Shown here: positions 1-42,249 of the stretch, in pieces | How the letters are laid out: each line of letters opens with the position of its first letter | How positions within the stretch are numbered: the stretch's first letter is position 1 | Assembly: GCA_018221285.1 (NCBI GenBank) | Contig: JAAOYJ010000002.1 | Location: 1-42,249 of the forward strand | Origin: Candidatus Pacearchaeota archaeon | GTDB taxonomy: Archaea > Nanobdellota > Nanobdellia > Pacearchaeales > GW2011-AR1 | Direction: 5' to 3' | DNA length: 42,249 nt | Position numbers and translations under genes: made by a program | Notes under the pieces: model-generated | The model's database searches: none | What the model was told of the DNA's origin: nothing | Seen by the model: the letters and a program-made list of their open reading frames with translations, nothing else

Positions 1-80
1 CACGAGACAAAATTTACCTAAAATCGTTTATTGGAAACCGCAGATTCAGTGCTTCAGCCCTTTAGGGTGCGGAGGATGTC
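1..80 (+). mobile_element. Candidate right end of an IS200/IS605-type element
   Basis: The segment ends in a short GC-richer hairpin (CCCT-TT-AGGG near 58-67) followed by GCGGAGGATGTCA. This resembles, from memory, the 3' ends of tnpB-carrying IS200/IS605 elements. The frame starting at base 2 is open to about 105 and could be the tail of such an ORF, but no TnpB catalytic motif is visible because the window starts here. It abuts a truncated antitoxin gene, which fits an insertion junction. Assignment is tentative. Confidence 0.4.
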
Positions 81-236
81 ATATTACTAGAAAGAGAAAC
101 TTACAATGAAGTTATTGAGAATATGTTGGAAGATAATTTGGATTTAAACAAAAAAACATTAAGAGAGATAAAGGAAAGAAAAAATAGTAAGGATTGGGTT
201 TCTATAGAAGATGTTGAAAAGCATCTGGGACTATGA
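66..236 (+). pseudogene. 5'-truncated antitoxin gene of a RelE-type TA pair
   Basis: The frame is open from 66 and stops at TGA 234-236. From the RETYNEVIENMLEDNL stretch onward it matches the C-terminal two thirds of the intact 72-residue antitoxin at 39793-40011 (RETYNEVIEDMIEDNL and a shared end VEKxLGL). The N-terminal DNA-binding part (about 23 residues in the intact homologue) is missing and replaced by transposon-like sequence. No start codon precedes the conserved part, so the gene is probably dead. The last bases overlap the toxin start (ATGA), the normal arrangement for the pair. Confidence 0.75.
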
Positions 237-484
237 TTTATAAGATCAAATTTGAGAAAAGAGCTTTTCAAGAATTAGATAAATTAGACCAAATTATATC
301 TAGGCGGATACTAAGGAATATAAAAGAATTGAAGAAAAATTTTCATACTAAAGATGTTAAAAGATTAAAAGGCAAGGATATTTATAGATTAAGAGTTGGA
401 AATTATAGGGTTCTTTTTTATATAGAAAATGATTTAATTAGTATTCTTAAAGTAGGACATAGAAAAAAGATATATAAATATTGA
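233..484 (+). CDS. RelE/ParE-family toxin
   Basis: 83 residues, the usual RelE-family size. The protein reads as a small mRNA-interferase-type fold: an N-terminal strand (IKFEKRAF), two helices, then the conserved strands YRLRVGNYRVLFYIE and ILKVGHRKKIYKY. It is clearly paralogous to the 39542-39793 toxin (shared RLRVGNYR/KLRVGNYR and GHRKxIYK). Members typically cleave ribosome-bound mRNA. The start overlaps the antitoxin stop by 4 nt. Because the upstream antitoxin is truncated, this is an orphan toxin that may be unexpressed, inactive, or neutralised in trans by the other antitoxin. Confidence 0.85.
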   Translation: MIYKIKFEKRAFQELDKLDQIISRRILRNIKELKKNFHTKDVKRLKGKDIYRLRVGNYRVLFYIENDLISILKVGHRKKIYKY

Positions 485-507
485 GAAGAGGGTATTTTTC
501 ATTTAAG

Positions 508-575
508 CCATGTCTGTCATTCCATGATAGGAGGAAGAGAGGAGGGGTTGTGGGAGGGGTTGGGGGGTGGGGAAG
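508..575 (+). repeat. G-rich intergenic repeat, copy 1
   Basis: Begins CCATGTCTGTCATTCCATGA and continues into a purine tract with many runs of G (GGAGG, GGGG). A second copy begins at 954 with one mismatch in the first 20 bases. Possible roles are a mobile intergenic repeat or a G-quadruplex-forming tract; neither can be decided by eye. Confidence 0.6.
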
Positions 576-619
576 TAGAGTATAATAATTCTTTTAAAGG
601 CGAAGAATTAAGGGAGGAT

Positions 620-913
620 ATGCTAGATGATAAGAATCCCTTACCAATAATTGAATTTTCCAAAATTCAAATGCCACAAGAACCAAAGGAAATAGCTGAA
701 ATTATTTTTGAAGATTCGGAAGATAAAGCAGATTTAGTCTATATTGTTGGGACTTCCACTTCTCCAAATCCCCACGAAGGAGAAGTTTTAGTGTATTCAA
801 CTGAGAGGATTGTATACGGACCTAGAAAAGATGTGTTTAATTGCAAAACGAGAAGTCTTTCTAAAATTTTACATTATCATTTACTTTGTAAACTTGATTC
901 TAAAGAAGAATAA
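620..913 (+). CDS. Hypothetical protein, 97 aa
   Basis: Not recognised. The ATG at 620 is preferred over the in-frame ATG at 524, because the earlier start would translate the G-rich repeat and because a TATA-like CTTTTAAAG lies about 26 nt before 620. A GGGAGG also lies at 612-617, too close for a normal ribosome site. The protein is acidic in its first half (PKEIAEIIFEDSEDKADL), then has a short beta-rich stretch (LVYIVGTSTSPNPHEGEVLVY). No signal peptide or membrane segment is seen. Confidence 0.55.
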   Translation: MLDDKNPLPIIEFSKIQMPQEPKEIAEIIFEDSEDKADLVYIVGTSTSPNPHEGEVLVYSTERIVYGPRKDVFNCKTRSLSKILHYHLLCKLDSKEE

Positions 914-953
914 ACAGCCCCACAGCAATATGTTTCTTTCCCTTCCAATCAAC

Positions 954-1020
954 CCATGTCTGCCATTCCATGATGTGGGGGAGAGAGGGGGAGTTGTGAG
1001 GGGGTTGGGAAAGGATTAAA
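954..1020 (+). repeat. G-rich intergenic repeat, copy 2
   Basis: Begins CCATGTCTGCCATTCCATGA and continues through G-runs (GGGGG, GGGGG, GGGTTGGG) to GATTAAAAG. It matches the copy at 508 closely in its first half and by composition in its second. It lies directly upstream of the phosphoribosyltransferase gene, whose TATA-like GGATTAAAAG forms its right edge. Confidence 0.6.
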
Positions 1021-1057
1021 AGTTGAGAGTTCTTTGGGAGGGGATGGAGGTTGTAAA

Positions 1058-1576
1058 ATGAAATCTGATTATTATAAGAGATATATTGATGTTAATACAA
1101 AAAGGAAGGCAGATATAAGTGAGTTATTTCAAAATCCTAAAGTTTTCTCAAATCTAATTAGTGATATGGTTGCTTTATTTAGGGGGATTAAAATTGATAA
1201 GGTGATTGGGATAGATGCTTATGGATTTGTCTTGGCTGCTCCTATGGCTTTGAAATTGAAGAAGCCCCTGGTTTTAGTTAGGAAAGAGGGGAAGTTGCCA
1301 GGCTTACAGAAAAATATAGCAAGGGTTTCGATTGTTGATTATAAAGAAAGGAAGATTATGGAAGTTTTAAGAAAGTCTATTAAGAAAGGTGACCGCGTTT
1401 TAATTGTTGATGAATGGATTGAGTCAGGAGGACAGATGAAAGGGGTTGTTAAATTGTTAGAAAGGCTTGGAGCTAAGATTGTAGGTATTGGGGTGATAAA
1501 TGCTGATAGAAAAAAGTGTCCAAGAATATTATTGGATAAATACAATCTACAGAGCCTGATTAATAAAAATCTCTAA
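1058..1576 (+). CDS. Type I phosphoribosyltransferase, adenine PRTase-like
   Basis: 172 residues from ATG 1058, chosen because GGAGG at 1046-1050 is 7 nt upstream; an in-frame TTG at 1034 is unlikely. The PRPP loop is seen as VLIVDEWIESGGQ, matching the type I signature of hydrophobics, two acidic residues and S/T-G-G. The preceding IDKVIGIDAYGFVLAAPMA and KPLVLVRKEGKLPG match the APRT-type core that positions base and PRPP. Likely reaction: base plus PRPP to nucleotide plus PPi (purine salvage). The second acidic residue of the usual DD pair is E, and the base preference cannot be told. Confidence 0.8.
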   Translation: MKSDYYKRYIDVNTKRKADISELFQNPKVFSNLISDMVALFRGIKIDKVIGIDAYGFVLAAPMALKLKKPLVLVRKEGKLPGLQKNIARVSIVDYKERKIMEVLRKSIKKGDRVLIVDEWIESGGQMKGVVKLLERLGAKIVGIGVINADRKKCPRILLDKYNLQSLINKNL

Positions 1577-1605
1577 AGTTTTGAGGGGGTGTTGGGGGAT
1601 TAATA

Positions 1606-1770
1606 TTATTGATTAATTATTCCAACAAATCCTAGGCAAAGTACTGCAATTGCTAAAAGAGTTATAATTGTGTCTTGAGATTCGTTAAGGATTAGCAACA
1701 CGAAACTTGCGACACCCATTGCCAATGCAATAGCACTTGGAATTAATTTTGTTAAGTTCTCTTTACTCAT
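1606..1770 (-). CDS. Small two-helix membrane protein, 54 aa
   Basis: Read by hand on the minus strand from ATG at 1770 to TAA at 1606. It starts MSKENLTKLIPSAIALAMG and has two hydrophobic helices (about residues 10-28 and 35-52) separated by the polar turn NESQDT. No family is recognised. Size and layout resemble the 56-residue protein at 7806-7976. The gene is convergent with the PRTase gene and divergent from the cyclodipeptide synthase gene. It explains the otherwise empty stretch between 1577 and 1893. Confidence 0.6.
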   Translation of the reverse strand: MSKENLTKLIPSAIALAMGVASFVLLILNESQDTIITLLAIAVLCLGFVGIINQ

Positions 1771-1860
1771 GATGATTTATGTTTTATGAAGTATAAAAAT
1801 GTTTGGAGGGGAAAAGTATTTGAAGTTTGGTTGGATTGGGGAGGGTATGGGGAACTTCAA

Positions 1861-1872
1861 AAGATTTTTAAT
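1861..1872 (+). promoter_or_regulatory. TATA box of the cyclodipeptide synthase gene
   Basis: AAGATTTTTAAT ends about 22 nt before the ATG at 1894, so transcription should start at or next to the start codon (leaderless mRNA). A second promoter-like GGGGAAAAGTATTTGAAG lies at 1809-1826. The same GGGAAAAGTATTT motif recurs before the genes at 2686, 3690 and 41978. Confidence 0.55.
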
Positions 1873-1893
1873 CTAACCTTCCATTTAATATAG

Positions 1894-2649
1894 ATGAGCG
1901 AAGCAACAATTACATTGCCGAAGTGGGATTATGAGATTGAAAGGAAAATGCGTGTTTTTGGAACTACTTCTGAAGAAATATCAAAGAAGAAACATAATAT
2001 TTTTATTGGAGTTAGTATAAGCAATAAGAAGCTGGATGAGAAGATGGCTTATGATTATCTTCGGTGGTCTGTTAAGAATACAAAGGAAAAGGTTGCAGTG
2101 GTGATTGCTGACGAATTGGATATTGTTAATTATGAAATCTTTAGTAGTTATAGTTCAGGTAAGGCACGAAAAAGGGCTGAGAGAGAAGGAGAAAAGTTTA
2201 AGGGAATCTTCGAAAGAGCTATTAAGAAGCTGTCCGAAAAAGACCAAGATAAAGTTATTATTTACAAATGGAGTGATGTTAAGAGAAGTAAGAATTATGA
2301 TGGGTTAAGAGAGTTTGTAACAAAGTCTTATGAAGAATATCCAGAGTTTAAGTCAGGAGTTTTATTTTTTGTTAAGAAGTATATTCGTAAAAGAGGAAAA
2401 TTAAAGATACTTGAAAACAAAGAAAAGATAGATCGGCTCGCAACATATCTCTTTGGAGAATTGCCAACTCTTTTGCAAGGAATTTATCTTGATGGAATTC
2501 ACTATGACATTTGCATTTACCCAACTTATTTTGCTTCTGGAATGAGCCAATTCGTAACAGACCTTCTAGCAGGAGAATTAGATATAAGTAAACCTCTGGC
2601 ATCTAAACTAAAAGGAAAAGCAGCCCTTGTTGAGGTTTGGTTGGATTAG
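1894..2649 (+). CDS. tRNA-dependent cyclodipeptide synthase
   Basis: 251 residues, normal for the family. CDPSs hijack two aminoacyl-tRNAs to make a diketopiperazine. The nucleophile motif G-V-S-x-x-N is present at 39-44 (FIGVSISN, catalytic Ser41). A central basic helix (SSGKARKRAEREGEKFK, about 87-103) matches the tRNA-binding region. The catalytic Y-L-x-x-E-x-P motif is present at 185-191 (Tyr185, Glu189). Tyr209-Pro210 follow with the same spacing as AlbC Tyr178 to Tyr202, so the protein looks closer to the XYP subfamily, although Asn is kept at the AlbC-40 position. Homologues are rare in archaea. No cyclodipeptide oxidase or P450 is next to it; the downstream partner is an unknown basic protein. 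The amino acids used cannot be read from sequence. Confidence 0.88.
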   Translation: MSEATITLPKWDYEIERKMRVFGTTSEEISKKKHNIFIGVSISNKKLDEKMAYDYLRWSVKNTKEKVAVVIADELDIVNYEIFSSYSSGKARKRAEREGEKFKGIFERAIKKLSEKDQDKVIIYKWSDVKRSKNYDGLREFVTKSYEEYPEFKSGVLFFVKKYIRKRGKLKILENKEKIDRLATYLFGELPTLLQGIYLDGIHYDICIYPTYFASGMSQFVTDLLAGELDISKPLASKLKGKAALVEVWLD

Positions 2650-2685
2650 GGAAAAGTATTTGAAGTTTGGAGGTGTTGAGAGGGC

Positions 2686-3036
2686 ATGGGTTTTTTAGAT
2701 TTTATAAGGAGTATTTTTATAAAAAAATCTAAAAGAATTCCTAAGAAAAGAAAGGTAAGAAGGAAAACTTATGGTCTTCTGAAGTTTAAGTATAACAGGA
2801 GTATCAAGCTTCGTAGAACAACACAACAAAGAGCCATAAGAGATTATAATCGTTATATAAGAAACTTTGTGAGAGCGCACAAAAGAAATCTAAATAGATA
2901 TGAATTAGGAAGAATCGTGAGAGGGGCGTCCCATGTAACAATTGAATACCGAAAATCAAAAACAGGACATTGGCCAAGACAATGGTTAAGAAAATACATT
3001 TATGGTTTGCATGGAATTAGATATACTATGAGGTGA
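2686..3036 (+). CDS. Very basic small protein, 116 aa, unknown
   Basis: Not recognised. The N-terminus is amphipathic/hydrophobic (MGFLDFIRSIFIKKSK) and the rest is dense in Arg and Lys (RIPKKRKVRRKTYG, KLRRTTQQRAIRDYNRYIR, WPRQWLRKYIYGLHG), suggesting RNA or DNA binding or membrane-surface binding. It starts 36 nt after the cyclodipeptide synthase gene and has its own TATA-like AAGTATTTGAAG about 26 nt upstream, plus GGAGG. It could act with the synthase (for example on tRNA) or be unrelated. Confidence 0.6.
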   Translation: MGFLDFIRSIFIKKSKRIPKKRKVRRKTYGLLKFKYNRSIKLRRTTQQRAIRDYNRYIRNFVRAHKRNLNRYELGRIVRGASHVTIEYRKSKTGHWPRQWLRKYIYGLHGIRYTMR

Positions 3037-3084
3037 ATGTTGTTGAGGGGAAAAGATTAAGAATGTTGATTCGTTGAAGAAACT

Positions 3085-3618
3085 ATGCTAAATAAAAAAG
3101 GGGTATTACAACAAACTTATTTAATTGTGGGAATAATCGTTGGATTGATCATTATCGGAGGATTCGTTATTGCTCTAATCCCGTATATCTCTGATACAAT
3201 TACAGATAGTAATCCTCCTTTTGATATCACTATTAGTCCAGATTATATTAATGAAGGACAATATGACGAATTTAATTTTAAATTTACATTAACTATGCTT
3301 TCTGGTAGGAACATTACATTTTTAAAATTGGCTAAATCAAATGTGATTGTTGATAGGGTAGATAAAAATCCTCAAACAAAGGTTTCTAAAAATATTAATT
3401 GGGACAAAGATTATGATGATAACTATGTTTTTTATAAAGGAAGCAATTCCTTTGGCTTTTCTAGAAAATTAGATGCGGAAGGTTCTTTATGGGGATGTGA
3501 TAATTGTTTTATGGTCGAACAATTTCCTTACAAATTCACTTTTACATTTACTTATTCTGAAGATGGTGGGGAAGAGAAACCCCTAATCTTAGAAAAGATT
3601 ATCCCTATTGTTGGATAA
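3085..3618 (+). CDS. Membrane-anchored extracellular protein with pilin-like N-terminus
   Basis: 177 residues. The N-terminus MLNKKGVLQQTYLIVG followed by a hydrophobic helix to about residue 31 resembles archaeal class III (pilin-type) signal sequences with a KKG cleavage site, as in the pilin genes at 36065-38270. The rest is a beta-rich domain with Cys-x-x-Cys (GCDNC, about 139-142) and no recognised family. Likely exposed outside the membrane. A TATA-like AAAAGATTAAG lies about 26 nt before the start. Confidence 0.55.
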   Translation: MLNKKGVLQQTYLIVGIIVGLIIIGGFVIALIPYISDTITDSNPPFDITISPDYINEGQYDEFNFKFTLTMLSGRNITFLKLAKSNVIVDRVDKNPQTKVSKNINWDKDYDDNYVFYKGSNSFGFSRKLDAEGSLWGCDNCFMVEQFPYKFTFTFTYSEDGGEEKPLILEKIIPIVG

Positions 3619-3689
3619 ATTTATTTAAAATTTCTGGGGAAAAGTATTTTAGGGAGGGGTTCTTAGGGAATATATGGGGAAAAGAAAAA

Positions 3690-3845
3690 ATGAGTGAAAA
3701 TACAGGTTCGGGATTAGGAATCGTTTTAGGTTTCTTAGGTTTGGTAGCCTTAGCATCGTATCTTAATAAAAAAAGGTGTCCTCAATGCGGGTATGAAAAT
3801 TTAGGTGGAGCAATAATTTGTTATCATTGTGGGGGGCATATATAA
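3690..3845 (+). CDS. Small membrane zinc-ribbon protein, 51 aa
   Basis: Found by hand: ATG 3690 to TAA 3843-3845. A hydrophobic, Gly-rich helix (about 7-24) is followed by a double CxxC zinc ribbon, CPQCGY and CYHCGG. Such single-helix zinc-ribbon proteins are common in archaea, with no settled function. The stop overlaps the next start (TAATG), so the two are translationally coupled. Confidence 0.75.
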   Translation: MSENTGSGLGIVLGFLGLVALASYLNKKRCPQCGYENLGGAIICYHCGGHI

Positions 3846-4054
3846 TGATTAATCTTAAAGATTTTTTAGGGGTGAAAACTGTAGGGGCTGCAAGGGTTAC
3901 ATCTGCTGTTGTCAGTCTTTTTGTTTTATATTTCATATACCAAAATGTTTTTCCCAAATACGAAATTTTTCTTTATTTATTTTTAGCATGGCATATATTA
4001 AATCATCTATATACAGGTTTGTCTGAAATTACAGAATCTAAAAAAGAGAAGTAA
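3845..4054 (+). CDS. Small membrane protein, 69 aa
   Basis: Starts at ATG 3845 inside the stop of the zinc-ribbon gene; an earlier in-frame TTG at 3818 would give a longer overlap and is less likely. Two hydrophobic helices (about 16-34 and 40-58) are followed by a charged tail ESKKEK. Not recognised. Coupling to the zinc-ribbon protein suggests they act at the same membrane site. Confidence 0.6.
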   Translation: MINLKDFLGVKTVGAARVTSAVVSLFVLYFIYQNVFPKYEIFLYLFLAWHILNHLYTGLSEITESKKEK

Positions 4055-4092
4055 ATTGGATTAGGAGGAGGGAGGGAAAAGTTTAAGGAGAT

Positions 4093-6204
4093 TTAATTTT
4101 TATTCACAAAATCTTCTATCTCACTCAATAAAGTAAAATTGGTTTTTTTATCTAAAAAACTCATTAATAAATTTCTTGAGTAAAACAAAAAAGTATAGTC
4201 TACTTTCCATCCCGTAGTGTCTTCAATGCTATAATGATTAAGTACTTGCATAAGATTTTTCTCTACAAATTCTTTTTTCTTCAAGACCCTTTCAACGTAG
4301 CCCTTCTCTTCTTTGAGAAATTTATCTATTATAATATTGGCTATTTCTCTCGCCCCAAATTTTCTGCTAATTTCCTTAGCTTCCCAAATTATAATCTTCT
4401 TATTTGCGAGATGTAATGAGAGAGCATCAATCTCTCCAGGAGATTCCTCTTTAATATCTGCAAAGCATTTATCATTCTTTCCTCCTTTAAACTCTGCTAT
4501 ATTCCCTTCGTAATGAGGGGTAATTTTTTTTAATTGATTTAGTAAATCCTTCTCTAGCCTCTTAGATACTTCAGAGCGTTTATCTGAAAGAGAATTACGC
4601 AAGTCTCTTGGAAGAAGTTCCATGTTCGAATAAACCCCCCTGCCCTCAATTATAGAATTAAGAAAGTTTTCTGAGGCAGCCTTTATCATTCCTGGGCCAA
4701 AGATAAGTTTTCCACCAACACTTGCTAGAGGTTTCACCATAAGCCTATTATCTTGCATAGTTCCCTCAGAGGGGAGCATTCTTGGAATATCTTCCTGCAA
4801 GGAGATGGTAGAAAAATCAATGATTTTTGAAATTTTATTCCTTTTTAGAAGATTCCCCCCTTCTTGTGTGTCTAGAAAATTAGATATGAATGTTATTATC
4901 TCTTCTTTTTCCGATTCACAAACTCCTCCAATCTCTTCGATAGCCGGATAATTTGTTAATATATTCAAGACAAGCAAATAGTCTTCACAACGAAAACCAA
5001 AATATTTTTCCAGAAGATCATTAATCTTCCGGAATCCACCTTCCCCAGCCTCCCAAATTTTATCAAATCCTAAATAAACACTTTCAATAGAATTATCCTT
5101 TATCTCCAAATTCTCTCTCTCAAACTTATCTGTTTTTTCTACAACCTTAGAAAGATGTTTTTCTATAGGGTTATCTTCAATAATTATCTTAAAAAAAACT
5201 TTTTCTTCAAGATCTATTTCTAATTTTATTTTAATAAAATCATATAAGGGTTTTCTTAAATATTCAAGAATTGAGGAGATAGTCATAATTTTCATTACAA
5301 GAGAGGAGAGTTTTTGCCATTTTTCTGTGTCTATTTCTTCATTACCTCTAGATCCTTGAGCAATCAACTTTTCGAGTAAAAATCTAGAGGACGTACCATA
5401 CATACTAGTTTTCATTTCCTCGGAAATCAGCCTTTCAGAATATTTCTTTTCGTTAGAGGTTCCCTTGGATAATCTGTAACTATTGAATATATTTTCTTTA
5501 ATTCCTAATGTTTTTTCGATTTCGTTATAAATATATTTGGAAAGACTTCCTGGGTCTAATAATGATAGTTCCTCGGAAATAATTGAATTCAATTTTGAAT
5601 AAAGGCTCATAAAAATTGGCCAGGCCTTATCTGCACTATAAACTCCAGATGTTATTTTTTTCTCTTCTAATTCCTTCAATAAGCGGAGCTCAGTATCTAG
5701 ATCATCTAGATTATCTGGGAAGTTCAAATTTCCCAAATTTTTGGGATTTTGTGTTGATGCATATTGTCCCAGTTGAAAATGCTTTCTAAGATCTATGCTC
5801 AAAAGAGTTTCTTCTATTTTCTTAAACTTTTCTGGGCCAAATATATTTCCTAAGAGTCTCGCTTCAAAAAAACAAGCTAAAGAAGTAGGATCAGTAACAA
5901 ATTCCTCAAAAAATATATCTTTATCAAAAAAGAGGAAGATCTCACTTCCATTAGTCAAGACTTCAATAGACTTGCCATCGTGCTCCTTCCTTAGACCTTC
6001 TGGAAGATCCTCAAAGGGAGCTATGTTTATTACCTTCTCATGGTTTCCTGTTGAAGGGACTAGGTCTTTTTTCAAGAGTTCCTCGAAATAAAATTGTACG
6101 ATCCCCGAAATCATTGAACTGATCAGATAAGATTTTTCATCCATCCCTCTGAGTCTTTTACAAATATAAAGATTTAATTTATCAAAATACATGAAGTCCT
6201 CCAA
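4093..6204 (-). CDS. 3' part of a frameshifted large gene; PD-(D/E)XK nuclease-like C-terminus
   Basis: 703 codons from a TTG, with no good start of its own. Near the C-terminus GEIDALSLHLANKKIIIWEAK matches the PD-(D/E)XK core: G-E-I-D on one strand and E-x-K (W-E-A-K) on the next. Such a core cuts DNA or RNA with Mg2+. The helical N-terminal two thirds are not recognised. Removing one G from the G8 run at 6239-6246 joins this frame to the upstream ORF with no stop, giving 1209 residues. I therefore treat it as the second half of one gene. Isolated and large, it may be a defence nuclease, but no helicase or methylase lies nearby. Confidence 0.65.
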   Translation of the reverse strand: MEDFMYFDKLNLYICKRLRGMDEKSYLISSMISGIVQFYFEELLKKDLVPSTGNHEKVINIAPFEDLPEGLRKEHDGKSIEVLTNGSEIFLFFDKDIFFEEFVTDPTSLACFFEARLLGNIFGPEKFKKIEETLLSIDLRKHFQLGQYASTQNPKNLGNLNFPDNLDDLDTELRLLKELEEKKITSGVYSADKAWPIFMSLYSKLNSIISEELSLLDPGSLSKYIYNEIEKTLGIKENIFNSYRLSKGTSNEKKYSERLISEEMKTSMYGTSSRFLLEKLIAQGSRGNEEIDTEKWQKLSSLVMKIMTISSILEYLRKPLYDFIKIKLEIDLEEKVFFKIIIEDNPIEKHLSKVVEKTDKFERENLEIKDNSIESVYLGFDKIWEAGEGGFRKINDLLEKYFGFRCEDYLLVLNILTNYPAIEEIGGVCESEKEEIITFISNFLDTQEGGNLLKRNKISKIIDFSTISLQEDIPRMLPSEGTMQDNRLMVKPLASVGGKLIFGPGMIKAASENFLNSIIEGRGVYSNMELLPRDLRNSLSDKRSEVSKRLEKDLLNQLKKITPHYEGNIAEFKGGKNDKCFADIKEESPGEIDALSLHLANKKIIIWEAKEISRKFGAREIANIIIDKFLKEEKGYVERVLKKKEFVEKNLMQVLNHYSIEDTTGWKVDYTFLFYSRNLLMSFLDKKTNFTLLSEIEDFVNKN

Positions 6205-6214
6205 TAAGATCCGA

Positions 6215-7723
6215 TTATATCCATGGAGACAATACTCTCCCCCCCCGAATAATTTTAAAACTTCCTCTTTGAGGATATGCTTTTGGTTGATTATGCCACA
6301 TTGGTCGTTTTTTCTGTCTCTTTTCCATTGTTGTACTATGCATATGGGGATCTAGTAAGATTATTGCAGATTTAAATAATGCAAATAAATAGTGAGAATA
6401 CTTAGTCGAATCATAAAAATCCAAGAAGGTAGTATATGGGGAAGGGATAAGCTCCATTTCTCTAAATTTATTTATTACCTTGGCCAAATAGATTAGATTA
6501 GATTTGCTGTCAAAAAGATCCTCAAATAGATAATTTAGGGAGTAGTAATCTAAGATCAGTGTTTCTTTATTCATAGCACTTATTTTTGAGCCATTTAGTC
6601 CATCATAAAGAATTATTTGAAATGGTTCAGTTTTTGGATCTAGCTTGATTTTCTCTTCATTAAGATTAAGATTTATTTCACTTTTATTAAAAAGATCTGA
6701 TACTTCTTTAGATTTTTTCTGTATCTTTTTTATCTCTCCTAATATTTTTTTACTTTCAAGGTGCTCTTTAACAACATTAAACATAAAAAATTTATTTTCA
6801 TAGTGAAATCCTTTATCAAAGACATGATCACTTCCCTCTATATGGAAATTGTCGATAATTGCTTCTTCAGGCATCATTTCTGTTAGGGCTCTAACAATCT
6901 CCCACTCAGATTGCTTGTCTAATTCTTCTTCCAATTTTTTTGTAGTATTTTTCCTTATATCTTCAAGCAATTTTCTGTAGAAGAGATGAATGAGGTTAGG
7001 GATGTTGATAAAAAGCCCTTTGTACAGGGGATAGTCAGAGAACAAGGAATCCGCCTCTGCAGAGTCTTTTGGCTCTTCAAACTTTTCTTTACTTTTGAAC
7101 AATTGTTCAGAGGGAGAATACTCAGAACATACGCTAAAAATCTTATCTATAGATTCTTTTGAAGGAATCACCCAAAGAACTTCTTTCCCAGGATCTTTAT
7201 CTGGAAGATTGGAAGAAATTTTATCTTCAAAATTCAGAATCTTTACTAATTCTTCTTTTATTGAGTACCCTATTTTTCCCCTTAAGAAACTCTCTAGGGG
7301 AAGTATCCTTCTAATAAGAATATCCAATATTTCTAAAGGATTTTCAAGAGATCCTGGAAGTAGTTGATATGATTTACCTTCAAAATTAAACTCAAATTCC
7401 TTCCAAGGAGCCCAATCTTCTACGAAATCCCAATTCAAATCATTAGTTATTTTTAGAATTTTTTTCATCTTTTCTTCATCAAGCTTTTCATTCTTAAACT
7501 TCTCTTTAGGCAAAGATAAGGCAATCTGTTGAATAGATAAAAAACGATAAGAGATAATTTGATTTTTTGGTATGGCAAGGCTTGCAGTAACCCATCTAAC
7601 TATTTCCTCTTTTGAGTAGTTTAACAAGCAATCCTTCAATTTATCTTTGAAAATATTAAAATTTTTATTCATGATGTGAGACATTTCACCTATTTCTTTT
7701 TTTAAATCAAATGATATGTCCAT
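6215..7723 (-). CDS. 5' part of the same frameshifted gene; unknown helical protein
   Basis: 502 codons from ATG 7723. A TATA-like TTTATTAAG lies about 25 nt upstream (7743-7752), so this is the true 5' end. The protein is rich in Lys/Glu helices and has no recognised domain. After RGSFKII the frame enters the G8 run and ends eight codons later (RVLSPWI stop). With seven G the reading would instead continue GEYCLHGYNRILLEDFMYF into the 703-codon frame. It could be an assembly error, a real mutation, or a phase-variable or programmed slip. Confidence 0.65.
   Translation of the reverse strand: MDISFDLKKEIGEMSHIMNKNFNIFKDKLKDCLLNYSKEEIVRWVTASLAIPKNQIISYRFLSIQQIALSLPKEKFKNEKLDEEKMKKILKITNDLNWDFVEDWAPWKEFEFNFEGKSYQLLPGSLENPLEILDILIRRILPLESFLRGKIGYSIKEELVKILNFEDKISSNLPDKDPGKEVLWVIPSKESIDKIFSVCSEYSPSEQLFKSKEKFEEPKDSAEADSLFSDYPLYKGLFINIPNLIHLFYRKLLEDIRKNTTKKLEEELDKQSEWEIVRALTEMMPEEAIIDNFHIEGSDHVFDKGFHYENKFFMFNVVKEHLESKKILGEIKKIQKKSKEVSDLFNKSEINLNLNEEKIKLDPKTEPFQIILYDGLNGSKISAMNKETLILDYYSLNYLFEDLFDSKSNLIYLAKVINKFREMELIPSPYTTFLDFYDSTKYSHYLFALFKSAIILLDPHMHSTTMEKRQKKRPMWHNQPKAYPQRGSFKIIRGGRVLSPWI
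6239..6246 (-). repeat. G8 homopolymer at the frame junction
   Basis: Eight C on the plus strand, that is eight G in the coding strand, exactly where the 502-codon and 703-codon frames meet. The span 4093-7723 is 3631 nt; minus one base it is 3630, divisible by three, as needed for a single 1209-residue protein. Mononucleotide G tracts of this length are classic slippage sites. Confidence 0.85.
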
Positions 7724-7742
7724 AAAAATCTAAACTCCCCAA

Positions 7743-7784
7743 ACTTAATAAACATTATCCACCACCCCCCAAAACCCTTATAAC
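7743..7784. promoter_or_regulatory. Divergent promoter region
   Basis: Two TATA-like boxes lie back to back across a C-rich spacer: TTTATTAAG (minus, 7743-7752), 25 nt before the large nuclease-like gene, and TTATAAC (plus, 7778-7784), 25 nt before the small membrane gene at 7806. Both predict leaderless transcripts. Confidence 0.5.
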
Positions 7785-7805
7785 CTTTCTCGTCTCATCC
7801 AAATC

Positions 7806-7976
7806 ATGAAAACAAAAAGAGATCCAAACTATTTTGCATTGCTGATAGTTGGGATGATGTTCATTGTCCTAGGGATAATCATTGGTGAACCAGACACAGT
7901 AAAACCAGTATTCATTGCAATAGGAGGACTGTTCCTAATCGCTTCATTTGCAAACAAGGATAAGTGGCAAAAATGA
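7806..7976 (+). CDS. Small two-helix membrane protein, 56 aa
   Basis: Found by hand from ATG 7806 to TGA 7974-7976. The layout is a short charged N-terminus (MKTKRDPNYF), a helix to about residue 27, the polar turn GEPDTVKP, a second helix (about 35-49) and the tail NKDKWQK. Not recognised. A TATA-like box 25 nt upstream supports expression. A dispersed repeat begins a few bases after its stop, as for the similar gene at 9960. Confidence 0.65.
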   Translation: MKTKRDPNYFALLIVGMMFIVLGIIIGEPDTVKPVFIAIGGLFLIASFANKDKWQK

Positions 7977-7981
7977 AAAAT

Positions 7982-8070
7982 AGCTCACTCTGTTCGAATA
8001 AATTGATAATAAGTAAGAACCATTAAGTTACTCAGAATATTAAATTCTTTTTAGTTAACTACTTCTCCCC
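7982..8070 (+). repeat. Dispersed ~90-bp repeat, copy 1 (most diverged)
   Basis: AGCTCACTCTGTTCG, then GATAATAA, then a diverged middle, then TTCTTTTTAGTTAACTACTTC and TCCCC at 8045-8070. It matches the copies at 8884 and 10149 best at both ends. It lies between a plus-strand small membrane gene and the convergent NYN gene. Nothing else is seen between 8070 and 8177 apart from a short inverted repeat GCTCAG/CTGAGC near 8140-8168. Confidence 0.6.
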
Positions 8071-8177
8071 ATCCCCTCAAACAATAAAAACACCAAACAA
8101 AAACTTTAAATATTCTAAATACTCTATTATATTGTTAATGCTCAGTATGGTCTTCGGGCAATGCTGAGCCTTTATAT

Positions 8178-8711
8178 TTATTCTTCATCAACAAATCTCT
8201 TAAGAATCTTATTAAGGTTTATTGTAGAATCACAAGCTTTTCTTAAATTTGAGGAAGAACTTCTGCTAAAATATGCGTTTTCTACTTTTTTCTTATATCG
8301 CTCTCTAACTATTTTTATTGAATCAACAAAATCCTCGTCGCCACTAACAACAATCGCAGTATCATATAAATCATCAACTGCGCCCATCAACAAATTATTT
8401 GATAATTTTACATCATCTCCTTTAACAATATATACAAAATCTCCGCCAGATTTTATTTTCTTTAAATTGCATAATATTACTTTAAACTTAGGGATTTCTT
8501 TTAACATATTAAGAAATCTATGATGTGCCCAATATTTTTTAGCATCAGTTTTTATATCTAAAGGAGCACCATAATAGTAAACATTAACTAATTCTCTATC
8601 TCCCACAAGTTCATTAGCTAATTTATTGAATTTCACTTTCTTGCCTTTCTTTGCTGTACTATAGTAGAAATTACTTCCATCAATAAATATTGCAACTCTT
8701 TCTTTATGCAT
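8178..8711 (-). CDS. NYN-domain (LabA/DUF88-like) protein
   Basis: 177 residues. FIDGSNFYY at the N-terminus, KGDDVKLSNNLLMGAV in the middle and AIVVSGDEDFV are the hallmark acidic motifs of the PIN-related NYN fold, with Asp11, the GDD pair and the SGDxDF loop forming the metal site. NYN proteins are predicted or shown ribonucleases. It stands alone with its own TATA-like TTTTATAAAA about 26 nt upstream (8727-8742), so its RNA target is unknown. A stress or defence role is possible. Confidence 0.85.
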   Translation of the reverse strand: MHKERVAIFIDGSNFYYSTAKKGKKVKFNKLANELVGDRELVNVYYYGAPLDIKTDAKKYWAHHRFLNMLKEIPKFKVILCNLKKIKSGGDFVYIVKGDDVKLSNNLLMGAVDDLYDTAIVVSGDEDFVDSIKIVRERYKKKVENAYFSRSSSSNLRKACDSTINLNKILKRFVDEE

Positions 8712-8836
8712 ATGGGATAAAAGACTAATTATTTTTATAAAACTATCCTTCCCTAAACTAATTTACTTCAGATATTTCTCCTCTAACCCTTATCAAACAA
8801 ACAAATCATAAATAGCTTGCCCATGAATTCTATAAT

Positions 8837-8890
8837 TTTGGGCCTCGAAGAGGTTCTCGCGCCTCCTTGGTGTACATTAGGCAGTGCCTG
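8837..8890 (+). ncRNA. Structured GC-rich element, possible small RNA; distant relative of the IscU/IscS insert
   Basis: A GC-rich island in an AT-rich gap. It has a tight hairpin CCTC-GAA-GAGG, then CTCCTTGG-TAC as in the insert at 17276, then CATT-AGGC-AGTG where the insert has its second hairpin. A TATA-like CATAAATAGC at 8806-8815 would start transcription near 8835, at the first stem. The same stretch can also be read as a 22-codon ORF from ATG 8823. Homology to the insert is judged by eye only, about 15 of 20 bases in the shared middle. Confidence 0.35.
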
Positions 8891-8975
8891 ACGCAAGAAT
8901 AATGGAAACTGATAATAAAAAATCAATAGGTTGAACAATGTTGTAAGTTCTTTTTAGTTAATTACTTCTTCCCAC
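8884..8975 (+). repeat. Dispersed ~90-bp repeat, copy 2
   Basis: CCTGACGCAAGAATAATGG, then AAACTGATAATAA, then TAGGTTGAACAATGTTGTAA and TTCTTTTTAGTTAATTACTTC. Nearly identical to the copy at 10149 over its right two thirds. It directly follows the structured element at 8837, just as copy 3 follows the related element at 10083. Confidence 0.75.
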
Positions 8976-9172
8976 TATATATGATTAGGATTCATATAAT
9001 AAGGACTATCAGGAACATCTGTTATTAGATCATACCTTAGGCCCTTTTCTGTATTCAGAAAAACATCATCTCCTCCTGCATGAGGGGGAAAAGTTATTAT
9101 CTCTCCAAGACCTTTTTCCTCTCTTCTTTTTGCTTCTTCAGGTGTCATATTAATATCATTAGATTCAATCAT
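8975..9172 (-). CDS. Hypothetical protein, 65 aa
   Basis: Not recognised. Soluble and charged, with an N-terminal MTPEEAKRREEKG helix and a Pro/Tyr/Asp-rich tail. ATG 9172 is the only plausible start. It lies downstream of and in the same direction as the DUF2283/DUF4258 pair, 60 nt away. It may be a small accessory protein of this accessory region or a chance ORF; the amino-acid composition looks coding. Confidence 0.45.
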   Translation of the reverse strand: MIESNDINMTPEEAKRREEKGLGEIITFPPHAGGDDVFLNTEKGLRYDLITDVPDSPYYMNPNHI

Positions 9173-9233
9173 ATTTAAGAATTATTGTACTCTACTTCTC
9201 AAACCACTCTAAACCTAATTCAATCATCAAGAA

Positions 9234-9590
9234 TTAATTATAAACCAAAACCTCTTTCCTTGGAACTTTATGCCCCAAACTAAGAGTCAACGGAATAGGG
9301 ACGTTAACTTCCTTACCTTTTTTCTTAAAGACAATCATAAGCAGAACATAAACATGGTTAGTTTGATAATTTACAGACATTTTCATATTTTGTATGCTTT
9401 TTAGTACTTCTTTCGGAACGCCTAAATTTTCGCTTGCATCCATTATTTCTATCCCACAAATAAGATTCTTATGGCTCACATCCAAAACAAAATCTCCAAT
9501 ATCTAAAGAGGCCTTTACCTTTTCTCCGTCAGATATAAAAAATATATCATTATTAGAATCATAATCTATTGTTTTAATTTGTCTTGCCAT
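9234..9590 (-). CDS. DUF2283-like protein, candidate antitoxin
   Basis: 118 residues. The N-terminal half IDYDSNNDIFFISDGEKVKASLDIGDFVLDV has the D-x-x-x-D-x-x-x-I pattern and the beta-rich look of DUF2283 domains. IEIMDASENLGVPKEVL is the typical continuation (GIEILDAS-like). DUF2283 proteins are often encoded directly after DUF4258 proteins and are proposed antitoxins. Its start lies 25 nt inside the upstream gene, so the two are translationally coupled. Confidence 0.65.
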   Translation of the reverse strand: MARQIKTIDYDSNNDIFFISDGEKVKASLDIGDFVLDVSHKNLICGIEIMDASENLGVPKEVLKSIQNMKMSVNYQTNHVYVLLMIVFKKKGKEVNVPIPLTLSLGHKVPRKEVLVYN

Positions 9591-9874
9591 TTTCTATCAC
9601 TATTCCAAGCACTGATTACTTTTAAACTTTTGGAAATATCAATCTCTATTATCAAAACTAATGAATATTTTCTACTCATTTTAAACCACAACTTAAATCT
9701 ATCCTCTCCTTTTCCCTTCTCAATCTTTTCTAACTTATTAAGCTGAGATAAAAAACTTCTAACAATACTCTCGTCTATAGGCCTTTCTTTAATTCTCTTA
9801 TAAAAATGAGGGTCAAAAGCGATTTCATTCTGGTTTAATTTTTCAAGAAATTTTTCAACTTCTTTTAGCTCCAT
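9566..9874 (-). CDS. DUF4258-like protein, candidate toxin
   Basis: 102 residues. The FDPHFYKRIKERPIDESIVRSFL segment fits the H-x(n)-R-x-x-E-R-x-I pattern of DUF4258, a RelE-fold-like family, and KYSLVLIIEID...LKVISAW gives the final strands. Proposed role: a small toxin acting on RNA, paired with the DUF2283 protein. A TATA-like AGATTTTTG about 26 nt upstream supports ATG 9874. Toxin activity is inferred from gene pairing only. Confidence 0.6.
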   Translation of the reverse strand: MELKEVEKFLEKLNQNEIAFDPHFYKRIKERPIDESIVRSFLSQLNKLEKIEKGKGEDRFKLWFKMSRKYSLVLIIEIDISKSLKVISAWNSDRKWQDKLKQ

Positions 9875-9959
9875 GCAATTTTAACGCCCCAAACTACAAA
9901 AATCTTTCTATTCTCCCACCCCACAAAAACAATAAAAACCCCTCCCACTCCCCTCCTAT

Positions 9960-10148
9960 ATGAAATCCCAAAAAGTAGTCATCTATTCAATCATCGCCCT
10001 GTGTTTCCTGGTCATGACCTTTCTAATTAACTGGCTTTTTATAATTCCAGTAGTCATATTGATATATTTGAATCAGAAGGAATTACTCCTTAACTCCGCA
10101 ATTAGGAGTACACCCGGCGGTGCGATGAAACCTAAACCCAAACCATAA
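9960..10148 (+). CDS. Small membrane protein, 62 aa, with a repeat-derived C-terminus
   Basis: Two hydrophobic segments (about 7-22 and 24-37) are followed by NQKELLLNSAIRSTPGGAM and PKPKP. Residues from about 42 onward are encoded by a palindromic element (10083-10124) related to the IscU/IscS inserts but read in the opposite direction, so the original C-terminus was probably replaced or extended. AATAAAAACC about 26 nt upstream is the likely TATA box (leaderless). No family is recognised. Confidence 0.55.
   Translation: MKSQKVVIYSIIALCFLVMTFLINWLFIIPVVILIYLNQKELLLNSAIRSTPGGAMKPKPKP
10083..10124 (+). repeat. Palindromic element, copy D
   Basis: TACTCCT ... AGGAGTA stem enclosing CTCCGCA, followed by CACC-CGGC-GGTG. 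Aligned by eye to copy A it matches about 30 of 42 bases. Two stem pairs changed on both sides (C-G to T-A in the first stem, G-C to A-T in the second), so the fold is conserved rather than the bases. It lies in the 3' end of the small membrane gene, opposite to the orientation used in IscU and IscS. Confidence 0.6.
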
Positions 10149-10236
10149 ATGGCTCGCTGACGCTCGTATTGATAGAAACTGATAATAAATAGGTTGAACA
10201 ATGTTGTAAATTCTTTTTAGTTAACTACTTCTCCCC
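10149..10236 (+). repeat. Dispersed ~90-bp repeat, copy 3
   Basis: GGCTCGCTGACGCTCG, then GATAGAAACTGATAATAA, then TAGGTTGAACAATGTTGTAA and TTCTTTTTAGTTAACTACTTC with a C-rich end. It starts right after the stop of the small membrane gene, as copy 1 does after the gene at 7806. It could be a 3'-UTR or processing element or a small mobile repeat. Confidence 0.75.
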
Positions 10237-10276
10237 TCCCTCCAGATGAGGCCTATCTAAATCAAAACATTTAAAT

Positions 10277-10305
10277 ATGGTACATTATACCATAATATTA
10301 TGGTA
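10277..10305 (+). promoter_or_regulatory. Operator overlapping the HEPN/MNT start codon
   Basis: A perfect 18-bp palindrome TACCATAATATTATGGTA (10288-10305) covers the ATG at 10300. It shares its TACCAT with an upstream ATGGTA-N5-TACCAT repeat (10277-10293). The TATA-like TTAAAT lies just upstream at 10271-10276. Binding here would block leaderless initiation, fitting autorepression by the winged-helix domain of the first protein. Confidence 0.7.
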
Positions 10306-10893
10306 AAGTATACACTAAAGGAAAAGATATTGAAATTCTTAATCGAAAATAAGGAAAAACCCCACTCAATTAGGGAGATTTCTCTAAAGTTAAAAGCAGA
10401 TTATAAAAATACCTCCCAAGCACTTAACAACCTTAATCTTAAAACATATTCTAAGAAGAAACAAGGGAATTCTTATTTGATTGAGTTTAACCCTGAGAAT
10501 AATATTGAAACGCTTTCTATCGAAGAAAAAAGAACAAAAGAGTTTTTATCTAAAAATCCAAAAATGAAGTTAATTGTTAAGGATATTAATGAAATTAATT
10601 ACCCGTTTATGATTGTCCTTATTTTTGGGTCTTTTGCAAATGAGAAAAACACTCAAACATCAGATATGGATCTCTGCATAATCTCCGATAATAAAACAAA
10701 AACAAATAAATTAATTGAAATGTTAAATCTGTTCAACCTAAAAATAGAAATCCAAGAGTTCACGACTGGAGAATTTGTTTCAATGATAGAAAAAAAACAA
10801 AACAATTTGGGTCACGAAATAACTAAAAATAATGTTATTCTTTATGGAATAGAGAATTATTATAATCTTATATCAAATAACTCTCAAAATTAA
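10300..10893 (+). CDS. Winged-helix + MNT nucleotidyltransferase-domain antitoxin
   Basis: 197 residues. An N-terminal winged helix (about 5-60: KILKFLIENKEKPHSIREIS) is followed by a minimal nucleotidyltransferase core with the classic G-S-x10-D-x-D motif (Gly110, Ser111, Asp122, Asp124). In HEPN/MNT modules the MNT protein is the antitoxin and silences the HEPN RNase, in known cases by AMPylating it. The HTH domain and the palindrome over its own start codon point to autoregulation. The HEPN gene follows after 9 nt. Confidence 0.85.
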   Translation: MVKYTLKEKILKFLIENKEKPHSIREISLKLKADYKNTSQALNNLNLKTYSKKKQGNSYLIEFNPENNIETLSIEEKRTKEFLSKNPKMKLIVKDINEINYPFMIVLIFGSFANEKNTQTSDMDLCIISDNKTKTNKLIEMLNLFNLKIEIQEFTTGEFVSMIEKKQNNLGHEITKNNVILYGIENYYNLISNNSQN

Positions 10894-10902
10894 AAATTAC
10901 CT

Positions 10903-11421
10903 ATGGATGAAAAAAGAATAAAACAAGCAGAGAATAATTTTATAAATTATCTAAGAGAGGGTAAGATTAAGAAAGTTAATTTTAATGAATTAATCTATAA
11001 CACTTATCTAAGAAATGCAAAAGAAAGTTTGAACTCTGCTAATCAGTTATTTCAGAATAAAACTTCTTCGTTATGGGTTGTTGTGACGAGTTATTATTCT
11101 ATGTTTTATATGGCTTGCGCATATCTTTACAAATTAGGTTATAAGCCAGGACACGAAATTGTTCATCAGGTTGTGAATGAGTCATTGATTGTGCAGGGCA
11201 GACATAAAATTAAGAATCACCTTTTAGAAAATTATTCCGAGGAGAAACAAAAAGCATTGATTGTAGTAGATAATTATTTGAACAATTATGAGAGGGAAAA
11301 AGCTAAGAGGGCAAATTTCCAATATCAAACAACAGAAGAGGTAAAAGAAAATAAAGCAAAGACATCTCTAAATCGAGCGAAAGAATTTTTTGAGTTAATG
11401 AGAGAAGTTTTATTAAAATAA
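10903..11421 (+). CDS. HEPN-domain toxin
   Basis: 172 residues, all helical: YNTYLRNAKESLNSANQLF, then WVVVTSYYSMFYMACAYLY, the typical second HEPN helix, then a C-terminal helix. A candidate RNase motif R-x5-H is Arg100-His106 in QGRHKIKNH. It is encoded directly after the MNT gene in the usual order. Expected to be an RNA-cutting toxin held in check by its partner. The active-site assignment is by eye. Confidence 0.8.
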   Translation: MDEKRIKQAENNFINYLREGKIKKVNFNELIYNTYLRNAKESLNSANQLFQNKTSSLWVVVTSYYSMFYMACAYLYKLGYKPGHEIVHQVVNESLIVQGRHKIKNHLLENYSEEKQKALIVVDNYLNNYEREKAKRANFQYQTTEEVKENKAKTSLNRAKEFFELMREVLLK

Positions 11422-11449
11422 TTTTTTCAAATCAACCTCCAATCCACTC

Positions 11450-12496
11450 CTACAACACAGCATTAAACAGCCACCCAAAAGCTAGAACTAACGGGACTGT
11501 GATTATAGGCAACCAGATAGCAGCCTTCTTTCCGATGTTGCTCCAGATTAATCCTATCTCTGTGTAATCTGTTACAACTCCTGCCATAAGAAATACAAAA
11601 GGATTCCCAAAGGTGCCGACCTTACTGAAGATTTCAAATGCAATAGGAGAAGAGCCTTCGCTGCATACTTCGATTATTGTTGCAAAGAATAGAGTTACTA
11701 AAAGTCCTGAGAATGATGGGCCAAGATATTTCATAAACCAATGAGCAGGAACATAGGCCCCAATCAATGCAGCAACCATAATCCCAATAAAAATCCACCA
11801 CAAAACCATATTAGAAATCCCAACCATCCCTCTGTAAACTCCAGACACGCTTTTCTTGAAATCAAAATTCTTAACATTTGTCCATTCAATCTTACCCTTT
11901 AACTCAACTTCTTTAGATTGCTCAATCCATCCTAGTTTCTCAAGCCCCATATAAATATAACCTGTAAGTAGAGCGATGAACATTGCAGCAAGAACAAAGA
12001 AGATTGCTTTCCATCCAAAGAACCCAAACATCAAAATAGTAATAGGCAGATTAGCCCATGGGCTCGCAAGCAGGAAAGTAATCACTGCCGGGATGCTTGC
12101 CCCTTTTTTGTAAAGTTGCATAGCAATTGCTAATATCCCGTGGCTACATGCAGACATAAGAAACCCTGCAAACACAGCATAAACCAAACTCATCTTCTTT
12201 TTCTTACCTAAGAATTTGAATATAAAATCTTCTGGAATAAAATACTCTATAACCCCTCCCATAAACAAACCAAGTAGAACAGCCCACCATATTATCCTGA
12301 GATAAGACAACAGACTTTCATTAAGAGGTTGCAATGCAGGTAAAAACGAAAGAACCAAAACAAGAATAAAGAGCCCTCCAAGTATCTTTAACTTCTTACT
12401 TATCTTAACCTCTTCCTTATTTGTATCACAGCAATGACTCATGCCTGATTTACCTCCGTGCAAATGACTGTGTCGATTTGTACCTTCATTTCCCAT
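11450..12496 (-). CDS. Permease of the DUF318/ArsP-SO_0444 family (metal/metalloid efflux)
   Basis: 348 residues with about 8-10 membrane helices. FLMSACSHGILAIAMQLYKKG and ASPWANLPITI in the first half and EVCSEGSSPIAFEIF and FLMAGVVTDYTEIG in the second are the paired family motifs with membrane Cys residues. The soluble N-terminus is His/Cys-rich (HSHLHGG, MSHCCD), probably a metal-loading tail. Family members export arsenicals or Cu/Zn. It lies last in an operon with a Cys-rich microprotein and a DUF2318 protein, so metal efflux is the best guess; the ion is unknown. Confidence 0.85.
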   Translation of the reverse strand: MGNEGTNRHSHLHGGKSGMSHCCDTNKEEVKISKKLKILGGLFILVLVLSFLPALQPLNESLLSYLRIIWWAVLLGLFMGGVIEYFIPEDFIFKFLGKKKKMSLVYAVFAGFLMSACSHGILAIAMQLYKKGASIPAVITFLLASPWANLPITILMFGFFGWKAIFFVLAAMFIALLTGYIYMGLEKLGWIEQSKEVELKGKIEWTNVKNFDFKKSVSGVYRGMVGISNMVLWWIFIGIMVAALIGAYVPAHWFMKYLGPSFSGLLVTLFFATIIEVCSEGSSPIAFEIFSKVGTFGNPFVFLMAGVVTDYTEIGLIWSNIGKKAAIWLPIITVPLVLAFGWLFNAVL

Positions 12497-12635
12497 TCAC
12501 CCCCTCATACATTTCCTCACACCTCATTGAACAAAACTCTCCTTCATCTATAGGCATCCCACACATCATACATCCAAGTCCAGCCTTACTAATTAATTTA
12601 ATCTCACATAAAGGACAATCCATTTCTTGTTTCAT
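12486..12635 (-). CDS. Cys-rich microprotein, 49 aa, probable metal binder
   Basis: Found by hand from ATG 12635 to TGA 12486-12488. Motifs: CPLCE near the N-terminus, GCMMCGMPI, then FCSMRCEEMY. The C-x(n)-C-x-x-C-G-x-P-I pattern resembles small treble-clef/DUF2116-like zinc proteins. It overlaps the permease start by 11 nt, so it is coupled to it. AATTCC-TT-GGAATT, just upstream of the start (about 12641-12654), is a candidate operator. Likely a metallochaperone or zinc-binding partner of the permease. Confidence 0.75.
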   Translation of the reverse strand: MKQEMDCPLCEIKLISKAGLGCMMCGMPIDEGEFCSMRCEEMYEGVNGK

Positions 12636-12662
12636 TTTGAATTCCTTGGAATTTAATTGCTA

Positions 12663-12679
12663 GAGAATCATGGATTCTC
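12663..12679 (-). terminator. Stem-loop between DUF2318 gene and Cys-rich microprotein gene
   Basis: GAGAATC-ATG-GATTCTC is a perfect 7-bp stem with a 3-nt loop, 7 nt past the DUF2318 stop codon. It may attenuate or process the operon transcript between the two halves. No T-run follows, so a bacterial-type terminator is not implied. Confidence 0.4.
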
Positions 12680-12686
12680 GTTGCAA

Positions 12687-13136
12687 CTAGAACCTATAAC
12701 CCCCTTTTTCAATATCAGAAGTCTTGATTATTAAATATTCTCCACTTGTGCCCTCCAGGGTATCGACCCTACTTGGCAAATATCCTGGCCAGCAACCTCC
12801 TCCAGCAATGTTCTCTGTTCCTAAACCTGCAATTGGATACTTGTTCCCACAATTATTACATACCATATAATTCCCTTCCTGCCTATAGCCCTTACCACTA
12901 TAATAACATACATCACATGCATCAAAAGCTGTCTTAACACTTCCGTCTGCAGCCTTAACTGCAAAATAAGCTATTCCATCCTGCTCATAGAAACTTGCTT
13001 TCTCTGAAATCTCTGATAAAGGAATCTTAACCAACCCATTTTCAACAACATTCCCTGTAAGATTCGGCTTAATAAATAACAAAGCAACAACTACTAAAAC
13101 AAAAATTCCAGTTCCAATTAATATTTTATTTGACAT
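12687..13136 (-). CDS. DUF2318-family Fe-S/metal-binding membrane-anchored protein
   Basis: 149 residues. One N-terminal hydrophobic anchor (about 4-22) is followed by ISEKASFYEQDGIAYFAVKA and two CxxC pairs (FDACDVCYYSGKGYRQ and VCNNCGNKYP), then the family end GGGCWPGYLP. DUF2318 proteins are extracytoplasmic and predicted to bind a metal or cluster. They often sit beside heavy-metal permeases, as here. It begins 5 nt after the stop of the upstream membrane gene and shares its operon. Confidence 0.85.
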   Translation of the reverse strand: MSNKILIGTGIFVLVVVALLFIKPNLTGNVVENGLVKIPLSEISEKASFYEQDGIAYFAVKAADGSVKTAFDACDVCYYSGKGYRQEGNYMVCNNCGNKYPIAGLGTENIAGGGCWPGYLPSRVDTLEGTSGEYLIIKTSDIEKGGYRF

Positions 13137-13141
13137 TTTAT

Positions 13142-13876
13142 TTACCCATTATATCCACAAGTTGGGCTTCCGCAACTTCCTCCACATGTACCTGGCCCTC
13201 CGCAACCTCCTGAACAAGATCCTGCAGGAGCTGCTGTTTGAGTAGGAGAATAACTCTGAGCAACCTCCTCATCTAAAACCGTAGCAGGATACTCCTCAAA
13301 AACCTCAAGCGCTAATATCTCGTCCTTCGAAGTTTTGGATTCATCATAATATACTTCAAAGTCATTCGGAAAACTATACTCACTTCCCTTCACACCTTCT
13401 ATAGTCTTAACTTCATTCGATATCAAAGGAGCATGACCAGGGCAGGGAATATCAACACTTATTGATAACATAGACAAACCAGAAACTTCCTCTGCTGAAA
13501 CATTTCCAGTTATATTAGCAATAAATGGAAATACAAATATGAAAAGAAGTAGGTTAATCCCTACAACAGAACCATACATCATAGACAAATAGCCCTTCTT
13601 TTTCTTTATTCCCTCGATAGATAATGACTTATTCTTCCTCAAATATAAGAAAGACGAGAACGTAGCAAAACCTATTGAGATTAAAATCAGATAATGAAAT
13701 ATCCATCTATTCATAAGAAGAGGTCTAAAGAACTGCATAAGCACTGTAGCTCCTAGCACAGCTCCGATAATAAATAAAATACATCCTGTATGTGGGATTA
13801 ACCCATAAGCAATTCCTTTCCATATGCTATCGCCTTTATACTCTTTCTTCGGAGGACAACATGATTCATTTTCCAT
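13142..13876 (-). CDS. Membrane protein with modified HMA-like domain and Gly/Cys-rich tail
   Basis: 244 residues from ATG 13876; a TTG two codons earlier is less likely because TATATAAAG-type sequence lies about 26 nt before the ATG. MENESCCPPKKEYK at the N-terminus may bind metal. About four membrane helices follow to residue 130, then an extracytoplasmic domain whose VDIPCPGHAPLISNEVKTI and YYDESKTSKDEIL resemble a heavy-metal-associated fold with the C-x-x-C altered to C-P-G-H. The tail has Cys in CSGGCGG, GTCGGSCG and PTCGYN. First gene of the metal operon; probably a metal-binding membrane partner. Confidence 0.65.
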   Translation of the reverse strand: MENESCCPPKKEYKGDSIWKGIAYGLIPHTGCILFIIGAVLGATVLMQFFRPLLMNRWIFHYLILISIGFATFSSFLYLRKNKSLSIEGIKKKKGYLSMMYGSVVGINLLLFIFVFPFIANITGNVSAEEVSGLSMLSISVDIPCPGHAPLISNEVKTIEGVKGSEYSFPNDFEVYYDESKTSKDEILALEVFEEYPATVLDEEVAQSYSPTQTAAPAGSCSGGCGGPGTCGGSCGSPTCGYNG

Positions 13877-13923
13877 AATCAACTCAAAGAAATATTCTTT
13901 ATATGCACTTTGGAGAAACTGGT

Positions 13924-13971
13924 TTCGTTCGGCTGATAGTGTTTATGCCCTTGGGTATCGAGACGGACGAA
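13924..13971. other. Long imperfect hairpin, GC-richer than surroundings
   Basis: TTCGTTCGGCTGATA pairs with TATCGAGACGGACGAA across a 17-nt loop: eight pairs, one mismatch, two pairs, one bulge, four pairs. It lies between the divergent metal operon and the methyltransferase gene. It may be a small RNA, or a regulatory hairpin in the intergenic region. The same bases also form a 23-codon ORF from about 13902, so coding is not excluded. Confidence 0.4.
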
Positions 13972-14039
13972 TGAGAATTTTTAATTCGCTTACAAGGATG
14001 ATTAGTAAAATTAATAAATGCCTAATTCAATGAGGCTCT

Positions 14040-14674
14040 ATGGCCGAGTCAAGACTAGAAAAATCATGGAAATCTCTTCTTAAAGAATATGAAGCCCCAA
14101 GTTATGCAAAAAAATATATTTTGGAGCCTTTGTTTTCTAAACAAGATTATCTCGAACCCATTTTAGATGCGGGATGCGGTACAGGATTTTTTTCAAATCT
14201 TTTATCTGAAAAAGGATATCAAGTCATTTCTATTGATAAAAATCTTGATGAAACACAACTACATTCTTATATGAAGGTAAAATCAGATATAGAATCTTTT
14301 AATCCTGTGAAAATGATTATCGGAGACGTATTGCTGATTAATATCCTTTCTTGTTTAGAGCCAAAAAAAAGATTAGCTGTCTTAAAAAAATAAAGTCCTC
14401 AGATTCTAGAATATTTGTTATAAATGGTTCTGAAAAAATGGGAGACCCACAATTTAAATCAGAGATAATGAAGGTTAAAAGGATTTCTCAAGGCCTAGCC
14501 CATTTAACAGTCAAAAAGCGCGACGATACTTTAATAGAGTTTGACGATTATCTAATAACTGACGATGAATTTAGTGGATATTGCACGAATGCAAATTTAG
14601 AAACATTAACTAGGCAAGAATTATTTTTCAAAAAAGAAAGATTTCCTATTTTCAATTTTTATGTTCTTAGATAG
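14040..14674 (+). pseudogene. SAM-dependent methyltransferase, frameshifted
   Basis: Frame 1 (14040-14393) carries the SAM-binding motif LDAGCGTGFFSNLL and the motif II region VISIDKN, then stops after RLAVLKK. The downstream frame continues KIKSSDSRIFVINGSEKMG and ends FPIFNFYVLR at 14674. One extra A in the A7 run at 14384-14390 joins them into 211 codons (635 nt plus 1). This is a class I methyltransferase with unknown substrate, either broken or affected by a sequencing error. It stands alone after a TATA-like AATTAATAAATG about 26 nt upstream. Confidence 0.75.
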
Positions 14675-14675
14675 A

Positions 14676-16418
14676 TTACTTCTTTCCCACTTCTTGCTTT
14701 TCCCAAATTTTATAGAACCAACCTTTCTTTTCCAAAAGCCCCTCATATGTTCCTTGCTCTATTATCTTACCCTTTGCCATCACCAGGATCTTATCCATAT
14801 TTTTAAGAGTTGAAAGCCTATGAGCAGAGATAATAACCGTTTTACCTTCTAATTTATCCATCTCTTTTTGAACGTCTTTCTCAGTTGCATAATCAAGATT
14901 AGAAGTAGCCTCATCAAATATGATTATATCGCTATCTTTGTAAACCGCCCTTGCAATACCTAACCTCTGTCTCTCTCCCCCAGAAAGCCTGACCCCTTTT
15001 TCACCAATCAAAGATAAATCTTTCTTCCTTAGCTTAGAAATAACTTTTGACAATTGACTTACATTTATTGCTTTTTTATAGCGAGGAGGATTGATTCTTC
15101 CGTTGCCAGAAATAGTTATGTTCTCTCTTAAACTCAAATTAAAAACCTCTGTTTCTTGAGGGACAATAGAAATTTTGTCTGTAATAGAGTCTCTCTTTAT
15201 AGTATTGATTGGTTTTCTATCAAAATAAATCATCCCTCTTTGAGGAAGATAAAGTTTCAATAATAGTTTAAACAAAGTAGATTTACCACACCCAGATTTT
15301 CCTACGATTCCAATCTTTTCCCCTTTCTTAATCTTCAAACTAAAGTCATCTAAAACCCCCTCTTCCTTATACTTGAACCCAACATTTTCTATCTTAATCT
15401 CATTCCATTCTTTTAGGTTCTTAGCTCCTTCCTCGTTAATATCTGGAACTACCTTATAGATTTCCATCATCCTATATAACCCATACTTTACATCAATTAA
15501 CCTGCTTGATTCACTTGACACCATATTCATAACAGTCCTTAACCTTCCTATGTATGTCACATAAATAATTATCGCCCCAACAGTTAAGGCCCCTCCCAAC
15601 ACATCATTACCCACAAAGAAAAGAAACACTATAAAGAAAAACGCAGAGATTATCTGGTTAATTATCCATTTAAGATTATTAGTCCTCATCTTATCGTCCT
15701 TAGCTTTTAATAAGTCTTTTTCATAATTTGCAATTTGTTTTTTTGAAGCATCCTCCATCCCCATCGATTTGACTGTTTGAATATTCGAAGAAAACTCATA
15801 AGCTTTTCCAATAGCTTTTTCAGATTTTATCCTTATTGTAAGTGCTTTTTGAGCGACTCTTCTGTTAATTATAAATTCTGAAGTTAAATAAGTGAACATG
15901 AACAATAAAGCGATAATAGAATATTTTATGTTAAAAAATCCGAATATGATAATAACTCCAATAACACTTACAAAAGCGCTTATCCCTTGATTGTTATAAA
16001 ATCCCATAAAATCTTTAATCGCCCTTCCACCTTCATTAACTCTCTGCATCTTGTTTCCAGTATTCTCCTTATCATGCCAAACAAGATCTCCTTGCAATAT
16101 TTTCTGAAAAGATGCCACTTTTACATACGTCTCAATTTCATTTCGAAGCAACCCTAAATTATATTTTGATCTTAATCTCGAAATGATTATGACTACCTCT
16201 AATCCCAATAAAATCCCAAGATAAGTATAGAATGTTTTAAGGGAAGAACCCCCCTCTGTAAAGAAATCTATCAATTTTGCAATGATGATTGGAGGAATTA
16301 ATCCCCCCACATTAGCAAGGATTAGAATAAAGGACCAAAAAATAAACTTCCGTTTATGGAATCTAAAGAAATGCCACAAATCTTTTACAAATTCTAGGTT
16401 AGAGTATTTAGGCCTCAT
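14676..16418 (-). CDS. ABC exporter, fused TMD-NBD (MsbA-like)
   Basis: 580 residues. An N-terminal type IV exporter membrane domain with about six helices (1-310) is followed by a full nucleotide-binding domain: Walker A GKSGCGKST, Q-loop VPQETEVF, signature LSGGERQRLG, Walker B DIIIFDEATSNLD and H-loop SAHRLST. It should work as a homodimer that pumps lipids, drugs or peptides out of the cell. TTTTTAAAGG at about 16440-16450 is the TATA box, and GGAGG at 16433-16437 gives a short leader. A single gene with no accessory proteins; substrate unknown. Confidence 0.92.
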   Translation of the reverse strand: MRPKYSNLEFVKDLWHFFRFHKRKFIFWSFILILANVGGLIPPIIIAKLIDFFTEGGSSLKTFYTYLGILLGLEVVIIISRLRSKYNLGLLRNEIETYVKVASFQKILQGDLVWHDKENTGNKMQRVNEGGRAIKDFMGFYNNQGISAFVSVIGVIIIFGFFNIKYSIIALLFMFTYLTSEFIINRRVAQKALTIRIKSEKAIGKAYEFSSNIQTVKSMGMEDASKKQIANYEKDLLKAKDDKMRTNNLKWIINQIISAFFFIVFLFFVGNDVLGGALTVGAIIIYVTYIGRLRTVMNMVSSESSRLIDVKYGLYRMMEIYKVVPDINEEGAKNLKEWNEIKIENVGFKYKEEGVLDDFSLKIKKGEKIGIVGKSGCGKSTLFKLLLKLYLPQRGMIYFDRKPINTIKRDSITDKISIVPQETEVFNLSLRENITISGNGRINPPRYKKAINVSQLSKVISKLRKKDLSLIGEKGVRLSGGERQRLGIARAVYKDSDIIIFDEATSNLDYATEKDVQKEMDKLEGKTVIISAHRLSTLKNMDKILVMAKGKIIEQGTYEGLLEKKGWFYKIWEKQEVGKK

Positions 16419-16517
16419 TTAATATAAATAATCCTCCAACCTTTAAAAATCTTTTTTACCGTCGAGAAACATGGGAAAACTTTATATACTCGGGGTTCTT
16501 TTACTTACTATAAAGAG

Positions 16518-16991
16518 TTAGTTTCTAAGCACAACTATATTATTCATCCCTCTTCTCTTCCTCTCAACAAACTGTTTAGCCTCTAACTTATCTAGGAGTC
16601 TGGTCATCTTAACTTTCCCTACTTCTATCTTTTCCATCAAGGTCTTCTGAAACATAGCTCCACTCTCTTTTTGTAATAACTTAATAACATTCCTTTCGTC
16701 TTTATCCAATCCTTTTAGATCCAATCTCTTCTTTTTCTCTTTAATCTTCCTTACAATTATCCTTTCTTTTGGTTTTGTGAACATTATGATCAAACCTATA
16801 ATTGCCACAATCGCAATAAGAATAACACTAATCCATGTCTGGGCACTCAAATTAGTATACATCCCACACGAAGGCCCATGTGAACACGTAGCCCCAATCA
16901 CATCTTTCAATACAGAATTGAATAGCCAAACTATAATCGCCATTACTCCTGCAATTCCAATGATCAACCATCCTACGTTTTTATTTTCCAT
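16518..16991 (-). CDS. Membrane-anchored winged-helix protein (MarR/TrmB-like HTH)
   Basis: 157 residues. Two membrane helices (about 7-28 and 50-70) enclose a short outside loop with two Cys (ATCSHGPSCGMYT). After a basic linker comes a winged helix: NVIKLLQKESGAMFQKTLMEKIEVGKVKMTRLLDKLEAKQFVERK. The layout is that of archaeal membrane-tethered regulators (DUF7343-like). Its start overlaps the IscU end by 11 nt, and palindromic copy A lies just upstream of its start codon. It could sense redox or metal through the Cys loop; that is inference. Confidence 0.7.
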   Translation of the reverse strand: MENKNVGWLIIGIAGVMAIIVWLFNSVLKDVIGATCSHGPSCGMYTNLSAQTWISVILIAIVAIIGLIIMFTKPKERIIVRKIKEKKKRLDLKGLDKDERNVIKLLQKESGAMFQKTLMEKIEVGKVKMTRLLDKLEAKQFVERKRRGMNNIVVLRN

Positions 16992-17469
16992 TTTTTGCCC
17001 CTTTATTCTGCAATTTGGGGTACGCCGAGCGGCGCACGTTTTTAGTCTTATAGTCTTTTATCGCGTCTTTCAATGCATCCGAAGCTAGGTTACTGCAATG
17101 CATCTTAATCGGTGGAAGACCTTTTAATGATTCTGCAACATCCTTGCTTGTAATCTTCTTAGCATCTTCAAGCTTCTTACCTTTTGCAAGTTGAGTTATC
17201 ATTGACGACGTTGCAATCGCAGCCATGCAACCAAATGTCTTGAACTTAACATCTTTCAAATATTCTTCTTTAATTTTTGCCCCTTTATTCCGCAATTTGG
17301 GGTCTTGTCCCTCCTTGGGATACGCCGAGCGGCGCCCCACTTTAATAAAAACTTGCATAACATCTCCACACCTCGGGTTTCCTATTCTTCCAACTCCGTC
17401 TGGGTTTTTCATCTCTCCCATGTTCTTTGGATTCATAAAGTTCTGCATGACTTTTTTCGAGTATTTCAT
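16981..17469 (-). CDS. iscU: Fe-S cluster scaffold IscU/NifU-N, carrying two palindromic-element inserts
   Basis: 162 residues against about 125 for a normal IscU. The three cluster Cys are present in NPRCGD, KTFGCMAAIA and MHCSNLASDA, with Asp in CGD. Extra sequence occurs at GRRSAYPKEGQDPKLRNKGAK, between strands VFIKV and IKEEYLKDVKFKTFG, and again at the C-terminus as [18 protein letters not shown] after the natural end KDAIKDYKTKN. Both extras are encoded by copies B and A of the palindromic element. The first insert lies in a surface turn, so function may survive. It overlaps the hydrolase gene by 4 nt. Partner IscS is encoded at 19992. Confidence 0.9.
   Translation of the reverse strand: MKYSKKVMQNFMNPKNMGEMKNPDGVGRIGNPRCGDVMQVFIKVGRRSAYPKEGQDPKLRNKGAKIKEEYLKDVKFKTFGCMAAIATSSMITQLAKGKKLEDAKKITSKDVAESLKGLPPIKMHCSNLASDALKDAIKDYKTKNVRRSAYPKLQNKGAKNGK
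16994..17038 (-). repeat. Palindromic element, copy A (in IscU C-terminus)
   Basis: On the plus strand: CCCC-TTT-ATT-CTGC-AAT-TT-GGGG, then CGCCG-AG-CGGCG. On the coding strand it is read as [14 protein letters not shown]. It supplies the last 17 or so residues of IscU and sits 3 nt before the start codon of the membrane HTH gene. Confidence 0.85.
17276..17338 (-). repeat. Palindromic element, copy B (inside IscU)
   Basis: Same two hairpins as copy A, but with 18 extra bases between them that form a third hairpin TCCC-TCCTT-GGGA. Read in the same frame as RRSAYPK-EGQDPK-LRNKGAK. It lies within the IscU gene and keeps its frame; the extra length is six codons. Confidence 0.85.
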
Positions 17470-18209
17470 TTTAATCCTTTAATCCATTTAATGCAATCTT
17501 TAATCATCTTTTCTAAATCCTTTGGGTTACTAAAATTATGGTCCACATTTTTATAGAATTTTATTTTTTTAGGATGATTTGCTTTTTGATATAAATCCTC
17601 ACTTGCTTTTGGATTTATTGAGATGTCTTCTTGACCATGGACAAATAAAATTGGACAAGTTATGTACTTAACTGCATTTAGAGGTTTGTAACTTTCTAAA
17701 TCTTTTATAGTTGCAGGCGTTACTGGAAATTGTTTTCCTCTTTTGCTCCCATAATAAAACATTTTTCCTTTGAGAATTTGTTTTCTTTGGTGTGGGAAAA
17801 TTTTTTGAAGAAATTTTTTTGTATTGGCCTCTCCTGCAATACAGATCACAAATTTTATGTTTTTGTTTTTTGAAGAAAATAATATTGAAACCGTTCCTCC
17901 CCTGCTATGCCCAATTAATCCAACATTAAAATCCTTTTTGTTAAAGTAGCCTACCACTTTCTTTAAATCTGATATTCTTTTAGTTGTACTCATAATTTTC
18001 CCTTGTGATTCTCCAAAACCTGAGAAATCAAATCTAAACGCATTAATATCTGCCTCTTGGAGGTTTTCACAAAACTTTTTGATGAATCCCTCATCCTTAT
18101 CCCCTGGAAATCCATGACAAATTATCACGATTTCCTTTTTGTTATTTGCCTCGTGAAGAACTCCAATTAAGTTTTCGTTATGCTCGTTTTTGATTTTAAT
18201 TTGTTTCAT
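17466..18209 (-). CDS. Alpha/beta hydrolase (serine esterase/peptidase-like)
   Basis: 247 residues. The oxyanion region IICHGFPGDKDEG, nucleophile elbow GHSRGGTVS (Ser in G-H-S-R-G-G), acid in ILFVHGQEDISI and the catalytic His in NVDHNFSNPKDLEKM complete the triad of a soluble alpha/beta hydrolase of the DUF/BAAT-dienelactone type. Substrate unknown. Starts and stops overlap both neighbours by 4 nt, so it is translated with the metalloprotease and IscU; a link to Fe-S assembly is not evident. Confidence 0.88.
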   Translation of the reverse strand: MKQIKIKNEHNENLIGVLHEANNKKEIVIICHGFPGDKDEGFIKKFCENLQEADINAFRFDFSGFGESQGKIMSTTKRISDLKKVVGYFNKKDFNVGLIGHSRGGTVSILFSSKNKNIKFVICIAGEANTKKFLQKIFPHQRKQILKGKMFYYGSKRGKQFPVTPATIKDLESYKPLNAVKYITCPILFVHGQEDISINPKASEDLYQKANHPKKIKFYKNVDHNFSNPKDLEKMIKDCIKWIKGLK

Positions 18210-18940
18210 TTTTCTTTACAATCTTTTTTTAGTTTCTTAATTAATCCCTTAATTGTTTTTTTCCTTTCTTCAGGAGTTTTACTATCTTTAAACAATTCCT
18301 TAAATTTTATTGCATAGACCCAATTTTTCTTTTCCAAAGGATATTTTTCTTTATCTCTAAACTTTTCAAGTTTATTCAATGTTCCATCTAAATAGGCTCC
18401 AAGATATTCGTTTATTCCTTCGTCATAAGGCCAGTATCTTTTATGTATCTCTTGGAAATAAATTCTGTTCTTAGATAGCAGGATATGTATCCACTCGTGC
18501 CTCAGGCAAAATTTCATCTGCCATTCTTTTTCTTTTTCATTTCTTGGAATTGTCAGAAGAGCCAAAAAGTCAGTTTTACCAAATTGGCTGTTTAATTTTT
18601 TATAAAATCTTAAAAGCTCGTTTCTTAGTTTCTCACTCTTAATTCCTCTAATCAATTTTTCTTCTTTTTTCAACTCGCTTTTTTCTGCAACTTGCCCTCC
18701 ATATCTTTTCAGGCAATCTTTAAAATCTTTCGAATTAACAAATTTGTCAATATTTTTTATTCTTTGTTTGGGAGTTTTGCCATATTTTTGATAAATTGGA
18801 TCTGGACACATACCAATATATTCAGTTAAAATTTCATACCTCACCGAAATCCACATATATCCAAACCATTCTGTTTTATATTTGAGACCAAACTCTTTAG
18901 ATATCTTCTTAATATGAGATTTTATTTGGATTATTTTCAT
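18206..18940 (-). CDS. Putative zinc metalloprotease (HExxH)
   Basis: 244 residues, no family recognised. The H-E-W-I-H motif at 148-152 (LRHEWIHILL) and acidic residues about 22-26 positions later (PYDEGINEYLGAY, Glu174 and Glu178) fit a gluzincin-type zinc site. Two N-terminal Trp/Tyr-rich strands and a basic C-terminus flank it. No signal peptide, so probably cytoplasmic. It heads the four-gene overlapping chain ending with the membrane HTH gene. Confidence 0.6.
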   Translation of the reverse strand: MKIIQIKSHIKKISKEFGLKYKTEWFGYMWISVRYEILTEYIGMCPDPIYQKYGKTPKQRIKNIDKFVNSKDFKDCLKRYGGQVAEKSELKKEEKLIRGIKSEKLRNELLRFYKKLNSQFGKTDFLALLTIPRNEKEKEWQMKFCLRHEWIHILLSKNRIYFQEIHKRYWPYDEGINEYLGAYLDGTLNKLEKFRDKEKYPLEKKNWVYAIKFKELFKDSKTPEERKKTIKGLIKKLKKDCKEK

Positions 18941-18955
18941 TTTTTATTTACCTAC

Positions 18956-19018
18956 TCATGATGTTCGCAGATTGTTTGATTTAGTTAAAACATAAACCAC
19001 GTTATTGTTCCTTTTCAT
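18956..19018 (-). CDS. Possible 20-aa leader peptide ORF
   Basis: ATG 19018 to TGA 18956-18958, encoding MKRNNNVVYVLTKSNNLRTS, preceded by GGAG at 8 nt spacing. It fills the only gap in this operon, between the hairpin at 19038 and the metalloprotease gene. It may be a regulatory leader peptide or chance; codon evidence is too short to decide. Confidence 0.2.
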   Translation of the reverse strand: MKRNNNVVYVLTKSNNLRTS

Positions 19019-19037
19019 ATTAACAACTCCTATCAAT

Positions 19038-19054
19038 GTTCAGCTTATCTGAAC
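19038..19054 (-). terminator. Stem-loop directly after the DUF1858 stop
   Basis: GTTCAG-CTTAT-CTGAAC, perfect 6-bp stem, begins at the base after the TAG of the DUF1858 gene. Likely marks the end or a processing point of the ArsR-IscS-ArsM transcript. Confidence 0.45.
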
Positions 19055-19261
19055 CTATTTCTCCTCATTAATCCTCTCAATCAACTTATCAATGTCTTTA
19101 TCATTCATGCCATGAGCCTTACAACCTTGTTCGATTGTTTCTCCACTTGACATTGGACATCCCACACAACTCATTCCTGCCTTGAACAAGAACTCAGCAG
19201 CCTCTGGCTTATTCATTAACAATTCATTGATGTTTGTTTTTTTGGTTACTGTGAATTTCAT
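19055..19261 (-). CDS. DUF1858 domain protein
   Basis: 68 residues, the whole length of the domain. It shows the typical LLMNKPEAAEFLFKAGMSCVGCPMS with the redox-type C-x-x-C and the following GETIEQGCKAHGMNDKDIDKLIERIN. DUF1858 domains bind or sense via the Cys pair and occur with hybrid-cluster and sulfur or metalloid proteins. Its start overlaps the ArsM stop by one base. Role here inferred: a thiol or redox partner to the IscS/ArsM pair. Confidence 0.88.
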   Translation of the reverse strand: MKFTVTKKTNINELLMNKPEAAEFLFKAGMSCVGCPMSSGETIEQGCKAHGMNDKDIDKLIERINEEK

Positions 19262-19995
19262 TATTTCACCCCCTTTATCTTTAAACTTTCTAAAGCGATT
19301 CCCTGATACTGTCTCTTACTAATATCTTTATCTTCAGATAATATCTCCACATTAAAACCAGTTTCCTTAATTTTACCTAAATAATCATCTCTCATCAAAG
19401 CTCCTGCAACACAACCAGCAAGCAAATCATCATCCTTTTTCTGTTCCTCTGAAAGCTCCTTCAACAAAACAATATCTGAAACATACATTCGCCCACCTTT
19501 TTTCAAAACTCGATAAGCTTCTTTGAAAACTTTAGCTTTATCTGGAGCAAGATTTATAACACAATTACTTATCACAACATCTACAGAAACATCCTCAAGC
19601 GGAAGGCTTTCAATATCTCCTAATTTGAATTCAACATTTTCATAACCATGCTTCTCAGCGTTTGCACGGGCCTTCTCAATCATGTCCTCTGTCATGTCAA
19701 CTCCAATAACTTTCCCATTTTTTCCTACCCTCTTAGCTGCTAAAAAAGCATCAAAACCTGCTCCGCTACCCAAATCAAGAACCGTTTCACCAGACTTTAT
19801 TTCTACAAGCGCCAATGGATTTCCACAACCCAATCCCATGTTTGCCTCAGGAACCAAATTAATTTCCTCGTCTGAATAACCAATACTCTTTGAAATATTT
19901 TGTGGAGAGTCGCAACAAGAAGAACAAGTCTTTGAATCTCTTGCAATTTCCCCATATTTCTCTTTAACGATTTGTTTTATTTTTTGGGATTTCAT
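19261..19995 (-). CDS. arsM: Arsenite methyltransferase-like SAM methyltransferase
   Basis: 244 residues. The SAM motif is [16 protein letters not shown] and motif II is [14 protein letters not shown]. The Cys residues that bind As(III) in ArsM are at the expected places: [21 protein letters not shown] and LAGCVAGAL. The N-terminus adds CSSCCDSP, common in prokaryotic ArsM. It methylates trivalent arsenic using SAM and thiols. The gene overlaps IscS by 4 nt and belongs to an ArsR-controlled operon, which strengthens the assignment. Confidence 0.85.
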
Positions 19996-21179
19996 CTTAA
20001 TGGACTTATCCTCCTCAATTTAGTTATTATTGAAGGTAAAACTTCCAGGAAGAAATCAACTTCCTCGTCTGTTGTGAACTTACTTATCGAAACCCTTATT
20101 GAGCTGTTGCCTTGAACAGGTGTGAGCCCAATTGATTTCAAAACATGACTTGTTTCTAGAGAATGCGAGGCACATGCTGAACCTGTCGAAGTACAAAATC
20201 CTTTTTGCTCAAGATAACCTCCAACAGCTTCTCCTTCAACATTATTGAACGACACATTAATATTATTACACAACCTTTTTTCTCCTCGCGGGCCATTAAG
20301 TTTGGTGTTCTCTATCTTTAAGATCTCTTCAATTAATTTATCTCTCATCTTTTCCATTCTTTCAACATCTTTTGCCCCTTTATTCTGCAATTTGGGGTAC
20401 ACTGAGCGGTGCGTATTTGCAATTTCAACAGACTTTGCAAATCCGACAATTCCTGAAATATTCTCTGTCCCACTTCTTATGTTTCTTTCATGCCCTCCTC
20501 CATGAAACAAAGCATTAATCTTAATACCATCTTTAATGTATAATGCTCCAACTCCTTTTGGTCCGTGAATCTTATGAGAATTCAAAGTAACTAAGTCAAG
20601 ATTATCTCTCTTCACATCAAGAGGAGTTTTTGTATAACTCTGACAAGCATCTGTATGAAACAATGTCCCTTTCTCTTTACAGACTCTACCAATCTCTTCC
20701 AAATCTTGAATCGTGCCTATTTCATTATTCCCATGTATTACTGAAACAACAATTGTCTTATCTGTAATCGCGTTCTTTAATTGCTCCAAATCCACAAACC
20801 CCTCATTGTCAACATCAAGATAAGTAACCTCTCCTCCTTTCTTCTCAAGCCATTTACATGTGTTCAAAACACAATCATGTTCAATCTTTGTTGTGATAAT
20901 GTGATCTTTCTCTAGATAGTTCTCCCAAAACAAACCTTTCAATACAAGATTATTTGATTCTGTTCCTCCTGAAGTAAAGATTATCTCATGCGTCCGAGCA
21001 CCAATCGATCTTGCAATCATCTTCCGAGCCTTTTCCATGGCCTGCTTTGCTTCCTGACCTTTCACATGAACAGACGATGCATTCCCAAACTTCTCTCCAA
21101 AATAAGGCATCATAGCTTCTATAACTTTCTCATCAGTTTTTGTCGAAGCTGCGTTGTCGAAGTATATTGGCTTTTTCAT
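19992..21179 (-). CDS. iscS: Cysteine desulfurase (NifS/IscS), with one palindromic-element insert
   Basis: 395 residues. PLP-binding [14 protein letters not shown] (Lys), TGGTESNN, HTDACQ and the sulfur-carrying Cys loop [13 protein letters not shown] are all present. It converts cysteine to alanine, passing persulfide to IscU. Between GFAKSVEIA and [10 protein letters not shown] sits [18 protein letters not shown], encoded by copy C of the palindromic element; the normal protein has a plain helix there. It overlaps GNAT and ArsM genes by 4 nt each. Partner IscU, in the next operon segment, carries the same insert. Confidence 0.93.
20371..20413 (-). repeat. Palindromic element, copy C (inside IscS)
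   Basis: Plus strand: CCCC...GGGG first stem identical to copy A; second stem CACTG-AG-CGGTG, in which a G-C pair of copy A has become A-T and one C-G has become a T-G wobble. Read in frame as [14 protein letters not shown]. Confidence 0.85.
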
Positions 21180-21598
21180 TTTAGTATTTTTTCAAAAAAG
21201 TAGCAATCAAATTTGAACTTATTTTTCTTTAAAGTTGCGATTTTTTTAAATCCCATTTTTTTGTAGAATTTTATTGCTTCTTTATGTTTCTCAGTTGTTT
21301 CAAGATAGATTACATGACAATTTTTCTCTTTAGAAAACTTCTCAAACTTCTCAAACAATTTTTTACCAACACTTTTATTTCTAGATTCTTTATTAACAAT
21401 AAATTCAGAAAGATAACTTGCCCCTCCAATAATTTTAAATCTTAAAATCCCTAGGATCTTTTTATTTTCTGAGGCAATAAATGAATGCTCTATCTCTCTC
21501 CATTGATATCCTCGTTCTTTATTAAAAATGTCCCATTCTTTTTTAATAAATTTATCTGATAATTTCTTATCCTTTGTACTAGCTTTTATTATTCTCAT
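21176..21598 (-). CDS. GNAT-family N-acetyltransferase
   Basis: 140 residues from ATG 21598, chosen because it overlaps the ArsR stop (ATGA). Acetyl-CoA motif A is NKESRNKSVGKKLFEKFEKF (R-x-x-x-V-G-K/x-L), followed by VIYLETTEKHKEAIKFYKKMGFKKI, the standard motif B with Y-K-x-x-G-F. It acetylates an unknown amine. In the ars-type operon it may act in metalloid or thiol stress (ArsN-like), but that is inference from position only. Confidence 0.85.
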   Translation of the reverse strand: MRIIKASTKDKKLSDKFIKKEWDIFNKERGYQWREIEHSFIASENKKILGILRFKIIGGASYLSEFIVNKESRNKSVGKKLFEKFEKFSKEKNCHVIYLETTEKHKEAIKFYKKMGFKKIATLKKNKFKFDCYFFEKILK

Positions 21599-21900
21599 CT
21601 CCCACACCCCTTGCAATCTCCTGCGCAAAACGTCTTGGCATGTTTATCTATTAGTTTAAGCATGGGAACGACAGTCTTCTTGTTAAGAGAGTAAATCCTC
21701 TGCTTGCCTTTTTGCTTAACGTCGACAATATTGCAACATTTCAAAGAAGCAAGAGCATGTGAAACCTTACTCTGCTCAACCTTTAATTCTTTAGACAATT
21801 CTGTGACATTTTTATCTTTCTGTCTAAGAGAAGTAACTATCTTTATCCTAAGAGGATTAGACAAATTAGTAAAGAATATGTGGTATGTTGAATTGTTCAT
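21595..21900 (-). CDS. arsR: ArsR-family repressor
   Basis: 101 residues. The winged helix is NPLRIKIVTSLRQKDKNVTELSKELKVEQSKVSHALASLKCCNIVDVKQKGKQRIY; the helix-turn-helix is clear. Metal/metalloid Cys are in LKCCNI, on the recognition-helix edge, and in the C-terminal FCAGDCKGCG. A perfect inverted repeat covers its own start codon, so it very likely represses this operon until As(III) or another thiophilic ligand binds. First gene of the five-gene chain. Confidence 0.9.
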   Translation of the reverse strand: MNNSTYHIFFTNLSNPLRIKIVTSLRQKDKNVTELSKELKVEQSKVSHALASLKCCNIVDVKQKGKQRIYSLNKKTVVPMLKLIDKHAKTFCAGDCKGCGR

Positions 21901-21918
21901 ATGAAAGTATATTCATAT
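21899..21918 (-). promoter_or_regulatory. ArsR operator
   Basis: ATATGAA-AGTATA-TTCATAT, a 7-bp perfect inverted repeat with 6-nt spacer, begins in the start codon of arsR. The TATA box (TATATACTT on the minus strand, about 21920-21930) abuts it 26 nt before the ATG. Binding would block both polymerase and the leaderless start. Confidence 0.75.
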
Positions 21919-21953
21919 AAGTATATAAATGTTTTGGGAATTAATAGTTTTAT

Positions 21954-22778
21954 CTAATACTGGCGGATAGATCTTGGAAGCGATTCGTAAATAAATTCTA
22001 ACTTTGGTATTTTGCTTAGAGATTCTTTTATATTTCCATAAATTTCTTTTTTCGGAAAATATCCCTCTAGAGACCTAATAATTTCTTTAAATGTAAACAC
22101 CAAGAGATTATTATTAAGAGCCAAGAGATTATAAGACTCCTCTTCACAAAAAGAATTGAAAGAAGACACCAAGAGATATTCTTCCTTCCCGAAAGATAAA
22201 ATATCTGCGTCTTGAGGGTGAAAGTGAGGGTGCACAAAACCACACAACCATCTATATAAATTATAGTTATTTTTGGTTTTTTCACTTAATCTCCTTAAGT
22301 TATATTTTTTATCATTTTTAGACTTTGTATTATGATATTCATAAAATTCTTTTTCATTAAATATAAAATATTGCAGTTTAATTCCTCTTTCAAAATTATC
22401 TCTTAATAATGATTTAGATTCTATATAATTTCCTTTTACAATTAAATCTTGGATAATCTTCGAAGTCTTAATCATTCTTCCTAAAAACGATTGGATAAAA
22501 AACAAAACGTCTTTATTAAAATCATTTTTGAACAATACGAAATTGCTTATGTAGGTTATAAAAACGTCATTTATTATTTGCCTATTTTCTACTGATACTT
22601 CTAAAATAATTCTATCTTTTTTGATTGTTTCCCTCTTTACATAATAACTACTTCTCTCAAAATGATAGTCCCAAGTCATATCCGCGAAGGAAACCTTATC
22701 TAATTGGGATTCTTTAATTCTAAAAGGGTCGTTTTGGCTCATCTCTATATTGAATTTTCTTAAAGGAAGTTTTACCAT
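21954..22778 (-). CDS. Unknown protein, possibly DUF5677-like
   Basis: 274 residues from ATG 22778; an upstream in-frame TTG (22826) is less likely because TTAAAATATTC lies 26 nt before the ATG. Mostly helical. SKSLLRDNFERGIKLQYFIFNEKEFYEYH and LYRWLCGFVHPHFHP recall the R-x-x-x-E and S-x-x-x-H patterns of DUF5677/HEPN-like helical proteins, but the match is weak. It follows the tRNA-Trp gene and ends in the ArsR promoter region. Function unknown. Confidence 0.6.
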   Translation of the reverse strand: MVKLPLRKFNIEMSQNDPFRIKESQLDKVSFADMTWDYHFERSSYYVKRETIKKDRIILEVSVENRQIINDVFITYISNFVLFKNDFNKDVLFFIQSFLGRMIKTSKIIQDLIVKGNYIESKSLLRDNFERGIKLQYFIFNEKEFYEYHNTKSKNDKKYNLRRLSEKTKNNYNLYRWLCGFVHPHFHPQDADILSFGKEEYLLVSSFNSFCEEESYNLLALNNNLLVFTFKEIIRSLEGYFPKKEIYGNIKESLSKIPKLEFIYESLPRSIRQY

Positions 22779-22839
22779 AGATATACTTATGTAATTAGAA
22801 TATTTTAATCTTCTGCAAAATAGCAATTTATCTAAAAAA

Positions 22840-22926
22840 TGGGCCAGGAGGGAATTTAACCCCCGTCCGCCGGGGTCTCCAAAAAATTTCTGGAGCCGGC
22901 AATAATAAACATTATACTACTGACCC
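22840..22926 (-). tRNA. tRNA-Trp (CCA) with a 15-nt intron
   Basis: Acceptor GGGTCAG/CTGGCCC (one T-G wobble), discriminator A, D-arm GTA/TAT, anticodon stem GCCGG/CCGGC, loop C-T-CCA-G-/-C, T-arm GGGGG/CCCTC with loop TTAAATT. The intron follows position 37 and contains TGGAG, which pairs with the CTCCA of the anticodon loop, as in archaeal bulge-helix-bulge introns. Oddity: position 19 is T and position 56 is A, replacing the near-universal G19-C56 pair by a possible U-A pair. TTTTTT follows the 3' end. CCA is not encoded. Confidence 0.85.
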
Positions 22927-23396
22927 GTATGGTGTAACTCTCTATGACAGTTAGCACATAATAATATACACTTTTTTATTTCTTTTAAAAGCTTCTGTCT
23001 AGATTCGTTTTTTAATAAAAGACTTACATTTCCTTCCTTATCTCCTTTTTGATGATGGAAATCAAAAACAGCAAAGCACTTATTATTATAACCACATTTT
23101 TGACATTTCCCGCCGAGCATTTTAACCATCTCTTTCTTAAGCTCCCTCATTCTATTTATTTTTCTTCGGTAAATTCTCTCTTTATTTTTTTCATAATATC
23201 TTTTTTCTATAATCTTCCTCGGAGTTCTTCCTGGATAAACTCTCGATAGATGCCCATGCCTTGAAAGACCCAATCTTGCCCCTTTATGTTGTATTGCTCT
23301 TCGACTCCTATTTAATCTTTCACACATTTCATCCATATTAGGATTTGTAGAATAATTTTTTTTAAGATAAGATATATCTTCATCTGACCATGTCAT
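22917..23396 (-). CDS. HNH endonuclease with N-terminal SANT/Myb-like DNA-binding domain
   Basis: 159 residues. N-terminus MTWSDEDISYLKKNYSTNPN and ERLNRSRRAIQHKGARLGLSR is the Myb/SANT-like DNA-recognition domain found in phage and homing HNH enzymes. A basic linker follows, then the HNH zinc-finger nuclease: GGKCQKCGYNN, FDFHHQKGDKEGN and CILLCANCHRELHH. It nicks or cuts DNA. Its last ten bases, including the TAG stop, are the first ten bases of tRNA-Trp. Probably a selfish or homing gene that settled at the tRNA. Confidence 0.85.
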   Translation of the reverse strand: MTWSDEDISYLKKNYSTNPNMDEMCERLNRSRRAIQHKGARLGLSRHGHLSRVYPGRTPRKIIEKRYYEKNKERIYRRKINRMRELKKEMVKMLGGKCQKCGYNNKCFAVFDFHHQKGDKEGNVSLLLKNESRQKLLKEIKKCILLCANCHRELHHTGQ

Positions 23397-23506
23397 AATA
23401 TAAAGAATGCTTTTGGGTATTTAATACTTTGTACCTCTTTTGGGATTACGATGCTCTACGCACCCTTATTATTAGTAGAATTAATCTATTTTTAAGTTTA
23501 TTTATC

Positions 23507-23599
23507 TTATTTAATTCCCTGAATTTCCCTAATCTCTTCCCCGTTTATTGAACAACCCTTCCGATTGGCTTGCGTAGCAATTGTTATCGCAAGTTTGTT
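23507..23599 (-). pseudogene. In-frame extension/duplicated tail after the PIN gene stop
   Basis: Directly after the TAG of the PIN gene the same frame stays open for 30 codons (from NKLAITIATQANR to GEEIREIQGIK) and ends at TAA 23507-23509. Its KGCSINGEEIREI copies the KGCSISGEEIKGI at the PIN C-terminus. Either a tail duplication or a premature stop. From 23397 to 23506 nothing else is seen. Confidence 0.6.
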
Positions 23600-24277
23600 C
23601 TATCTCATGCTTTCAATTCCCTTAATTTCTTCACCAGAGATAGAACAACCTTTGAACTTGACAGCCCATAATAATGCCTCGAGGACTTTAGGCCCTTTCA
23701 ATTTTACAATTCCTTTCTTATGCATCATATAGACCATCTCTGCAGAACGAATTATCCTGAAGCCTTTGAAAGGCTTGAAGTTCACTTTATTCAGTGTGAC
23801 TTTTGCGTGCAGTTTTCTTTGAAGTAGTTTCTTTAGATTATCTGGTTTCTCAACAAGCATCCTCATTGTTCGTTCATCTATTGCCACAACATTCGGAATC
23901 TTCTTTTCATTAAGAATCTTGCTCAGTGCAAGACACGAAGACTCCCCAATACTAATCAAATGAATATCTTTTCCTCTTCCAATAAAAAACTTGTTCGCAA
24001 CATCCATCATATCCTCAGACGCAGGAAAAATCTCCTTGTCCTCAACACCCATCGAAGACGGCAATTCAATCACTTTCTCGTCTAGCAACTGCTTCAACTT
24101 CAGCGCCTCAAGCTCAAACCTCTTAATTGTCAACGGCTTATCTATAATCTCTTTCTTAACTTCCTCTGTTATTATGAATTTTCCATCAAAAACTTTTTTC
24201 AATTCTCTCAACTCAGGTAGAAGCCCATTCATTGCCAAACTAATCAATGTGCTTGCGTCGAATATTATTGCCTTCAT
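23600..24277 (-). CDS. PIN-domain protein
   Basis: 225 residues. The N-terminal FDASTLISLAMNG (first Asp) and later acidic residues in GESSCLALSKIL and VAIDERTMRML fit the PIN metal site; the C-terminus carries an extra helical region (about 165-225). Long PIN proteins of this type occur in DPANN and Euryarchaeota with unknown RNA targets. It overlaps the upstream gene by 4 nt, giving a two-gene unit that looks like a toxin-antitoxin or RNA-processing pair. Its TAG stop is followed by an in-frame extension. Confidence 0.75.
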   Translation of the reverse strand: MKAIIFDASTLISLAMNGLLPELRELKKVFDGKFIITEEVKKEIIDKPLTIKRFELEALKLKQLLDEKVIELPSSMGVEDKEIFPASEDMMDVANKFFIGRGKDIHLISIGESSCLALSKILNEKKIPNVVAIDERTMRMLVEKPDNLKKLLQRKLHAKVTLNKVNFKPFKGFRIIRSAEMVYMMHKKGIVKLKGPKVLEALLWAVKFKGCSISGEEIKGIESMR

Positions 24278-24837
24278 TTTGCAAACATCTCCACTGCTAA
24301 TTTAATTCTCGCTTTGGCTCCCAAGGTTTTGTTTTCTGGAGCATCTGAAATCCCTGTTCTTCCTGCATAGCTTGCTAGTTCAAACATTGTAATTCCAAGA
24401 AGCTTTGCTGTCTGCTCCATAGAAACACCATGCTCATACATCCTAGAGGCCTTGTTTATACTCGCCTTCCTGAAAACCTCTTGAATATATGCTTTCAGTT
24501 TTCCAGATAGTTTTCCAATCGCTCCTCTGATTAGTTCCATATTATGTCTAAACTTTTTTTCATCGTTTTTCTTTAGATCTATTATAGAATTATCAATCGA
24601 GGAAATTATTATCTTATGAAAATTCTTCCAACCTGGAAGCGCCTGATAATTCGCCCTCTCAAGAATCTTTCCAATAGAATAAATCACCACAGCAGTAGCA
24701 ATATTGTCAGGGTCCTGTGTCCTCGAAGCTGTGTTGATTGTCTGATTGCTTAACTCTTTCAACTTCACCACATCACCCTTCTCAATAGCAACCCTTGCCT
24801 CCTCAAAAATCCTCAGAACATTATCACTCTCTTTCAT
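24274..24837 (-). CDS. Helical protein with C-terminal HTH-like segment, partner of PIN gene
   Basis: 187 residues, not recognised. All helical; NKASRMYEHGVSMEQTAKLLGITMFELASYAGRTG reads like a helix-turn-helix near the C-terminus (about 130-165). The middle (NDEKKFRHNMELIRGAIGKLSGKL) is amphipathic. Encoded immediately before the PIN gene with a 4-nt overlap, it could be the regulator or antitoxin of that nuclease. Divergent from the MYG1 gene 50 nt away. Confidence 0.6.
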   Translation of the reverse strand: MKESDNVLRIFEEARVAIEKGDVVKLKELSNQTINTASRTQDPDNIATAVVIYSIGKILERANYQALPGWKNFHKIIISSIDNSIIDLKKNDEKKFRHNMELIRGAIGKLSGKLKAYIQEVFRKASINKASRMYEHGVSMEQTAKLLGITMFELASYAGRTGISDAPENKTLGAKARIKLAVEMFAK

Positions 24838-24886
24838 GTGGGAAGAAAGAAAAAAGATTATTTAAAGGTTGATATTATATAGTGGT

Positions 24887-25759
24887 ATGAAATCAGTAGC
24901 AGTTCATAATGGAAATTTTCACGCAGACGATGTCCTTGCAGTAGCGATTCTTAGATTGCTCTACCCCAAAATAAAAATAATCAGAACACGAGATCCTGAA
25001 AAATTGAAGGAGGTAGATTTTAGAGTTGATGTCGGGGGAAAGTATAATCCTGAGACAGGAGATTTCGACCATCATCAAAGTGAGTTTACTGAAAAAAGGG
25101 CAAATGGAATTCCTTATGCTTCTGCAGGATTAATCTGGAGATACTTTGGAATGAAACTCGTCAATTCAAAAGAAGGTTTTGAATATATAGATGAGAAAAT
25201 AATTCAACTAATCGACGCAGAAGACAACGGGATTAAACCCTATTCTACTGAAATCGTATATGTCTATGATCTAAGGAATATCCTTGATTCCTTTAACCCA
25301 AACTGGCAGAGGAAAGATTTAGATAAAGATAAACTTTTTGAAGAAGCAGTTTTATTTGCAACAAATCTATTGAAGAGGGAGTTAGATTTGGCGAAAGGGA
25401 TTGCCAAAGCAGACAAAATAATCAGAGAAATTATTTCAAAATCAAATGGGGATTATATTGTTCTGGACTCTTTTGCCCCCTGGAAAAAAACAGTTATAGA
25501 AAAATCTGATCTCAAGTTCGTAATATCTGAAAACGAGAGTAATAATCAATGGCACCTCCATGCGGTTCCTATGAAAGAAAATAGTTTTGATAGCCGAAAG
25601 AATTTTCCAAAAAAATGGGCTGGGTTGAGGGGCGAAGAATTAATTAAAGTGACAGGAGTAAAAGACGCTATTTTTTGTCACAAGAATCTCTTTGCAGCAG
25701 GAGCTAACTCAAAAGAAGGCGCAATTAAATTAGTTGAATTAGCTTTGAAAGAAAAATGA
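24887..25759 (+). CDS. MYG1-family protein (UPF0160), predicted DHH-like nuclease
   Basis: 290 residues from ATG 24887; TATTTAAAGG 26 nt upstream supports this start rather than the TTG at 24869. Family motifs: VAVHNGNFHADDVLAVAIL, VDVGGKYNPETGDFDHHQ, ANGIPYASAGLIW and IDAEDNG; the DHH-type His/Asp residues are in place. Eukaryotic MYG1 is a 3'-5' RNA exonuclease of mitochondria and nucleolus. The archaeal role is unproven, but linkage to an Fcf1-like PIN gene, Rpo7 and ribosomal genes fits RNA processing. Confidence 0.9.
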   Translation: MKSVAVHNGNFHADDVLAVAILRLLYPKIKIIRTRDPEKLKEVDFRVDVGGKYNPETGDFDHHQSEFTEKRANGIPYASAGLIWRYFGMKLVNSKEGFEYIDEKIIQLIDAEDNGIKPYSTEIVYVYDLRNILDSFNPNWQRKDLDKDKLFEEAVLFATNLLKRELDLAKGIAKADKIIREIISKSNGDYIVLDSFAPWKKTVIEKSDLKFVISENESNNQWHLHAVPMKENSFDSRKNFPKKWAGLRGEELIKVTGVKDAIFCHKNLFAAGANSKEGAIKLVELALKEK

Positions 25760-26127
25760 AACAAGCATTACTCGACACGAACTTTATCCTTACCTGTGTT
25801 AGGCAGAAGATAGACTTTTTCGAAGATATAAAATTCATGGGAATGAAAATTATTATTCCTATTCCAGTCATAGAAGAGATTAAGAGGGTAGCAAGTTCGA
25901 AGCAAAAGGCTCATTCAAAGGATGCTGCAGAACTTGCTCTGAGAATTTTGGAAAAGAACAATTTCAAAAAAATCAAACTTGATAAAAAACCAGTCGACAA
26001 TGGAATAAAAGATTTCGCGAATAAAAACAAAAACGTAATCGTCGCAACACTTGACAGGGAACTCAAGAATAAAATCAAGGGCAATAAATTGGTAATTAGG
26101 GGAAAGAAGACGTTGGAAGTTATGTAG
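25756..26127 (+). CDS. PIN-domain protein of the Fcf1/Utp24 type
   Basis: 123 residues. LLDTNFILTCVRQKIDFFEDI, PIPVIEEIKRVA, KDAAELALRIL and VIVATLDRELKNKIK hold the four acidic residues of the PIN site and match the archaeal Fcf1-like subgroup, thought to act in rRNA processing. It overlaps the MYG1 stop by 4 nt and precedes rpo7, a neighbourhood widely kept in archaea. Confidence 0.88.
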   Translation: MKQALLDTNFILTCVRQKIDFFEDIKFMGMKIIIPIPVIEEIKRVASSKQKAHSKDAAELALRILEKNNFKKIKLDKKPVDNGIKDFANKNKNVIVATLDRELKNKIKGNKLVIRGKKTLEVM

Positions 26128-26186
26128 GGCCATCTAAGACATAAGCAAACTTTAAAAACCAATTTTCACTACTTTTTTCAGTTAAA

Positions 26187-26798
26187 ATGTTCTATATTAC
26201 AGAGGTTCAGGATTATGTAAGAGTCGCGCCGAAGTTATTCGGCCTACCTACTGCAGAGGCCATTGCCAAACAGCTGAAGGAGACTTATGCAGAGTATTAC
26301 GACGAGGAATTAGGGAAAGCTGTCACAGTAATTGATATCATGGAAGTCGGTGAAGGAGTCATAATTCCTGGAGACGGCGCAGCATACTACAACGCAAGAT
26401 TCAAGTTACTTGTATGGAAACCAGAGTTACAAGAGTTAGTTTTCGGAACAATTGCAGAAATCACAAATTTCGGAGCCTTTATTGACATGGGCGCAATGAG
26501 GGGAATGATCCACATTGGGCAGACAATGGACGATTACGTTAGTCTGAATATTAAAACGGGATCATTACTAGGAAAGTCAAGTAAGAGAGGATTAAAACAA
26601 AAAGATTTATGCCAGGCGAGGATCGTATCTTTGAGTCACAAGGCAGACGAGCCAAAAATTGGGCTGACAATGAGACAACCTGGTTTAGGAAAATTAGATT
26701 GGATTAAGGAAGATAAACAGAAAAAAGAAGCAGAAGCAAAGAAGCTCGCAAGAGTCGAGGAAAAAGCCATGAAAGGTAAAGGAGGAAAGAAGAAATAA
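26187..26798 (+). CDS. rpo7: RNA polymerase subunit Rpo7 (RpoE')
   Basis: 203 residues. The N-terminal RNP-like tip domain (MFYITEVQDYVRVAPKLFGL) and the C-terminal S1/OB domain (VFGTIAEITNFGAFIDMGAMRGMIHIGQ) are complete. With Rpo4 it forms the polymerase stalk that binds nascent RNA and helps open promoters. The C-terminus adds a Lys-rich tail (EEKAMKGKGGKKK). A CTTTAAAAACC TATA box precedes it. Its stop overlaps the Spt4 start (TAATG), the standard archaeal pair. Confidence 0.96.
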   Translation: MFYITEVQDYVRVAPKLFGLPTAEAIAKQLKETYAEYYDEELGKAVTVIDIMEVGEGVIIPGDGAAYYNARFKLLVWKPELQELVFGTIAEITNFGAFIDMGAMRGMIHIGQTMDDYVSLNIKTGSLLGKSSKRGLKQKDLCQARIVSLSHKADEPKIGLTMRQPGLGKLDWIKEDKQKKEAEAKKLARVEEKAMKGKGGKKK

Positions 26799-26989
26799 TG
26801 GCAAAACAAAAAGCATGCAAAATTTGCAACACAATTTATGAAAGAGAGACAAAGTGTCCTAGCTGTGATGCTAAAGAGTCAACAGGGTCATTCAAAGGAC
26901 GAATTGTCGTGGCGAATCCTGAAAAATCAGAGATCGCTCAAAAATTAAATATTAAAGAAAAAGGAAACTTTGCAATTAAGACCAAATAG
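26798..26989 (+). CDS. spt4: Transcription elongation factor Spt4 (RpoE'')
   Basis: 63 residues, full length. Zinc ribbon CKICNTIY...CPSCD and the strand GRIVVANPEKSEIAQKLNI are typical. Pairs with Spt5 to clamp polymerase for processive elongation. Coupled to rpo7 by a one-base overlap; S24e follows. Confidence 0.95.
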   Translation: MAKQKACKICNTIYERETKCPSCDAKESTGSFKGRIVVANPEKSEIAQKLNIKEKGNFAIKTK

Positions 26990-26993
26990 TTCT

Positions 26994-27422
26994 ATGGAAT
27001 TCAAAACAATATCTGATATCGAAAATCCTTTATTCGAGAGAAGGGAAATAGAAGGGGAGATTCATGCAGAGATAACTCCAAGCCGGCAAAATGTTGCGAA
27101 ATTGCTTGCCGAGAAGTTTTCTGTCCCAGCCGAGAATATCAAGATTAGAACAATCATGGGAAAGTTCGGCTCAAAGGTTTTCATAATCAATGCTAATATC
27201 TATAAGTCAGCAGAAGACAAGGACAAACTTGAAATTAAGAAAAAGAAAGATGCTGTAGCTGAGACAAAATCTGTTGAAGAAGATAAACCTGCTGAGACGC
27301 CTAAGGAAGAAGTTAAGGAAGAAGAGAAACCAGTTGAAGAAGATAATCTTGAGGAACCTGTTCAAGATGCACCCGTTGAAACTCCAAAAGAAGAAGATAA
27401 ACCTGAAGAGGTGAAAGAATAA
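26994..27422 (+). CDS. rps24e: Ribosomal protein S24e with acidic C-terminal extension
   Basis: 142 residues from ATG 26994, 4 nt after the Spt4 stop. MEFKTISDIENPLFERREIEGEIHAE, SRQNVAKLLAEKF and IRTIMGKFGSKVFIINANIY are the S24e core (about 1-85). From about residue 90 the protein has a Pro/Glu/Lys tail with repeated ETPKEE and EEDKPEE, not part of the family and probably disordered. Small-subunit assembly protein. Confidence 0.95.
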   Translation: MEFKTISDIENPLFERREIEGEIHAEITPSRQNVAKLLAEKFSVPAENIKIRTIMGKFGSKVFIINANIYKSAEDKDKLEIKKKKDAVAETKSVEEDKPAETPKEEVKEEEKPVEEDNLEEPVQDAPVETPKEEDKPEEVKE

Positions 27423-27423
27423 A

Positions 27424-27681
27424 ATGGCAAAAAAGAAAAAAGCAAAGACAGGGAAGAAACCCCATAAGAACAAGCCAACTAGCAAAAAATATACTAAATA
27501 TAAAATTGATGGTGATAAGGTTACGCGAGAAAGGTTTTGCCCGAGATGTGGGCCAGGAGTTTTTATGATGCAATCCCAGGGACGAGTTTACTGTGGCAAA
27601 TGTAAATATTCTGAGTTTGAGAGTAAAAAAGGGAAAGAGGAAGTTAAGGAAGAGAAAGAGCCTGTCTCTAAAGAAGGGTAA
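27424..27681 (+). CDS. rps27ae: Ribosomal protein S27ae
   Basis: 85 residues. A basic N-terminus (KKKKAKTGKKPHKNK) is followed by YKIDGDKVTRERFCPRCGPGVFM and the second CxxC VYCGKCKYSEF, forming the S27ae zinc finger. A charged tail rich in Glu/Lys follows, like that of S24e. It lacks fused ubiquitin, as in archaea. Last gene of the rpo7-spt4-S24e-S27ae operon. Confidence 0.96.
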   Translation: MAKKKKAKTGKKPHKNKPTSKKYTKYKIDGDKVTRERFCPRCGPGVFMMQSQGRVYCGKCKYSEFESKKGKEEVKEEKEPVSKEG

Positions 27682-27737
27682 GCACGTATAACTACTATAG
27701 ACTAATTACCACCTGTCATTTTGCAAGGGTAACATAA

Positions 27738-27753
27738 CCGAAAGGTTTATATA
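27738..27753 (+). promoter_or_regulatory. Strong BRE/TATA promoter
   Basis: CCGAAAGG (BRE-like) followed by TTTATATA, one of the best promoters in the window. Transcription should start near 27773-27778, more than 85 nt before any start codon, unlike the leaderless genes around it. Confidence 0.65.
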
Positions 27754-27774
27754 GTTTAAGGAGTTCTATTTACT

Positions 27775-27845
27775 ATCACCTCTTTTTACCCAGGAGAGGC
27801 TTCAAGTCATACTATTTGTTCGATTTGGAAACTCTCCCAGGGTTT
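27775..27845 (+). ncRNA. Candidate structured small RNA
   Basis: ACCC (27788) pairs with GGGT (27840), GGAGAG (27793) with CTCTCC (27832), and TTC with GG-A further in, with an internal G-A/C-A mismatch step between, capped by a loop of about 23 nt. No C/D boxes are visible, and no clear ACA end. A strong promoter fits its 5' end. It may be an independent small RNA or a structured leader of the small gene at 27881. Confidence 0.45.
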
Positions 27846-27880
27846 TATAATCAAATTATAGTATGAGGAAGAATAATAAA

Positions 27881-28081
27881 ATGGTAAATAAAATGGAAAA
27901 AATATTAGGAAAAACTTTAGTAAAAGGACTTGAAATTGCGGGAGTATATGTTCAATATGGGATTGCATGTTTAGGTTTAGCAAATGATGGTTTCCTTAAT
28001 GGTTATACTAATGAATGGGAAAAGAAAGTGAAAAAGCACAAAAAAGATTTTACAGATGCTAAAGATAAATATATTCAATAA
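27881..28081 (+). CDS. Hypothetical protein, 66 aa
   Basis: Not recognised. A mildly hydrophobic centre (LEIAGVYVQYGIACLGLAN) lies between Lys-rich ends (MVNKMEKILGKTLVKG; EKKVKKHKKDFTDAKDKY), suggesting a short amphipathic or membrane-associated helix. In-frame ATGs lie at 27863, 27881 and 27893. TTTTATAAT at 27842-27850 favours 27881. From 28082 to 28239 nothing convincing is seen. Confidence 0.45.
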   Translation: MVNKMEKILGKTLVKGLEIAGVYVQYGIACLGLANDGFLNGYTNEWEKKVKKHKKDFTDAKDKYIQ

Positions 28082-28239
28082 TAATATTCAAAAAAAGAGT
28101 GGGCCTAATAAAATTACGAATTTTGCCCAATTATATTCATATTATCTAGATACACCAAAAATGGAGGAGAGAACTTAATTGACACTGCTCCTAGGTATTA
28201 TAATCATACTTAATCACAACAATCTTTAAAAATCATGAA

Positions 28240-28518
28240 ATGGATTTTATGATTAAGATGGGACAAGAAAAACTTAGAGATAGAGATAATATTCTTTTAA
28301 GAGAAAAGAATTTCTACTTATACCCCCCTGCTACCAATATGCCCTTTATTGGATATCTTGTAAAAACTGATAATGGTTTTGATCTAGAATCTTCTCAAGA
28401 TGTTACAATACCTATTTCTGAAGATAATTCTAAAAATCTAACAAGGATAACTCATCCAGAAAGAGTTTTAGAAGAACTAGAGGCTGATATAGAGTTTATG
28501 AGAAATAGATTAAATTAA
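28240..28518 (+). CDS. Hypothetical protein, 92 aa
   Basis: Not recognised. Soluble: LYPPATNMPFIGYLVKTDNGFDLESS reads as a beta-rich core and RITHPERVLEELEADIEFMRNRLN as a C-terminal helix. TTTAAAAA at 28225-28232 is the likely TATA box; with 26-nt spacing the in-frame ATG at 28258 (MGQEKLRDRDN) may be the true start instead of 28240. Ends 41 nt before scpA. Confidence 0.5.
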   Translation: MDFMIKMGQEKLRDRDNILLREKNFYLYPPATNMPFIGYLVKTDNGFDLESSQDVTIPISEDNSKNLTRITHPERVLEELEADIEFMRNRLN

Positions 28519-28559
28519 TCCTCCAACAAACTTAAATAATCTTCATGTCTTTATTTATC

Positions 28560-29453
28560 ATGTCTGAAAAAGAGGAATCTCCAAAGAATACTGTGAAGCA
28601 GGAGCAGATTCATGATTTGCTGTTTAATCGCGAGATGGGCTGGCAAGAGATTATTTACGATTTGATTAATACAGAGCAGCTCGATCCATGGGATATTGAT
28701 TTGGCGGTTTTGACTGAGAGGTATCTGGAGAAGATCAGAGATTTGGAGGAGGCAGACTTTTTTGTTTCGAGCAAAGTTCTGCTTGCTGCAGCACTGCTTC
28801 TAAGGATCAAGTCTGAGATTATCTTAAGCAAATATTTGAGAAGTATAGATGATATTTTGTTTGGGAAGGAAGAGAAAAAGAAACATGAGCTGGAGCGGAT
28901 TGAACTTGATGAAGAAGTTCCTGCATTGGTTCCGAGAAGTCCGATTCCAAGGCATAGAAAAGTTACACTGAATGAATTGGTTGAAGCTCTGAATAAAGCA
29001 ATCAGCACAGAAAACAGGAGAATAAAAAAGGAGATTGTAAATCGGAATGCACTGAGAGAGACAAGTATCTCCTTGCCAAAAAGGAAATTTAGTATAGGTG
29101 ATAAGATAAGAGAAATCTATCAAGGATTGCAAAAACATTTCAGAGAGAACCAATCTCATAAGAAAGTTTCGTTCACAGATTTCGTAGGGAAAGAGAAGGA
29201 AGAAAGGATAATCGCGTTTCCATCACTCCTTCATTTAGAGACTCAGAAGAAAATCTGGCTTCATCAAGAAGTTCATTTTGAAGAGATTGATATCTGGCTT
29301 AAGAAAACATTTCTAAAACATAATCCAGATCCTTTTGCAGAGTTGAGACACGAAATCGAGGAAGAAATCAAAAATCTCGATGACGAAAAGAAGCAAAGAC
29401 TTCATGAAATCAACAAGGACTTTGAGAATCCGTTGGGGGAGATGTTTGGTTGA
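28560..29453 (+). CDS. scpA: Segregation and condensation protein A
   Basis: 297 residues from ATG 28560 (ACTTAAATAATC lies 26 nt upstream); an ATG five codons earlier is less likely. The kleisin signature is complete: WQEIIYDLINTEQLDPWDIDLAVLTERYLEKI, then ADFFVSSKVLLAAALLLRIKSEIIL, then the C-terminal winged helix with FPSLLHLETQKKIWLHQEVHFEEI. ScpA bridges SMC heads in chromosome condensation. scpB and smc are not in the window. Confidence 0.94.
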   Translation: MSEKEESPKNTVKQEQIHDLLFNREMGWQEIIYDLINTEQLDPWDIDLAVLTERYLEKIRDLEEADFFVSSKVLLAAALLLRIKSEIILSKYLRSIDDILFGKEEKKKHELERIELDEEVPALVPRSPIPRHRKVTLNELVEALNKAISTENRRIKKEIVNRNALRETSISLPKRKFSIGDKIREIYQGLQKHFRENQSHKKVSFTDFVGKEKEERIIAFPSLLHLETQKKIWLHQEVHFEEIDIWLKKTFLKHNPDPFAELRHEIEEEIKNLDDEKKQRLHEINKDFENPLGEMFG

Positions 29454-29539
29454 ATAGTATATACTAAAGGATACAAATCCTTCGGATAATTTGTCAGCTT
29501 CGCCGAAAATGTTTTAAACAATCATCTCCTTAGTTCTTT

Positions 29540-29761
29540 ATGGAAAGCCTAATATTAGATTCAACAAAAAAACATTTTCCAAGATTTATAAAAAAGATGA
29601 AATGGTGGCTTATTTTCGGCGTTATCTTTTTTGGTTTAACTTCTCTTTCTGGTTCAGAAGGAGATTGGGTAATTTTTCTTTATACATTTTTACCCTATGT
29701 TTTAGGTTTTACAATCGCTTTGATTATTGTTTATTATTTTAAGTACGGGGATGAAAAATGA
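29540..29761 (+). CDS. Small membrane protein, 73 aa
   Basis: Not recognised. Two hydrophobic helices (about 22-38 and 46-66) follow a basic N-terminus KKHFPRFIKKMK. TTTTAAAC 26 nt upstream supports ATG 29540. Its stop overlaps the next start by 4 nt, so it is a partner of the membrane hydrolase-like protein. Confidence 0.6.
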   Translation: MESLILDSTKKHFPRFIKKMKWWLIFGVIFFGLTSLSGSEGDWVIFLYTFLPYVLGFTIALIIVYYFKYGDEK

Positions 29762-30255
29762 AAGCAAGGGAACATTTACAAATTCATTTAGTAATTCTTA
29801 TAGTGGTTCTTATCCTAACTTATTTTTTATTAAAAGAAAGATTTTTCGAAATACTTAATTTCAATTTGTTAATTGGAATAAGTTTATATTTTTTAGGAGC
29901 TATTTTACCTGATTCAGACAGCAATGATAAAGGTGCGTATATTTATGTTAATTTTAAAAATGAACCTCTCTATTACTTGGCCCATCTTGTATCTTGGATT
30001 GAATTACCTTTATCAAAATTCGTAACTAAAAGACCAATAAAACACCGAGAATCTTTACATACTATAATCGGAATAATCACAACTTCTTTATTTGTTATTA
30101 TTTCAATTTCAATTATTTATTATTTCATTTACAAATCTTTTCTCTTTTATTGGTTCTTAATTTGGTTTGTTATTCTATTCGTTAGCCAATTTTTACATTT
30201 AATTGAAGATTTGAACAAAAGAAAATATCCTAGCTGGGAAATAAACTTCTCTTAA
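29758..30255 (+). CDS. YdjM/DUF457-like membrane-bound metal-dependent hydrolase
   Basis: 165 residues with four membrane helices. The family's metal ligands are seen: HLQIH in the N-terminus, GAILPDSDS, KHRESLHTIIG and LHLIEDLNK, in the order H, P-D-x-D, H-R-x-x-x-H, H-x-x-x-D. Such proteins (phospholipase C/P1-like membrane fold) are predicted hydrolases of unknown substrate. Coupled to the preceding small membrane protein. Confidence 0.75.
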   Translation: MKAREHLQIHLVILIVVLILTYFLLKERFFEILNFNLLIGISLYFLGAILPDSDSNDKGAYIYVNFKNEPLYYLAHLVSWIELPLSKFVTKRPIKHRESLHTIIGIITTSLFVIISISIIYYFIYKSFLFYWFLIWFVILFVSQFLHLIEDLNKRKYPSWEINFS

Positions 30256-30391
30256 AAAAAGAAGTAAAGTATAAACCCTCATAACTTGGTGTTCAGTTAT
30301 CCCTCCTACAATGCGAAGCTATCCCATTAACAACCTCTCACCAATTCGAGCAAAGCGAGCAATTTTAAAACCCTTCTTATTTCCTTTTCTC

Positions 30392-31060
30392 ATGAAATGC
30401 GCAATACTTTTCTCAGGAGGAAAAGATTCAACTTATGCAGCTTATTTAGCAAAGCAAAAAGGTTATGAACTAACTTGTTTGATCTCAATTCACTCTGAAA
30501 ATCCTGATTCATATATGTTTCATACACCATCTATAGATAAAACAAAAAGACAAGCAGAGGTTATGGGCATGCCTTTGATTATTCAAAAGACCAAAGGAGA
30601 GAAGGAAGAAGAGCTCAAAGATTTAGAAGAGGCAATCAAGAAGGCAAAAGACGGGTATGGGATTGATTGTGTTGTCACAGGAGCACTGCATTCAAACTAT
30701 CAAGCTTCACGAATCCAGAAAATCTGCGATAAACTAGAATTAGAATGCTTTAATCCATTATGGCACAAGGACGAATTCGAATACCTTGAAGAACTAATCC
30801 AAAACAAATTCAAGATAATCCTCACAGCAGTTGCAGCTTACCCTCTCGACGAATCATGGCTAGGAAGAGAAATCAACAGAGGATTCATCGACTATATGAA
30901 ACGTTTACATAAAACACTTAAGATCCATCCAGCAGGAGAAGGCGGAGAATTCGAGACATTTGTGCTGAATTGTCCATTATTTAGTAAGGGGCTGAAAGTC
31001 GTTGATAAGAAAATCTCAGGAGAGAAGAATTCTTGGCGAATGGAGATTGAGGTTGAGTAA
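30392..31060 (+). CDS. dph6: Diphthine-ammonia ligase (Dph6-type PP-loop ATPase)
   Basis: 222 residues from ATG 30392; ATTTTAAAACC 26 nt upstream rules out the earlier ATG at 30311. PP-loop ILFSGGKDSTYAAYLA, the segment HTPSIDKTKRQAEVMGMPL, and the Dph6 GALHSNYQASRIQKIC and NPLWHKDEFEYL motifs, ending with AGEGGEFETFVLNCPLF, are diagnostic. It performs the last step of diphthamide formation on elongation factor 2, an archaeal/eukaryotic modification. Confidence 0.94.
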   Translation: MKCAILFSGGKDSTYAAYLAKQKGYELTCLISIHSENPDSYMFHTPSIDKTKRQAEVMGMPLIIQKTKGEKEEELKDLEEAIKKAKDGYGIDCVVTGALHSNYQASRIQKICDKLELECFNPLWHKDEFEYLEELIQNKFKIILTAVAAYPLDESWLGREINRGFIDYMKRLHKTLKIHPAGEGGEFETFVLNCPLFSKGLKVVDKKISGEKNSWRMEIEVE

Positions 31061-31105
31061 AAAAGGAAACGAAACCTTTAAATACCACTTTCTAGTGACA
31101 AAGAT

Positions 31106-31366
31106 ATGGAAGTAATACAAGTATATGCGCGTAACGTTTATGAGCGAAAGGTTGCAGAAATCTTTAAGGTTAGAGATATCACAACCATGCTTGAAATATT
31201 CGAAGATACCGAGAGGTATAATACTGCTCTTTACAAGCCAAAAGTGGATGCATTATATGAACAAATAGCATCGCTTTCGGACAGAAATACTAGGCTAGGA
31301 TTAAGCCAAAGATTAAAGGCACTTGGAAATGGAAAGCCTACAACTAAACTCAGGGAGGTTAATTAA
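31106..31366 (+). CDS. Hypothetical protein, 86 aa
   Basis: Not recognised. Soluble and helical: VYARNVYERKVAEIFK, TTMLEIFEDTERYN, YEQIASLSDRNTRLGLSQRL. CTTTAAATACC 26 nt upstream supports a leaderless start at 31106. Followed after one base by the next small gene. Confidence 0.55.
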   Translation: MEVIQVYARNVYERKVAEIFKVRDITTMLEIFEDTERYNTALYKPKVDALYEQIASLSDRNTRLGLSQRLKALGNGKPTTKLREVN

Positions 31367-31367
31367 G

Positions 31368-31718
31368 ATGGAATTGGATAATAGCATCTACCCTGAAAGA
31401 ACGACGCCTGAAAAAGCGAGAAAGATAGATTATAAAATATTCAGAGGAATCGAAGTTAATTATAAACAATTACGTAATGGAAATAAACCTTCATTAAGGG
31501 GCTTAGAAAAATTGTATAATCAAATTAATCATTACAAAGCAAGAATGGCTATTCAGCCTTGGAATGAGGAAAATCGTGAAAGAAATAAAACAATTGGCGA
31601 AATAGAAGAAAAATTGAATAAAATTGCAAAAAAATATAGTGTTTTAGATCCCCACGATCCTTCTCTTGAAAGATTTATCCACAGAGGGAAGAAACTTCCA
31701 GTTTTTCCCGAAGTCTAA
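31368..31718 (+). CDS. Hypothetical protein, 116 aa
   Basis: Not recognised. Start ATG 31368 has GGGAGGT at 31352-31358, one of the few clear ribosome sites here and expected for the second gene of an operon; the in-frame start at 31323 would overlap the upstream gene. Helical and basic: LRGLEKLYNQINHYKARM and EENRERNKTIGEIEEKLNKIAKK. Likely acts with the preceding protein. Confidence 0.55.
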   Translation: MELDNSIYPERTTPEKARKIDYKIFRGIEVNYKQLRNGNKPSLRGLEKLYNQINHYKARMAIQPWNEENRERNKTIGEIEEKLNKIAKKYSVLDPHDPSLERFIHRGKKLPVFPEV

Positions 31719-31734
31719 ACCCCAAACAAACTCT

Positions 31735-31806
31735 CCTTCCCACTTTCCATATCCACTAACCTTAAAACTTCAATTTGTTTTCTTTCCCACTTTCCATATC
31801 CTTAAC
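31735..31806 (-). repeat. Direct duplication around the HisRS stop codon
   Basis: On the coding strand GGATATGGAAAGTGGGAA occurs inside the last HisRS codons (about 31783-31806) and again 45 nt later, just after the TAA (31735-31760), there in another frame. A small tail duplication. The 43-nt gap to the convergent gene holds nothing else. Confidence 0.6.
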
Positions 31807-32889
31807 TTTAAACTTCTTACTCTTAACTTCTTTCTCACCGACGAATATTACTTTGCTAATCTTTTTTGAATTAGCATATTCTAATGCCTTTGAAGGTTTG
31901 CCGTAATATATAGAAGAGGTTTTTCCTTTCTTTCGAAGTTTCTGTGTGAGCTTTATTGCTTCTCTGTCTTGTCCTAGTGAAACAACCAAGAAACTTTCTT
32001 TATCTAATTTAATCTTTGTAAGTTCTGCTAATCTGTCTAGCCCAAAACTAATTCCTGTTGCTTGCGCATCTCCGACCATATAACTTCCTCCTCCACCAAT
32101 AGAATCTTTCATATCTTTTACTTTGATTTCAAAAATTGATCCATTGTAATAGGAAAGCCCTCTAACAAGTGATGGAGAAAACAAAACCTTAACTCCATAA
32201 ATCTTGCAATATTCCATAAGCCCAATAATCTCTTTGTAAGAATCAAACTTGCTGAAATACTCTTCACCCTGACTCATTGCCTCCAACAAATTTCCTGCTC
32301 CCAACTTGTAAAGCACATTCTGAGTTTTCTGAGGACCTTGCTCATCCAACTTATCAAGCTCTCTCAGAATTTGTTCACGATTTTTCTTTATTTTCAAATC
32401 ATCCAAAATCTCATTGAGAATCTTCCGGTTATTAATCAAAATTGTAAACCCAATCCCTAACTTATCCAAAACTTCTTTCACCAAAAACAAAATCTCCGCC
32501 TCTTCTTTAATTGTACTTCCAATTATATCTATATCACATTGTGTAAACTGCCTGAATCTACTTCCTGAAATTGGCTCATCTCTAAACACTTCTCCAATCT
32601 GGTATCTTTTGTAAGGAAGCCGCTTGTTCTTAGCCAAACGCTTCAACTGGAATGTAAACTCATATCTCAAAGCAAGCTTTCTCTTACCTTTATCCTTTAA
32701 CTTGTAAATATCACTCACAGCCTCGTCACCAACATTATCTCCTTTCACAAACTTCTCATCCTCAACAATCGGAGTCTCAGCTGGCTCAAACCCATATCTT
32801 TCAAAAGCATCCACTAAGATTTTTCTTATTTCTGTTCGTTTGATTGCTTCCTCGCTTGAAAAGTCTCGGAAGCCTTTTATTGGTTTCAT
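31762..32889 (-). CDS. hisS: Histidyl-tRNA synthetase
   Basis: 375 residues, slightly short. Class II motifs: RYEFTFQLKRL after motif 1, motif 2 YQIGEVFRDEPISGSRFRQFTQCDIDIIG, the HisA/HisB-type RGLSYYNGSIFEI, and motif 3 GISFGLDRLAEL. The C-terminal anticodon domain (SFLVVSLGQDREAIKL to KVIFVGEKEVKSKKF) is present. It charges tRNA-His, whose gene lies upstream in the same direction with two genes in between. The start overlaps the LOG-like gene by 4 nt. Confidence 0.93.
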   Translation of the reverse strand: MKPIKGFRDFSSEEAIKRTEIRKILVDAFERYGFEPAETPIVEDEKFVKGDNVGDEAVSDIYKLKDKGKRKLALRYEFTFQLKRLAKNKRLPYKRYQIGEVFRDEPISGSRFRQFTQCDIDIIGSTIKEEAEILFLVKEVLDKLGIGFTILINNRKILNEILDDLKIKKNREQILRELDKLDEQGPQKTQNVLYKLGAGNLLEAMSQGEEYFSKFDSYKEIIGLMEYCKIYGVKVLFSPSLVRGLSYYNGSIFEIKVKDMKDSIGGGGSYMVGDAQATGISFGLDRLAELTKIKLDKESFLVVSLGQDREAIKLTQKLRKKGKTSSIYYGKPSKALEYANSKKISKVIFVGEKEVKSKKFKVKDMESGKENKLKF

Positions 32890-33458
32890 CTCAACTCACC
32901 TCGTTTAATATCATCTTTAGTTATGTTTGGTTTATTAACATTTTCTTTAGCAATCTTAATTGCTAATTCCACCGCCTCTTCTGGACTATTTACCCCAAGA
33001 AAAGTTGTACACTTATTATTATCAAGACTTTTTCCAATTAAACTATCATAATATTTACTGATTCCTTTTACAATAATCATTTGTTTTTTATACCTATAAG
33101 CTAAAGCAAGTTCTGCGGTTGTTCCTGCAGACTCTCCGATAATAATAATCACATCACTACTTAAGATTCCCGCAAAAAGAAAATCTCCTGTTGAGATTGG
33201 AGTTAGAACCTCTACATCTACAAACTTATTTGATGATTTTCTTTTCGGTCCTGGAGTTCCTACCACAAGACCTCCAGCATTTTTTGCTCCTCTTGAAGCA
33301 ACCTCCATTATACCATCTGCTCCGCCAGTAAAAAGAATAGCATCCGCTTTAGCAATAAGCCCACCTATTTTTTCTGCAATTTCTTCTAGCTCTTTTGCAT
33401 TAGGATTTATCTGGTAATTAATCAGCGAAGGTCCAATTACTCCAATTTGCATTTTCAT
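32886..33458 (-). CDS. LOG/TIGR00725-family protein
   Basis: 190 residues. IGVIGPSLINYQINPNAKELEEIAE, the P-loop-like TGGADGIMEVASRGAKNAGG and VVGTPGPKR, and IIIGESAGTTAELALAYRY are the Rossmann-type motifs of the lysine-decarboxylase-like family, which includes nucleotide 5'-monophosphate phosphoribohydrolases (LOG). The archaeal TIGR00725 branch has no proven reaction; cleavage of N-glycosidic bonds in nucleotides is plausible and fits the adjacent PRTase-like gene. Overlaps both neighbours by 4 nt. Confidence 0.8.
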   Translation of the reverse strand: MKMQIGVIGPSLINYQINPNAKELEEIAEKIGGLIAKADAILFTGGADGIMEVASRGAKNAGGLVVGTPGPKRKSSNKFVDVEVLTPISTGDFLFAGILSSDVIIIIGESAGTTAELALAYRYKKQMIIVKGISKYYDSLIGKSLDNNKCTTFLGVNSPEEAVELAIKIAKENVNKPNITKDDIKRGELR

Positions 33459-34168
33459 TTTCCATACTCCTCTATAAATTTAATTGGGCCTGCATAAAGT
33501 AAATCTAAAGGCGCGCGATTAATTTTTTCTAAAGCTGGTAACAACATGTCTAAATTAGCATATTTAGATATATAAGTGTTATACTCTTCACTATCTCTAA
33601 CTTTACTAACCAAAAACCTAGTTGAAAAAATTGCAGGAAATCCTGTTGCACAATTTACTTTTTGAGAATAAAATAATTCATCAACATTCTTAACACTTGT
33701 TCCCTCTTTCTTTCGGTACTTTCCTCTTGCTTGAGAACTCAAAACCAAACTAGCACATTTTAAATTTTCTCCAATCTGATTTATTGTTGCCCCACTTGCA
33801 ATGATGTCATCCAAACAATTCTTTCTTCCGTCGATCGTCCCACTTATTTCAAAGTTTATCTTTGGCATTTTTTTACTCCTTTCATAAATATACTTTCTTT
33901 GAATATCTAAAATTTCTGGATTTTGATTGTATCCAAACCTTTTCATTAGTGTATAAGTTAGAATCCCTCCGTTTCCGATAAGCAGAGGATTATCAAAATC
34001 TTCAATAATCTCAGTCAATTCTCTTGCTAAATTTTCTGAATCTAAAATACATACTTCTTTCCTAAATGAATTAATTAAATCTGCTGGGATTTTTATTCCA
34101 AACGGGCTTAGATCATCTAGAATAAATAATTCAGAAATAATCTCTGATCCGCCAATGAATATAACCAT
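33455..34168 (-). CDS. Phosphoribosyltransferase-like protein
   Basis: 237 residues. The segment NCLDDIIASGATINQIGENL is a type I PRTase PRPP loop (D-D-I-I-A-S-G-A-T), and FDNPLLIGNGGILTYTLMKRF resembles an upstream substrate site. The rest has no clear match. It could handle a base or nucleotide shared with the LOG-like enzyme that follows. No convincing TATA box precedes it, so it is probably co-transcribed with tRNA-His. Confidence 0.6.
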   Translation of the reverse strand: MVIFIGGSEIISELFILDDLSPFGIKIPADLINSFRKEVCILDSENLARELTEIIEDFDNPLLIGNGGILTYTLMKRFGYNQNPEILDIQRKYIYERSKKMPKINFEISGTIDGRKNCLDDIIASGATINQIGENLKCASLVLSSQARGKYRKKEGTSVKNVDELFYSQKVNCATGFPAIFSTRFLVSKVRDSEEYNTYISKYANLDMLLPALEKINRAPLDLLYAGPIKFIEEYGK

Positions 34169-34209
34169 TGCCGTTATTAGCTACCATGTTAATCTCCGAG
34201 AACAAAAAG

Positions 34210-34282
34210 GGCGGAAGGAGGGAATTGAACCCTCGTCTTCCGGACCACAACCAGATGTAATAACCATTATACTACAACCGCC
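34210..34282 (-). tRNA. tRNA-His (GTG)
   Basis: Extra 5' G (G-1) facing C73 is present, as required for tRNA-His. D-arm GTA/TAC with GG in the loop, anticodon stem TCTGG/CCGGA with loop TTGTGGT, T-arm GAGGG/CCCTC with loop TTCAATT. No intron and no encoded CCA. In the acceptor stem G1-C72 to G4-C69 and G7-C66 pair, but positions 5-68 and 6-67 are both T-T. The gene is followed, same strand, by PRTase-like, LOG-like and HisRS genes. Confidence 0.9.
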
Positions 34283-34327
34283 ATTATTGATATATGATTT
34301 AATTAAAGAACAAATAAAAACCTTTGC

Positions 34328-34382
34328 ACAGCTAGAAAAATCCTCACTTGAAGTGATGGGGACAATCCCATTGTTTAGCTGT
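34328..34382. other. Three-stem inverted-repeat structure
   Basis: ACAGCTA (34328) and TAGCTGT (34376) close a region holding two hairpins: TCACTT-G-AAGTGA (34344-34356) and ATGGG-GACAAT-CCCAT (34356-34371). It lies after the CheD-like gene and before the tRNA-His promoter on the minus strand. Could be a terminator, a small RNA or a DNA-binding site. Confidence 0.4.
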
Positions 34383-34409
34383 CATAGAAGTAGGTGATAA
34401 TGATGGTAT

Positions 34410-34859
34410 TTAAAGTTTACTTAAATCGATTGTATGCCCATCTATTTTATTGTTTTCTGAAAGAAATTTAGCATAAATCTCTTTATTACTTATACCAACG
34501 ATTGTCCTTTGATAATTTCTTGTATGATCTTCTTTGATAAAAATTTCCCAATCATTTAGAAATTTTCTGACGAATCGGATATTATTTTTTGCAAGCCAAA
34601 TAGCCTCCGGACTTCCATCATCCCCGCATCCAAAAAGATAAGCAGAAACATCTTTTTTACCTAATCCTTTTTCAATCATTTCGTTTAATAATCCTTCTAG
34701 AGTATAAGAATGAGTTTGTCGCATTAGAAAATGCCCCCATCCAACTATATTCTGTCCATTAAGTCTACTAACGTAGGCCATCCCACAGCATGTATCTAAA
34801 TTTAATATCTTAGTTCCCTCTTCCTTAAGAACGTCATAAGTTTTGATATGGTGCTTCAT
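34410..34859 (-). CDS. CheD-like deamidase fold protein
   Basis: 149 residues from ATG 34859, which has a TATA-like AATTATATTTAAA about 27 nt upstream; the ATG at 34880 would lie too close to that box. LDTCCGMAYVSRLNGQNIVGWGHFLMRQ and SYTLEGLLNEMIEKGLGKKDVSAYLFGCGDDG follow the CheD layout with Thr-x-Cys nucleophile and His. CheD deamidates receptor glutamines, but no chemotaxis genes are here, so the target is unknown. The family call is by pattern only. Confidence 0.5.
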   Translation of the reverse strand: MKHHIKTYDVLKEEGTKILNLDTCCGMAYVSRLNGQNIVGWGHFLMRQTHSYTLEGLLNEMIEKGLGKKDVSAYLFGCGDDGSPEAIWLAKNNIRFVRKFLNDWEIFIKEDHTRNYQRTIVGISNKEIYAKFLSENNKIDGHTIDLSKL

Positions 34860-34909
34860 ATAATCTTCTAATAACAACATTTTTTAAATATAATTATTCT
34901 CTCTCTAAT

Positions 34910-36076
34910 ATGACAAAGTACGAATTACTAGCACCAGCAGGAGACTTTCCAATGCTCATCGCAGCAGTTGAGGCAGGAGCTGATGCTGTTTATTTTGGAT
35001 TGAAGGAATTTAATATGCGTGCATCTGCAAAGAATTTCACAATCAAGGATTTGGAAAAGATAAACAAAATATGTGGCAAGAAAGTTAAGAAATACCTTGT
35101 TCTCAATACAATCATTTACGACAATGAGATAAAGAAACTTGAAGATTTAATCAAAAAAGTCAAAGGAAAAGTCGACGCTATTATCTGCTGGGATTTGGCA
35201 GTAATCCAGTTATGTAAGAAACATAAGATCCCTTTTCATATGTCAACTCAAGCTTCTATCTCCAATGTAGAGTCAGCAAAGTTCTACAAAAAACTCGGAG
35301 CAGAGAGAGTGGTCTTAGCAAGAGAATTAAATCTAAAACAAATCAAGAAGATCTCAAAGATAATTTCAGTTGAATGTTTTGTTCACGGAGCAATGTGCGT
35401 CGCTGTTTCAGGAAGGTGCTTCACTTCTCAATTCCTCTTTGGTAAATCCGCTAATCGTGGAAAGTGCCTCCAACCATGTAGAAGAAGCTACATAATAAAA
35501 GATAAGCAGGAAGGATATGAGTTAGAAGTTAAACACAATAAGGTCTTGTCAGCCAAAGACCTATGCACTCTGCAGTTCATTGAAGAATTGAAAAAAGCAG
35601 GGATCACAAGTTTCAAAATCGAAGGAAGAATCAGAGACGCGAGATACGTTGATACTATCGTAAGAACATATAGAAAAGCATTGGATGAGAATCTTGATAA
35701 AAAAGAACTAAGCAAATTGATTAAAGAATTAGAAAAAGTCTACAATCGGGAATTCTCTTCAGGTTTTTATCTCGGAGCTCCAACCTCTGACGATTTCTCA
35801 ACAATTGAACACAGCGCAGCAAAAGAGAAAAAACATTTCGCAGGAAAGATAACTCATTATTATCCAAAAATTAGCGTCGCTAAAATAATGCTTTCTTCAG
35901 ATTTGAAGATTGGAGATAATATAATTGTCATCGGAAAAACAACTGGTCTGAAAAAATCAAAAGTTAAGAGAATTGAAATTGAGAAAAAATCAGTTAAGCA
36001 AGGAAAGAAAGCTGAAGAAATCGGAATAAAACTTCCAAAAGTTCGAAAAGGTGATGAAGTTTATTTACTTGTTTAA
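34910..36076 (+). CDS. Peptidase U32-family protein (RNA hydroxylation type)
   Basis: 388 residues. N-terminal YELLAPAGDFPMLIAAVEAGADAVYFGLKEFNMRA and the signature ECFVHGAMCVAVSGRCFTSQFLFGKSANRGKCLQPCRRSY carry the Cys residues that hold an Fe-S cluster in U32 proteins. Characterised relatives (TrhP, RlhA) hydroxylate tRNA or rRNA using prephenate-derived chemistry; older annotation calls them collagenases. The C-terminal barrel (KHFAGKITHYYPKISVAKIML) is present. TTTTTTAAATATAA 26 nt upstream gives a leaderless start. Confidence 0.9.
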   Translation: MTKYELLAPAGDFPMLIAAVEAGADAVYFGLKEFNMRASAKNFTIKDLEKINKICGKKVKKYLVLNTIIYDNEIKKLEDLIKKVKGKVDAIICWDLAVIQLCKKHKIPFHMSTQASISNVESAKFYKKLGAERVVLARELNLKQIKKISKIISVECFVHGAMCVAVSGRCFTSQFLFGKSANRGKCLQPCRRSYIIKDKQEGYELEVKHNKVLSAKDLCTLQFIEELKKAGITSFKIEGRIRDARYVDTIVRTYRKALDENLDKKELSKLIKELEKVYNREFSSGFYLGAPTSDDFSTIEHSAAKEKKHFAGKITHYYPKISVAKIMLSSDLKIGDNIIVIGKTTGLKKSKVKRIEIEKKSVKQGKKAEEIGIKLPKVRKGDEVYLLV

Positions 36077-37156
36077 ATTATACAACCCTTTAACTTCATT
36101 TTCTGAAAGTGATCTGTTGAAAATCATTACTTCGTCGATTGAACCTAAATAGTCATAATATCCTCCCTGAGTGGCTCCCCATGAAACGCTCCCCGAATTA
36201 CTTATGTCATTTGGATAACTTGAAAGATCTCCTGTAGTGCTCCCCTCTATTCCGTCAACATAGGCTCTGAGAATATCATTTGTAAGATTAAAGACAACCA
36301 CAACATAATGCCAGTTCTGGTCGAAAGGAGTTAAATCAGACCATTCTTTATTAAGATAAACGCCAGATTTCCCTATTTTTGCTTCAAGCCTATTTGCAGA
36401 CCCATCTGACCCGATACTAAAATAATTAAATAAAGATTGGACTTTAGCAAACATTAGACCATTGTTTTGAATAGATGCACCTGATTTCATCCAGAATGCA
36501 ATAGAAAAATCTCCGTCGCCAAGATTATCAAGAGGAGCATCATTTCCACAATCAACTCTATTATCTACCCCATCAAATTCAATGCTATCACTCCCAACTT
36601 TGCCTTCCAGATAAATCGGAAGAGTAGTCCCTTCAAGAACCCCATTATTCCCTTCAACTTCATCCTTAGTATTTCCATCAAACTTCCACCATGAAACTAA
36701 ACCAGGAATATTCTTAACAATATTTTTATCAGAAAACTCTAACTTATCAACAGGCCTTCCTCCTGCAATCTCTCCTTTCTTAAACTCAAAAATCGGAGCC
36801 ACTTCAACACTCTTAACCAATCCAGAATAACTAATGGTGAAAGTATCCTCTCCCAATTCCACTAAACTTGAATTAACTATAAAAATCTCAGAGTCCACAC
36901 CATTACTTACAATAAACTTAATCCCTGTCAAATTCCCCTCGCCAGCAATTCTTTTAACCTTAACCTTAACACTTCCTGTTTCAACCATAACCTTCTGGAC
37001 TTCCATATCAATAGTTGTGCTCTCAATAGAAATATCTTCAGCCTGATTTTCAATAATATCATTTATTGCATACCAAATAACTCCTGCCATAATAATGCCA
37101 ATACCAATTATGATAACCACTGTTATTATTGCAGACATCCCTTTTTTATTTTCCAT
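36065..37156 (-). CDS. Pilin-like secreted protein with LamG/concanavalin domain
   Basis: 363 residues. The N-terminal MENKKGMSAIITVVIIIGIGIIM is a class III signal with likely cleavage after KKG and the hydrophobic pilin helix. A beta-rich spacer (about 35-150) precedes a laminin-G-like domain: GLVSWWKFDGNTKDEVEGNNG, SIEFDGVDNRVDCG, FSIAFWMKS, SIDEVMIFNRSLSENEVKGLY. Such domains bind sugars or proteins, so this may be an adhesive tip subunit. It overlaps the convergent U32 gene end by 12 nt. Last of four pilin-like genes in a row. Confidence 0.8.
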   Translation of the reverse strand: MENKKGMSAIITVVIIIGIGIIMAGVIWYAINDIIENQAEDISIESTTIDMEVQKVMVETGSVKVKVKRIAGEGNLTGIKFIVSNGVDSEIFIVNSSLVELGEDTFTISYSGLVKSVEVAPIFEFKKGEIAGGRPVDKLEFSDKNIVKNIPGLVSWWKFDGNTKDEVEGNNGVLEGTTLPIYLEGKVGSDSIEFDGVDNRVDCGNDAPLDNLGDGDFSIAFWMKSGASIQNNGLMFAKVQSLFNYFSIGSDGSANRLEAKIGKSGVYLNKEWSDLTPFDQNWHYVVVVFNLTNDILRAYVDGIEGSTTGDLSSYPNDISNSGSVSWGATQGGYYDYLGSIDEVMIFNRSLSENEVKGLYNLNK

Positions 37157-37189
37157 TCTAATTAAACTAAGGAATAATTATTTATAAAT

Positions 37190-37639
37190 TCATCCGAATT
37201 CATAAGTTTTTGTCTGCGAACAAATCTTCTCGTTTGAAGCTTCATCCTCGAAATAAGCATTCACTTCAACAACAGTTGCATTTGCTATTCCTGAATCAAC
37301 ATCTGTTTCAGTAACTGTCTGCAAAGGTTCTATATTCCCTAAAACCCCCCACGGATCACTAGCCGCATCACTATTATTCTTGAATACAAGTTTCACTCCT
37401 GCTATCTCATCTCCCCCACTCTTTCTATTTAATGTTACAGAACACAAAGCAGGATTACTACAATCCACAGACGTCGCTCTCACATTAACATCTAAACATT
37501 TTTCAGAAAAAGCAATATTATCTGTTTGTTCTTCAAGAACATCACTGAGCACATACCAAACCACTCCCATAGCCACTAAAGCGATTCCGATTATAATCAC
37601 TACAGTTATGATTCCTGATAATCCTTTCTTATTTATCAT
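37190..37639 (-). CDS. Pilin-like protein, 149 aa
   Basis: N-terminal MINKKGLSGIITVVIIIGIAL and the helix to about residue 32 match the neighbours; cleavage after KKG expected. The C-terminal part is beta-rich with Cys in EKCLDV, DCSNPALCSV and KICSQ, probably forming disulfides outside. Likely a type IV pilus or archaellum-like subunit; no assembly ATPase or PilC-like gene lies in the window. Confidence 0.75.
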   Translation of the reverse strand: MINKKGLSGIITVVIIIGIALVAMGVVWYVLSDVLEEQTDNIAFSEKCLDVNVRATSVDCSNPALCSVTLNRKSGGDEIAGVKLVFKNNSDAASDPWGVLGNIEPLQTVTETDVDSGIANATVVEVNAYFEDEASNEKICSQTKTYEFG

Positions 37640-37681
37640 TTTTTCAATTAAATATTATATAAAATTCTAAAACCAAAAAAT

Positions 37682-37942
37682 TTAAGATGTTACAGGTCCT
37701 GTACAACATTTTTCTCCCCCAGTATATTTTATAGTTTGGTTACAAGTGTCTGTAGTGTTCATCTTGAAGCTCCCAGTCTCGTTACAAGATTTGTATACGT
37801 TTGCAGACCCATTCTCTACATTTGCAGCTTGTTCTTGAGTAACAGTATTAATCACATACCAAACAATTCCAACTGCAGCTAACGCAATCCCGATTATAAT
37901 CACTGCTGTAATAATCCCTGACATTCCTTTTTTATTTATCAT
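37682..37942 (-). CDS. Pilin-like protein, 86 aa
   Basis: MINKKGMSGIITAVIIIGIALAA signal/helix followed by a short outside domain with Cys in YKSCNETG, DTCNQTIKY and GEKCCTGPVTS. Paralogue of the next gene (38004): both have the SCxxxG...TCxxTIKYxGGxKCC pattern. N-x-T/S sites suggest glycosylation. Probably a major or minor pilin of a small surface filament. Confidence 0.78.
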   Translation of the reverse strand: MINKKGMSGIITAVIIIGIALAAVGIVWYVINTVTQEQAANVENGSANVYKSCNETGSFKMNTTDTCNQTIKYTGGEKCCTGPVTS

Positions 37943-38003
37943 TTTTACGACCTCCTTTCAATCTAATGGTTTAAAAATAAAAACCAAAAAATAAAAATTA
38001 AAC

Positions 38004-38270
38004 TTAAGCGGTTGGAGTGGTTGTACAACATTTGAATCCCCCAACATACTTTATTGTTTCACTACAAGTTGTTAATGTTTCATTCATTCTTTCATATCCA
38101 GCATCTACACAAGATTTGAACACTAGCTCAGAAGCATTTTGCACATCTTCACTTTGTTGTTCAACAACATTGTTAATCACATACCAAACAATCCCCACCA
38201 CTGCCAAAGCAATACCAATTATGATGATAGTGGTAACAATATCTGACATTCCTCTTTTGTTTATTTTCAT
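38004..38270 (-). CDS. Pilin-like protein, 88 aa
   Basis: MKINKRGMSDIVTTIIIIGIAL signal/helix (cleavage after KRG expected), then KSCVDAGYERMNETLTTCSETIKYVGGFKCC, matching its neighbour at 37682. GAGGT near 38275 precedes the start at about 5-nt spacing. First gene of the pilin set; the four genes are 33-61 nt apart. Confidence 0.78.
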   Translation of the reverse strand: MKINKRGMSDIVTTIIIIGIALAVVGIVWYVINNVVEQQSEDVQNASELVFKSCVDAGYERMNETLTTCSETIKYVGGFKCCTTTPTA

Positions 38271-38345
38271 TTTACCTCCTCTTTTGTTTAATTAAAAACA
38301 TTACCCTAACTTTAATTAAAAAACATTACTATAAAAATGTTTTTA

Positions 38346-39545
38346 TCATTTAAATGAATCCAGTAATCTAAAAAATTCTTTTCTGTCTAATATTCTGTCG
38401 ACTTCTCCAGTTCCCATATGCTCTGTAAATTTAAGAAATACTTCTGGTTTGTATTTTTTCTTTAAAGCAGCGACGGTAATCAACTTATCATCATCCCATC
38501 CAGAATATTTTCCAGATTCAATTCCTGCTTTAATCTTTCTCTTTGACAATTCAACATCTTTGAATTTATACCTCCCTATAAATCCTGCCCAAGGATATTT
38601 CTTCCCTAAAACTTTGTAAATCATCTTCTGCCTCTCTGCGTTATCCATATGATCCTTTCCTCGAACTATATGTGTCATTTTCATTTCAATATCATCGACA
38701 GTAACAGCCAAGTTCATCAAAGGCCAAACTCTGTATTTCTTCTTCTGCAAAGGATGAGGAGTTTCATTTATTCTGGCAAGAGGAAAATCTCTCATCGCAG
38801 GATTCTTATGTTTCATTCCCTTAGGTGATTTAAATCTCAAAACAGCCTCACCAACGTTGTAACCGTCCTTATCAAACATCTTTTTCCATCTTCCCAAATT
38901 TTCTTTAATATCTAATTTTCGACAAGGACAATTTTTCTTTTCTTTTACAAACACCCTAAACTCATCTCCAGAACAAGTACAAACATAAGCAGCTTTTTTC
39001 TTAATCAACTTCTCTGCATATCTGTAATAAAGATTCATTCTTTCTGATTGAATCACCGTTTCAAAAGAACCCCCAAATAACCATTTCATTTCTTGTTTAA
39101 TAAACTTGTAAGCTGTCTTGTCGATTGTGTCTGGGTTTGTGTCCTCGATTCTAATATAAAACTTCCCTCCATATCTTTTTACATAGAGATGGGAAATCGC
39201 AGCAGTTCTAACATGTCCAAGATGCAATCTTCCAGAAGGCGCAGGACTAAATCTCATAATCACCCCTGACTTTTTCACATCAGGTAATTCAGCAAGTCCA
39301 TCACGAACCTTTCTTTTACTAACAGTCTTCTCCAATTTCTCAAACTCTTTTTCCTGTTCAGTTGTGGGCATTGAATTAACTTCACTAATTACTTTAGAAA
39401 TCTTTTTGATATATTTCTTAACATCACCTTTTTTCAAACCTTCATTAAACAGCGACGATATAACTGCCCCTTGCTGAGCTTTACCACCATAAGCAATAGC
39501 ATTCTTAAGAGCATAAGCTTTGGTTTTTAGAGAAAGGTTTTTCAT
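38346..39545 (-). CDS. gltX: Glutamyl-tRNA synthetase (archaeal type), short C-terminus
   Basis: 399 residues against about 550 for archaeal GluRS. An N-terminal helical domain (to about 95) precedes the class I site: MRFSPAPSGRLHLGHVRTAA (HLGH), IRIEDTNPDT, zinc-like CTCSGDEF/CPCRK, HIVRGKDHMDN, and the KMSKS equivalent ELSKRKIK. It ends soon after SGWDDDKLITVAALKKKY, so the beta-barrel anticodon domain is missing. It charges tRNA-Glu (and possibly Gln, as in archaea). Its ATG overlaps the toxin stop by 4 nt. Confidence 0.85.
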   Translation of the reverse strand: MKNLSLKTKAYALKNAIAYGGKAQQGAVISSLFNEGLKKGDVKKYIKKISKVISEVNSMPTTEQEKEFEKLEKTVSKRKVRDGLAELPDVKKSGVIMRFSPAPSGRLHLGHVRTAAISHLYVKRYGGKFYIRIEDTNPDTIDKTAYKFIKQEMKWLFGGSFETVIQSERMNLYYRYAEKLIKKKAAYVCTCSGDEFRVFVKEKKNCPCRKLDIKENLGRWKKMFDKDGYNVGEAVLRFKSPKGMKHKNPAMRDFPLARINETPHPLQKKKYRVWPLMNLAVTVDDIEMKMTHIVRGKDHMDNAERQKMIYKVLGKKYPWAGFIGRYKFKDVELSKRKIKAGIESGKYSGWDDDKLITVAALKKKYKPEVFLKFTEHMGTGEVDRILDRKEFFRLLDSFK

Positions 39546-39793
39546 TTTATTTTATAGATATTTTTTCTGTGTCCTAATCTGAGTATCTTTATCTTGTTTT
39601 CCTCCACTTCAAATAGGATTCTGTAATTTCCTACCCTTAATTTATAGTCTGTAGTGTTTTTTAATCTTCTGACATTTCTAGAGAAAGGATTAACCGAAAG
39701 TAATCTGATTTTTTTAACAATCCTTTTTGCAAGTAAAATATCAAGTTTTTTAATTTGTTCACGTGCTTTTTTATCCCACGTTATGTTGAACAT
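39542..39793 (-). CDS. RelE/ParE-family toxin (intact locus)
   Basis: 83 residues: FNITWDKKAREQIKKLDILLAKRI, RRLKNTTDYKLRVGNYRILFEVE, ILRLGHRKNIYKIK. A clear paralogue of the 233-484 toxin. Likely cleaves mRNA on the ribosome. The start shares one base with the antitoxin stop (TAATG) and the stop overlaps the gltX start (ATGA), so toxin and synthetase are translated as one unit. Confidence 0.88.
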   Translation of the reverse strand: MFNITWDKKAREQIKKLDILLAKRIVKKIRLLSVNPFSRNVRRLKNTTDYKLRVGNYRILFEVEENKIKILRLGHRKNIYKIK

Positions 39794-40011
39794 TATAGCC
39801 CCAACTCTTTTTCTACTTCTTTATGAGTCAAGAATTCTCCAGCATCCATCCTTTTTCTAGCTTCTTCTAGCTCTTTCTTGGTTTTATCATTCAACTCTAA
39901 ATTATCTTCAATCATATCTTCAATCACTTCATTATATGTTTCTCTCTGAAAAACTTTCATCTGATTAAGTGCTATTTTCACAGAATCTGAAATTTGTATT
40001 GTTGTAGCCAT
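39793..40011 (-). CDS. Antitoxin of the RelE-type pair
   Basis: 72 residues. A short beta-strand start ATTIQISDSVKIALNQMK (ribbon-helix-helix-like) is followed by a long acidic helix RETYNEVIEDMIEDNLELN and a C-terminal EFLTHKEVEKELGL that should wrap the toxin. TTATATACTAT about 30 nt upstream is the promoter. Intact homologue of the truncated antitoxin at 66-236, and possibly able to neutralise both toxins. Confidence 0.85.
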   Translation of the reverse strand: MATTIQISDSVKIALNQMKVFQRETYNEVIEDMIEDNLELNDKTKKELEEARKRMDAGEFLTHKEVEKELGL

Positions 40012-40077
40012 TTTATTACAATGAATTATAAGTGGCTATAGTATATAAATGTTTTTAAATGTTTTGAATATATTTAA

Positions 40078-40260
40078 TCAAAAAACAATATAATCTTCAC
40101 CTATCTTAGGTCCATCATACTTTCCATGAAATCCTTGGTCCACAGGATATCTTAAAGATTCTCCATTAGAACTTCTTGGAGACATATTTAATACGTAATC
40201 AGGACTCATGCTACTTTGGACAGGAGAGTATTTTATTAGGGATGTGTATGGAGAGTTCAT
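40078..40260 (-). CDS. Hypothetical protein, 60 aa, end of the peptide cluster
   Basis: Not recognised. Rich in Ser, Pro, Tyr and Gly (YSPVQSSMSPDYVLNMSPRSS, FHGKYDGPKIGEDYIVF), no Cys, no membrane helix. It starts 30 nt after the radical SAM gene, in the same direction. AAAATAAA precedes its ATG just as it precedes several peptide ORFs, suggesting shared origin. Could be another substrate, a recognition protein, or unrelated. Confidence 0.5.
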   Translation of the reverse strand: MNSPYTSLIKYSPVQSSMSPDYVLNMSPRSSNGESLRYPVDQGFHGKYDGPKIGEDYIVF

Positions 40261-40290
40261 TTTATTTTGAGATTTAGGATGTTTATTAAA

Positions 40291-41397
40291 TTAACTAAGA
40301 TACCCAACATAGAAATCAAAAGCAGGGCTTTCTATTAACCTCTTAAAAAAATCCTCCCGATTTTTGTTAATCTCTAAAACATCTCCAAAAATAAATTTAT
40401 CAGGGATCTTTCCAAGTGCCTGGACAAGACCAGTAAAAATCTTCCCATCACAATTAACAATAAATTCTCTACACCCATTTATTGCAGTAGGATACCAAAA
40501 GAAGTGGAATTCATTATTGCCTGACTCTTCACCGAATTCAAAAAAGTCTTCTGTTGGTTTTAGTTTGTTATAAAGTTCAGAGTAATTTTCTCTTAGATAA
40601 TTGATGATGTCGTCTTCATAGATATTAAAAGAAACATAAGAATCATTTAACCTTGAGAAAAATTCAAGAGTTTCTTTAATAAACCCAATTGTTTCTTCAT
40701 AAGATGGTTTCAATGATTTGTCAGGTCTTCCGGCATAAGTGCTAACAGGAGTTATAAAAAAATTCTTTAGCCCAAAATCCTCATTAAGATATTTTATCAT
40801 TGGTAAAATTTCCTCTTTATTTATCGTAGTCAGAGTAGCTAAAATACTCAACTTCCCAATATTTCCTTTGGCCAATCCACCATCTAATAATCTTTTAATT
40901 TGTTCAATAGTTATATCAAAAGCACCAGGAAAATTTCTTTGTTCATCATGTGTCTCCTTTAGTCCATCAACAGAGATATCAAAATGATCTATTCTAAGGC
41001 TACAGATTTCATCATAATACTTTTTGATTGCAGGACCGTCGGCGATCATCCCAACCTTTATATCTGGAAAATTTTTATTCAAATATCTAATAATCTCAAT
41101 AATAGTATTATTTAACCCTCTTCCTCCAAAGATAAAATGCCTAAATTCTAATTTTTCATACATATTATTAATTATGCCTTTCCAAGTTTCTAGGCCCAAG
41201 GTTTTATTATGGCAATGATAGTCTTCAGGATAAATGCAATGTTTACACTTATTTGGGCAATGAGGGTTAACCAAAATCTCTGCAAACGGCGGAAGATTCT
41301 TTCTATAGATCTCCTGCAATTTTTCTTTTAGCTCTTGCTGACTAAGTCCCTTTTCATTTACAAGATTCATAAATTCTTTAGCACAATTATTTTCCAT
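40291..41397 (-). CDS. Radical SAM enzyme, candidate peptide maturase
   Basis: 368 residues. The [4Fe-4S]-SAM motif is C-P-N-K-C-K-H-C (CxxxCxxC, about 48-55) with the GGE-type turn seen as FGGRG and a later SVDG. A partial SPASM/Twitch-like end is seen: INGCREFIVNCDGKIFTG and FIFGDVLEINKN, with two Cys rather than the full set, so an auxiliary cluster is doubtful. The N-terminal 35 residues (EFMNLVNEKGLSQQELKEKL) are helical. It follows six tiny peptide ORFs by 30 nt. Role inferred: radical modification of those peptides. Confidence 0.8.
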   Translation of the reverse strand: MENNCAKEFMNLVNEKGLSQQELKEKLQEIYRKNLPPFAEILVNPHCPNKCKHCIYPEDYHCHNKTLGLETWKGIINNMYEKLEFRHFIFGGRGLNNTIIEIIRYLNKNFPDIKVGMIADGPAIKKYYDEICSLRIDHFDISVDGLKETHDEQRNFPGAFDITIEQIKRLLDGGLAKGNIGKLSILATLTTINKEEILPMIKYLNEDFGLKNFFITPVSTYAGRPDKSLKPSYEETIGFIKETLEFFSRLNDSYVSFNIYEDDIINYLRENYSELYNKLKPTEDFFEFGEESGNNEFHFFWYPTAINGCREFIVNCDGKIFTGLVQALGKIPDKFIFGDVLEINKNREDFFKRLIESPAFDFYVGYLS

Positions 41398-41427
41398 TTT
41401 ATAGTATAAAATTTAATTTAGAAGAAA

Positions 41428-41469
41428 CTATTTCCCTTGGTTTGCACTTCCCGTATTCGCATAACCCAT
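41428..41469 (-). CDS. Minimal peptide ORF f, 13 aa
   Basis: MGYANTGSANQGK then TAG. Last unit of the array, 30 nt before the radical SAM start. Its start is 2 nt after the stop of ORF e. Nearly identical to ORF d apart from the A-N-Q positions. In all units Asn, Ser/Thr, Gly, Ser and the Gly-Lys end are fixed. Confidence 0.65.
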   Translation of the reverse strand: MGYANTGSANQGK

Positions 41470-41471
41470 TC

Positions 41472-41510
41472 TTATTTTCCCCGATTCGCACTCCCACTAT
41501 TTAGATTCAT
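41472..41510 (-). CDS. Minimal peptide ORF e, 12 aa
   Basis: MNLNSGSANRGK then TAA. One residue shorter than the other units, at the aromatic/Ser position, and lacks the aromatic residue. It is separated from ORF d by 20 nt ending AAAAAAATAAA, the only long spacer in the array. Confidence 0.65.
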   Translation of the reverse strand: MNLNSGSANRGK

Positions 41511-41530
41511 TTTATTTTTTTGAGGATCTT

Positions 41531-41572
41531 TTATTTTCCTTTTCCAGTACTTCCAGTATTCGCGTAACCCAT
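41531..41572 (-). CDS. Minimal peptide ORF d, 13 aa
   Basis: MGYANTGSTGKGK then TAA. Starts one base after the stop of ORF c. A longer reading exists: an out-of-frame ATG inside ORF c (near 41617) runs in this frame through a hydrophobic VIVVVQGRENK stretch into the unit. Confidence 0.65.
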   Translation of the reverse strand: MGYANTGSTGKGK

Positions 41573-41573
41573 T

Positions 41574-41696
41574 TTATTTTCCCTTCCCTGCACTACCACT
41601 ATTACTAACGGCCTCATTAATCTTCTTCAGTTTCTTGCTTTGTTTTAGGTAGTTTTGTTTTCCTCTGTTCACACTTCCGCTATTTGACCAACCCAT
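41574..41696 (-). CDS. Double-unit peptide ORF c, 40 aa
   Basis: Two units in one ORF: MGWSNSGSVNRGK, a basic linker QNYLKQSKKLKKIN, then EAVSNSGSAGKGK and TAA. The linker looks like a former stop-spacer turned into coding sequence, or a helix that presents two cores. Starts one base after ORF b. Confidence 0.65.
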   Translation of the reverse strand: MGWSNSGSVNRGKQNYLKQSKKLKKINEAVSNSGSAGKGK

Positions 41697-41697
41697 C

Positions 41698-41739
41698 TTA
41701 CTTCCCTCGTCCTGAGCTACCACTATTAGACCAGGCCAT
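41698..41739 (-). CDS. Minimal peptide ORF b, 13 aa
   Basis: MAWSNSGSSGRGK then TAA. Starts one base after ORF a. As with ORF d, an upstream out-of-frame ATG inside ORF a (near 41778) can be read as a hydrophobic IVVVAQGKENK extension that enters this unit in frame. Confidence 0.65.
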   Translation of the reverse strand: MAWSNSGSSGRGK

Positions 41740-41740
41740 T

Positions 41741-41860
41741 TTATTTTCCTTTCCCTGAGCTACCACTACTATAGACATTTTCATTCATTGGCTTGGAAAT
41801 TTTTTGTTCCTTCTGAATTTCCTTTCCCTTGTCTGCACTTCCACTATTACTTATTGTCAT
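41741..41860 (-). CDS. Double-unit peptide ORF a, 39 aa
   Basis: First ORF of the array: MTISNSGSADKGK, a linker EIQKEQKISKPMN, then ENVYSSGSSGKGK and TAA. An internal ATG could also start the second unit alone (MNENVYSSGSSGKGK). GGGGAAAGATT just upstream may serve as ribosome site or leader. Confidence 0.65.
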   Translation of the reverse strand: MTISNSGSADKGKEIQKEQKISKPMNENVYSSGSSGKGK

Positions 41861-41877
41861 TTTAATCTTTCCCCAAA

Positions 41878-41960
41878 TTTAGTTAATGTTTAATAGCAAT
41901 TAGTATAATTAAAACATTTTATTGATTTTTTTAATAATAGGGGAAAAGTATTTAAATAAA
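41878..41960. promoter_or_regulatory. Divergent promoter between peptide array and HTH gene
   Basis: On the minus strand CTATTAAACATTAAC (41881-41895) lies about 26-30 nt before the first peptide ATG. On the plus strand GGGGAAAAGTATTTAAATAA (41940-41959) lies about 26 nt before the HTH gene ATG at 41978. The arrangement suggests local control of the cluster by the HTH protein. Confidence 0.6.
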
Positions 41961-41977
41961 GCAATAATTATTAAAAT

Positions 41978-42199
41978 ATGGCAATCTCATCCGTTGGCAA
42001 GCAAGAAACAATTAAATTGGACTTATATGATAAAAAAATACTTTGGGAACTTGCCCTTAATTCAAGAATTCCTAGAAAACAACTTGCTAAAAAAATTGGT
42101 ATCTCTCAAGAGAGACTTCACTATAAAATTAATCGGTTAACAAAAGATGTAATCGAACCAGCAATCATCTTAACTAAAAAGAAATCTCCATCTTTTTAA
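41978..42199 (+). CDS. AsnC/Lrp-type HTH protein, 73 aa
   Basis: KLDLYDKKILWELALNSRIPRKQLAKKIGISQERLHYKINRLTKDVI is a typical Lrp/AsnC winged-helix DNA-binding domain (about 13-60). The ligand-binding RAM domain is absent: the protein ends IILTKKKSPSF, and the stop codon lies in a hairpin. A short stand-alone regulator or a truncated Lrp. Divergent from the peptide array, so a candidate regulator of it. Confidence 0.75.
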   Translation: MAISSVGKQETIKLDLYDKKILWELALNSRIPRKQLAKKIGISQERLHYKINRLTKDVIEPAIILTKKKSPSF

Positions 42200-42206
42200 G
42201 ATGGAG
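42186..42206 (+). terminator. Perfect stem-loop spanning the HTH gene stop
   Basis: CTCCATCTT-TTT-AAGATGGAG, 9-bp perfect stem with 3-nt loop; the TAA stop lies in the loop and descending arm. Likely ends or stabilises the HTH transcript. A pyrimidine-rich stretch follows. Confidence 0.55.
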
Positions 42207-42249
42207 TAAAGTTTCTCCCCCTAATTATTTATTTCTGAAAAGATTATTA

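Follow-up and report, generated by a model that had tools for sequence, protein, structure and literature searches.

A predicted XYP-type, tRNA-dependent cyclodipeptide synthase encoded in the genome of a DPANN archaeon

Among the characterised cyclodipeptide synthases (CDPSs), the closest to the enzyme described here is ParcuCDPS from the CPR bacterium Parcubacteria bacterium RAAC4_OD1_1 (PDB 7QB8 and mutants), which is a cyclo(His-Pro)/cyclo(His-Glu) synthase. In this enzyme, Asp58 forms a hydrogen bond with the catalytic serine and is essential for activity (PMC7613923). AlbC from Streptomyces noursei (PDB 3OQV, 4Q24) is of the NYH type, with a histidine and not a proline after the catalytic tyrosine, and is partnered by the tailoring oxidase AlbAB (PMC11055893). 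Another archaeal CDPS of the XYP subfamily, and the first to be reported, is AQS34941 from a 'metagenomic archaeon' (PMC5816076). Class I aminoacyl-tRNA synthetases of the TyrRS and TrpRS type have the Rossmann core in common with these proteins.

The window, i.e. the whole stretch of 42,249 nucleotides analysed here, carries on its plus strand a coding sequence at 1894..2649 (251 amino acids, ATG start, TAG stop) for a CDPS of the XYP subfamily and of the ParcuCDPS type. The reading frame matched Pfam PF16715 CDPS with an E value of 2.7e-20 (73.5 bits, cut-off 27) and NCBIfam TIGR04539 with an E value of 4.5e-25 (88.5 bits, cut-off 45). In a phmmer search of the PDB sequences, ParcuCDPS (7QAQ) came top with an E value of 1.4e-19 and was followed by further CDPSs; the strong profile matches were CDPSs without exception. 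The window protein shares with ParcuCDPS the XYP signature, the Ser-Asp dyad, the Tyr/Glu/Tyr set and 25% identity, and both enzymes come from small-genome lineages of the symbiont type. It differs by about 15 extra N-terminal residues, by an insertion of two residues after Tyr209-Pro210 and by its archaeal carrier. The identity with AlbC is about 17%, while the fold (Z 17-18) and the catalytic scheme are shared; no counterpart of AlbAB was seen beside the window gene.

The first-pass annotation had proposed a CDPS with Ser41, Tyr185, Glu189 and Tyr209-Pro210. Each of these residues, as well as Asn44, was confirmed by its position in the translation, and with the two profile matches above their cut-offs the observation is confirmed. 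The Ser41 codon, AGT at 2014..2016, is the equivalent of AlbC S37 and ParcuCDPS S26; by analogy with the characterised CDPSs, Ser41 would be the nucleophile that carries the aminoacyl and dipeptidyl groups. The codons from Tyr185 to Glu189 (2446..2460, plus strand as for all these codons) correspond to AlbC Y178/E182 and ParcuCDPS Y167/E171, and those of Tyr209-Pro210, the 'YP' of XYP, at 2518..2523 to AlbC Y202/H203 and ParcuCDPS Y191/P192. The catalytic set also includes Asp73 (codon 2110..2112), the equivalent of ParcuCDPS Asp58, which was missing from the earlier list. Eight residues (Ser41, Asp73, Asn79, Trp126, Phe152, Tyr185, Glu189, Tyr209) were invariant across the close relatives. 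The position of Asn44 is occupied by T or L in these relatives and by any residue in XYP enzymes, so that the G-V-S-x-x-N signature put forward earlier is present in the protein with its Ser41 and Asn44, but its asparagine is not defining. The term 'AlbC-like' is likewise loose: the intervals, S-(144)-Y-(4)-E-(20)-Y, do resemble the 141/4/20 of AlbC S37/Y178/E182/Y202, but the sequence is of the XYP/ParcuCDPS type and not NYH. Neither HIGH nor KMSKS occurs in the translation, and Ser41/Tyr185/Glu189/Tyr209 stand in place of these synthetase motifs; adenylation is therefore not expected of this protein.

The assignment to a subfamily follows from the residues at three AlbC positions. The XYP signature (any residue at AlbC 40, Tyr202, Pro203) is found as Asn44, Tyr209 and Pro210, and the NYH signature (Asn40, Tyr202, His203) is broken by Pro210, which replaces the histidine after Tyr209. 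In the tree, the window protein grouped with ParcuCDPS and FoCDPS, apart from the NYH enzymes (split 100/98). Judged by these sequence features, the window CDPS is of the XYP subfamily and not of AlbC's NYH type. The residues of the first substrate pocket (P1) were extracted by an alignment which, as a control, returned GAYAWELY for ParcuCDPS, the motif published in Table 2 of PMC5816076. The eight positions of the window protein read FGVYWTLC. Tyr55, Glu174 and Tyr189 of ParcuCDPS are replaced by Val70, Thr192 and Cys207, and because these are the histidine-selecting residues, the side chain accommodated in P1 is probably not histidine. Two DPANN relatives (G308, G072) keep the glutamate and the tyrosine at the last two histidine-binding sites, with a leucine at the first. 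The nearest characterised motif is FGLAWSLL (Phe), and the pocket residues hint weakly that a hydrophobic or aromatic side chain is more likely.

The fold was predicted with AlphaFold2 from an input of the window protein and six relatives. The model had a mean pLDDT of 86.3 and a pTM of 0.84, and its sole long low-confidence stretch was residues 1-17, predicted to be disordered. CDPSs ranked first when the model was compared with the PDB by Foldseek. A second structural alignment placed ParcuCDPS at Z 23.5 (rmsd 2.7, 215 residues) and all other CDPS structures at Z 14-22, followed by tyrosyl-tRNA synthetases at Z about 14. The predicted structure thus has the class I synthetase-like CDPS fold on which the first-pass annotation had made its proposal depend.

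The closest homologue, from another genus of the same family (G920), aligned without gaps and with 144 of 251 residues identical (57%); every catalytic residue and all eight P1-pocket residues were the same. Identity at codon positions 1, 2 and 3 was 65%, 78% and 45%, respectively, dN was 0.33 and dS was saturated. Since the catalytic and P1 residues are identical while the silent sites are saturated, this comparison indicates that the enzyme and its first substrate pocket are under strong purifying selection. The G920 protein is collinear through the N-terminal stretch that other relatives lack, and for this reason the ATG at 1894 is likely the translation start.

The start is also supported by an AT-rich BRE/TATA-like stretch read from the sequence, AAAAGATTTTTAAT at 1859..1872 of the plus strand, about 26 nucleotides before the ATG, a candidate promoter of a leaderless archaeal transcript. 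A promoter-like repeat, GGGGAAAAGTATTT, is located further upstream at 1808..1821 (plus strand). Exact copies of GGGAAAAGTATTT were found at 2649-2661, 3637-3649 and 41941-41953, upstream of other plus-strand genes, and the window holds 13 matches to this motif at no more than two mismatches against 4.6 expected from shuffles; the repeat looks like a BRE/TATA promoter element. The region over the 3′ end of the gene (2577..2662, plus strand, 86 bp) is 84% identical to positions 3211-3296 of contig C35 of the same genome (L040:3211-3296). We rejected this match as a second CDPS: it is a non-coding relic of the end of the CDPS gene.

The gene stands alone, its neighbours encoding a phosphoribosyltransferase, a small basic protein and a membrane protein. 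The second of these, encoded downstream of the CDPS, was considered as a partner and rejected: it matched no Pfam family and gave only weak matches in few relatives. That no tailoring enzyme lies nearby, as noted before, holds for the visible sequence, which includes only 1.9 kb of contig upstream. A search of the genome for tailoring genes returned, on a different contig, a single nitroreductase-family gene of ordinary type, and no P450 was found elsewhere in the genome; no structured RNA or riboswitch was found near the gene. Elsewhere in the window, three similar consecutive genes at 36065-38295 encode pilin-like or secreted proteins beginning 'NKKGxSGIIT/SAIITVVIIIGI', and two RelE/ParE-like toxin genes of similar sequence (233-484 and 39542-39793) are located near the contig ends.

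Taken together, we consider it very probable that the product of the window gene works as a tRNA-dependent CDPS, belonging to the XYP subfamily and the ParcuCDPS branch, and that the gene stands alone. The observed basis of this reading is the family, the predicted fold, the catalytic residues, the purifying selection, the archaeal carrier and the patchy distribution in DPANN and CPR, while we infer the catalytic steps and the promoter. By homology, a first aminoacyl-tRNA would bind with its side chain in P1, and its aminoacyl group would be transferred to Ser41, with Asp73 for activation and Tyr185 and Glu189 for positioning. Another aminoacyl-tRNA, bound in pocket P2, would then donate its aminoacyl group to give a dipeptidyl-Ser41 intermediate, and Tyr209 would assist the cyclisation that releases the 2,5-diketopiperazine. 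The gene would be transcribed from its own putative promoter, and it has probably been gained and spread by horizontal transfer among DPANN and CPR genomes. Two differences from ParcuCDPS speak against this reading, namely the insertion after Tyr209-Pro210 and the N-terminal 17 residues predicted to be disordered.

The alternative that survives best, improbable as we judge it, is that the protein has the CDPS fold and no longer makes cyclodipeptides, using aminoacyl-tRNA otherwise, for example in its hydrolysis or in aminoacyl transfer to a different acceptor. To our knowledge, no activity is known for any archaeal CDPS of the DPANN/CPR XYP branch, and no tailoring or export gene adjoins the gene in the window. 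Some XYP enzymes were inactive in E. coli tests (PMC5816076), so that membership in the family is no guarantee of a detectable activity. However, the full catalytic set, including the Tyr209 of the cyclisation step, has been kept together with P1 under purifying selection, which argues against this alternative.

The surroundings of the related genes vary widely. A B12 radical-SAM enzyme adjoins the CDPS in two genomes (G354, G097), SPASM radical-SAM genes flank it on both sides in G402, and a radical-SAM gene lies near it in G139 and G378; these genes, two of them B12-binding and two SPASM, are at L031:697-2061, L036:8473-9861, L034:6105-7241 and 8013-9215, L091:8283-9392 and L092:2939-4120. 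Their position makes them candidate tailoring enzymes for cyclodipeptides. A class I methyltransferase gene is adjacent in two DPANN genomes (G923, L118:93-806; G378, L092:4280-4990) and in one CPR genome (G518, L082:6680-7390). In five DPANN loci (G168, G148, G164, G263, G139), an AsnC/Lrp-type protein of 314-346 amino acids is encoded divergently from the CDPS (L022:6129-7163, L024:4538-5578, L025:6629-7645, L028:8134-9147, L091:7294-8238) and is likely, from this arrangement, a dedicated regulator. Integrase or transposase genes (a tyrosine integrase, a recombinase fragment or a DDE transposase) abut the CDPS in G925 (L117:4457-6391), G920 (L116:3710-4735) and G923 (L118:1749-2576). No neighbour is common to the window gene and its closest homologue in G920. 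Since the neighbours of the relatives differ and include integrases and transposases, the CDPS gene seems to be mobile and to have been incorporated into a variety of small clusters. Contig C36 of G378 also carries a tandem CDPS pair (L092:4992-6379), the upstream copy being broken by a stop and the contig end, and a third CDPS gene of this genome is on contig C33.

Such mobility raises the question of a decaying or recently captured gene, left over from a mobile element and without function. Consistent with this possibility are the sporadic distribution of the gene, its unshared gene order, the transposase and integrase genes abutting its relatives, the relic on contig C35 and a CDPS fragment with stops in another genome (G019). 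Nevertheless, the window copy is intact, is preceded by a promoter-like region and has diverged from its G920 homologue over a long time under strong constraint; we judge a leftover even less probable than a change of activity.

The first-pass annotation had spoken of few archaeal cases of CDPSs. This agrees with the published survey of 2018, in which one archaeal sequence is given (PMC5816076), but not with the genomes searched here. CDPS genes were present in 18 of the 371 sampled genomes of the carrier's DPANN phylum (about 5%) and in 13 of 181 from its family (7%), as well as in 7 of 379 from a CPR phylum (2%) and in 2 of 87 from the phylum of Ca. Forterrea. Both the NYH and the XYP subfamilies were represented in DPANN and in CPR. 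A search of the open-access literature linked CDPSs with DPANN only by chance co-mention. In the GTDB r220 contigs, the window protein alone as bait retrieved no close relative, and an alignment of four DPANN sequences retrieved six relatives, five from DPANN and one from CPR. A viral origin was also considered and rejected: with the baits used, no relative was found in IMG/VR viral contigs or phage records.

A phylogeny against the CDPS families, suggested in the first-pass annotation, was built from 42 rows and placed the window enzyme in the XYP branch. The window protein and its G920 homologue form a pair (100/99) within a DPANN-only group of seven (95/98), itself inside a DPANN/CPR XYP branch that includes ParcuCDPS; few bacterial XYP enzymes were included in the tree, and the branch may hold other bacteria as well. 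One CPR enzyme and one DPANN enzyme, 56% identical, form a sister pair in this tree (100/97). A constraint holding together the three XYP-branch enzymes from CPR was rejected with a p-AU of 0.001, the group being a taxonomic one and the test having been run after the tree was seen. The sister pair and this rejection imply at least one gene transfer between the domains.

The assignment of the gene to a DPANN archaeon is supported by the contig itself, which encodes an archaeal RpoE' (Rpb7-like), ribosomal protein S27ae, HisRS and a Glx-tRNA synthetase, and by the GTDB family, which holds Pacearchaeota. The genome bin comprises 863 kb in 43 contigs and is 82% complete, and members of the group probably live as symbionts. 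A bacterial contaminant contig binned into the archaeal genome is highly improbable: the estimated contamination of the bin is 5.8%, the gene is 1.9 kb from the contig end and the nearest enzyme to have been characterised belongs to a CPR bacterium, but RpoE' and S27ae are on the same contig, the G+C content is the same (34.3% versus 33.5%), the promoter-like motif GGGAAAAGTATTT occurs at both contig ends and the nearest homologues come from this DPANN family.

Five of the CDPS homologues have a cysteine at the site of the catalytic serine and keep the other catalytic residues. They are encoded at L028:7311-8060 (G263), L085:5382-6239 (G715, CPR), L091:6516-7196 (G139), L092:4992-5693 (G378, copy G378b) and L118:808-1509 (G923); those of G139 and G378b matched no Pfam family at E 0.001. 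These variants occupy two separate lineages, and the change from serine to cysteine therefore needs at least two events on the 42-row tree. The S26C mutant of ParcuCDPS still makes its product (PMC7613923). Sequences without the catalytic serine were dropped from the 2018 census (PMC5816076), which may explain how the cysteine variants were overlooked.

In its mechanism, the archaeal CDPS of the window is a normal representative of an established family; what is unusual is its carrier. We see about an even chance that an under-described CDPS family is common to DPANN and CPR, one that crosses the domains, is set in varied small clusters with Lrp-like regulators, methyltransferases and radical-SAM enzymes, some of these of the B12 type, and has exchanged its serine for a cysteine in two separate lineages. 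If this is true, symbiont-type cells with minimal biosynthesis would maintain a diketopiperazine chemistry of their own from charged tRNAs. Such a product may serve signalling to a host or neighbours, or competition with them, as the first-pass annotation proposed. About 5% of the genomes sampled from the DPANN phylum have CDPSs, which are under selection and intermingle with those of CPR; this suggests that even cells regarded as dependent on others put charged tRNAs into making a secondary metabolite. These enzymes are worth expressing, including the natural cysteine-nucleophile variants which a census requiring the serine would discard.

Follow-up and report, generated by a model that had tools for sequence, protein, structure and literature searches.

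In the 42,249-nt window analysed here, one whole contig of an 863-kb assembly (43 contigs, 82% complete) from an uncultured archaeon, two long reading frames on the reverse strand, ORF1 and ORF2, are read with guarded preference as orphan genes lying side by side in a single operon, a preference that is a judgement from ratios and likelihoods and not a computed posterior. The original prediction had described a single nuclease-like gene of 1209 residues, split at a run of eight G and phase-variable, programmed, mutated or mis-sequenced. Its observation of the sequence is accurate, and a switch of reading frame at the G8 tract is unsupported; the choice may rather lie between two ordinary neighbouring genes and a single gene disrupted by the gain or loss of one base.

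Reading frames and start signal of ORF2

The features of the locus, with coordinates in the window, are the following.

6215..7723 (-): ORF1, 502 aa, with ATG start and TAA stop, without known family (from frame reading and family searches)
4093..6192 (-): ORF2 from its own ATG, 699 aa, with a C-terminal PD-(D/E)XK-like motif, without known family
6193..6351 (-): upstream extension of the ORF2 frame, open, without ATG, starting right after the TAG at 6352-6354
6217..6351 (-): stretch of 45 codons in which the ORF1 and ORF2 frames are both open; a frame switch is possible anywhere inside
6239..6246 (-): G8 tract on the coding strand (C8 on the forward strand)
6198..6202 (-): GGAGG, Shine-Dalgarno-like, 5 nt before the ATG at 6192, complementing CCTCC of the genome's 16S 3' end
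4375..4437 (-): GEIDALSLHLANKKIIIWEAK, PD-(D/E)XK-like motifs (from a pattern search of the genome's ORFs)

The ORF2 frame is open from 6351 to 4093, amounting to an open frame of 752 codons, and skipping one base joins it to the ORF1 frame, resulting in 1209 uninterrupted residues. Here, coordinates, lengths and tract had all been given correctly, and the 502-codon ORF indeed runs through G8, followed by seven sense codons and then TAA. In the overlap from 6351 to 6217, the ORF2 frame reads IPICIVQQWKRDRKNDQCGIINQKHILKEEVLKLFGGGEYC... and the ORF1 frame DPHMHSTTMEKRQKKRPMWHNQPKAYPQRGSFKIIRGG...; since both are open over 45 codons, a switch, if there is any, need not be at G8. Compared with each other, ORF1 and ORF2 show no similarity.

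The second frame had been described as a 703-codon ORF lacking a proper start, which is wrong, as an ATG is found at 6192, 22 nt after the ORF1 stop, with GGAGG (6202-6198) five bases upstream. The 16S of this genome ends with ...GGATCACCTCCT and has the anti-Shine-Dalgarno CCTCC. Hence, start and ribosome-binding site of the second ORF lie close to the stop of the first, as looked for in a two-cistron arrangement. With two cistrons, translation of ORF1 would end at 6215 and the ribosome would then start ORF2 at the ATG at 6192 via GGAGG 6202-6198, presumably on a common transcript, while the openness of the ORF2 frame further upstream and the G8 tract would be coincidence.

Search for relatives and known families

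Homologues of ORF1 and ORF2 were found neither in viral contigs, genome contigs, plasmids and phages nor in 140 relatives, 200 genomes of the order, 371 of the phylum and 378 of the class; the samples of class, order and phylum overlap, so that fewer distinct archaeal genomes were searched than the 1,461 counted. The comparison with related genomes that had been proposed as a check thus yielded no homologue among those searched. The searches gave a handful of weak hits at 13-19 bits (E 1e-4 to 1e-2), all of which were rejected. Most of them contain stops; one (L003) is antisense to a CDC48-like ATPase frame, and three others (L009, L010 and L011), though free of stops, are short. Families and structures likewise gave no match for ORF1 or ORF2 in Pfam, NCBIfam, PADLOC, PHROGs or PDB sequences. 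The earlier statement that no known family is recognised in the first 1000 residues therefore holds and is true of the C-terminus as well, for which the sole pointer to PD-(D/E)XK is a motif. Within the collections searched, the gene or gene pair is an orphan, and because no homologue was found, one gene and two are indistinguishable by this route. Without relatives or reads, a locus of this kind defies classification in gene surveys.

Two cistrons, a broken gene or a frame switch

Among the touching same-strand pairs of this genome (233), 16.3% combine an ATG and a Shine-Dalgarno-like 5-mer close to the stop of the upstream frame; among single-base indels simulated in its genes, 1.5% do. Shine-Dalgarno use is weak in general, at 9% of first ATGs and 2.5% of internal ATGs. 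The length of the overlap points the other way, an open-frame overlap of 45 codons being rare among touching or overlapping pairs (2 of 233, ORF1/ORF2 included) and commoner among the simulated indels (8%). The other long overlaps to which a name could be given come after ordinary genes, namely 53 codons after an S7 that is complete to the profile end, 43 after a RecB-like helicase/nuclease and 32 where S19 follows L2; in the second of the two pairs and in the next-longest case, the gene in front is complete and recognisable. Among ten overlapping pairs tested, most of which match no family, none has both halves matching one Pfam family; broken genes are therefore not evidently common here. 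Whole-sequence likelihoods place two genes ahead by +1.6 nats, which is hardly any difference. As the ratios from start signal and overlap nearly cancel and the likelihoods lie within 1.6 nats, two genes are only modestly preferred.

Tests on the overlap (35 codons) with codon usage, composition and classifiers conflict and place no switch, the region being too short to settle the frame. Codon usage and composition fit the ORF1 frame, with a two-frame codon statistic of +8.1 (a value no higher than this is obtained for 28% of the windows truly in the ORF1-type frame, and one at least this high for 0.8% of those in the alternative). The statistic using amino acids only (+5.5) and a linear classifier (P of the ORF2 frame 0.025) also lean toward ORF1. 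On the other hand, the hydrophobic pattern favours the ORF2 frame (P 0.91), and a boosted classifier leans toward neither (0.51). When the likelihood of a codon model is spread over sites with a flat prior, the G8 region and beyond receive only 0.20 of the switch probability. A switch at the C4 run near 6346 was considered, as the upstream peptide in the ORF2 frame (..QKHILKEEVLKLFGGGEYCLHGYNRILLEDF..) is protein-like in look, and was rejected, as the codon model gives 2% to the overlap's initial 12 codons.

The main competitor of the two-cistron reading, to which we assign a substantial though smaller probability, is a single gene, about 1209 codons long, that is disrupted by a single-base indel; the indel would be a genuine mutation, making the gene a pseudogene, or else an error of sequencing or assembly. 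The homopolymer G8 would be the likeliest site a priori, any position in 6351-6217 being possible. In line with such a break, one skipped base is sufficient for joining the frames, the overlap length fits simulated indels (8%) better than typical gene pairs (about 1%), and the upstream extension of ORF2 has a protein-like hydrophobic pattern. In addition, the authors of the GeneTack survey, who name errors, indels and gene overlaps as causes, expected orphan singleton frame transitions to consist to 67% of sequencing errors and indels and to 33% of gene overlaps (PMC3711429), so that two thirds of such cases would fall to errors or indels. The present locus resembles the orphan 'fs-genes' and overlapping pairs of that survey in having two frames, one switch and no homologue, but differs in the Shine-Dalgarno sequence and ATG of ORF2 just past the ORF1 stop (PMC3711429). 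Several results speak against a broken gene: this start signal at a distance of 22 nt would have to be a coincidence of 1.5%, codons and amino acids in the overlap favour ORF1's own frame, the share of the G8 region and beyond in the codon model is low (0.20, flat prior), and the frames around the other G8 tracts of the assembly are intact. Of the four readings originally offered, mutated and mis-sequenced thus stand as candidates, whereas phase-variable and programmed are unsupported.

Phase variation, in which the length of G8 would vary in the population and turn the full-length protein on and off, is considered very improbable. A G/C homopolymer of eight does lie near the frame change, and toxin/defence-type genes are its neighbours (ParE, HEPN with nucleotidyltransferase, NYN). 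However, G/C runs of eight occur four times genome-wide, with none longer, when 4.4 runs of at least eight are expected from a first-order Markov model, and the other three G8 runs are inside uninterrupted frames of 268, 1646 and 247 codons. Long G tracts are hence neither over-represented nor typical of reading-frame breaks in this genome. Like the G/C-tract phase-variable genes known from Campylobacter, the locus has G8 on the coding strand adjoining the frame change; unlike them, it comes without tract enrichment, second allele or relatives with other tract lengths, only one allele having been seen. Moreover, the tract is located mid-gene, while proposed switching tracts (poly-A, poly-T) cluster near 5' ends (PMC2831843). 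More generally, caution is advised: where the following frame possesses a start of its own, a homopolymer close to the frame change counts for little as evidence.

Still less credible is a programmed +1 ribosomal frameshift or transcriptional slippage producing the 1209-residue protein. Strings such as GGG-G and CCC-C are shift-prone in principle, and both are present in the overlap. Frameshifting also has an archaeal precedent in the alpha-L-fucosidase of Saccharolobus solfataricus, but in the -1 direction (PMC8211752), and a -1 shift at the A-run of the overlap would land in the wrong frame. RNA structure around the proposed shift site did not exceed that of shuffled sequences (z +1.1, -1.0 and +0.5), leaving the programmed variant unsupported. 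Even taken together, phase variation and programmed frameshifting are given little weight, and the complete proposal of an orphan nuclease-like defence protein of 1209 residues, with its full-length form switched by G8 slippage or +1 frameshifting, is given very little. If the frames nevertheless formed one gene with a switching tract, a large nuclease-like protein would be subject to phase variation, a rare case among archaea.

C-terminal motif and gene neighbourhood

ORF2, the second gene in the favoured two-cistron reading, probably ends in a predicted PD-(D/E)XK nuclease-like domain. Its C-terminal GEIDALSLHLANKKIIIWEAK fits D...(E/D)xK catalytic motifs, and the pattern is absent from the genome's 568 other ORFs. 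As judged by eye, ORF2 resembles the PD-(D/E)XK superfamily in the succession GEID-x(n)-IIIWEAK and its hydrophobic strand, in front of which a helix bears Glu, but differs in having no profile or PDB sequence match. The nuclease assignment made earlier is accordingly plausible from the motif, which is present, and is not backed by a profile. Single-sequence AlphaFold2 models of each ORF were unusable (pLDDT 36.0 for ORF1 and 32.9 for ORF2). Because genes of toxin/defence type are nearby, encoding ParE, HEPN with a Polbeta nucleotidyltransferase and an NYN domain protein, an accessory function or one in defence is plausible, and ORF1/ORF2 may well represent an accessory, possibly defence-type, module.

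Several neighbouring genes deserve mention in their own right. A ParE-like toxin is encoded at the contig start (233-484, +), and at 10300-11421 (+) a Polbeta nucleotidyltransferase gene is followed by a HEPN gene, corresponding to a toxin-antitoxin pair of the HEPN/MNT type. The NYN-domain protein (8178-8711, -) has three more paralogues in the genome at 42-48% identity; in the relative G001 (contig 11, 7965-8493, L085), the NYN match is divided into two pieces lying side by side, hinting at a broken frame in the copy of that genome or in its assembly. A cyclodipeptide synthase-like gene (PF16715, E 2.7e-20) at 1894-2649 (+) had no match in 19 relatives searched. A fragment in G000 (contig 35, 3227-3307, L087) shares 67% identity with the final 27 residues of this cyclodipeptide synthase and carries a TAG inside.

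Follow-up and report, generated by a model that had tools for sequence, protein, structure and literature searches.

A tandem array of minimal Ser/Gly-rich peptide genes beside a radical-SAM enzyme gene in a Pacearchaeota archaeon: a candidate leaderless RiPP-like system

Several described peptide-modifying systems resemble parts of the locus reported here. Proteusin epimerases such as PoyD are reported to act independently of a leader and to hold a single cluster (PMC8326336). Biarylitides (bytA, P450) derive from minimal precursors that have hardly any leader and are present in up to six copies per strain (PMC13417212). For triceptides, the enzymes XncB, OscB and MscB, which have SPASM domains, form i to i+2 links from an aromatic residue (PMC11002830).

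The locus lies in the window, by which we mean the whole stretch of DNA analyzed, 42,249 nucleotides of a Candidatus Pacearchaeota archaeon (contig JAAOYJ010000002.1). It encodes Ser/Gly-rich peptides of 12-40 residues and a radical-SAM enzyme. A single cluster is common to this enzyme (judged by Cys content only) and the PoyD-type epimerases, but the long precursors and C-terminal RRE of the latter were not seen in the window. Minimal multi-copy precursors are found in both the biarylitides and the window; however, the former rely on P450 chemistry and five-residue precursors in bacteria, whereas the window combines a radical-SAM enzyme with peptides of 12-40 residues. As for triceptides, an aromatic residue stands two positions before N/S in five of the eight window units, but it is absent in three. 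The radical-SAM enzyme of the ACGX system (TIGR04340) is among the best NCBIfam matches of the window enzyme (E 4.6e-11), but its score is 42.5 bits where the cut-off is 400, and the window units contain no Cys. The RVXG[FWY] fingerprint of glycyl-radical loops is absent, the window units reading [N/S]-[S/T]-G-S. Finally, the enzyme has the CxxxCxxC core of SPASM-type radical-SAM peptide maturases but not their auxiliary-cluster Cys. The open literature searchable here names no such system.

The array consists of six minus-strand ORFs, each running from ATG to stop. ORF1 (41860-41741, 39 aa) holds two units, MTISNSGSADKGK and MNENVYSSGSSGKGK, joined by a linker, and ORF2 (41739-41698, 13 aa) encodes MAWSNSGSSGRGK. 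Two units are also found in ORF3 (41696-41574, 40 aa), where MGWSNSGSVNRGK is followed by the linker QNYLKQSKKLKKINEA and VSNSGSAGKGK. ORF4 (41572-41531, 13 aa), ORF5 (41510-41472, 12 aa) and ORF6 (41469-41428, 13 aa) encode MGYANTGSTGKGK, MNLNSGSANRGK and MGYANTGSANQGK, respectively, all on the minus strand. An earlier note on this DNA had described six such ORFs (39, 13, 40, 13, 12 and 13 codons) carrying eight units, and re-reading the sequence returned them at the same coordinates. The unit itself was less well described by its proposed M-G-[W/Y] opening. The eight copies stand and read [N/S]-[S/T]-G-S-x-x-[K/R/Q]-G-K, but W or Y is not a general feature, being found in five copies, with I, V or L in the others. 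No residue is more constant than the Gly of S-G. The unit pattern matched four times in the window and never in 100 shuffles.

Four of the six ORFs are bare units of 12-13 aa, with neither leader nor follower besides the core. From ORF1 to ORF6 the gaps are 1, 1, 1, 20 and 2 nt; only ORF5 is preceded by the 20-nt gap, the other downstream mini-cistrons starting 1-2 nt past the previous stop. The boundaries fall at one fixed place in the repeat: K-G-K, a stop codon, 1-2 nt and the next ATG. GG-rich stretches precede most of the ATGs, and are mostly made by the K-G-K codons of the preceding unit. The radical-SAM gene follows on the same strand, as previously noted, with its ATG (41397) 30 nt past ORF6. 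The array lies about 400 bases from the contig end.

The units had also been claimed to be under coding constraint, and counting synonymous and non-synonymous changes among them bore this out. For the 9-codon core of the eight window units, pS was 0.72 and pN 0.19 in the true frame, so that changes are biased to synonymous sites. The corresponding pS/pN values were 0.24/0.35 in frame +1, 0.37/0.30 in frame +2 and 0.18/0.38, 0.54/0.21 and 0.43/0.29 in the antisense frames. Third-position change was in excess among the cores (column permutation p = 0.0055), whose mean identity was 70% for DNA and 69% for protein. Synonymous sites are near saturation and the peptide is conserved. Such a pattern would be hard to obtain without translation and long-standing selection. 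Out-of-frame readings of 28 aa (MSIVVVAQGKENK...) were rejected, that frame being without constraint. An RNA element was likewise rejected, the array RNA being less folded than shuffles (z +2.25); the only Rfam matches were tRNAs.

The radical-SAM enzyme (40291..41397, minus strand, 368 aa) matches Pfam Radical_SAM (4.4e-13). Nothing else in Pfam rose above cut-off, and no C-terminal RRE was seen. The CxxxCxxC motif is kept at residues 47-54 (C47, C51, C54). The C-terminus is degenerate and SPASM-like, without auxiliary Cys: the auxiliary-cluster columns, with Cys in 17-25 of 26 rows of the order's radical-SAM proteins, show A, G or no residue in the window enzyme. By Cys content only, it appears to keep a single cluster. 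C309 and C316 are candidate donor Cys. Among NCBIfam models, NirJ and the ACGX-system enzyme came closest, but none exceeded the cut-off set for it, and a PDB sequence search gave no match. In the predicted model (pLDDT 84.4, pTM 0.85), the closest folds are the peptide-acting SkfB, CteB, SuiB and anSME, which counts for a peptide-modifying role; the alignment behind the model was made of SPASM-type relatives and biases this match, so that the fold class is supported but the substrate is not.

No second array of the window unit was found in the collections scanned, and the rest of a class sample of 378 genomes has none either. The unit pattern gave 11 matches in genome_contigs and one in viral_contigs, none within an array, and the two-unit tandem pattern gave none in viral contigs. 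With the window enzyme as query, no relative was detected in genome_contigs, viral_contigs or phages; one distant plasmid enzyme was matched.

Regulator and enzyme searches led to related loci in five genomes of the order (G190, G174, G173, G137 and G161). The G161 enzyme used as query gave G190 and G174, and a profile of G190, G174 and G173 gave G137. All five share one plan, an AsnC-type HTH regulator divergent from one or more short Ser/Gly-repeat peptides and a radical-SAM gene. Thus, the co-occurrence of repeat peptides with radical-SAM genes, a check proposed in the earlier note, recurs in five genomes, with different units. In each relative repeat set, synonymous change exceeds non-synonymous change.

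The repeats lie in small ORFs in G190, G174, G173 and G137. Two such ORFs precede the enzyme in G190 and one each in G174 and G173; they start M-A-x-(P)-G-x-S-G-S-x-G-G-I. The peptides of these three genomes bear a conserved C-terminal extension of about 48 aa, and the bare units of the window therefore look like a reduced form. Upstream of the G137 enzyme lies a 76-aa ORF containing KPNVSGYSAGISFGAGVIP and KPNISGHSASVGFGASVIP. Overall, the upstream ORFs of the relatives measure 60-76 aa, and no Pfam or NCBIfam model matched those tested. The enzyme N-terminus itself carries the motif, in two full copies in G190 (L110, 1087-2196), one in G174 (L111, 1474-2541) and, incompletely, as MALGLSG in G173. 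The copies in G190 and G174 could possibly be a substrate in cis, or a pseudo-substrate. The radical-SAM gene of G161 (L060/L069, 1326-2375) starts with three Ser/Gly/Ala repeats around S-[A/S]-G-A-M-A-G-S and is divergent to a full-length regulator. The motif copies or repeats on the G190, G174 and G161 enzymes thus tie the repeats to the enzyme.

The relatives and the window have in common a divergent AsnC-type HTH, short S-G repeat peptides and a cluster-poor radical-SAM enzyme, the relatives' enzymes being without the full set of SPASM Cys. They differ in unit sequence and in layout, with ORFs of 60-76 aa or enzyme-fused repeats in the relatives and bare 12-13 aa units in the window. The S-G-S-x-G part is common to the window units and those of G190, G174 and G173, whereas K-G-K is not. 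The earlier note had placed the target in N-[S/T]-G-S or in K-G-K; the shared part makes a target in [N/S]-[S/T]-G-S the more likely.

Enzymes of the relatives' type occur in few genomes (5 of the 170 sampled from the order) and were not found in viral contigs. A regulator-enzyme pair in G250 and two enzymes in G185, no peptide being seen in either genome, form one group with the five peptide-associated relatives (tree support 95/87). The two G185 enzymes (L003/L120 and L007/L121) are closely similar, have GKEP instead of GGEP and no AsnC neighbor. Membership of the window enzyme in this clade was not established (tree support 48/78; profile rank 13 of 31). Moreover, AsnC-type regulators of this order are also divergent to other kinds of radical-SAM gene where no repeat peptide was observed (L077, L081, L083, L084, L099, L102 and L108), and regulator-enzyme pairing alone is therefore not specific. 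What links window and relatives is the locus plan together with an orthologous regulator (43-47% to G161), and not a resolved tree of the enzymes.

The divergent gene had been read as an AsnC-type HTH gene. It is divergent and AsnC-type, but the 73-aa HTH ORF (41978..42199, plus strand) covers only the first part of a longer regulator that was apparently interrupted, and matches residues 1-62 of the G161 regulator at 47%. The remainder is a 253-aa ORF ending contig C30 of the same genome (L058, 12942-12181; 43% to residues 67-315). Against the 316-aa G161 regulator this ORF gave E 2e-70, the next best match outside the window genome being 2.5e-11. As judged from these matches, the window regulator is orthologous to that of G161. 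The last 80 bases or so of C30 are repeated at the starts of C22, C27, C9 and C36 (the window), and on C26; this element end occupies 1-83 and 42186-42249 in the window and 12935-13015 in C30 (L058). A perfect 9-bp hairpin (42186..42206, no strand, z -2.1) spans the HTH stop codon and probably marks the left boundary of the element that interrupts the gene. The simplest reading would be one regulator gene cut between C36 and C30 by a repeated mobile element, at which the assembly was broken too. The divergent promoter region (41861..41977, no strand) contains a 10-bp inverted repeat (41929-41938 / 41967-41976) that could be an operator.

On the other side of the enzyme gene lies a 60-aa ORF (40078-40260, minus strand), which had been counted as a component of the system. 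This did not hold, as its kin stand without the enzyme in G051 and, as a broken remnant, in G125; we therefore consider it chromosomal backbone. The same-genus genome G125 is syntenic with the window, with small differences, over a U32-type peptidase, a pilin-like gene, a glutamyl-tRNA synthetase and a RelE/RelB-like pair. Synteny breaks inside the 60-aa gene, past which G125 has unrelated genes and neither enzyme nor array. The gene order of C30 also agrees with G125. At 36065-38270, four genes in a row have pilin-like N-termini (KKGMSGIITxVIIIGIAL), a RelE/RelB-like toxin-antitoxin pair is found at 39542-40011, both on the minus strand, and a second RelE-like gene lies at the other end of the contig (233-484, plus strand).

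Peptides that are real but unmodified (signals, cationic or structural peptides), with an enzyme of another pathway merely sharing the operon, appear unlikely to us. Small genes such as the 60-aa one can adjoin enzymes by chance, but five further genomes show the same pairing with units of another sequence, and three of these carry motif copies or repeats on the enzyme N-terminus. That the short ORFs are regulatory uORFs tuning translation of the enzyme is very improbable: their position directly upstream of the enzyme and the GG-rich stretches that K-G-K codons yield before most ATGs would suit such a role, but eight copies are conserved as peptide, the array RNA folds less than shuffled sequences do (z +2.25), and the ORFs at the equivalent place in the relatives reach 60-76 aa. 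We give hardly any credit to a repeat protein in decay or to a misassembly near the contig end. The breaks recur at the same point of the unit with the constraint kept, synteny with a same-genus genome extends as far as the 60-aa gene, and the remainder of the regulator sits on a further contig of this genome; these points stand against the two units with linkers in each of ORF1 and ORF3 and the contig end about 400 bases away.

The remaining alternative concerns the chemistry of a modifying enzyme. Triceptide-like rings from an aromatic residue to i+2, or a reaction at the Gly C-alpha of the kind used in glycyl-radical activation, are conceivable but doubtful. W-S-N, Y-A-N or Y-S-S in five of the eight units would fit i to i+2 links (PMC11002830), but three units have no aromatic residue, and triceptide enzymes have SPASM domains, the Cys of which the window enzyme has lost. 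The constancy of the Gly of S-G would suit Gly chemistry, as would the N-V-S-G-Y unit of G137, which resembles RVXG[FWY]; however, the window unit has neither R-V nor an aromatic residue after Gly. Since the enzyme keeps only one cluster, by Cys content, epimerization is the first candidate chemistry.

Altogether, the locus is rather likely to be a RiPP-like peptide-modification module whose enzyme acts on the peptides. It shows a precursor under coding constraint and an enzyme gene beside it, in a pairing that recurs. Several findings count against this reading: the uncertain place of the window enzyme relative to the relatives' clade, the AsnC-type regulators beside peptide-less radical-SAM genes, and the conserved single C-terminal Cys of the relatives, the position of which is not matched in the window enzyme. 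In addition, no exporter or protease gene was found on the visible side of the locus, and no exporter was noted directly around the relatives' loci. In the modification module as we picture it, the AsnC-type regulator would be divergent to an operon of tiny peptide cistrons followed by the enzyme gene, the closely spaced mini-cistrons probably being translationally coupled. We infer from sequence that the peptides are substrates needing no leader. The enzyme most likely modifies the S-G-S core, which it would recognize directly, abstracting a hydrogen from a residue in [N/S]-[S/T]-G-S. The product would be a mixed set of modified peptides of 12-40 residues.

The five similar loci suggest a family of modified peptides in archaea that is as yet undescribed. 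Whether this is a fast-diverging family whose substrate comes as free leaderless mini-peptides, follower-bearing peptides or enzyme-fused repeats, recognized by the core alone, is in our judgment an even call. The three arrangements, in which units are free, joined to a follower or fused to the enzyme, provide a natural series on how such enzymes find their substrates. If the proposed modification is true, the enzyme would serve as a compact radical-SAM catalyst that works on 13-residue peptides without a leader and is convenient to assay. An archaeon with a small genome, belonging to a group believed to depend on hosts, would then keep a mixture of modified peptides, perhaps for its dealings with its host or with rivals.
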